Of a stretch of 41,164 bases of DNA, positions 1 through 41,164 are shown one piece after another. The notes below the pieces were generated by a model, which searched no databases, was not told the DNA's origin, and saw nothing but the letters and a program-made list of their open reading frames with translations. Where the stretch lies: assembly GCA_018623495.1 (NCBI GenBank), contig JAAZVP010000020.1:1-41164 (forward strand), in the 5' to 3' direction. Numbering within the stretch: the stretch's first letter is position 1; the number at the start of each line of letters is the position of its first letter. Both the position numbers and the translations under genes were made by a program. This DNA comes from Halothiobacillus sp. (GTDB lineage Bacteria > Pseudomonadota > Gammaproteobacteria > JAAZVP01).

Positions 1-25
1 CGCGACCGGGAGGTCGCTCCCACGG
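1..25 (-). repeat. REP-like palindromic element (copy 1)
   Basis: On the minus strand this reads GTGGGAGCG followed by the second arm of a hairpin (stem GCGACC / GGTCGC, loop TCCC). It shares the GTGGGAGCG head and stem-loop architecture with the copies at 125-153 and 23369-23396, but its stem differs by compensatory changes. It is inverted relative to the copy at 125-153, a BIME-like arrangement. It touches the window edge, so it may be incomplete. Confidence 0.6.
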
Positions 26-124
26 GCCGGGGATTCGTGCGGAGGTGGCCCAGGGGCTGATCGAGAACGACCCGGTGCAGGCCCGATCAGGCCCATCGGT
101 TAAGGCCGACACGGGCCCACTGGA

Positions 125-153
125 GTGGGAGCGGCGTCCTCGCCGCGAATCCG
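125..153 (+). repeat. REP-like palindromic element (copy 2)
   Basis: GTGGGAGCGGCG, loop TCCT, then CGCCGC and a GAATCC tail form a 6-bp GC-rich hairpin. It is nearly identical to the copy at 23369-23396, more than 23 kb away. It lies just past the stop codon of the last cas2 gene, the usual extragenic position for REP elements. The rest of 1-183 shows no gene and no CRISPR-type direct repeats. Confidence 0.65.
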
Positions 154-183
154 CCAGGGCATCGACCCGGCGCCCCCATTCGC

Positions 184-498
184 CTAGCCCGCTTTGCCCT
201 GTAGCCAGCAGGCAAGCGAGGAGTCGATCAGGTCGACACCCGCGGGCAGGGCCTTTCTGCCGAGGGTTTCGAGGCTCGGCCGGCGGGGCAACCGGTAGAT
301 GCGGATGTCGTCCCAGCGGGGATGGATGCACTCTTCCAGCTCGTCGCGCAGGTGCTGTACCTGGGCGGGGGTTTTCTCGACCAGGAAGACGGAATACTGC
401 AGGGGCACGCCGTGTTCACGCATTGCGCGGTGAACGCGGCGCAGCCGCCGCGGGTCCGCGATGTCGTAGGCCACCAGCCAGGCGGCGGGTCGGTTCAT
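184..498 (-). CDS. cas2: Cas2 (second copy), partner of the shortened Cas1 paralogue
   Basis: A 104-residue protein of typical Cas2 length with one ferredoxin-like fold. The first strand carries the Cas2 signature Asp (AYDIADPRRLRRVH, about residues 10-23), followed by the REHG..LQYSVF strand that marks the family. Cas2 dimers bridge two Cas1 dimers in the complex that inserts spacers into CRISPR arrays. The start chosen gives an ATGA overlap with the stop of the upstream cas1-like gene (495-498); an ATG two codons earlier at 504 is also possible. It is the last gene of a leftward four-gene adaptation cluster and is clearly diverged from the other Cas2 at 2244-2528. Cas2 identity is near certain; partnership with the adjacent Cas1-like protein is inferred from gene order. 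Confidence 0.9.
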   Translation of the reverse strand: MNRPAAWLVAYDIADPRRLRRVHRAMREHGVPLQYSVFLVEKTPAQVQHLRDELEECIHPRWDDIRIYRLPRRPSLETLGRKALPAGVDLIDSSLACWLQGKAG

Positions 499-1262
499 GG
501 CCATGCCTGGCCGGCCTCCCTGGCGACCTGTTCCAGCCGATCGAGGGCCTTGACCATCCCGCTCTCGCGGTCCGCGATGTGGCGATGCAGGAAATCCAGT
601 GCAACCTCGGCCTCCAGCCGCCCCTGCTCCACCAGGGCGCCGGTGGTCAATTGCCATTCCAACACGCCGAACCCGGCCAGCCGGCCGGCGAGGTCCCACC
701 AACCGCCCCCGGGCAAGGGGTAGCGGGTGTCCAGCCCCCTGTCCTGCAACAGCGCCTCTGCGAGCCCGCGCATGGCGGCGTGAACCGTTGCCTCGGGCCG
801 GCTGCGGGCGCGGGGGCCATCGGGTGCGGGTGCCCCGAGACGGCGGGCCAGTTCCCGCGCGCCCCGGTCCCGCTCGGTGTCGGCGTGCGCGTGGATCCGC
901 CGCAGGTGCTCGTTGCGCACCCAGTTGTCCAGTCGTTCGCCACCGCCCGGCTCCCAGGCGAGGCGACCCACGGCATCGCCCAGGGGCTCATTGCGCGATC
1001 TCGCGGGTTGCAGGCTGCCCAGCAAGTCGCCCGCCTCGTCCACGAAGATCACCGGCAGCCGGTGCTCCAGGCACAGCCGGGTGGCCGAGGCCGACCAGTG
1101 GTGCCTGGCCTGGCTGATGACCCGGTGGATGCGGCTGACGGGGTAACGCGCCGGAGCCCGCTCGGCGTGTTCCACCCGCAGCGCTGGCCCGTCCACGTCC
1201 ACGCGGGCCGTGCCGGCGTCGAGCAGGTAGACCGGCAGCCGGCGGGGCAGGTTGTCATCCAT
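495..1262 (-). CDS. Shortened, probably catalytically inactive Cas1 paralogue
   Basis: A 255-residue protein, about 70 residues shorter than the adjacent Cas1. Residues 8-85 look like the Cas1 N-terminal beta domain (YLLDAGTARVDVDG, VSRIHRVI, LPVIFVDEAGDLLGSLQP). Residues 110-255 are helical, with LDNWVRNEHLRRI resembling the first helices of the Cas1 catalytic domain. The active-site landmarks of the neighbour (the Glu of RGVEG, the His of GFYH, the Glu of DLIEPLRP) have no visible equivalents: the segment for the first seems deleted, and YPLPGGG and RLAGFGVLEW occupy the places of the other two. It overlaps the cas1 stop by 8 nt and couples to cas2 by ATGA. A structural or regulatory Cas1 subunit, perhaps in a heteromeric integrase, is the best guess. 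Homology to Cas1 rests on pattern and context, not on an alignment search. Confidence 0.75.
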   Translation of the reverse strand: MDDNLPRRLPVYLLDAGTARVDVDGPALRVEHAERAPARYPVSRIHRVISQARHHWSASATRLCLEHRLPVIFVDEAGDLLGSLQPARSRNEPLGDAVGRLAWEPGGGERLDNWVRNEHLRRIHAHADTERDRGARELARRLGAPAPDGPRARSRPEATVHAAMRGLAEALLQDRGLDTRYPLPGGGWWDLAGRLAGFGVLEWQLTTGALVEQGRLEAEVALDFLHRHIADRESGMVKALDRLEQVAREAGQAWP

Positions 1263-2238
1263 TGATCCAGTCCTCCTCGCTGAAGACGTCCAGTTGCCGT
1301 TCGCCGTCGGACCGCAGGAACCGGGCGAGGCCCAGGCACTCCCGACGGAGCAGTCGCCGACGGGCCCGGGCGTCCTGTTCCCACGCGGGATAGAAGCGGG
1401 CGCGCCCTTCCTTCACGAGCAGGCAGGCCCCATCCCGGTATTCGAAGTGGTGGGCCCGAAGCCGGCGGTCGCGGAACAGCCGCAGGACGAAGGCGTCCAC
1501 CGCGGGCCGCAGGGGCTCGATCAGGTCCGAGGCCAGGGATTCACGGCCGTGGGCGGGCCGGTGGTAGAAGCCGATCATCGGGTCCAGGCCGGCGATATGG
1601 GCGGCACGCACGGCATCGAAGTGCAGCAGCGTGTAGCCCAGTGACAGGCAGGCATTGACCGGGTCCCGCGGCGGCCTACGGTTGCGGCCGGAAAAACCGA
1701 GGGCGGGCGGAAACAGGGCCGCGAGTCCCGCGAAGTAGCCGCGGGCGGCCGCGCCCTCGACACCCCGCAGCGCCACGACGTGTTTGTGGGTGTCCACGCG
1801 GGCGAGGAGCCCCTCCAGCGAGGCCAGCGCGTCGAACAGCGGCTTTCGCCGGTCGGGACGGTCGCCCAGGGCCCGGTCAAGCATCCGTTTCTGCCGACGG
1901 ATCTTGGCCCGCACGATGCCTGCCGCCCAGTCTCGCCGGAAGGCGGAATCGTGTACGCGACCGGCCTGGCCCAGCCGGATGGCGGCATCGTTGTGGGCCG
2001 GCCCGAGGACCAGGGCGCGTCTTTCCAGCTTGCGCTTGGCGAGCAGCAGCAACGTCACCCCGGCCTCGGCAAGGCGTTCGATGACCCCGGCGGTGAGCTC
2101 GGCCTCCCCGTGGATGATCAACCGCTCGATGGAGCGGATGGGGATGGTTCCCTGGCGTTGCCCGGACGCGTAGATGGCGATCGCCCGACCATCGGCCCGC
2201 AACGACAGCGCCCGGTTGTCGAGGATCAGGGTGCTCAT
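1255..2238 (-). CDS. cas1: CRISPR-associated endonuclease/integrase Cas1
   Basis: A full-length Cas1 of 327 residues. It catalyses integration of new spacers at the CRISPR leader-repeat junction together with Cas2. Residues 1-75 form the beta-sandwich domain (LILDNRALSLRADG, VTLLLLAKRK). The helical catalytic domain keeps the metal ligands E161 (RGVEG.AAR.YF), H226 (GFYH) and D238/E241 (LASDLIEPLRP), so it should be active. The ATG at 2238 lies 5 nt after the cas2 stop and gives the canonical N-terminus. Its 3' end overlaps the start of the degenerate Cas1 paralogue by 8 nt, so both Cas1 proteins are very likely co-translated. No reverse transcriptase or Cas6 fusion is present. Confidence 0.95.
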   Translation of the reverse strand: MSTLILDNRALSLRADGRAIAIYASGQRQGTIPIRSIERLIIHGEAELTAGVIERLAEAGVTLLLLAKRKLERRALVLGPAHNDAAIRLGQAGRVHDSAFRRDWAAGIVRAKIRRQKRMLDRALGDRPDRRKPLFDALASLEGLLARVDTHKHVVALRGVEGAAARGYFAGLAALFPPALGFSGRNRRPPRDPVNACLSLGYTLLHFDAVRAAHIAGLDPMIGFYHRPAHGRESLASDLIEPLRPAVDAFVLRLFRDRRLRAHHFEYRDGACLLVKEGRARFYPAWEQDARARRRLLRRECLGLARFLRSDGERQLDVFSEEDWING

Positions 2239-2243
2239 GGTCC

Positions 2244-2528
2244 TCAGCCGAAGTAGAAGTGCTCGGGGTCGGTCGGGGGCACGGCGATGCCCAGCGTGAG
2301 GATCGAGGCGTCCCGGTCGACGCGAATCAGGGCGAAGCGGTCGGTCTCCTCGTCCAGGAGCAGTTCCATGTCGGCGAACAGGTCGCCCTTCTCGGCATCG
2401 GTGAGAAAGCACTCGTAGACGGATTTCTGGCCGCCCGTGGCATAGCCCTTGACGATCTTGAGCGCCTCGCGAAGCCGCGAGGGGCTGGCCACGTCGTAGG
2501 CGGCGAGGTAGAGCTTGCGCTGGGCCAT
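2244..2528 (-). CDS. cas2: Cas2 (first copy), partner of the full-length Cas1
   Basis: A 94-residue Cas2. The N-terminal strand has the conserved Asp in AYDVASPSRLREALKIVKGYATGGQKSVYECFL (split here: Asp about residue 12, then the QKSVYECFL strand), and the C-terminal half fits the second beta-alpha-beta unit. The ATG at 2528 is preceded by a strong Shine-Dalgarno (GAGGAG). It lies 5 nt upstream of cas1 and 86 nt downstream of the membrane CARF gene, so it heads the adaptation part of the leftward cluster. It differs from the second Cas2 in length and in the loop after the first strand. Confidence 0.93.
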   Translation of the reverse strand: MAQRKLYLAAYDVASPSRLREALKIVKGYATGGQKSVYECFLTDAEKGDLFADMELLLDEETDRFALIRVDRDASILTLGIAVPPTDPEHFYFG

Positions 2529-2591
2529 CGCCGATCTCCTCTCGGTTGCAATGACTCCATGCTGCCGCATCGGCTCGCCGCGGGAGCCTTG

Positions 2592-2605
2592 GCAAGCTTG
2601 TCGAC
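2592..2605 (+). repeat. 14-bp direct repeat, left copy (flanks the CARF/csx16 pair)
   Basis: GCAAGCTTGTCGAC occurs here and again, same orientation and identical, at 4126-4139. The two copies bracket the csx16 plus membrane-CARF gene pair almost exactly, in the short gaps on either side. It contains the 8-bp palindrome CAAGCTTG. It could be a target-site or recombination scar, or a regulator-binding site, or coincidence. Confidence 0.5.
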
Positions 2606-2614
2606 CCGGCGCGG

Positions 2615-3760
2615 CTATTTCAGCGTCAGGTCGTAGCCGCGCAGGGCGGGATCGGCCGACGAGTCGGGCCGCGCCCGGCCGAGGAGATTGGTGTCCACGT
2701 ACTGGAATCGCACGTCGTTGTGCAGGCTGCCCGCGGCCGCGGCGACGCTGGTCGGGGTCAGCCCGCCGGTGATGTCCACGAGGATCTCGTCCGCCAGCAG
2801 GGGCCGGCCGGCTTGCCGGGCATGGGCATGGACGTCTTCGACCGCATCGTTCACCTCGCGGTAGACGCTCATGAATTCCGTGCCGGCCACCGGGCCCCGC
2901 AATTCCACCCGGCAATCCGGCAACGCGCGGCGAAGCGCCCGGGCCAGCCAGTGCTCTACCCGTTCCTGCACCCCTTCCCCGCCCGGCTCCACCCGGGGCC
3001 GTACCAGGACCAGCTGCTCCAGCCGCCCGGCATGGTGGTTCACGGCCCGGATCAGCGGCCGCAGGTTGCTGCGGCCGTGTGCTCTCGTCGGCTGCTCGTC
3101 GACGTGACGCGTGGCCTCCGCCCAGGACCACTGCTCCAGTTCGTCGATGCCGAGGCGCCCCGAGTCGTCCGGCGCCTCGACGATCGCGAAGCGCGACATG
3201 GGGATGATCAGCGCACGGGCATCGTCCACCGGTGCGCGGTCGAGGCGTGCGTGTATCGGCAGCGCCCCCGGCACCTTCTCGTAGGCCCACCAGGCACTGA
3301 ACGGGAGCAGTACCAGCCCCACCAGGCCCTGTACCGGGTCGCCTCCCAGGACCCCGTCGGCCAGCCAGCTCGAGGCGAGGCCCAGCGCCAGTGCGGAACT
3401 GGTGGCCGCCCAGGCCTCGCCCCGGCGAAGGACACCCGCCGCTTGGCAGCGGCCGTCGAATTCTTGCGCCGCACCGGCCAGGTGCCCCGGGAGTGCCCCG
3501 AGAACCGCCAGGCCGCCGGCCGCTCGCTCGCGCTCGGAAAAGGCCAGGCAGGCCAGCAGGACAAAGGCGCCACCGTAGGACAATAACAGCCCGGCGAGTG
3601 GTGCCCAGGGCGCGTCCTCGGGCTGGAGCGAAAGGTTGGTCACGGCCATCCACGAGCCGTCGGCAAGCCAGGCATTGCCGAGAAGCGCCGATCCGACCGC
3701 CGGCACCAGGAGGAACAACCACGCTCGCCGGCGCGGGGCCGGGGTCCGCCGATCGCTCAT
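2615..3760 (-). CDS. Membrane-anchored CARF/SAVED-like protein, putative cyclic-oligoadenylate effector
   Basis: A 381-residue protein with an N-terminal membrane part and a soluble sensor part. Hydrophobic segments lie at about 13-33, 51-73, 82-98 and 120-160, enough for three or four helices. The C-terminal half has a Rossmann-like pattern ending in the CARF hallmark EILVDITGGLTPTSVAAAAG (about 325-344) and RFQYVDT; upstream are a beta strand (ALIIPMSR) and NLRPLIRAVNHHAGRLEQL. In type III CRISPR immunity such domains bind cyclic oligoadenylate made by Cas10, and membrane-linked CARF effectors such as Cam1 act at the envelope. No nuclease motif is visible, so a membrane-perturbing output is inferred. 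Its start overlaps the csx16 stop by ATGA, so the two are translationally coupled. The precise family is not recognised. Confidence 0.8.
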   Translation of the reverse strand: MSDRRTPAPRRRAWLFLLVPAVGSALLGNAWLADGSWMAVTNLSLQPEDAPWAPLAGLLLSYGGAFVLLACLAFSERERAAGGLAVLGALPGHLAGAAQEFDGRCQAAGVLRRGEAWAATSSALALGLASSWLADGVLGGDPVQGLVGLVLLPFSAWWAYEKVPGALPIHARLDRAPVDDARALIIPMSRFAIVEAPDDSGRLGIDELEQWSWAEATRHVDEQPTRAHGRSNLRPLIRAVNHHAGRLEQLVLVRPRVEPGGEGVQERVEHWLARALRRALPDCRVELRGPVAGTEFMSVYREVNDAVEDVHAHARQAGRPLLADEILVDITGGLTPTSVAAAAGSLHNDVRFQYVDTNLLGRARPDSSADPALRGYDLTLK

Positions 3761-4059
3761 GCCTCCTCCCCCACGGCAACGACCCGGAACTCGCGCAACC
3801 GGGCGCCCAGCGACTCCAGGGTATCGGCATCCAGCTCGCGGCCCCTGGCCTCGGCGGGCATGTCCAGCACCAGGTGGAAATACTGCCCGCCCCGGGCACA
3901 GACCTCGGCCGCCAACGGTACCGGCAATGTCCCGATGACCCGGTCACCGGGCCCGATCCGCTGGGGATCGAGATGTTCCACCTGCCGGTCCACGTCGATC
4001 CCTCGACGTTCGGCCCACTCCACCGCACCGGCATGCCGGCTGACGAAATAACGGGTCAT
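3757..4059 (-). CDS. csx16: CRISPR-associated protein Csx16 (VVA1548 family)
   Basis: A 100-residue protein matching the Csx16/VVA1548 family from its first residues: MTRYFVSRHAGAVEWAERRG, then VEHLD, GDRVIGTLPVPLAAEVCARG, YFHLVLDMP and RGREL. The family is found with type III CRISPR loci. Csx15/16/20-type small proteins are associated, from memory of recent work, with turnover of cyclic oligoadenylates (ring-nuclease-like); I treat this as a hypothesis. The gene is first in the leftward cluster and overlaps the membrane CARF gene by ATGA, which suits an effector plus off-switch pair. It is divergent from the NE0113-family CARF gene across a 164-bp gap. Confidence 0.9.
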   Translation of the reverse strand: MTRYFVSRHAGAVEWAERRGIDVDRQVEHLDPQRIGPGDRVIGTLPVPLAAEVCARGGQYFHLVLDMPAEARGRELDADTLESLGARLREFRVVAVGEEA

Positions 4060-4125
4060 GGCGTCGACGCTCCCTGGTCATTGAAAATCGCCATGTTAAC
4101 CGCCCTGGAAACAACCGGGCGGGTC

Positions 4126-4139
4126 GCAAGCTTGTCGAC
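4126..4139 (+). repeat. 14-bp direct repeat, right copy
   Basis: GCAAGCTTGTCGAC, identical and in the same orientation as 2592-2605. It sits in the divergent intergenic region between csx16 and the NE0113-family CARF gene, upstream of the promoter proposed for the latter. Confidence 0.5.
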
Positions 4140-4167
4140 TGCCCGGTGGCACTCGATGCTGGCACAC

Positions 4168-4195
4168 TTGACGAGTCGTGGCCGGAACCGATACC
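4168..4195 (+). promoter_or_regulatory. Candidate sigma70 promoter of the NE0113-family CARF gene
   Basis: TTGACG (4168-4173), 16-bp spacer, GATACC (4190-4195). Transcription would start near 4202, leaving a short leader that contains the Shine-Dalgarno AAAGGAGG at 4211-4218. The -35 is near consensus, the -10 is only fair. Confidence 0.45.
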
Positions 4196-4223
4196 GGCCC
4201 GAGAACCCGGAAAGGAGGCTGCC

Positions 4224-5336
4224 ATGCAACCCGAGGACTTCGAGCGACGCATCCTGCTGTGCGTGACGGGGCTCTCCCCGCAGATCGTTACCGAGACGCT
4301 CTACGCCCTGGCGATCGAACGCGACCGCCCCTTCGTGCCCAACGAGATCCACCTGGTCACCACCAGCGAGGGGGCCGAGCGCGCCCGGCTCAAGATCCTC
4401 GAACCGTCCAGCGGGCATTTCTGGGGGCTCTGCGAAGACTACGGGCTGGAGGCCGAGCGCATCCGGCTGGATGAACAGACCATCCACGTCATCGGCGACC
4501 AGCAGCCCCTCGAGGATATCCGCGACGCCGGCGAGAACCGGGCCGCGGCGGATACCATCATGGCCATCGTGCGCGAGCTCACCAATGACCCCGGGGCCGC
4601 GATCCACGCCTCCATCGCCGGCGGCCGCAAGACCATGGGTTTCTTCCTCGGCTATGCCCTCAGCCTCCTCGGGCGAGAACAGGACCGGCTCTCCCACGTG
4701 CTGGTCTCCGCCCCATTCGAGAACCACGGCGATTTCTATTACCCGCCCCGTCGGCCCGTGGTCCTCGAGACCCGCGAAGGTCGCCCGGTCCGCACCGACC
4801 AGGCACGCATCGAGCTTGCCGAGATCCCCTTCATCCGCCTGCGCGAGGAAATGCCCCACGACGTTCTCGGCGGCCAGCTGAGCTTTTCCGAGACCGTCGC
4901 CTCGGGCAAGACCCGACTCGAGCAGCCCCATCTCGGCTTCGACATCGAGTCCCGGCGGGTGCACCTCGGCCGCCAGGTCGTTGGCCTGAGCGAGATCAAC
5001 TTCGCCTTCTACCTCTGGCTGGCCAAGCGCCGGCACGAGGGCCGCGAACCCCTGGTCCGCCACGCGATCCCGCGGCAGGCTTCCGAGGAACTGATCCGGA
5101 TCTACAACACGATCACCCGCGCCGACCCGGACGACAACCGCCTCACCCGCGCCGTGGCCGACGGCATGGACCCCGACTATTTCGACGCCCGGCTGGCCTA
5201 CCTCAAGAAGCACTTGCGCGCCGCCCTCGGAACCCGTGCCGCGCGCCCCTACCTCGTCGAGCGGTTCGGCAGGCGACCCCACTCCCGCTACCAGCTGGCC
5301 ATCGAGCCCGACAGGATTTCCCTGCCCGAGCTGTAG
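4224..5336 (+). CDS. NE0113-family CARF-domain protein (Csm6/ring-nuclease-like)
   Basis: A 370-residue protein. The N-terminal CARF Rossmann domain opens with ILLCVTGLSPQIVTETLYAL (10-29) and includes HASIAGGRKTMGFFLGYALS (128-147), the glycine-rich ligand-binding motif of the family, followed by HVLVS. The C-terminal third (LSEINFAFYLWLAKRR, about 255-270, then a basic helical tail) looks like a winged-helix segment. No R-x4-6-H HEPN motif is evident, so RNase activity cannot be claimed; databases have carried this family as a CRISPR-associated ring nuclease. The ATG at 4224 is chosen over one at 4146 because AAAGGAGG lies six bases upstream and the protein then begins where the family does. 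It is divergent from csx16 and may read cyclic oligoadenylate. Confidence 0.88.
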   Translation: MQPEDFERRILLCVTGLSPQIVTETLYALAIERDRPFVPNEIHLVTTSEGAERARLKILEPSSGHFWGLCEDYGLEAERIRLDEQTIHVIGDQQPLEDIRDAGENRAAADTIMAIVRELTNDPGAAIHASIAGGRKTMGFFLGYALSLLGREQDRLSHVLVSAPFENHGDFYYPPRRPVVLETREGRPVRTDQARIELAEIPFIRLREEMPHDVLGGQLSFSETVASGKTRLEQPHLGFDIESRRVHLGRQVVGLSEINFAFYLWLAKRRHEGREPLVRHAIPRQASEELIRIYNTITRADPDDNRLTRAVADGMDPDYFDARLAYLKKHLRAALGTRAARPYLVERFGRRPHSRYQLAIEPDRISLPEL

Positions 5337-6151
5337 CGCTGTGCACACGACTCCATGAAGGACAACTGATCTCTCAGCGGGGGCAGATCCGACCCCCCCC
5401 CCGGGGCCAATCCGACGGGAGGCGCCGACGGGCAGATGGCTTGCCCGTCCGCTCGCCGCCAGGGATATGGAGCATCGTCGGGCAGGCACTCCCTCAACCG
5501 ACCACAAACCGCCCCCAAAAACGAGCCCAGGACTCTACCTCGACCGTTCCAGGGGGTACCACCGCAGTTCCGGCCATCCCGACAGACCGGGAACATCAGC
5601 GCAGCCATCAGGGCATTCTGCATCTGCGGGAGGCCCGGCGTGATGCCCGCCAGGACCGCGCGCCTCGGTGTTGACGCGGTCAAGCGGTGGGTAGAGCACC
5701 GACACCCTGCCCTCGCGCTCGCGCAGCAGGTTTCAGGCAAGGCGCTCTCACCATGCCGGGGCCGCATCGCCCAGGTCGCGGATGACGGGCACGTAACTTC
5801 ACACCGTCTACTCGGTCTCGAATCCCACTCGGTTCTTCCTTTTCGGCGTTGCCGACGATGGCCGGAATGAACCCTCCGGCAGCCCGTTGGGAGAGGACGG
5901 TAAGCCTGTCGCTCCCCGACCTGCATCGCGCGGCGTAAACGGGCCAATTGGTGTGCGCCCGAAAAGTCACCGTGCGTGGGCGCATGGAATTCAGCCCCGG
6001 GGCACCTGGCAATTCGCGCTACTCGGCGATGCACGGCAAGGTTGCGAGTGCCCGCCTTGCCCCGGATTGCTCGCACAATCGGCAACGTTTTCGACGCTCT
6101 CTCGGGTTACGAGGCGTCGAGATCGTTTCGATTTCAATTGCGAGGTATCAC
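5337..6151 (+). other. Gene-poor stretch of about 815 bp
   Basis: No reading frame here has recognisable protein character on either strand. The longest open frame (minus, 5288-6085) runs into the CARF gene and has a composition typical of high-GC shadow frames. A run of ten C lies at 5393-5402. No direct-repeat array is visible, so it is not a CRISPR array. It might hold decayed mobile-element sequence or a leader-like region, but nothing seen here proves it. Confidence 0.6.
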
Positions 6152-6640
6152 ATGATGCGTTTTCCGACGATTCTTGGCGTTGCCGGCCTGGTTCTCTCCA
6201 CGGCGAATGGTTGTGCCACCATCACCCGCGGTAGCGAGGAAGCCCTGGAGGTAAAGACCCAGCCCCCGGGGGCCGACGTCCAGCTTTCCACCGGTGAGAC
6301 CTGCACCACGCCCTGTGCAATCAAGAAAAAACGCAACGCGTCGTTCACGGTCAATATCCGCAAGGAAGGGTTCAAACCGGTCTCGGTCAATGTCAACCAC
6401 CAGACTGCCGGCGGAGGCGCAGCCGGGATGGCCGGCAACCTGATCTTCGGGGGCGTGATTGGTGCCGGAGTCGACGCCGCATCCGGGGCGACACAAGAGC
6501 TGGTTCCCAATCCCATCGAGATCGACCTCGAGACAGCAGGAGGCGTGGCAGAGGGTCGGAACGGAGCACCGGAGAGCGCATCGGCCAAAGCGCCAAAAAA
6601 CCAACAGGAAGTTGTAAACCAGGAGGAAATGGCGGAATGA
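6152..6640 (+). CDS. PEGA-type lipoprotein
   Basis: A 162-residue predicted outer-membrane lipoprotein. The signal peptide ends in a lipobox around LSTANGC (Cys 21 would be acylated). The mature part begins with a PEGA-like motif (VKTQPPGADVQLS, TPCAIKKK, FTVNIRKEGFKPVSVNVN) typical of surface or peptidoglycan-associated modules. A glycine/alanine-rich hydrophobic stretch (GGGAAGMAGNLIFGGVIGAG) follows, then a polar tail rich in Glu, Gln and Asn. The ATG at 6152 has GAGG upstream; ATG at 6155 is an alternative. Base composition is less GC-rich than in neighbouring core genes, consistent with acquired DNA. Function unknown; proteins with this architecture are often annotated simply as PEGA domain proteins. 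Confidence 0.8.
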   Translation: MMRFPTILGVAGLVLSTANGCATITRGSEEALEVKTQPPGADVQLSTGETCTTPCAIKKKRNASFTVNIRKEGFKPVSVNVNHQTAGGGAAGMAGNLIFGGVIGAGVDAASGATQELVPNPIEIDLETAGGVAEGRNGAPESASAKAPKNQQEVVNQEEMAE

Positions 6641-6854
6641 AAAATGAACCTGCCCGCCACACCCTGTTTCGATTCGCGGAGGATACCGGGCTTCAGGAAG
6701 TCCATGATCGCCGTGGCCCGTGCGACTTCAGGGGGGCCCTCTGTTCAGGCGGGATGGTCGCCACGCTGGCGAGGCGGGTTGGAAGGCGCGCAAGGATAAC
6801 ACCCTGGCGAGCCTGCCCCGCGGGCGCCTCTATCGTCATCGGCGACCGTGCCGA

Positions 6855-6878
6855 GTCCCGTCACCGGGACGGGTTTTT
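6855..6878 (+). terminator. Rho-independent terminator candidate
   Basis: CCCGT (6857-6861), a short loop, ACGGG (6869-6873), then TTTTT. It lies in the 305-bp gap between the PEGA lipoprotein and the SprT-like gene and would end the lipoprotein transcript. The rest of this gap shows no convincing gene; an 81-codon frame at 6637-6882 overlaps the lipoprotein stop and this hairpin and looks spurious. Confidence 0.5.
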
Positions 6879-6945
6879 GTGACAACTGGCGTCCGGTCGG
6901 TGCCTGGATTAGGCTGCCGGCCACTTCAAGCGAATCCCTCGAGCC

Positions 6946-7707
6946 ATGGAACCGTCCCCGACCATCGCGATGTACACGGCCCTGCAAGGGGCCTTCGATC
7001 ACTTCAACCGCAGGCTGTTCGACGATGCGCTGCCGCCCTGCCTGATCACCCTGCGCAGCTCCCGGCGCCAGCAGGGTTACCACCACGCGGAGCGGTTCAT
7101 CGCCGAGAACGGCACGATCATCCACGAGCTGGGGCTGCACCCGGGTTACTTCACCCTCCATCCGCCGGAGGTGGCCCTGTCCACGCTGGTCCACGAGATG
7201 GTGCATCACTGGCAGGAGTGCTTCGGGAAGCCGACCCGCTCGAACCCCCATAACCGCGAATGGGCCGGGAAGATGGAGGCGATCGGGCTGGTTCCTAGCG
7301 ACACCGGCCTGCCCGACGGGCGGCAGACGGGCCGGCGCGTCACGCACTACATCCGGCCCGAAGGGCCCTACGCCGTGGCCTGTGCCGAGTTGCTGGAGGA
7401 TGGCTTCGCCCTGCCCTGGTTCGATCGGCACGTGCCGGTGGAACCGGAGGCGGTAAACGCGGTGCGCGAACGGCTTGCCGAGCAGGGGCTGGAAGTCGCC
7501 AGGAGCGAGGCGCCGGTGGAGAGGATCGAGACCCCGCAAGAGCCGGACACGCCGACCGTCTTCTCGCCGCCGGCCCCCCGACAGGACCCCCGGCTGCGCC
7601 TCGTCTGCCCGCAGTGCCAGGCGAGGGCCTGGACCAAACCCGACACGCCGCTGGTCTGCGGCGGCTGCATGGTGGAGATGGAAGAGGCGGCTGCGGGCGG
7701 GTCATGA
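6946..7707 (+). CDS. SprT-like zinc metalloprotease with C-terminal zinc ribbon
   Basis: A 253-residue protein of the SprT-like family. The zincin motif HEMVHHWQ (H83, E84, H87) is complete. The N-terminus (LQGAFDHFNRRLFDDALPPCLITL) is the characteristic SprT start, recalling the SPRTN/SprT DNA-protein-crosslink proteases. The C-terminus carries a four-cysteine zinc ribbon (CPQC at 221-224, CGGC at 238-241) preceded by a Pro-rich linker. Protease activity on DNA-bound proteins is the family expectation, not shown here. Such genes are frequent on plasmids and integrative elements; this one lies between the CRISPR accessory region and tRNA-Ser and is not in an operon. The ATG at 6946 has no strong Shine-Dalgarno. 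Confidence 0.85.
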   Translation: MEPSPTIAMYTALQGAFDHFNRRLFDDALPPCLITLRSSRRQQGYHHAERFIAENGTIIHELGLHPGYFTLHPPEVALSTLVHEMVHHWQECFGKPTRSNPHNREWAGKMEAIGLVPSDTGLPDGRQTGRRVTHYIRPEGPYAVACAELLEDGFALPWFDRHVPVEPEAVNAVRERLAEQGLEVARSEAPVERIETPQEPDTPTVFSPPAPRQDPRLRLVCPQCQARAWTKPDTPLVCGGCMVEMEEAAAGGS

Positions 7708-8019
7708 GCCTGCCCGGCCGGTCTCGATGACCGCCCGGCCGAGGAACGCGACCGGCGCCCCCGGGGCGGGCCCGAGCCGCTCACCTGCAACCGCGTCGCC
7801 CCGTTCGTGCGCATGCAAGCGCCTGACGGTGGTCCACGGAAAAAGCGAGTGTCGGGGCCCCGGGGGCGAAGAACGCCTCGGCCACGCGGCGCGAAGGTCG
7901 TTTTGAGCGGTTCCAGCCAAAGGCCGGGAAAGGAAAGGGAGAACAGCGTTTCGGGGAAGGTGAGCCGGTGCGCTCGGCCCGGTAAAGTCGGGCGCAAGGC
8001 GCTGATTCTACGGGATAAA
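7708..8019 (+). other. Intergenic stretch without recognisable gene
   Basis: About 310 bp between the SprT-like gene and tRNA-Ser. Short open frames on the minus strand (for example ending at 7702) have no family resemblance I recognise. No repeat of the tRNA 3' end that would mark an attachment site is seen here. Confidence 0.5.
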
Positions 8020-8109
8020 TGGCGGAGGGGGTGGGATTCGAACCCACGGAGGGCGTGAACCCTCGCCGGTTTTCAAGACCGGTGCATTCAACCACTCTGC
8101 CACCCCTCC
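8020..8109 (-). tRNA. serT: tRNA-Ser (anticodon UGA)
   Basis: On the minus strand a 90-nt class II tRNA: GGAGGGG acceptor arm, D arm with AGAGTGGTTGAATG, anticodon arm CCGGT-CTTGAAA-ACCGG with anticodon TGA, a long variable arm (CGAGGGTTCACGCCCTCCG region), T arm GGGTTCGAATCCC, and an encoded CCA end. The long variable arm and anticodon make serine certain. tRNA 3' ends are common integration sites; the accessory region to the left adjoins this 3' end. Confidence 0.97.
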
Positions 8110-8179
8110 TGACGATGGCGAGGCGAATGTTACCTGAATGTGGCGGGTTGAATCCAGCCCCGGGGAGGGTCGGTTTCGC

Positions 8180-8207
8180 TTGATCCCCGTGGCGACTGGC
8201 TTAACAT
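8180..8207 (+). promoter_or_regulatory. Candidate promoter of the BI-1/YccA gene
   Basis: TTGATC (8180-8185), 16-bp spacer, TAACAT (8202-8207), in the region between the leftward tRNA-Ser and the gene beginning at 8247. Confidence 0.45.
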
Positions 8208-8246
8208 GGGCGTGCATACCCAATCGGCAAAGGCGAGGACCCATCG

Positions 8247-8915
8247 ATGGACCCCAACGTGAACACGATCTCCACTGCCCGGACATCGGCGCTTTCCACC
8301 AACAAGGTGGTGCGCAACACCTACCTGCTGCTGTCGATGACGCTGGTCTTCTCGGCCATCACCGCCGGCTACGCGCTGATGACCGGGGCGCAGCCGGTGC
8401 ACTGGATCCTGGTGCTGGCGGTATTCCTCGGCGGCCCGTTCGTGATCAACGCGGCGCGCAACAGCGTCTGGAGCCTGCCGCTGACCTTCGCCTTCACCGG
8501 CTTCATGGGCTACGTGCTCGGCCCGATCGTCGGCTACTACCTCGCCATGCCCGGCGGCGAGGCCATCGTCACCCAGGCGCTGGGCACCACGGCGGTGCTG
8601 TTTCTGGGGCTGTCCGGCTATGCGCTGGTAACGCGCAAGGACTTCTCCTTTCTCGGCGGCTTCCTGTTCGCCGGCCTGCTGGTGGTGCTCGCGGCGATCG
8701 TGGCCAACATCTTCCTGCAGATCCCGGCGCTGTCGCTGACCATCTCCGCGGCCGCGGTGCTGCTGATGTCGGCCATGATCCTGTTCGACACCAGCCGGAT
8801 GGTGAACGATGGCGACACCAACTACGTGATGATGACGGTCTCGCTCTACGCCAACATCTACGTCATCTTCACCCACCTGCTCAATCTCTTCGCCGCCTTC
8901 GCCGGCGAGGACTGA
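8247..8915 (+). CDS. Bax inhibitor-1/YccA family membrane protein
   Basis: A 222-residue inner-membrane protein with seven hydrophobic segments, the topology of the BI-1/TMBIM family. The N-terminal TSALSTNKVVRNTYLLLSMTL and the C-terminal LFDTSRMVNDGDTNYVMMTVSLYANIYVIF (Asp residues of the predicted channel and the SLY.N motif) are family hallmarks. In E. coli the YccA relative interacts with the FtsH protease and YbhL/YbhM are paralogues; a role in membrane-protein quality control or ion leak is known only by family. It is a single gene with its own promoter candidate and a strong terminator after it. Confidence 0.93.
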   Translation: MDPNVNTISTARTSALSTNKVVRNTYLLLSMTLVFSAITAGYALMTGAQPVHWILVLAVFLGGPFVINAARNSVWSLPLTFAFTGFMGYVLGPIVGYYLAMPGGEAIVTQALGTTAVLFLGLSGYALVTRKDFSFLGGFLFAGLLVVLAAIVANIFLQIPALSLTISAAAVLLMSAMILFDTSRMVNDGDTNYVMMTVSLYANIYVIFTHLLNLFAAFAGED

Positions 8916-10412
<1,497 letters not shown>

Positions 10413-10434
10413 TGCCGGGCCCCGGTGCCGTGCC

Positions 10435-11895
10435 ATGAGCGATTCGGCCACTGACCTCCCCGATCGCCTCGCGGCCCGGCCCCTGCCGGTCCTCGATGCC
10501 GACCGCGGCCACATGCTGGCGATGCTCGAGGAGGAAAATTGGTCGATGAGCGACTATGCCCGGGTGATCCGCCGGGACCCCGGCTTCGTCGCCCGCATCA
10601 TCGGCATGGCCAACGAGCGCCAGGCCAGCCGTGGCCGCGAACCCCTCCACAGCACCGAGACGGCGGTGAGCCTGCTGGGCAAGGGCCCGTTCGCCGACAC
10701 CGTGACCGAGGCGGCCACCCTCGATGGCCAGGTGGGTGAAGCGACCCACCGCCAGGGCTTTCGCGCCACCGTCGCCCGGGCCCTGATGAGCGCCCGGCTG
10801 GCCGAGGCCATGGCCCGCGAACGCGGCAGCGGCGAGCCCGAGGCCGCCTACCTCTCCGGCATGCTCCACCACCTCCCCGAGCTGGCCCTCTGGGCAGTCG
10901 AGGGCGAGTCCATGCGCGCGGTCTACACCCGCATCCAAGACACCGGCGAGCACCTCGAGCATGCCGCCGAGGACGTGCTGGCCACCTCGCTCAATCGCAT
11001 CGGCACGACCCTGGCCGAGGCCTGGCACCTGCCCGAGCTGGTGGGCCTGAGCTTCGCCGATCCCAACGCCACGGCCCAGAGCCCCTCCCGCGGGATCCGC
11101 CTGGCCGCCCACGTAGCCCGCGAGAGCGAGTTCGGCTGGTACCACGACGGCATGGACCAGTGCGTGACCGACACCGCCGCCTTCATCGGCGGCGAGCCGC
11201 AGGAGGCGGCGACCCTCCTCCAGGCCGCGGCACTGGCGACACTGGACGATGCCCGTACCCTGGGCGTGGTGCCCACCGCGGCGTTCTTGCCGCTGATCGG
11301 CCACCAGCGGGTGCCGGTGGACCCGGATCTCTGCCTGCCGCGGGCAGGGCCGCGCACCGGGCGGGCCTCCGGCGGCGCCGAGACGGACCCGGTCCGGCGC
11401 CACTACCAGTCGGCCTTCAAGCGGCTGGCCGCCGAGATCCGCGAGCAGACCCGGCCCATGAACCGGGTGATGCACGACATCTTCAAGAGCCTGCACCGCG
11501 ACCTGGACCTCAGCCGGGTCTGTTTCGCCAGTTTCACCCCCGATCGGCAGGAACTGGTGGCCCGCATCGTTCTCGACAGCAACCCGGAGAGCCGGCTGCG
11601 CGGGATGCGCATCAAGACCGAGCCGCCCAACCTGTTCTCGGTGCTGTCCCGAAAGCCCCAGGGACTGTGGATCAACGAGGGCAACCTGGATCGCTACTGG
11701 CCGGTGATCCCCGCCAACATCAAGCACCGCCTCACCAGCCGCGAGTTCTTCGTCTTCTCCATCCATGCCGACGACCGCTCGCTGGGCGTGGTCTATGCCG
11801 ATCGCTTCGGCATCGACGCCCCGCTCGATGCGACCACCTACGAGTTCTTCCGCCGCTACTGTCGCCTGATGATCCGCGAGCTGGGCCAGGGCTAG
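10435..11895 (+). CDS. HDOD-domain signalling protein with C-terminal GAF-like region
   Basis: A 486-residue cytosolic protein. Residues about 15-220 form an HDOD domain: PLPVLDADRGHMLAML start, a helix-rich core with DPGFVARIIGMAN, SLLGKGPF and LSGMLHHLPELALWAV. HDOD proteins are related to HD phosphohydrolases but lack the catalytic metal ligands and act in regulation of stress, cell cycle, motility or c-di-GMP pathways. The C-terminal part (about 320-486; SRVCFASFTPDRQELVARIV, FFVFSIHADDRSLGVVYADR) resembles a GAF sensor fold. It follows purB closely but has no obvious link to purines. Specific role unknown. Confidence 0.82.
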   Translation: MSDSATDLPDRLAARPLPVLDADRGHMLAMLEEENWSMSDYARVIRRDPGFVARIIGMANERQASRGREPLHSTETAVSLLGKGPFADTVTEAATLDGQVGEATHRQGFRATVARALMSARLAEAMARERGSGEPEAAYLSGMLHHLPELALWAVEGESMRAVYTRIQDTGEHLEHAAEDVLATSLNRIGTTLAEAWHLPELVGLSFADPNATAQSPSRGIRLAAHVARESEFGWYHDGMDQCVTDTAAFIGGEPQEAATLLQAAALATLDDARTLGVVPTAAFLPLIGHQRVPVDPDLCLPRAGPRTGRASGGAETDPVRRHYQSAFKRLAAEIREQTRPMNRVMHDIFKSLHRDLDLSRVCFASFTPDRQELVARIVLDSNPESRLRGMRIKTEPPNLFSVLSRKPQGLWINEGNLDRYWPVIPANIKHRLTSREFFVFSIHADDRSLGVVYADRFGIDAPLDATTYEFFRRYCRLMIRELGQG

Positions 11896-11926
11896 CCCCG
11901 GCCTCGAAGACCGCGTCCGCGGCCCG

Positions 11927-13003
11927 TCAGGACGAGCGGTCGAGTTTCTCCAGCTGCTCGCGGATCGCCCAGTCGATGTGCTCGGCGACCAGCGCCGTCG
12001 CCCGCGGCCGGGCCTCGCGCAGGGTGGCGAGCACCTCGCGGGAGGCCGGGGCGTTGCCCAGCGCCACCGCGAGATTGCGCCGCCAGCGTTCGAAGCCGAT
12101 GCGGCGGATGGCCGAGCCGGCCATGCGGTCGAGAAACTGGGGCTCGCTCCAGCCGAACAGCTCCACCAGGTCGGGGGTATCCAGGCCGTGGCGGGCCCGG
12201 AAGTCGGCCTCGCCGGTGTTGCGGGCAAAACGGTTCCAGGGGCAGACGAGCTGGCAGTCGTCGCAGCCGTAGATGCGGTTGCCCATGGCCCGGCGGTAGG
12301 CCCCGGGAATGGGACCCTGGAGCTCGATGGTGTGATAGGAGATGCAGCGTCGGCCGTCCACCACGTAGGGGGCGACGATGGCCCCCGTGGGACAGACGTC
12401 GATGCAGGCGGTGCAGGACCCGCAGTGGTCGCGCTGGGGGTCGTCGTCCACCGGCAGCGGAAGGTCGGTGAACAGCTCGCCGAGAAAGAACCAGGAACCC
12501 GCCCGGCGGTTGATGAGGTTGGAGTGCTTGCCGATCCAGCCCAGCCCGGCCTTCTCCGCCAGGGGTTTCTCCATCACCGGCGCACTGTCGACGAACACCC
12601 GGTAGCCGAACTCGCCCACCTCGTTCGCGATCCGCACGGCGAGTTTCTGCAGGCGCTTGCGCAGCACCTTGTGATAATCCCGCCCCACGGCGTAGCGCGA
12701 GACATAGCCCAGCCGCCCGTCCCCCAGCACCGTCCTGGGAGCGTGGGGTTCGGGTGGCAGGTAGTCCATGCGCGCCGAGATCACCCGCAGCGTGCCGGGG
12801 TGGAGCTCCCCGGGCCGGCTGCGCTTGGTGCCGTGGCGGGCCATCCATTCCATCTGGCCGTGGTAGCCGGCCTCCAGCCACTCGGCCAGCCGCCGCTCGG
12901 CCTCGTGCAGGTCGATGTCGGCCACGCCCAGCTGCTGGAAGCCGAGTTCGGCCCCCCACTCGCGGATGCGCGACTTGAGCTGCGCCGGGTCGAAATCGGG
13001 CAT
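11927..13003 (-). CDS. queG: Epoxyqueuosine reductase QueG
   Basis: A 358-residue cobalamin-dependent iron-sulfur enzyme that reduces epoxyqueuosine to queuosine in tRNA. Two [4Fe-4S] clusters are evident: C194-x2-C197-x2-C200-x3-C204P and C247-x2-C250-x3-C254P, plus C220. The catalytic Asp is in FVDSAPVMEK (D139), and GYVSRYAVGRDYHKVLRKRL is the family motif. The C-terminal HEAT-like segment (SAIRRIGFERWRRNLAVALGN) binds tRNA. It is the last gene of the leftward ftsK operon, 8 nt after the DUF190 gene. Confidence 0.97.
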   Translation of the reverse strand: MPDFDPAQLKSRIREWGAELGFQQLGVADIDLHEAERRLAEWLEAGYHGQMEWMARHGTKRSRPGELHPGTLRVISARMDYLPPEPHAPRTVLGDGRLGYVSRYAVGRDYHKVLRKRLQKLAVRIANEVGEFGYRVFVDSAPVMEKPLAEKAGLGWIGKHSNLINRRAGSWFFLGELFTDLPLPVDDDPQRDHCGSCTACIDVCPTGAIVAPYVVDGRRCISYHTIELQGPIPGAYRRAMGNRIYGCDDCQLVCPWNRFARNTGEADFRARHGLDTPDLVELFGWSEPQFLDRMAGSAIRRIGFERWRRNLAVALGNAPASREVLATLREARPRATALVAEHIDWAIREQLEKLDRSS

Positions 13004-13011
13004 CGACGGGC

Positions 13012-13311
13012 TCAGGCGTTCACCTCGGCCCGCCAGGTGAGGCAGTGGCCGGGCTCGATGCCCAGCGCCGCCACGCAGGCCGCCACCCGCTCGGGCCGAT
13101 CGAAGAACTCGATCACCACCGGCAGGTCCAGCGAGAGATCCAGCCAGCGGCTCTCGTGCACCTCGCCCGAGGCGCCGAAGCCGCGGATGCCGCGAAAGAC
13201 CGTCACCCCGCGCACGCGGTGCTCGTCGTGCAGGGCGCGCAGGATGGCATCGAGCTCATGGTCGCGCTCGCTGAGATAGATCCTCGCCACGGTTACCGTC
13301 TCGGTCTTCAC
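13012..13311 (-). CDS. DUF190 (PII-like fold) protein
   Basis: A 99-residue DUF190 protein (ARIYLSERD.., HDEHRVRGVTVFRGIRGFG, LPVVIEFFDRPE). The fold is PII-like. The GTG at 13311 is the start: it overlaps the fluC stop as GTGA and gives the usual family N-terminus, while the longer frame upstream is a shadow of fluC. DUF190 genes are repeatedly found next to crcB/fluC fluoride channels, so an accessory role in fluoride or ion homeostasis is inferred from context only. Confidence 0.88.
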   Translation of the reverse strand: MKTETVTVARIYLSERDHELDAILRALHDEHRVRGVTVFRGIRGFGASGEVHESRWLDLSLDLPVVIEFFDRPERVAACVAALGIEPGHCLTWRAEVNA

Positions 13312-13682
13312 AATTGCCTCCCCAGTACCAGGCCGGCCCAGGCCGCCACCAGGCAGCCCCCCACGCTCACCACCACGTTGACCACCGCCCTGGGCCAGGC
13401 CCCGGACTCCAGCAGCTCGAGGGTCTCCAGGGAAAACGTGGAAAAGGTGGTGAAGGCCCCCAGGAACCCCACCAGGACCGCGGCCCGCGCCTCCGGCGGC
13501 CAGGCCAGGCGCTCGCTGAGCACCACCGCGAGAAAGCCCATGGCCAGCGAGCCCGCCAGGTTCACGGCCAGGGTGCCGAAGGGAAAGCCCCGCCCCAGCC
13601 AGCCGTACGCCGCGCCGGAGACCCAGAAGCGGGCCACGGCCCCCAGTGCCCCGCCGCCGGCGATGGCCAGCCACTGCATCAT
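13308..13682 (-). CDS. fluC: Fluoride ion channel FluC/CrcB
   Basis: A 124-residue membrane protein with four hydrophobic helices. FluC acts as an antiparallel dimer that exports fluoride. Conserved motifs are present: [15 protein letters not shown] near the N-terminus, [15 protein letters not shown] (pore Asn), and [16 protein letters not shown] with the Phe residues of the fluoride pathway and the central sodium-site segment. The start at 13682 forms an ATGA overlap with rarA, and the stop overlaps the DUF190 start. No fluoride riboswitch is visible, so expression would follow the operon. Confidence 0.95.
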
Positions 13683-15028
13683 GCCTGTCCTCCATCGGTG
13701 CCTTCGCCCCGGGCCCGTTCGTTGCGCTCGCGCAGGTGGCGCAGCTTTTCGCCGATCTTGATCTCCATGCCCCGCGGAACCGGCTGGTAGTAGACCCGCT
13801 CGCCCATGGCCTCGGGGAAATAGCACTCGCCGGCGGCAAAGGCCTCCGGCTCATCGTGGGCGTAGCGGTAGTTCGCCCCGTAGCCCTCGGCCTTCATCAG
13901 CTGGGTGGGGGCGTTGCGCAGGTGCCTGGGCACCTCCTGGGTGCCGTTGTCCCGGGCATCGGCCACCGCGGCCTTGTAGGCGGTGTAGACGGCATTGCTC
14001 TTGGGGGCCACCGCGAGGTAGCTGATCGCCTGGGCCAGGGTCAGCTCGCCCTCGGGACTGCCCAGGCGGTCATAGGTGTCCCAGGCGTTCAGGGCCAGCT
14101 CCAGGGCCCGGGGATCGGCATTGCCGATGTCCTCCGAGGCGATCCGCACCAGCCGGCGGGCGACGTAGACCGGGTCCACGCCGCCGTCGAGCATCCGGCA
14201 CATCCAGTAGAGCGCGGCGTCGGGATTGGAGCCGCGCACGGACTTGTGCAGCGCCGAGATCTGGTCGTAGAAGAGATCGCCGCCCTTGTCGAAGCGCCGC
14301 AGGCTGTGGGCGGTGACCTCATCGAGCACCGCGCCATCGATCACCCGTCGGCCGTCCGACTCGCGGGCCAGGTCGGCGGCGATCTCGAGGAAGTTCAGGG
14401 CCCGGCGGGCGTCCCCGTCCACCATCCGCGCCAGCAGGTCGCGGTCCTCGGGGGCCATGTCCAGGCCCTCGCTGCCCAGGCCCCGCTCGGGGTCGGCCAG
14501 CGCCCGGTCGACCAGCTCGCGGATGGCCTCCGGCTCCAGCGGCTGGAGCACGTAGGTGCGCAGGCGCGAGAGCAACGCGTTGTTGAGCTCGAAGGAGGGG
14601 TTCTCGGTGGTGGCCCCGACGAAGACGATGGTGCCGTCCTCGATGTGCGGCAGGAAGGCGTCCTGCTGCGACTTGTTGAAGCGGTGGACCTCGTCGACGA
14701 AGAGCACGGTGGGCCGGTCGGGCTCGGCACGCGCGCGGTCCACCGCCTCGCGGATGTCCTTCACCCCCGACATCACCGCCGAGAGGCTCAGGAACTGCGC
14801 CTCCCCCAGCTCGGCGATCAGCCGCGCCAGGGTGGTCTTGCCGGTCCCGGGCGGCCCCCAGAAAACCATCGAGTGCAGCCGGCCGCCTTCCAGTGCCCGG
14901 CGCAGCGAGCGACCCGGCCCCATGATGTGGGCCTGGCCGAGGTACTCGTCCAGCGAGACCGGGCGCATGCGGTCCGCCAGCGGGCGGGCCGGGGCGGCAT
15001 GGTCGGCACCGAGTTCGAGCTGGCTCAT
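13679..15028 (-). CDS. rarA: Replication-associated recombination protein A (RarA/MgsA)
   Basis: A 449-residue AAA+ ATPase that acts at stalled replication forks and interacts with SSB. Walker A is GPPGTGKT (58-65), Walker B VLFVDEVH (108-115), sensor 1 [13 protein letters not shown]; the C-terminal MgsA tetramerisation region is complete ([47 protein letters not shown]). It is coupled by ATGA to lolA before it and fluC after it. The lolA-rarA order is typical of gammaproteobacteria, where serS usually follows; here fluC takes that place. Confidence 0.97.
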
Positions 15029-15669
15029 CGGCGCGCGTCGACGACGTCCGTGCCCTCGGGGGGTTGGAAATCGAAGTGCGCGGCCGGGATGCCGGGGTTC
15101 ATCACCAGCCCGGCGAACCGGATGCGGGTGAGCCGGCCGAAGGCATCCCGCAGCTCCATCACCGCCAGTTCGTCCCCGCGAAAGCCCATGCGGATGGAGT
15201 CGAAGTCGGTCTCCTTGTCCCGCGGTCGCAGCACCGCCCAGGCCATGCCCCGCGCCTCGCCGCCGGACTCCACGCGAAACGACTCGCGCAGCGGTCGGCG
15301 CTCCATCAGCAGGCCGATGGGGGCGGAGCCCAGGGCGTCGTCCATGGGCTTGCGGGTCACCTGTTCCAGGTCGGCGTCATAGATCCAGAGGGTCTCGCCG
15401 TCGGCGACGATCCACTGCTCGTAGGGGGTCTCGTAGAGCCAGCGGAAACGCCCCGGGCGGCGCAGCTCGACGGTGCCCGAGGAACGCTGCACCGCCTCGC
15501 CGGCCTCGTCGAAGACCACCTGCTCGAAGTCGGCACGGAGGGTGTCGAGCTCGCTGTTGAACCGTTCCAGCGTCGCCACGGGATCCGCGGCGCTGGCCGG
15601 GGCGATGAAACCCGCCAGCAATGCCGGCAGGAGGGCCGCGACGGCGGCAAGTCGGGTGAATGGCTGCAT
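15025..15669 (-). CDS. lolA: Outer-membrane lipoprotein carrier protein LolA
   Basis: A 214-residue periplasmic chaperone that takes lipoproteins from LolCDE to LolB. A signal peptide ([21 protein letters not shown], cleavage near residue 28) precedes the LolA fold, with [42 protein letters not shown] and [12 protein letters not shown] as recognisable segments. The ATG at 15669 gives the signal peptide. It lies 34 nt after the ftsK stop and overlaps rarA by ATGA. Confidence 0.95.
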
Positions 15670-15703
15670 TCGGGATCTCGCTTGGTGTCGGTGGCGGTAA
15701 CAC

Positions 15704-18055
15704 TCAGTCCTTGGGCGGGGGCGGCGCCAGCACCTCGCGCTGGCCGTTGGCCTCCAGCGGGCCGACCACCCCGGCGGACTCCATGTCCTCGACCATGCGC
15801 GCGGCGCGATTGTAGCCGATCTTGAGCCGCCGCTGGACGTAGGAGATGGAGGCCTTGCGCGACTCGGTGACGATCTTGACCGCCTCGTCGTAGAGCTCGT
15901 CGGTCTCGGCACCGTCGTCGCCCACGGGTTTCTCGCCCGGCAGGGTCACCGATGTCTCATTGAGGACCGCGTCGACGTACTCGGGTTCCCCGGTGGCCTT
16001 GAGCTCCTCGACCACCTTGTGCACCTCGTGGTCGGCGAGGAACGCCCCGTGGACGCGCTCGGGCATCCCCTGCCCCGGTGGCAGGAAGAGCATGTCGCCG
16101 TTGCCCAGCAGCTGCTCGGCACCCATCTGGTCGAGCACCGTGCGCGAATCCACCCGCGAGGAGACCTGGAAGGCCATGCGCGAGGGGATGTTGGCCTTGA
16201 TCAGGCCGGTGATCACGTCCACCGACGGCCGCTGCGTGGCCAGGATCAGGTGGATGCCCGCCGCCCGCGCCTTCTGCGCCAGCCGGGCGATGAGCTCCTC
16301 CACCTTCTTGCCCACCACCATCATCATGTCGGCGAATTCGTCGACCGTGACCACGATGAACGGCAGCGGCTCGAGGGTGGGATGCGGCGCCTCGGGGTCG
16401 AAGGCCTCGGAGGGCTTGTAGAGCGGATCCTTGATCGGCTCGCCCTTCGCCGCGGCCTCGCGCACCTTCTTGTTGAAGCCGGCGATGTTGCGCACGCCCA
16501 GGGCCGCCATCAGCATGTAGCGGCGCTCCATCTCGCCCACGCACCAGCGCAGGGCGTTGGCCGCCTCCTTCATGTCGGTGACCACCGGCGCGAGCAGGTG
16601 CGGAATGCCCTCGTAGACCGACAGCTCCAGCATCTTGGGGTCGATGAGGATCAGCCGCAGCTCCTCGGGGGAGCACTTGTAGAGCAGCGAGACCAGCATC
16701 GAGTTCACCCCCACCGACTTGCCCGAGCCGGTGGTGCCGGCCACCAGCAGGTGGGGCATCTTGGCGAGATCGGTGAACACCGGCTTGCCGGCGATGTCCT
16801 TGCCCAGCGCCAGCGTCAGCGGGGACTTGGCGCGGGTGAAGCCCGGTGCCTGCAGCAGCTCGGAAAGCGCGATCACCTCGCGGGTCTCGTTGGGCACCTC
16901 GAGCCCTACCGTGGACTTGCCGGGGATCACCTCGACCACCCGCACCGCGGTCATCGACAGCGAGCGGGCCAGGTCCTTGGAGAGGTTGGTGATCTGGCTG
17001 CCCTTGACCCCGGGGGCCGGCTGGAGCTCGAAGCGGGTGATTACCGGCCCCGGGTGGGCGTCCACCACCTCGGCCTGCACGCCGAACTCGGAAAGCCGCG
17101 TTTCCAGCAGCTCGGACATGGACTCCAGCTGCTCCTGGCTGTAGCCGGCCGCCTGCTTCTGGGGCGCGTCCAGCAGGGCCACCGGCAGGCCGTCGCCCGC
17201 CCGCTGGGGCTTGAGTTCGAGCTTCGGTCGCTTGCCCTTGCCCTCGCCCGAGTCGGCCGATGCCCCGCCCAGGTCGGCCGGGACCTCGGGCTCCACGCGC
17301 GGCCCTTCCGGGTCCGCGTCCTTCTTGCGGGCCTTCTTCTTCCGCCCTGGGCGGCGCGGCTTGCGCGCCGGGGAGGCCTTGGCCGGTTGCCCATCGGCCT
17401 CCGCCCCGTCCGCCGCCAGCCGCCGGCGGACCAGGCCGGCCGCCCCCGTCGCCAGGCGCACGGTCCAGCGGCCGATGAACTCCGACAGCGCCAGCCAGGA
17501 CAGCCCGGAAAACACCGTGAAGCCGGCGAGGAAGAAGGCCAGCAGGAACAGGGTCGCGCCCATGAGGCTGAACAGCCCCACCAGCGCACCGCCCAGGGCA
17601 TGGCCGAGCACGCCCCCGGCGCCCATGGGCAGGGTGTCCTCCGCCACGGGGAAGTGGATGTCGGCCAGCGCGCAGCCAGTGACCAGGGCAATGGTGAAGC
17701 CGGCCAGGCGTACGCCCAGCCCGCGCAGGCGCGGCGCCTCGCCTTCCGGCCGGCGCCCGTGCAGGGCCACCCAGCCCAGCAGTGCCACGAGTACCGGGAA
17801 CAGGTAGGCAAGAAAACCGAACAGGTAGTAGAGGATGTCGCCGAACCAGGCCCCCACCCGGCCCCCGGCGTTGGCCACCTCGGCCTTCTCGGTGACATGC
17901 GACCAGCCGGGATCGCCGGCGTCGAAGGTGGCGAGCGAGATCAGCAGGAAGGCCGCCGTGGCCAGCAGCAACAGCAACAGGCCCTCGCGCAGGCCGCGAC
18001 CCAGGTGGATGGTCAGCGAGCGCGGAGCGGTGGAGTCAGTATTGGCCTCGCCCAA
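15704..18055 (-). CDS. ftsK: DNA translocase FtsK
   Basis: A 783-residue DNA translocase of the divisome that resolves chromosome dimers with XerCD at dif. Four hydrophobic segments (about 22-42, 70-100, 112-130, 150-190) form the membrane domain, then a short basic Pro/Lys linker, and the RecA-like motor with Walker A GTTGSGKS at 440-447, [14 protein letters not shown] and [13 protein letters not shown]. The C-terminal gamma winged helix ([32 protein letters not shown]) recognises KOPS. The linker is shorter than in E. coli FtsK (about 1330 residues). The start is TTG at 18055 with GGGA upstream; an out-of-frame ATG precedes it. It opens the operon. Confidence 0.96.
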
Positions 18056-18104
18056 GGTTCATCCCGTTTGTAATCAAAATGACTTAAGTGCTTGTCGAGC
18101 CGAG

Positions 18105-18132
18105 ACTATACGCGCAATGCGGGGAGAATCAA
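18105..18132 (-). promoter_or_regulatory. Candidate sigma70 promoter of the ftsK operon
   Basis: On the minus strand TTGATT (18127-18132), 16-bp spacer, TATAGT (18105-18110). It overlaps the last codons of the upstream ald gene and lies about 50 bp before the ftsK start. Confidence 0.6.
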
Positions 18133-19161
18133 CTCGCCGTCGCTCAGATTGACGCCCCCGGCGAGCACGGCATCCTCTCGCCAGTCCGCGCGCGCGAGCC
18201 GCGCGACCCACGGCGAGATCGCCGCGGAGAGGGCCTGGGAGGCGGTTCGGGGCACGGCGCCGGGCATGTTCGCGACGGTGAAGTGGGTCACGCCGTGGCA
18301 GGTGTAGGTGGGCGCATCGTAGGTGGTGGGCCGGGAGGTTGCAACGCACCCCCCCTGGTCGATGGAGATGTCGGCCACCACGCTCCCCGGGCGCATGCCG
18401 GCCACCTGTTCCTCGCTGACCACTTCGGGCGCCCGCGCCCCGGGCACGAGGACCGCGCCCACGAGCAGGTCGGCATCGCGCACCGCCGCGTCCACGCTGG
18501 CGGCATAGGGATAGAGGGCCTCGATGTTGCCACCGAGGCCCCGCATGGTCGCCAGGCGGCCCAGGTCCAGATCGAAGACCGTTACCCGCGCCCCCAGTGC
18601 CGCGGCCAGGGCCACGGCGCTGCCACCGGCATGCCCGGCGCCGATGACCACCACCCGGCCCGGCGGGGTGCCGGGAATGCCGCCCAGGAGCACCCCCGCC
18701 CCGCCGCCGGGACGGTGCAGCAGGGTGCCGCCGATCTGCGCGCTCAGCCGCCCGGCGATCCGGCTCATGGGCTCGAGCAGCGGCAGCTGGCCGTCCACCT
18801 CGACCGTCTCGAAACCGATGGCGGTGAGACCGATATCGAGCAGCCGCTCGGTGAGCCCGGGAAAGGCGGCCAGGTGCAGGTAGCAGAACAGCCGGTGGTC
18901 GGGACGCAGGTACCCGAGCTCGGCGGGCTGGGGTTCCTTGACCTTGACGATCAGCTCCGCCTCGCCGTAGAGCGCCGCGGCATCGCCAACCACCTCGACG
19001 CCCGCCTCGGCATAGGCCGAGTCGGCGAAGCCGCTGGCCTCCCCGGCCCCGGTCTCCACCAGCACGCGGTGGCCGGCATGCACCAGGTCACTGCAGGCCT
19101 CCGGCACCAGCGCCACGCGGCCCTCGAGCGTCTTCACCTCGCGCGGGATCCCGATTCGCAT
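18106..19161 (-). CDS. ald: Alanine dehydrogenase
   Basis: A 351-residue protein of the alanine dehydrogenase/transhydrogenase-alpha family, converting alanine to pyruvate and ammonia with NAD+. The N-terminal MRIGIPREVKTLEGRVALVP is the family start, with Lys/Arg substrate contacts; KVKEPQPAEL and FCYLHLAAF follow. The nucleotide-binding motif reads VVVIGAGHAGGSAVALAAALGA, where the usual GGGVAGxNAA is altered. The C-terminus (VADISIDQGGCVATSRPTTY, HFTVANMPGAVPRTASQAL) is typical. The ATG at 19161 has GGGGAGG upstream; the longer frame is not needed. It is slightly short for the family (about 370) but complete. Confidence 0.93.
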   Translation of the reverse strand: MRIGIPREVKTLEGRVALVPEACSDLVHAGHRVLVETGAGEASGFADSAYAEAGVEVVGDAAALYGEAELIVKVKEPQPAELGYLRPDHRLFCYLHLAAFPGLTERLLDIGLTAIGFETVEVDGQLPLLEPMSRIAGRLSAQIGGTLLHRPGGGAGVLLGGIPGTPPGRVVVIGAGHAGGSAVALAAALGARVTVFDLDLGRLATMRGLGGNIEALYPYAASVDAAVRDADLLVGAVLVPGARAPEVVSEEQVAGMRPGSVVADISIDQGGCVATSRPTTYDAPTYTCHGVTHFTVANMPGAVPRTASQALSAAISPWVARLARADWREDAVLAGGVNLSDGELILPALRV

Positions 19162-19300
19162 GCGCACCTCCCCAGGGGTTGCGAAACCGTTGAACGACTG
19201 CCGCCAGAATAGCATTTCGTCCCTCGACAAGGCGCCACGTCGGCGATTATGAGCTGGCGCCGCGGATCGGCTAGAATGGGCGCTTTAGCCGAATCGTTGA

Positions 19301-20269
<969 letters not shown>

Positions 20270-20433
20270 GACCCCGCCTCCCCGGCGGCACCGGACCGGC
20301 CGGTGCCGCCCGTCCCGCCATGCCGACCCGGCCGGCCATCCCCTCGCCGTTTTCCATCCCCCGGACGGGGTAATGCAAGCGCAACGCGAATGGGGCAAGA
20401 TGCCCCCTGCGTCTTCTACCGGGAGAGAAACGA

Positions 20434-21012
20434 ATGGATTGGTTGGGGCCCGTCATCTTCCTCGCCGTGCTCGTCCTCGTCGGGCTCTACGGCGTCGTCA
20501 TCTACAACAACCTCGTCAGCCTCAAGCACGGCGTGTCCAAGGCCTGGGCCAACATCGACGTCCTGCTCAAGCAGCGCCACGACGAGTTGCCCAAGCTGGT
20601 GGAGACGGTCAAGCGCTACATGAGCCACGAGCGCGAGACGCTGCGCGAGGTCATCGCCGCCCGCAACGAGGTGGAACAGGCGCGCGAGCACGAGGACGTC
20701 AAGCAGGTGGGCCGCGCCGAGGGCCACATGCGCGAGAGCCTGATGAACCTGTTCGCCGTGGCCGAGGACTACCCCGAGCTCAAGGCCGACCAGTCCTTCC
20801 AGCAGCTCCAGCAGCGCATCTCGGGGCTGGAGAACAGCATCGCCGACCGGCGCGAGTACTACAACGAGAGCGTCAATCTCAACAACGTGCGCATCGAGCA
20901 GTTCCCCGACGTGATGGTGGCGCGCATGTTCAACTTCGGCCCCTTCGACCTGCTGGAATTCGCCGAGGCGGAAAAGCGCGACGTCGACATGGGCAACCTC
21001 TTCGGCAGCTGA
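20434..21012 (+). CDS. LemA family protein
   Basis: A 192-residue LemA protein: an N-terminal membrane helix (about 4-24) and a long helical-bundle domain (LVSLKHGVSKAWANIDVLLKQRHDELPKLVETVK, here abbreviated by key residues W34, P47; LFAVAEDYPELKADQSFQ; ISGLENSIADRREYYNESV; FPDVMVARMFNF). The second half places the protein in the cytoplasm or periplasm depending on topology. Function in bacteria is poorly defined. It is followed 13 nt later by a GIDE-domain membrane protein. Confidence 0.93.
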   Translation: MDWLGPVIFLAVLVLVGLYGVVIYNNLVSLKHGVSKAWANIDVLLKQRHDELPKLVETVKRYMSHERETLREVIAARNEVEQAREHEDVKQVGRAEGHMRESLMNLFAVAEDYPELKADQSFQQLQQRISGLENSIADRREYYNESVNLNNVRIEQFPDVMVARMFNFGPFDLLEFAEAEKRDVDMGNLFGS

Positions 21013-21025
21013 CGGGGAGTCGACC

Positions 21026-21862
21026 ATGCAGGAGCATCTCGCCGCCGTGAGCCAGTGGGCGCGCTCGCTGGACCAGTCGGACTTCAGGCTGATCACGCTG
21101 GTGGCCACGATCTTCACCCTGGTGTTCTTCGCCCTCTTCCTCCAGGGCCTGCGCCGCCACCGGATCATCGCCGACACGCCCACCGCCCGGCTGCGCTCGG
21201 CCGCCCAGGGCTACGCCGAGATCAAGGGCTGGGCGGAGGCCTTCGAGGGCCACCCCCTGCTCTCGCCACTGACCCACTCGGCCTGCTGCTGGTACGAGTA
21301 CAGGATCGAGCGCGAGGACCGTGACGGTGACGGCGACACCAGCTGGACCACCGTGGCCTCCGGCCGCTCGGGCCGGCCGCTGATGGTGCACGACGAGACC
21401 CACCGGGCGCTGATCGAGCCGCGGGGCGGCGACGTGGTCACCCGCCACCGCGAGCAGTGGTACGACCGCAAGGGCGGGCTCAACATCGACATCGGCCCGG
21501 TCGAACTCGGCAGCGGCCGGCGCCATCGCTACACCGAGAAGCGGATCCACGACGGCGAGCCGGTCTACGCGCTGGGCAACCTGCGCACCCTGGACGAGGG
21601 GGCGATGGCGGACTATTTCACCCCCCTGATGAAGGACGAGCCGGCGGGCCCGCTGGTCGAGGCGGCGCGCAACCAGGCCCGCCGCTCCGAGCCCATGCAC
21701 GTGCTGGAAAAGCACCGCGACCGGCGCCGCCCGTTCATCATCTCCACCGATGGCGAGGGCGACCTGATCAAGCGCTACCGTCGCCAGGCGGCGATCTTCT
21801 TCGTGCTCTTCTGGTTTCCCTTTCTCGCCCTGGCGCTGGTGCTGCTGGGCCGCCTCGGTTAG
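21026..21862 (+). CDS. GIDE-domain membrane protein
   Basis: A 278-residue protein with an N-terminal helix (about 22-43) and a C-terminal one (about 254-275) around a soluble GIDE-type region (DTPTARLRSAAQGYAEIKGWAE, LLSPLTHSACCWYEYRIERE, IEPRGGDVVTRHREQW, GEPVYALGNLRTL). The domain is named from the E3 ligase MUL1/GIDE, but no RING is present. Such genes repeatedly follow lemA, and here the two are separated by 13 nt with GGGGAG before the ATG. Function unknown. Confidence 0.85.
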   Translation: MQEHLAAVSQWARSLDQSDFRLITLVATIFTLVFFALFLQGLRRHRIIADTPTARLRSAAQGYAEIKGWAEAFEGHPLLSPLTHSACCWYEYRIEREDRDGDGDTSWTTVASGRSGRPLMVHDETHRALIEPRGGDVVTRHREQWYDRKGGLNIDIGPVELGSGRRHRYTEKRIHDGEPVYALGNLRTLDEGAMADYFTPLMKDEPAGPLVEAARNQARRSEPMHVLEKHRDRRRPFIISTDGEGDLIKRYRRQAAIFFVLFWFPFLALALVLLGRLG

Positions 21863-21895
21863 CACCGCGCCGGCGGCCGGGAAACCCGCGCCGCC

Positions 21896-22375
21896 TCAAC
21901 CGCCCTGGCGGGCGTAGGTCCCCATGAGTTCCGCCTCGGCGATCACGTGGCCTTCCATGGCGTTTTGCAGGCGGGCCTTGCTGGGTCGGTCCAGGTCGGG
22001 GAGGACGGTGTCCAGGGCGAACAGGCGGAAGAAGTAGCGGTGCCGCCCCACCGGCGGGCAGGGACCGCCATAGCCGGTCTTGTCCCAGTCGTTGATGCCC
22101 TCGCCGGTCCCGTCGGGCAACTGCCGGGCGGCGATGCCGCGGTCGAGTCCGCGGCAATTCGCCGGCAGGTTGTAGAGCACCCAGTGCACCCAGGTCATCG
22201 CCGGGGCCGCCGGGTCCGGGGCATCCGGGTCCTCCACCAGCAGCACCAGTGTCTCGGCCCCGGCCGGTACGCCGGACCACGCCAGCTCCGGCGACAGGTC
22301 CTCCCCCTCGCAGGTGTGGATGGTGGGGATCACGCCGCCGGCATCGAAGGCCGGGGAATGGATCTGCAACGCCAT
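21896..22375 (-). CDS. YbhB/YbcL family (PEBP/Raf kinase inhibitor-like) protein
   Basis: A 159-residue phosphatidylethanolamine-binding-protein fold. Family motifs: IPTIHTCEGEDLSPELAW (residues about 16-33), VLLVEDPDAPDP, WVHWVLYNLP, GYGGPCPPVGRHRYFFRLFALD. Bacterial members have no agreed function. It lies 15 nt after the HAD gene, at the end of the leftward guaB-guaA-tadA-HAD group. Confidence 0.92.
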   Translation of the reverse strand: MALQIHSPAFDAGGVIPTIHTCEGEDLSPELAWSGVPAGAETLVLLVEDPDAPDPAAPAMTWVHWVLYNLPANCRGLDRGIAARQLPDGTGEGINDWDKTGYGGPCPPVGRHRYFFRLFALDTVLPDLDRPSKARLQNAMEGHVIAEAELMGTYARQGG

Positions 22376-22390
22376 CGGAAACGAGCCTCC

Positions 22391-25057
<2,667 letters not shown>

Positions 25058-25086
25058 GCTTGGTTCATTCCTGTAGAAACACGAAA

Positions 25087-25112
25087 CCCGGCTACCGCAT
25101 GCGATAACCGGG
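25087..25112 (-). promoter_or_regulatory. 12-bp stem-loop between guaB and guaA
   Basis: On the minus strand CCCGGTTATCGC, 2-nt apex AT, GCGGTAGCCGGG: all twelve positions pair if G-T wobbles are allowed (the real loop must open slightly). TTTCGTGTTT follows, so it resembles a weak terminator, and could attenuate guaA relative to guaB or protect the guaB transcript end. Confidence 0.55.
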
Positions 25113-25138
25113 CGTGGATGGCGCTGCCGGCGACCGGG

Positions 25139-26599
<1,461 letters not shown>

Positions 26600-26631
26600 A
26601 AGATTCGTTTTCCGCCTCGTAAATTAGTTCG

Positions 26632-26661
26632 ATTATAAGAGAATGCCGCGATGTGGGTAAA
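26632..26661 (-). promoter_or_regulatory. sigma70 promoter of guaB
   Basis: On the minus strand TTTACC (26656-26661), 18-bp spacer, perfect TATAAT (26632-26637), in locally AT-rich sequence. The leader to the guaB ATG would be about 25 nt. Confidence 0.7.
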
Positions 26662-26737
26662 CTCGGAGTCGCATGATAAAGCGGGCCTCGAGCCAGGCTC
26701 CAATAAAAAACATTTACTCGAACCACAAGGAGTCGCC

Positions 26738-27061
26738 ATGCAACGCAAGAACCTCATCGCTACCGCCCTCCTCACCGGCACGCTGGCCATGAGCATGGGC
26801 TGTGCCACGGCCGGCGCCGGCAGCAGCAACCAGGCCGAGATGGCCGCCAAGGAAATGCTCGCAGAGGCCGAGCACTACAACGAGATGGTCAAGAAGAAAA
26901 ACTTCGAGTGGAAGGACACCACCAGCTACATCGAGCAGGCCCGCGCGGCCCTGAAGGAAGGCGACTACGCCACCGCGCTCCAGCTCGCCGACCACGCCGA
27001 GCTCCAGGGTCGCATGGCCTACGAGCAGGCGCTCCAGCAGGCGGACGCCGGCCCCTACTGA
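26738..27061 (+). CDS. Small SoxK-like lipoprotein
   Basis: A 107-residue lipoprotein: signal peptide with lipobox MSMGC (Cys 22 region), then a helical periplasmic domain. The pattern W-K-D-T-x3-I-x2-A-x2-AL-x2-GDY-x3-L-x-LA-x2-A-x2-Q (KNFEWKDTTSYIEQARAALK, EGDYATALQLADHAELQGR) resembles SoxXA-binding protein SoxK of sulfur oxidisers. This match is from memory and needs a search; no sox gene is adjacent. The ATG at 26738 has AAGGAG upstream. A strong terminator follows, so it is monocistronic. It is divergent from guaB. Confidence 0.75.
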   Translation: MQRKNLIATALLTGTLAMSMGCATAGAGSSNQAEMAAKEMLAEAEHYNEMVKKKNFEWKDTTSYIEQARAALKEGDYATALQLADHAELQGRMAYEQALQQADAGPY

Positions 27062-27087
27062 TCGACCGACCGCATCGGGTATCCTCG

Positions 27088-27113
27088 AGGGCCGGGTCAT
27101 CCCGGCCCTTTTT
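27088..27113 (+). terminator. Rho-independent terminator
   Basis: AGGGCCGGG (27088 onward), short loop TCAT, CCCGGCCCTTTTTG: a 8-9 bp GC stem followed by five T. It separates the SoxK-like lipoprotein from xseA. Confidence 0.88.
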
Positions 27114-27144
27114 GTCGCCGGGTGTTTTTTCCGACCGAGGCCCC

Positions 27145-28503
27145 ATGGACAGCCAGCCACGCCACGTCTACACGGTATCCGCGCTCAACCGCCAGGTGCG
27201 CGAGCTGCTGGATGCCTCGTTTCCGCCCATCTGGATCGAGGGCGAGATCTCCAACCTGGCCACGCCGGCCTCCGGCCACGTCTACTTCAGCCTCAAGGAC
27301 GAGCGCGCCCAGGTGCGCTGCGCGCTCTTCCGCAACCGCCGCCTGCGGCTGCGGTTCGCGCCCGAGAACGGCCAGCAGGTGCAGGTCCGCGCGCGCATCT
27401 CCCTGTTCGAACCCCGCGGCGAGTACCAGCTGATCGTCGAACACATGGAGGAAGCCGGCGCCGGCCAGCTCCAGCGCCGCTTCGAACAGCTCAAGGCCCG
27501 CCTGGAACAGGAGGGGCTGTTCGCCGAGAGCGCCAAGCAGCCCCTGCCCGCCCTGCCCCGGCGCATCGGCGTGATCACCTCGCCCACCGGCGCCGCGGTG
27601 CGCGACGTGCTCAGCGTGCTCGGCCGACGCTTCCCCCTCGTGCCGGTGCTCCTCTACCCCACCAGCGTGCAGGGAGAGAAGGCCCCGGGCGAGATCGTCG
27701 CGGCCCTGGAACGGGCCGACCGCCGGGGCGAATGCGACGTCCTGCTGCTGGTCCGGGGCGGGGGCTCGCTGGAGGACCTCTGGTCGTTCAACGAGGAGGC
27801 CGTGGCCCGAGCGATCCATGCATCGCGCATCCCCGTGGTCAGCGGCGTGGGCCACGAGACCGACTTCACCATCGCCGACTTCGTCGCCGACCGGCGCGCT
27901 CCCACGCCCAGCGTGGCCGCCGAGACCGTCACTCCGCGCCGCGAGGACCTCGCCGACCGCGTCCAGCGCTCCGTCGACCGGCTTGCCGCCATCCAGGCCC
28001 GCCGACACGGCCAACTCCGCCAGCGGCTGCAGTGGATCGACCGGCGCCTGCAACAGCAGCACCCGCGCCGCCGCCTGGAGCAGGCCGGCCAGCGCCTCGA
28101 CGAGCTCGCGCTGCGCGGGCAACGCGCCCTGCGCCGTCGTCTCGACGCCGGTCACCGGGAACTCGGCCAGCTCCGGGCGCGGCTGGAGGCCCACGCCCCC
28201 CGCCCGCGGATCGCCCGCGAGCGCGGGCACGTCCACCAGCTCCGGGCCCGCCTGGAGCGCGCCGTGCGCGCGCGCCTGGAGGGGCACCGACAACGTTATC
28301 GCGCCGCCGGCCAGGCCCTGCACGCCCTGAGCCCGCTGGCGACCCTGGGCCGCGGCTACTCCATCACCCGGGACGCGGCCTCCGGCGCGATCCTGAGAGA
28401 CGCCTCCGGGGTGGAACCCGGCACCGCCATCACCACCCGCCTGGCCGAGGGCCGGTTGCAGGCCACGGTCGACGCGGTCGAACCCGCCGCCGACGAAGAC
28501 TGA
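27145..28503 (+). CDS. xseA: Exodeoxyribonuclease VII large subunit
   Basis: A 452-residue XseA, the catalytic subunit of ExoVII, which degrades single-stranded DNA in both directions. The N-terminal OB-fold (VYTVSALNRQVRELLDASFP, WIEGEISN, GHVYFSLKDERAQV) is followed by the catalytic core (IGVITSPTGAAVRDVL, LLVRGGGSLEDLWSFNEE, VVSGVGHETDFTIADFVADR, RAPTPSVAAE) and a long Arg/Gln-rich coiled coil (about 280-400). The C-terminal ATLGRGYSITRD closes the protein. The ATG at 27145 gives the canonical N-terminus; the longer frame overlaps the lipoprotein gene. xseB is not in this window. Confidence 0.97.
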   Translation: MDSQPRHVYTVSALNRQVRELLDASFPPIWIEGEISNLATPASGHVYFSLKDERAQVRCALFRNRRLRLRFAPENGQQVQVRARISLFEPRGEYQLIVEHMEEAGAGQLQRRFEQLKARLEQEGLFAESAKQPLPALPRRIGVITSPTGAAVRDVLSVLGRRFPLVPVLLYPTSVQGEKAPGEIVAALERADRRGECDVLLLVRGGGSLEDLWSFNEEAVARAIHASRIPVVSGVGHETDFTIADFVADRRAPTPSVAAETVTPRREDLADRVQRSVDRLAAIQARRHGQLRQRLQWIDRRLQQQHPRRRLEQAGQRLDELALRGQRALRRRLDAGHRELGQLRARLEAHAPRPRIARERGHVHQLRARLERAVRARLEGHRQRYRAAGQALHALSPLATLGRGYSITRDAASGAILRDASGVEPGTAITTRLAEGRLQATVDAVEPAADED

Positions 28504-28597
28504 ACCCCGGCCCCTGCGCCACGCGCTGCCCCCCGGTCCCGGAATCGGCCGGGGGCAGGCCGATGGCCCGGGCGCAGCCGGTGAGTCGCGTTCGCGC

Positions 28598-30751
28598 TCA
28601 GGACCGGATGCGCCAGCAGCCGAACCGCTCGGGGTGGCGACGGCAGTCCTCGGGCAACAGGCGATCCGAGTGGTCTTCCACCGCCTGCCCCGCGACGGCC
28701 TCGGCCTGCCAGCGTCGGTGGCCGGCGACGATCCACAGCTCGCCGCCGGGGGCGACCCGCGCCAGCGCATCGCCCAGCGAGCGCAGTAACGGTGTCCCCC
28801 GTTCCAGGCCGTCCAGGTCCAGCAGGACGCGATCGAAAACGCGCTCCGTGCCGCCACCGGCGAGCCAGTCGGCGGCCGCCCGGGTCTCGATCACCAATCG
28901 CCCGGGGTCGATGCCGTCGAGATCCCGGCTGCGTTCCACCACCCCGGTCTCGCCCTCGGAACCGGCCACCACGTGCACCGGGGTCGCCCCGGCCCGGGCG
29001 GCCAGCACCGCGGGACCCGGGTCGGCCGCGCCCAGTTGCAGCACCGAAACACCCGCCGCGCCCTCGACGAACCGGCGGCGCAGTCCGCGGCGCTCGGGTG
29101 CCAGTACCCGGCCGCGGGGATCGGCGAGATCGAGCTCGAAGCGGCCACCGGCCTCGGCCACGGTCACCGTGCACGGCTTCACCGGCCGGTCGCCCTTGAA
29201 GTCGGCCCGGTGGATGAGCACCCGCTCGGCAGGCAGCCCGGTGGCCTCCAGCACGCCCGCCACCGCCTGGCAGAGGTGGGCACGGGCCCGGTCCCGATCC
29301 ACCTGCACGGGTGGCCGGTACTCGGTGACCACCAGCCAGTCCGCGCTGCCATCCGCCGGACGGTAGCCATCCACCCGCACGGCGTGCTCGGGGATGTCGG
29401 CATCGTAGAGCCGGTAGACGCCCACCGTGGCGTCGTTGAGCAGGGCCTTGAGGCGCCGGCGGTTCTTGCGCAGGCGGTTGGCCACCATCCCCGCGGCCGC
29501 CTCGCGCGCATGCGCCTCCCGCCGGTCGCCCAGCAGGCGCGCGGCGGTCAGCGGCGGCCGCGGCCCGCGATCGACGACGTTGGCGGCGTCGAGCTCGAAA
29601 CGCAGCAGCCGGCACTCCAGGGCACCGTTGTACATGCGGTGGCTGCGCGCGGCCCGCAGACCGATGGCCCGGCCGAGATCCGGGTTGGCCGTGAACACGG
29701 CCGCCTTCCAGCCGGAGAAGTCAGCCACCAGCCGGCGGCCGAGCGCCTGGTAGAGACCCCGCAGCTGTTCCACCTCCCCCAGGCGCTTGCCGTAGGGCGG
29801 GTTGGTGACCACCAGCCCCGTGGGGCACGAGTACTGCTCGCGCGGCCGTCCCGCCTGCTCGGCCGGCGCCTGGCGGACCACGATGATGTCCTCGAGCCCC
29901 GCCGCGGCGACCGCGGCCCGAGCCGCGTCCACGGCCCGCGGGTCGCGGTCGGTCCCCACGATCGGCGGAATCCGCGCCCGGCCCGCCGCCCGCCGCTCGC
30001 GGGCCTTTTCGACGAGCGCCGTCCAGGCCGAGGCGTCATGCCCCTTCCAGCGCAGAAAGCCGAAGTGGTCGCGCAGCAGGCCCGGGGCGATGTCCCCGGC
30101 CATCAGCGCGCCCTCCACCAGCAGCGTCCCCGAACCGCAGAGGGGGTCGAACAGCCCGCCCCATTCGCCGGCGATAGCCGGCCAGCCGGCCCGCAGGAGA
30201 ATCGCTGCCGCGAGGTTCTCCTTGAGCGGCGCCGCCACCATGGCGGTGCGGTAACCCCGCCGGTGGAGCGGCTCCCCGGCCAGGTCCAGGTAGATTTCGG
30301 CCCGGCCACCACCGAGGTGGGCCCGCACCCGCAGGTCGGGCCGCTCGCGGCGAACCGAGGGCCGGCCCCCGAACCGCTCGCGGAACCGGTCGACGATGCC
30401 GTCCTTGACCTTCTGGGCGCCGAAACGGGTATGGCGGATGCCTGCGCCCTGGCCGGTGAAATCCACCGCCAGCGTGCCGGTGGGGGCCATGTGGCGTGAC
30501 CAGTCGATCCGGCGGACACCGGCATAGAGGTCGTCGGCGTCCTCCGCGGGAAAGCCTGCCAGGTGCAGCAACACCCGGCTCGCCAGCCGGGACCAGAGAC
30601 AGACGCGGTAGGCCCCGGCCAGGTCGCCGCGGAAATGCACCCCGGCGGGATGCTCGCGCCCGACCTCGACGCCCAGCGTGCGCAATTCCTCGACCAACAG
30701 ACCGGTGAGCCCCCGCGGGGCGGTGGCGAAACCGTTCAGGGTATCGGTCAT
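28598..30751 (-). CDS. rlmL: Bifunctional 23S rRNA methyltransferase RlmKL
   Basis: A 717-residue fusion protein that makes m2G2445 (RlmL half) and m7G2069 (RlmK half) of 23S rRNA. The N-terminal THUMP domain (FATAPRGLTGLLVEELRTLG) precedes the RlmL domain with SAM motif DPLCGSGTLLVEGALMAG and catalytic VTNPPYGKRLG. The C-terminal RlmK half has VLQLGAADPGP and VLLDLDGLERG in place of the usual FxYTGG... and DPPTF motifs, a noticeable divergence worth checking. Length matches E. coli RlmKL (702). It converges with xseA. Confidence 0.93.
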   Translation of the reverse strand: MTDTLNGFATAPRGLTGLLVEELRTLGVEVGREHPAGVHFRGDLAGAYRVCLWSRLASRVLLHLAGFPAEDADDLYAGVRRIDWSRHMAPTGTLAVDFTGQGAGIRHTRFGAQKVKDGIVDRFRERFGGRPSVRRERPDLRVRAHLGGGRAEIYLDLAGEPLHRRGYRTAMVAAPLKENLAAAILLRAGWPAIAGEWGGLFDPLCGSGTLLVEGALMAGDIAPGLLRDHFGFLRWKGHDASAWTALVEKARERRAAGRARIPPIVGTDRDPRAVDAARAAVAAAGLEDIIVVRQAPAEQAGRPREQYSCPTGLVVTNPPYGKRLGEVEQLRGLYQALGRRLVADFSGWKAAVFTANPDLGRAIGLRAARSHRMYNGALECRLLRFELDAANVVDRGPRPPLTAARLLGDRREAHAREAAAGMVANRLRKNRRRLKALLNDATVGVYRLYDADIPEHAVRVDGYRPADGSADWLVVTEYRPPVQVDRDRARAHLCQAVAGVLEATGLPAERVLIHRADFKGDRPVKPCTVTVAEAGGRFELDLADPRGRVLAPERRGLRRRFVEGAAGVSVLQLGAADPGPAVLAARAGATPVHVVAGSEGETGVVERSRDLDGIDPGRLVIETRAAADWLAGGGTERVFDRVLLDLDGLERGTPLLRSLGDALARVAPGGELWIVAGHRRWQAEAVAGQAVEDHSDRLLPEDCRRHPERFGCWRIRS

Positions 30752-30778
30752 CGTCTCTTCCGGGTGGGGCGATGGAAG

Positions 30779-31363
30779 TCAGCCATCGCGGGACTCGGAA
30801 TCCAGCAGCACCCCCAGGCGCTCCACCTCCTGGCGGGCCTGGCGGCGCAGGCGCGTGGCGATGAAGTGGATCAGGAAGGGCGGCCAGATGACGTGGACGA
30901 TCTGCAGGACCTGCAGGGCCTGCCAGCGCACCGCGGGATCGGCGGCGTCGACCACGTAGTGGGCCAGTACCCAGCCCACCACCACGATCACCAGCGGCTC
31001 GAAGACCAGCACCATGGCCGCCATGGCCAGCCGCAACCAGCGGCCCTGGAGGCCGAGATCGAGGTCGGCCTCCAGGTGCACGCTGCCCTGGCGGTGGGAC
31101 GCCAGGTGCAAGTGGGTGGTCACGCCCTGGGCCCGAACGGTCAGCCCGTGATCCGTGCGCTCCAGGGCCACCGGTCGCCGGGCCAGGTGCTCGACCAGCA
31201 GGCGCCGGGCGGTATCCACGTCCAGGCCCGCGAAGGTCGCGGCCCACTCGCTGCGCTCCGGCCACCGGCGCATCCGCGCGTAGAGGCGCAGGCCCATCAT
31301 CCAGGCCACCAGGCCAACGATGACGCCCCCGGTGACGATGGTTCCGGCGGTTTGTGCGTCCAT
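30779..31363 (-). CDS. Conserved-looking membrane protein of unknown function
   Basis: A 194-residue protein not recognised as a known family. It has an N-terminal hydrophobic helix (about 9-28), a soluble segment of some 80 residues (WAATFAGLDVDTARRLLVEH, LERTDHGLTVRAQGVTTHLHL) and two further helices (about 111-135 and 148-170), ending in an Arg-rich tail. The ATG at 31363 is the likely start, upstream of which the frame continues without support. It lies 27 nt before rlmKL on the same strand and is probably co-transcribed with it. Confidence 0.7.
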   Translation of the reverse strand: MDAQTAGTIVTGGVIVGLVAWMMGLRLYARMRRWPERSEWAATFAGLDVDTARRLLVEHLARRPVALERTDHGLTVRAQGVTTHLHLASHRQGSVHLEADLDLGLQGRWLRLAMAAMVLVFEPLVIVVVGWVLAHYVVDAADPAVRWQALQVLQIVHVIWPPFLIHFIATRLRRQARQEVERLGVLLDSESRDG

Positions 31364-31497
31364 GGGGTCCTCACGGTTGTCGGGCCGGACAGGATACCAC
31401 CCACCCGGGCCACGGCGGGCCAATGCCGCCGGCATTCCGGGTTTTCCCGGCTCCCTTGCCCGCGCACAATCGGGATTTCATTCAACCGGGGAACGCC

Positions 31498-32112
31498 GTG
31501 CGCGACTTCTGGGAAAAACGCTACCGCGAGGCGGGCCATGCCTACGGCACCCGCCCCAACCGCTTCCTCTGCAACGATGCCCCCTGCCCTGCCGCCGGCG
31601 ACCGGGTGCTGGTGATCGGCGATGGACAGGGTCGCAACGGGGTCTGGCTGGCCGAGCGCGGCTGCGAAGTGGTGAGCGTGGACTTCGCCCGCGCCGGCCT
31701 GGAGCGCGCCGAGGCGCTGGCCGCCGAGCGGGGTGTGGCCATCGAGACGGTGCACGCCGACCTGCTGGAGTGGGACTGGCCCGAGAATGCCTTCGACGCG
31801 GTGGTGGAGATCTTCGTCCACTTCCCGCCACAGGCCCGGCGCGAGGTCCACCGCAGGATGGTTCGCAGCCTGCGGCCCGGCGGGCAGGTGATCCTCGAGG
31901 CCTTCCACCCCGACCAGCTCGACCACGACTCCGGCGGGCCCCCGGTGGCCGAACTGCTCTACAGCGAGAGTGATCTCGCCGACGACTTCCGGGACCTCGA
32001 GATCGAACACCTCGAGACCCGCCAGGTGGAACTCGACGAGGGCCCCTACCACCAGGGACCGGCCAAGGTGGTGCGAATGATCGCCAGAAAGGGGCGAGGG
32101 CGCAGTCGGTAA
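31498..32112 (+). CDS. SAM-dependent class I methyltransferase
   Basis: A 204-residue Rossmann methyltransferase. The SAM motif is VLVIGDGQGRNGVWLAERG, with acidic strand end VVSVDF, HADLLEWDW and the post-motif AVVEIFVHFPP. It resembles the TehB/UbiE-like small methyltransferases. The start is GTG at 31498 (VRDFWEKRYREAGHAYGTRPN, W-rich family N-terminus); GGGGAA lies upstream. Substrate unknown. It is divergent from the rlmKL pair and convergent with thiG. Confidence 0.85.
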   Translation: MRDFWEKRYREAGHAYGTRPNRFLCNDAPCPAAGDRVLVIGDGQGRNGVWLAERGCEVVSVDFARAGLERAEALAAERGVAIETVHADLLEWDWPENAFDAVVEIFVHFPPQARREVHRRMVRSLRPGGQVILEAFHPDQLDHDSGGPPVAELLYSESDLADDFRDLEIEHLETRQVELDEGPYHQGPAKVVRMIARKGRGRSR

Positions 32113-32114
32113 GA

Positions 32115-32156
32115 GGGTAGTGGGTAGTGGGTAGTGGGTAGTGGGTAGCGGGTAGT
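32115..32156 (+). repeat. Tandem heptamer (GGGTAGT)6, G-quadruplex motif
   Basis: Six head-to-tail copies of GGGTAGT (the fifth reads GGGTAGC), beginning three bases after the methyltransferase stop. Six GGG runs separated by 4-nt loops satisfy the G-quadruplex consensus on the plus strand. The remaining gap to thiG (32157-32261) has no gene. Confidence 0.9.
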
Positions 32157-32261
32157 GGATCGAGGCTGGTCTGGGGCTCCGGCAGGATCAACGGCACGGT
32201 CGCTCTTTTTCTACCCACGACACGCTGAACACTGAGCGCTAACCGCAACACTCGGCTCGTT

Positions 32262-33053
32262 TTACGGGTTTTCGTGCCAGAACGGCGTGCCCACGGTGGG
32301 GGTGCTGGGCTGGGCGGTCTGGCGTTCGGGCATCACGCCCCCATGATGGGCCAGCCGGCCGCTCTCCACGGCCCCGGCAAAGGCCCGGGCCATGGTCACC
32401 GGGTCGGTGGACTGGGCCACGGCGGTGTTGAGCAGGATGCCGTCGAAACCCATCTCCAGGGCCTGCACCGCGTCCGAGGGCTTGCCGATGCCGGCGTCGA
32501 TGATCAGCGGCACGTCGGGCAGGCGCTCTCGCAGGGTCGCCAGTGCATGGGGATTGACCAGGCCCTTGCCGGTACCGATGGGCGCCCCCCAGGGCATGAG
32601 TACCTCGCAGCCCACGTCCAGCAGCCGGCGGCAGAGCACCAGGTCATCCGTGCAATAGGGAAAGACCTTGAAGCCGTCGCGAATGAGTTCGTCGGCGGCC
32701 TCTACCAACCCGAACGGGTCGGGCTGGAGGTTGTAATCGTCGCCGATCACCTCCAGCTTGACCCAGTCGGTGGCGAAGATCTCGCGCGACATCCTGGCCA
32801 GCGTGACCGCTTCCCGGGCCGTGTGGCAGCCGGCGGTGTTGGGCAGCAGGCGGCAATCCAGGGCGCGGATGTAGTCCCAGATGGCCTGCCCGGCACCCGT
32901 TTCCGGCGATTGCCGGCGCAGCGAGAGGGTCACCACCTCCGCCCCGGAGGCGCGCACGGAATCGGCCATCACCTGCGGCGAGGGGAACAGCGCCGAGCCC
33001 ATGAACAGCCGGCTGGAGAGCGCGGTACCGTATACCGTCCATTGATCCTGCAT
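32262..33053 (-). CDS. thiG: Thiazole synthase
   Basis: A 263-residue TIM-barrel enzyme that makes the thiazole phosphate of thiamin from DXP, dehydroglycine and ThiS-thiocarboxylate. The Schiff-base Lys is K99 in [38 protein letters not shown] and [21 protein letters not shown] (Gly-rich phosphate-binding region) are typical. The ATG at 33053 is preferred to a GTG at 33062, since GGGAGG lies nine bases before the ATG but abuts the GTG. It is the last gene of thiC-thiO-thiS-thiG. Confidence 0.97.
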
Positions 33054-33058
33054 GGGGC

Positions 33059-33262
33059 TCACCCTCCCTGTACCGGCGCGACCACGTCGAGCTGGTCGCC
33101 GTCCTGCAGTCGGTGTTCCGGGTAGGCGGCCCGGGGCACGAACTCGCCGTTGACGGCCACCGCGAACCCCTCGCCCTCGAAACCCAGGTGACCGAGGGCG
33201 TCGGCCACGGTCATGCCCTCCTCCAATCGGCGGACTTCACCGTTGATGCTCAACTTGATCAT
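33059..33262 (-). CDS. thiS: Sulfur carrier protein ThiS
   Basis: A 67-residue ubiquitin-like protein ending in the required Gly-Gly (PVQGG), which is adenylated and thiocarboxylated to give sulfur to Thi[13 protein letters not shown] and [15 protein letters not shown] are family motifs. The ATG at 33262 is chosen over an upstream extension to keep the normal length. Confidence 0.95.
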
Positions 33263-33336
33263 GCACGCATTTCCATTATCGGGATCCTGGAAAAACCGGT
33301 TCTCCCGCAGGATGACCACCCTGCGGCGTGTTCACC

Positions 33337-34428
33337 CTACGCACCGCCGTGGACCAGTTCCGGGTAGGCCGCCTCCCCGGCCGGTTTGCCCGCGAGAAGG
33401 CCCAGTGCATCCTCCAGCAACGCCGGCGCCGTCAGGTAGCCATGCCGGTAGAGACCATTGACCCGCATCCGGCCCTCGCCGGATTCGATGCGCGGCAGGT
33501 TGTCCATGAAGGCGGGACGGCAGTGGGCCCGGGTGTGGACCACGCGGGCCTCCCCGAAGCCGGGATGGACGCTGTAGAGCGCGGACATCAGCTCCAGCCC
33601 CGAACGGACGGTCAGGGGCCCCAGGTCGTCGCTCTCGATCTCGGTGGCCCCGATGATGTAGAGGTTGCCGGGACGCGGTGCGATATAGAGCTGATAGCGA
33701 GGGTGCATCAGCCGCACGGGGCGGTCGAGGCTCACCTCGGGGGCCTCGACCCAGAGAACCTCGCCGCGCACACCGCGCAGGCGCCGGTCCTCGGCCCGCA
33801 GTCCCAGTCCCCGGGCGTCCACCACGGTATCGAAGCGCTGCGGCCCCCGCCCGGTCACCAGGCAGCCGGGCTCCACGCGCTCGACGCGCACGCCCTCCCG
33901 CCAGTCGCACCCCTTCCCCAACAGGGCCCTTTCCAGCGCGGCAAAGAGCTGATCGTTGGCCAGCTGGCCCTCGTCACGCAGGAAAAGGCCATGCCGGAAC
34001 CGCCCTGCGAGCTGCGGCTCCAGGGCCGCCAGCCTGTCCGGGCCGACGCGCTCCACCGCCCCGGGTTGCGGGACGACCTTGTGGCGGAGCTGGCGCTCGA
34101 AGCGCTCTAGGTCGGCCTCGTCGCGGGGATGGGCCACGATCAGGCTCCCCTGCCGACGATAGAAGACGGCCTCGCCGGTATCGGCCTCCAGTTCGGCCAG
34201 CCAACGGGGCCAGGTCTCCAGCGAGGCCCGGCCCAGGTCGAAGACGATCCGCTCGCCACGGACCACCTCGCTGTAGGGCGCCAGCATGGCCGCCGCGGTG
34301 AGACCTGCGTTGTCCCGGCTGTGCCGGTCGTTCTTGTCGAACAGGGTGACCCGGCAGCCCTCGCGCAGCAGCCGCCAGGCCATGAGCCGGCCCACCAGGC
34401 CGGCACCCGCGATTCCGACGTGTTCCAT
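33337..34428 (-). CDS. thiO: Glycine oxidase ThiO
   Basis: A 363-residue FAD oxidase supplying dehydroglycine for the thiazole ring, as in aerobic bacteria that lack ThiH. The FAD motif is GIAGAGLVGRLMAWRLL at the N-terminus; DARGLG, VRGEVLWVEAPE, IGATEIESDD and the C-terminal RHGYLTAPALLED are typical of the DAO family. The start at 34428 is two bases after the thiC stop. Confidence 0.95.
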   Translation of the reverse strand: MEHVGIAGAGLVGRLMAWRLLREGCRVTLFDKNDRHSRDNAGLTAAAMLAPYSEVVRGERIVFDLGRASLETWPRWLAELEADTGEAVFYRRQGSLIVAHPRDEADLERFERQLRHKVVPQPGAVERVGPDRLAALEPQLAGRFRHGLFLRDEGQLANDQLFAALERALLGKGCDWREGVRVERVEPGCLVTGRGPQRFDTVVDARGLGLRAEDRRLRGVRGEVLWVEAPEVSLDRPVRLMHPRYQLYIAPRPGNLYIIGATEIESDDLGPLTVRSGLELMSALYSVHPGFGEARVVHTRAHCRPAFMDNLPRIESGEGRMRVNGLYRHGYLTAPALLEDALGLLAGKPAGEAAYPELVHGGA

Positions 34429-34430
34429 GG

Positions 34431-36410
<1,980 letters not shown>

Positions 36411-36493
36411 TCAGGCGGGACGGGCGAGCGGGATGCGGGCGTGCAGCCCGGCAAGACACCCTTCCCCGGGAAGGGAAGGACGCGCATCACCCA

Positions 36494-36592
36494 TCTCGTT
36501 TCCTACGCAGGTACTCACCTGATCAGGTTCTGCGGGATCCGCGCTGGCATTGCCAGCAGCGATCTCAGCCCCGGAGGGCACCCCGACGAGAT
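36494..36592 (-). promoter_or_regulatory. TPP riboswitch (THI element) controlling thiC
   Basis: On the minus strand: GGGGTGCC, GGGGCTGAGAT, a variable P3 arm, ATCCCGCAGAACCTGATC, GTGAGTACCTGCGTAGGAAACGAG (key TPP-pocket segments CTGAGA, GAACCTGATC, TACCTGCG-x-AGGAA). A hairpin CCCTTC...GAAGGG at 36459-36475 between the aptamer and thiC has no T-run, so control may be translational or Rho-linked. Confidence 0.97.
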
Positions 36593-36611
36593 GGTTTCGG
36601 ATTTGTCGTTC

Positions 36612-36640
36612 AGAATAGAGCCTGCACCGCCCCGTTGCAA
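36612..36640 (-). promoter_or_regulatory. sigma70 promoter of the thiC operon
   Basis: On the minus strand TTGCAA (36635-36640), 17-bp spacer, TATTCT (36612-36617). Transcription would begin just upstream of the TPP aptamer. Confidence 0.65.
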
Positions 36641-36718
36641 GCCTCCCCGGCACGATCCACAATCGGACAAGTCCCCAGAGCCCGCCGGGCCGGGCCCCAT
36701 CCGAACCGGGAACCTTCG

Positions 36719-37354
36719 ATGACGAGCGATCCCCGCATCACCCCGTTCGAACACCACTCCCGCGAATACGAGGCCTGGTTCACCGCGCACGAGACGGCCT
36801 GGAAGGCCGAGCTCGCCGCCGTCCGCGCGCTCCTGCCAGAGGACGGCCGTCGCCTGGAGGTGGGCGTGGGCTCCGGGCGCTTCGCCGGGCCGCTGGGGAT
36901 CCGGTTGGGCGTCGAGCCCGCCCCGGCCATGGCCGCCCTCGCCCGGGATCGCGGCATCGAGGTGATCGACGCCCGCGGCGAGCAGCTGCCCTTCGGGCAG
37001 GCCAGCATCGACGCCGTGCTGATGGTCACCACCATCTGCTTTTTGGCCGACGTGGATGCCGCCCTTGCCGAGATCCGCCGCGTGCTGGTCCCCGGGGGCT
37101 GCGTGGTCATCGGCTTTGTCGACCGGGAGAGCGAACTGGGACGGGCCTACGAGCGCCACAAGGCGGAAAACGCCTTCTACCGCGAGGCCCGCTTCTTCTC
37201 CACCGAGGAAGTGACCGAACACCTCCGCCGGGCCGGCTTTGCCGATCTCGAGTACCGCCAGGCCCTTTTCCAGGGCCTCGACGTCCCCGAGATCGAGGTC
37301 CGCCCCGGCCACGGCGAGGGTGCCTTCGTCGTCATCCGCGCCCAAAAGCCGTGA
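36719..37354 (+). CDS. SAM-dependent methyltransferase (UbiE/COQ5-like)
   Basis: A 211-residue class I methyltransferase of the Methyltransf_11 type. SAM-binding motif LEVGVGSGRFAGPLG, then LGVEPAPAMAALARDRG, AEQLPFG-type GEQLPFGQASIDAVLMVTT, and IRRVLVPGGCVVIGFVDRES. The ATG at 36719 follows the promoter region divergent from thiC. Substrate unknown. Confidence 0.9.
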   Translation: MTSDPRITPFEHHSREYEAWFTAHETAWKAELAAVRALLPEDGRRLEVGVGSGRFAGPLGIRLGVEPAPAMAALARDRGIEVIDARGEQLPFGQASIDAVLMVTTICFLADVDAALAEIRRVLVPGGCVVIGFVDRESELGRAYERHKAENAFYREARFFSTEEVTEHLRRAGFADLEYRQALFQGLDVPEIEVRPGHGEGAFVVIRAQKP

Positions 37355-37447
37355 TCGGCACGACGCTGCGCGTCCTTGGCCATCCCATCGACGCGCTCCG
37401 CCTCGTCCTTCGCAGGCTCACGGCGGTCATGCCGAATGCCCCGGGGG

Positions 37448-37801
37448 TCAACCGGGCTTGTTGCGCTGGTAGGCATCCACCGCGCGCTGGCGGCTCATGA
37501 GGACGTCGGCCTCGTCACCGACCTCGCTGCGGCTGGTCGCGATCAGCTGCTGAATGATCCGGAAACGCTCCAGCCAGGCGTCCCGCCGTTCGATCAGGCC
37601 CGGATCGCCCAGGCAATCGGCAGCTTCCGCTTCCCGCACGAGGTGCTCGATCCACCCGTCCGCCTCGGACAGCCGCTCGGCAATGGTCTCCAGCGACTCG
37701 GCATCGGGTGTCGATGAGCGCCATTGCTCCACCCAGCGGTCCACCTCTTCGGCGAGCCGATCGAGCGCCCTGGTTGCCTCGCGCATCTTTCTTTCGTGCA
37801 T
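37448..37801 (-). CDS. Small helical protein, FliT-like candidate
   Basis: A 117-residue all-helical, highly charged protein with no recognised family sequence (LDRLAEEVDRWVEQWRSS, LSEADGWIEHLVREAEAADC, WLERFRIIQQLIATSR). Its position after fliS on the same strand is that of fliT, the FliD chaperone, and its size fits. However a strong terminator separates it from fliS, so it must have its own promoter or depend on read-through. Confidence 0.55.
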   Translation of the reverse strand: MHERKMREATRALDRLAEEVDRWVEQWRSSTPDAESLETIAERLSEADGWIEHLVREAEAADCLGDPGLIERRDAWLERFRIIQQLIATSRSEVGDEADVLMSRQRAVDAYQRNKPG

Positions 37802-37866
37802 GCTTCACCTCGAGGGATGACCGGCGTTCGGGAAAAGCGCCAGCCTACGCCGAACCCACCACGAAA

Positions 37867-37890
37867 AAAATCCGGCCGGGGCCGGATTTT
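37867..37890 (-). terminator. Bidirectional rho-independent terminator after fliS
   Basis: AAAATCCGGCC, 2-nt apex, GGCCGGATTTT: an 11-bp stem with A-run and T-run flanks on both strands. It would end the flaG-fliD-fliS transcript. Confidence 0.85.
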
Positions 37891-37923
37891 CTCGCCTGTT
37901 CTGCGGAAAGGGGCCCTGGTGGT

Positions 37924-38310
37924 TCAGGCCGCTTTCGAGGCGATGGCGTCCCATGCCTCCTTGATTTCCCCGATCAGGTCTCGCACCTCGTCGAAACCGG
38001 AGGCATCACGCTGGGCACTGGCATCCAGCAGGCGACGCTGGCAGTAGTCGTAGAGATCACCCAGGTTCTGCGCGAGCTCCGGGTTGTGCTGGGGGTCGAG
38101 ACTGCCACTCAGGGCCGAGAGGATATCGAGGGCCTTGGTGACGTTCTTGCCCTTCTGCTCGAAATTGCCTGCCTGCATCGCGGCCTTGCCCTGGGCAATC
38201 CGGGCCAGGAGACCATCGTAGAGCATGGCGACCAACGCGTGGGGGCTCGCACCCTCGACCCTGGATTCCAGATCGATCGACTTGTACTGGGAGGCGGCAT
38301 TCGAATACAT
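37924..38310 (-). CDS. fliS: Flagellar export chaperone FliS
   Basis: A 128-residue four-helix bundle chaperone that binds the flagellin C-terminus and prevents early polymerisation. SPHALVAMLYDGLLARIAQGK, GKNVTKALDILSALSGSLD and LAQNLGDLYDYCQRRLLDA are diagnostic. It follows fliD by 120 bp. Confidence 0.96.
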   Translation of the reverse strand: MYSNAASQYKSIDLESRVEGASPHALVAMLYDGLLARIAQGKAAMQAGNFEQKGKNVTKALDILSALSGSLDPQHNPELAQNLGDLYDYCQRRLLDASAQRDASGFDEVRDLIGEIKEAWDAIASKAA

Positions 38311-38430
38311 CGGATTCTCCTGAAATCGGCTACCTGACGATGGTTTTCGGATCTGCGGGAGGCCGGTACTGCCTCTCCTCCCGCTTGCCCCTGTTATCGG
38401 TCAATGGCCGAAGAACTTGAGGCCGATTTC

Positions 38431-39813
38431 TCAGGTATTCACGCCGATCCGGCTGAGATAGCTGGCCGAGGACTGCATGCTCTGGACCATCTTGTCCATC
38501 GCCGTGAACTGCGTGATCAGGCTGTCCTGGTAACGGTCCAGGCGCCGGTCGAGGGCCGCCCGCTGGTCGTCGATGCGGTCGAGGGACCGGTTGATGCTGT
38601 CGGTCCGGTTGTCCAGGATGCCGTCGAACTGCAGGTAGGGCTGCAGGACGCTGTCCACCTGCTCGGCCAGGCCGTCGGTCGGGTCGGTGATGAAGTCCTT
38701 CACCGCCTGGGGATCGCTGTTGAGTGCCTCCTCGGCAACCGACTCGTCGAAGGTCATCTGGCCCTCGGCATCGATCTGGATACCCAGGTCGGCGATGTTC
38801 TGGATGTCGCCGGTGCCGAGATTGCCACCGAGCGTCGAGCGCAGCGAGCGATTGATCCCGTTGGCGGTCGCGTCCCCCTGCAGCACGCCGCCCTGCTCCG
38901 CCTCGGCATCGTAGTCGGTGAGGTCGCGATAGGTGCTGTTCAGGGCGTTGTATTTCTCGACGAAATCGTTCAGCGCGTCGATCACCGGCGAATTGTCGGT
39001 GCCCACGGTCACGTCGACCTTCGTCCCCGGCTCGGCCTTGTTCAGGTCCAGGGCCATGCCCTGGACGACCCCTTCCACGTAGTTGGTGGAGCTGGTGACA
39101 TCCAGGCCATCCACCGTCAGCTGGGCATCCTGGGCCGCGTTCAACTCCTGCAGGTTGGCGGAAGCGAGCCGGGAGAGGCCGGCGGCGTCGGTGTTGTTGC
39201 CGTCGTCGTCCACGGCCGTGATCGTAACGGCGTTGTCGGTGCCCGTTTCGGTGGCGGAGAACACCAGCCGGGCCTCGGTTCCGCCGGCACCATCGTCCAC
39301 GTTCAGGATCGAGGCCTGGACGTAGTCGTTGTCATTGGCGCTGTTGACCTTATCGCGGATATCGGCAAGCGAGTCGCCCGCGGCGACACTGACGGAAAAG
39401 GATCCCGCCCCGGTGGCGAAATCCAGCTGGCCCGACCCCACGGTGGCCGAAGAATCGGCAAAGCCGCCGGAGGCCTGCTTCTGCGCCGAGGCCAGTTGCG
39501 ACACCTCGACCTCGTAGGTACCCAGCGCCGTGCCGGGATCCGCTGTGGCAGTGAGGATGTCCTCGTTGGAGGAGCTCACCGAGCGCGTGCGGAAGTTGTC
39601 CAGGTTCTTGAGATCGAAGGCAGCCCCTCTCACGTCCGAGGTCGCACTCTTGAGCTTCGACAGGCCGGACAGGGTGGCCTCGAAAGTGGACTCCCGCTGA
39701 TCGAGGATGTTGCGCCTGGGCGCACCCTCGGCCTGTACCAGCTGGCTGACGATGCCCTGGATATCCAGGCCGCTACCCACACCCGAGATTGAAAGACCGG
39801 CTGAACTTGCCAT
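38431..39813 (-). CDS. fliD: Flagellar filament cap protein FliD
   Basis: A 460-residue hook-associated protein 2 that caps the filament and folds incoming flagellin. Conserved termini: GVGSGLDIQGIVSQLVQAEGAP at the N-terminus (key residues GLDI, LVQAE) and a C-terminal coiled coil (DDQRAALDRRLDRYQDSLIT, QFTAMDKMVQSMQSSASYLS). The central part is Thr/Asp-rich. The ATG at 39813 is used; a GTG one codon earlier opens the frame. It is 15 nt after flaG. Confidence 0.97.
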   Translation of the reverse strand: MASSAGLSISGVGSGLDIQGIVSQLVQAEGAPRRNILDQRESTFEATLSGLSKLKSATSDVRGAAFDLKNLDNFRTRSVSSSNEDILTATADPGTALGTYEVEVSQLASAQKQASGGFADSSATVGSGQLDFATGAGSFSVSVAAGDSLADIRDKVNSANDNDYVQASILNVDDGAGGTEARLVFSATETGTDNAVTITAVDDDGNNTDAAGLSRLASANLQELNAAQDAQLTVDGLDVTSSTNYVEGVVQGMALDLNKAEPGTKVDVTVGTDNSPVIDALNDFVEKYNALNSTYRDLTDYDAEAEQGGVLQGDATANGINRSLRSTLGGNLGTGDIQNIADLGIQIDAEGQMTFDESVAEEALNSDPQAVKDFITDPTDGLAEQVDSVLQPYLQFDGILDNRTDSINRSLDRIDDQRAALDRRLDRYQDSLITQFTAMDKMVQSMQSSASYLSRIGVNT

Positions 39814-39828
39814 CACGAACCCTCGTGG

Positions 39829-40287
39829 TCAGGAAATGTCGGAGAGCAGGCTCCCGGCCGGCAAGACCTCGGCCATGCTCGCCTGATCGAAATCGCGCAG
39901 TCGTTCACGCATCGCCAGGATGGCCTCCGGCGGGATCTCGCGAATCACTTCGTCGCTTTCGAGATCCACCACCTTGACGACAATGTCCCCCAGCTCGTCG
40001 TTCACCGAGAAATTCAGGGTACGCCGGCCCGGCTCGACTTTCTCCTGCAATTCCTCGATCGCCTCGTCGAGCTCGGCACGGTCGACACCCGCACCCTCGC
40101 GCGTGCGCTCGACCGGGGTCGGGTCATCGGTCTCCGACCGGCGTGGCTGGTCGAGCCGAGTTCCGGATTCGCCGTCCGCCCCACCGGTGGAACTGGCCGA
40201 ATCCCTCTTTACAGACGACAAAAAGGCATCCTGCCCACCGGAGATGGACACGATGCCCTGCGCAGCAATTGGATTGATCGAACTCAT
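39829..40287 (-). CDS. flaG: FlaG family protein
   Basis: A 152-residue protein with a disordered, Ser/Asp-rich N-terminal half and the FlaG domain at the C-terminus (RRTLNFSVNDELGDIVVKVV, IREIPPEAILAMRERL). FlaG affects filament length in several bacteria. The ATG at 40287 has GCGAGGG upstream. It lies between flagellin and fliD as usual. Confidence 0.95.
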   Translation of the reverse strand: MSSINPIAAQGIVSISGGQDAFLSSVKRDSASSTGGADGESGTRLDQPRRSETDDPTPVERTREGAGVDRAELDEAIEELQEKVEPGRRTLNFSVNDELGDIVVKVVDLESDEVIREIPPEAILAMRERLRDFDQASMAEVLPAGSLLSDIS

Positions 40288-40397
40288 GGGTTCGCCCTCG
40301 CGCATCAAGCGGCTAGAGCATAGACAACCAAATGTTCAAAGGAATGGGTTCCTGGTTCAAGTTCACGGAACGCATCGCTCTCCCGCTCAACCGTCAA

Positions 40398-40422
40398 GGC
40401 CGGGGCCCGAATGGCCCCGACC
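40398..40422 (-). terminator. GC hairpin between fliC and flaG
   Basis: GGTCGGGGCC and GGCCCCGGCC (read on the minus strand) around ATTCG. It has no T-run, so it may weaken rather than stop read-through, which would keep flagellin far more abundant than FliD. Confidence 0.5.
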
Positions 40423-40441
40423 GTCACTCACTTCCTTGATT

Positions 40442-41164
40442 CTAGCCCAACAGGCCGAGCACGGACTGCGGCGCCTGGTTGGCCTGGGTCAGCACGGAGG
40501 TGCCGGCCTGCTGCAGGATCTGCGCCTTGGAGAGATCAGCGGTCTCCTTGGCGAAGTCGGCGTCCTGGATCCGCGAACGGGCCGCGGACTCGTTGACGAT
40601 GAAGTTGTTGAGGTTGTCGATGGTCACCTCGAAGCGGTTCTGTACCGCACCCAGCTTCGCCCGCGTGGTGTCAACGGTGGTGATCGCCGCATCCAGCGTA
40701 TCGATGGTCGACATGATGTTGGTGAATGTCGCCCCCGAACCGATCGCAGCCGCTGTGTCCAAAGCAGAACCAATGGCGTTGGACAAATTGCTCAGGCTCA
40801 CGGTGATCTGGTTGTCACTGGTCGTATTCGCACCGACCTGGAACTTGGCGCCACCGGAGATATCACCGTTGAGGATCGCCTGGTCGTTGAACTCGGTGTT
40901 CTTGATGATCCGGCCCAGTTCGTCCTGCAGCTGCTTGAACTCGGTCTGCAGGTTCTCTCGGTCGCTCTTGCTGTTGGTGGCGTTGGCCGACTGCACCGCC
41001 AGATCACGCATGCGCTGCATGGTGTCGGTCAGCGAGCCCAGCGCGCCCTCGGCGGTCTGCGCCATGGAAATGCCGTCGTTGGCGTTGCGCGCGGCCACCT
41101 CGGAACCCCGGATCTGGGTGGTCAGCCGGTTGGCGATCGCCAGGCCCGCGGCATCGTCCTTGGC
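40442..41164 (-). CDS. fliC: Flagellin (5' end outside the window)
   Basis: The 3' part of a flagellin gene, 240 codons, open to the right edge. The first visible residues AKDDAAGLAIANRLTTQIRG and NDGISMAQTAEGALGSLTDTMQRMR belong to the D0/D1 N-terminal region, and the C-terminal FVNESAARSRIQDADFAKETADLSKAQILQQAGTSVL region (key RIQDADFA and QAGTSVLTQANQ) is complete, ending SVLGLLG. The variable D2/D3 part is nearly absent, giving a short flagellin. Frame continues upstream of 41098, so the internal GTG there is not the start. Confidence 0.97.
   Translation of the reverse strand, partial: AKDDAAGLAIANRLTTQIRGSEVAARNANDGISMAQTAEGALGSLTDTMQRMRDLAVQSANATNSKSDRENLQTEFKQLQDELGRIIKNTEFNDQAILNGDISGGAKFQVGANTTSDNQITVSLSNLSNAIGSALDTAAAIGSGATFTNIMSTIDTLDAAITTVDTTRAKLGAVQNRFEVTIDNLNNFIVNESAARSRIQDADFAKETADLSKAQILQQAGTSVLTQANQAPQSVLGLLG

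Follow-up and report, generated by a model that had tools for sequence, protein, structure and literature searches.

The four-gene module and its setting

Four CRISPR adaptation genes stand in a row at the edge of the contig described here, in the order cas2-cas1-cas1'-cas2', and the question they raise is whether a second, diverged Cas1 and a second Cas2 belong to one working machine or are left over from a duplication. The window (the whole stretch of DNA analysed, 41,164 nt) is contig C109, taken from the contig's first base, of a 2.46-Mb assembly in 110 contigs. According to the preliminary description the genes run leftward, with a gap of 5 nt between the first two, 8 nt shared by the next two and an ATGA overlap at the last junction, and all of this was confirmed in position and strand: nucleotides 2239-2243 separate cas2 from cas1, cas1 and cas1' share 1255-1262, and cas1' and cas2' share 495-498. 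The features are as follows.

2244..2528, minus strand: cas2, the first Cas2 (94 aa); PF09827, 1.9e-10; 'first Cas2' clade
1255..2238, minus strand: cas1, intact catalytic subunit (327 aa); PF01867, 1.3e-74 over full length; E161, H226, D238
495..1262, minus strand: cas1', diverged Cas1 with no recognisable Glu/His ligands by alignment (255 aa); PADLOC PDLC01185, 2e-21; predicted Cas1 fold
184..498, minus strand: cas2', the second Cas2 (104 aa); PF09827, 1.5e-16; 'second Cas2' clade
1..183, no strand: REP-like tandem repeat, one unit (181-bp) at the contig edge; 96.7% identical to the first C54 unit
2615..3760, minus strand: neighbour, TM+CARF, a membrane-anchored CARF protein; PADLOC PDLC01053, 7e-16
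3757..4059, minus strand: neighbour, csx16; PF09652, 6.5e-37
4146..5336, plus strand: neighbour, CARF protein of the NE0113 family ('ring nuclease Csm6' in NCBIfam); TIGR02584, 4.7e-73

Profile searches thus place the TM+CARF protein, Csx16 and the NE0113-family CARF protein upstream of the module. No RT was found among the module genes or the upstream neighbours scanned, and the downstream side ends at the contig edge. Past the CRISPR genes lies a gene of the SprT-like family (PF10263, 6946-7707).

After cas2' the window holds the REP-like repeat and then the contig end, at the place where most relatives have a leader and a CRISPR array. In relatives whose assembly continues, a type III array usually follows cas2' by 63-240 nt on the same strand; its repeats are 36-37 nt long and end in GGGATTAAGAC or something close to it. 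A minority of relatives have the array upstream of cas2 or gave none. The 181-bp unit recurs as 5.3 tandem units at the start of contig C54 (L192, 1-961), and the REP-like GTGGGAGCG... motifs are present in the genome as 125 exact 14-mer copies, compared with 2 for the reversed control. In this genome an array was found on contig C74, with at least three 37-nt repeats, GTCTTAATCCCTTCTTCTTCAGGTCAGGTATTCGGGC, and the leader is on the cmr6 side if orientation is judged by the GATTAAGAC end. Beside the array are genes for cas10/cmr2, cmr3, cmr4, cmr5, cmr6, a HEPN-CARF Csx1 and Cas6, and a further RAMP gene stands at the cmr1 position. The genome therefore encodes a type III-B CRISPR-Cas system, its Cmr genes with Cas10 being on a separate contig from the window.

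Cas1 and its diverged paralogue

The window's Cas1 carries E161, H226 and D238, and Glu, His and Asp are invariant in 98/98 partner Cas1s; positions that switch with the presence of Cas1' do so weakly only (75, 252, 258, 264 and 304). The Pfam Cas1 model matches Cas1' at 3.2e-8 over residues 18-92 only, and the PADLOC profile PDLC01185 matches it nearly full length (residues 11-244, 2e-21). A Cas1' family profile of 58 sequences aligned almost end to end with the Cas1 family (hhalign probability 98.4%, E 4.8e-15). The AlphaFold (AF2) model of Cas1' has a pLDDT of 90.4 and a pTM of 0.86, and superposes on a solved Cas1 (9p1d) with a Z of 18.8 over 232 residues at 3.7 A; 154 chains reached Z >= 8, and the 50 among the matches listed are all Cas1 or casposase. 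Modelled in this way, the 495-1262 product has a Cas1 fold, with a beta domain and a shortened helical domain, and the possibility raised in the preliminary description that it might show no such fold fell away.

In the profile alignment the E161-bearing stretch of Cas1 falls in a gap, the Glu segment being deleted from Cas1', and H226 has no counterpart; no column reaches 40% His across the 58 Cas1' sequences. The catalytic Asp position is R194 in the window's Cas1' and Asp in 44/58 relatives. As far as alignment can tell, the product is without recognisable catalytic Glu and His ligands. Conservation is strongest in the beta domain and first helices, at Y12, P41, R44, R47, W56, C64 and W114. 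The paralogue had earlier been described as keeping the beta domain and losing its ligands; the loss of recognisable Glu and His stands across the 58 sequences, and the first part was too narrow, as the AF2 model also retains the shortened helical domain.

Distribution of the module

When 369 genomes of the class were searched for the family, the diverged Cas1 turned up in 19 of them, the present genome among these, and there were five cross-matches to ordinary Cas1; several weak PDLC01185 matches (L046-L051) proved to be of that kind. The order cas2-cas1-cas1'-cas2' holds in 19/19 of these genomes as far as the contigs reach, and six more genomes of the same phylum, outside the class, show the module, and in one of these the contig stops after the start of cas1'. 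Further relatives were chosen by Cas1, not by Cas1', to avoid selecting for cas1'. Among the 20 nearest Cas1s in the class (at least 41% identity over most of the length, the window included), 19 had cas1' between cas1 and cas2' and one (L100) had none there, and the best 80 named loci chosen by Cas1 from genome_contigs gave cas1' in 62/80. Named carriers include Ectothiorhodospira, Thauera, Rhodoferax, Malikia, Thiocapsa, Methylomicrobium, Thiothrix, Plasticicumulans, a Nitrospira and two Acidobacteriota, and the hosts extend over Gamma-, Beta- and other Proteobacteria, Nitrospirota and Acidobacteriota.

In the pooled, dereplicated set of 98 loci, 79 carry cas1', always between cas1 and cas2' as far as contigs reach; this count is slightly enriched, as the pool takes in genomes first found by Cas1', and the 62/80 is free of that. 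The full order is seen in 75/79 cas1' loci, which are all those with enough DNA, the contigs of the other four ending just after cas1'. Across the family the genes abut or overlap (median distance from the cas1 stop to the start of the cas1' domain, -2 nt), and cas6, cmr genes and csx16 are found in the module neighbourhood of relatives. The four-gene order is therefore kept in dozens of species, and the concern, voiced when the locus was first described, that the arrangement might exist in this genome only proved unfounded; relatives in the class, in the phylum and among named genomes rule out a private oddity.

A tblastn search of a plasmid collection with Cas1' gave no match. With Cas1 as query the plasmids gave one cas2-cas1-cas2' module and one Aeromonas plasmid match, and a phage collection gave no match. 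The plasmid module (L191) is on Sphaerotilus sulfidivorans pSna507_unt13, a 60-kb plasmid record, where it lies beside BREX-2 genes and has no cas1'. A decayed copy of the module was also seen at L108 (G056:C3, 4841-5958), where two cas2 genes that look intact flank a broken cas1.

Selection and divergence

Estimated by the Nei-Gojobori method, with gene overlaps uncorrected and some pairs near saturation, dN/dS between close pairs is mostly 0.05-0.29 for cas1' compared with 0.04-0.32 for cas1. One faster cas1' group (L032, L036, L137, L143 and L149) lies at 0.42-0.64 in most pairs, while cas1, cas2 and cas2' of these loci stay at about 0.1-0.26; diversifying pressure on Cas1' is possible there. 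The ratios as a whole indicate purifying selection on cas1', and relaxed selection on the short paralogue, which the preliminary description had named as grounds for abandoning its view, did not emerge. A decaying, functionless duplicate would suit the faster group, the sporadic loss of cas1' among relatives and the visibly decayed module of L108. However, the reading frame is intact in carriers, the ratios are mostly low and some residues are near-invariant over very diverged sequences; purifying selection and breadth together largely refute decay, which we reject as highly improbable.

The divergence of Cas1' is roughly double that of Cas1 (median tree distance 4.5 vs 2.1). The distance matrices of all four genes correlate beyond shuffles, and the correlation between Cas1' and Cas2' is lost when Cas1 is controlled for (partial 0.08). 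A search for natural fusions of Cas1' with Cas1 or with Cas2' found none.

Loci that lack cas1'

The 19/98 loci without cas1' are mostly cas2-cas1-cas2'. A cas2' was located in 18 of them, and there the distance from cas1 to the cas2' domain is about 200 nt at most, which excludes an overlooked cas1'; on a quick tree of Cas1, ten form one clade and nine are scattered. Since these relatives manage without it, Cas1' is not essential to the module, and the Cas2/Cas2' pair is its more constant feature. The array period is the same with and without cas1', and so is the spacer length (33 nt with it, 34 nt without), on which no effect of Cas1' was seen.

These loci bear on three explanations of what Cas1' does. 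The main rival to a place within the integrase is that Cas1' is an accessory DNA-binding or docking factor outside it, binding leader, repeat or prespacer, or bridging the integrase to Cas6 or to the Cmr complex. The absence of cas1' from 19/98 loci, its twofold faster divergence and the cas6, cmr and csx16 genes near modules would all fit, but both Cas1 domains are kept in order, which would be needless for mere docking, and we regard this role as unlikely though worth keeping in view. The mirrored 2-1-1'-2' order, in which each Cas1 sits beside one Cas2, might also reflect two separate complexes, with Cas1-Cas2 integrating and Cas1'-Cas2' doing another job such as prespacer trimming or protection. 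Yet Cas2' persists where Cas1' is absent (cas2-cas1-cas2' in 16 loci before dereplication) and must work with Cas1 there; the loss of the Glu and His ligands from Cas1' and the lack of extra Cas1'-Cas2' co-variation once Cas1 is allowed for also make such a division improbable. Inactive paralogues that join complexes can act as negative regulators in general, and a Cas1' that damped spacer acquisition through inactive mixed complexes would fit its loss in scattered lineages. However, its tight coupling within the adaptation operon every time and its long persistence in several phyla suit a component better than a brake, and we give regulation very little weight.

Two kinds of Cas2

The second cas2 had been called the diverged one in the preliminary description. 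By profile score the opposite holds in the window, where the first Cas2 (2244-2528) is the less typical (Pfam 41 bits; NCBIfam TIGR01573 18.6, under the cut-off of 24.5) and Cas2' scores 61 bits with Pfam and 36.8 bits with TIGR01573; across the family the second Cas2 does evolve faster than the first. A tree of 70 Cas2 proteins, built on about 100 alignment columns and with deep forks that are not firm, splits first-position from second-position Cas2 almost perfectly (2 changes vs 23 in shuffles). The same two clades are present in a cas2-cas2'-cas1-RT architecture of the same class, so the Cas2 duplication looks, on this tree, older than either arrangement.

The first Cas2 of the window ends in ...PEHFYFG, a tail of the conserved [FY]YxG type. 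This ending is found in 68/74 loci with cas1' and 6/17 without, an association that reflects few independent events and that shared ancestry confounds, since ten of the loci without cas1' form one clade. In that clade FLIV or FMIV is the usual ending of the first Cas2, and Cas2' has a conserved ending of its own. In known complexes the fifth strand of Cas2, which follows the ferredoxin-like core, completes the Cas2 dimer and sets Cas1 contacts (PMC12259127), and by this analogy the [FY]YxG tail may mark a putative contact with Cas1'.

A candidate heteromeric integrase

Known complexes are built on a Cas2 homodimer that carries two Cas1 homodimers; each of the latter has one catalysing subunit, and the inactive subunits form the channel wall for the repeat (PMC12259127). 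What lets an integrase of twofold symmetry insert spacers in a single orientation and at one end of the array is a question that has been posed for type I-F (PMC12259127). The reading we prefer, and judge reasonably likely, is that the products of the four genes form a single heteromeric spacer integrase serving the type III-B system, with Cas1' in the non-catalytic position and Cas2-Cas2' breaking the twofold symmetry. Catalysis would fall to Cas1, with its active site retained; the non-catalytic position would go to Cas1', with its beta and shortened helical domains and no Glu or His ligands; and the core would be a Cas2-Cas2' heterodimer in place of the homodimer. With two unlike ends, such a complex could determine which of them faces the leader or holds the motif-proximal end of the prespacer. 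We infer the assembly, the Cas1-Cas1' and Cas2-Cas2' heterodimers and the role of asymmetry alike, and Cas1' is put in the non-catalytic position because it has kept the fold, has lost the ligands and has a gene that always accompanies those of an intact Cas1 and a pair of unlike Cas2s.

The earlier claim of one functional unit rather than decay is upheld by the Cas1 fold, by an order kept in dozens of species and by purifying selection on cas1'. For the heteromeric integrase we count the gene order, the Glu, His and Asp of Cas1, the fold of Cas1', purifying selection, the Cas2 clades, the tail and the correlated distances. Against it we count the lack of fusions, equal spacer length, the partial correlation of 0.08, the confounding of the tail, the fast cas1' group and the 19/98 loss, by which Cas1 can apparently fill all positions alone. 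That the integrase is intrinsically asymmetric, its dedicated non-catalytic Cas1' and heterodimeric Cas2-Cas2' letting the enzyme itself tell leader from spacer end, or one prespacer end from the other, with no need of DNA-induced asymmetry or host factors, is a tentative suggestion, in our estimate slightly less than even.

Comparison with known systems

As a gene family the diverged second Cas1 was known before, being catalogued in PADLOC. The PADLOC-DB entry PDLC01185, 'Cas1, diverged variant, second in the loci', is the same family as Cas1' and matches 58/58 relatives scanned, and the window's protein answers to that description in its near-full-length profile match and its second position in the locus, after cas1. 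The 'diverged variant' label may go back to the systematic neighbourhood paper of Shmakov et al. 2018. PDLC01185 is a labelled profile only, silent on cas2', gene order, ligands, partners and function. The four-gene module had been thought uncharacterised, and this needs qualifying: its second Cas1 already had a name, and the open-licence PMC literature, where absence is weak evidence, gave no functional or structural account of the double-cas1 module, the four-gene order or the Cas2/Cas2' split.

Canonical Cas1-Cas2 (type I-F and I-E structures, e.g. 9p1d and 5vvk) offers a structural likeness: Cas1' superposes on its Cas1, and Cas1 and both Cas2s are recognisable family members. Canonical complexes already have one non-catalytic Cas1 per dimer (PMC12259127), as proposed for Cas1'. 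They are built from one cas1 and one cas2 gene, however, and that of type I-F is described as C2 symmetric, whereas here there is a conserved second gene of each.

The type III modules with RT, cas2-cas2'-cas1-RT (L101, L103, L105, L106 and L109), have Cas2 paralogues from the same two clades, but unlike the window module they place both Cas2s before cas1, include an RT and have no Cas1'. In L101, L103 and L106 a coiled-coil-like gene of about 200 aa and a membrane-protein gene of about 355-415 aa precede the module; for the ones scanned, Pfam gave no match and PADLOC none that was convincing.

The three-gene cas2-cas1-cas2' modules (e.g. Aggregatibacter segnis L167, Candidatus Accumulibacter L160 and the Sphaerotilus plasmid) have close Cas1s, the same flanking Cas2 pair and the same repeat type where an array was found. 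They differ in having no Cas1' and, in the ten-member clade, a different tail on the first Cas2. RT-free type III adaptation is also little studied. In a natural integrase with its four parts encoded separately, what the catalytic Cas1, the non-catalytic Cas1 and either Cas2 contribute would become separable gene by gene, and the three-gene relatives without Cas1' offer a natural matching control.
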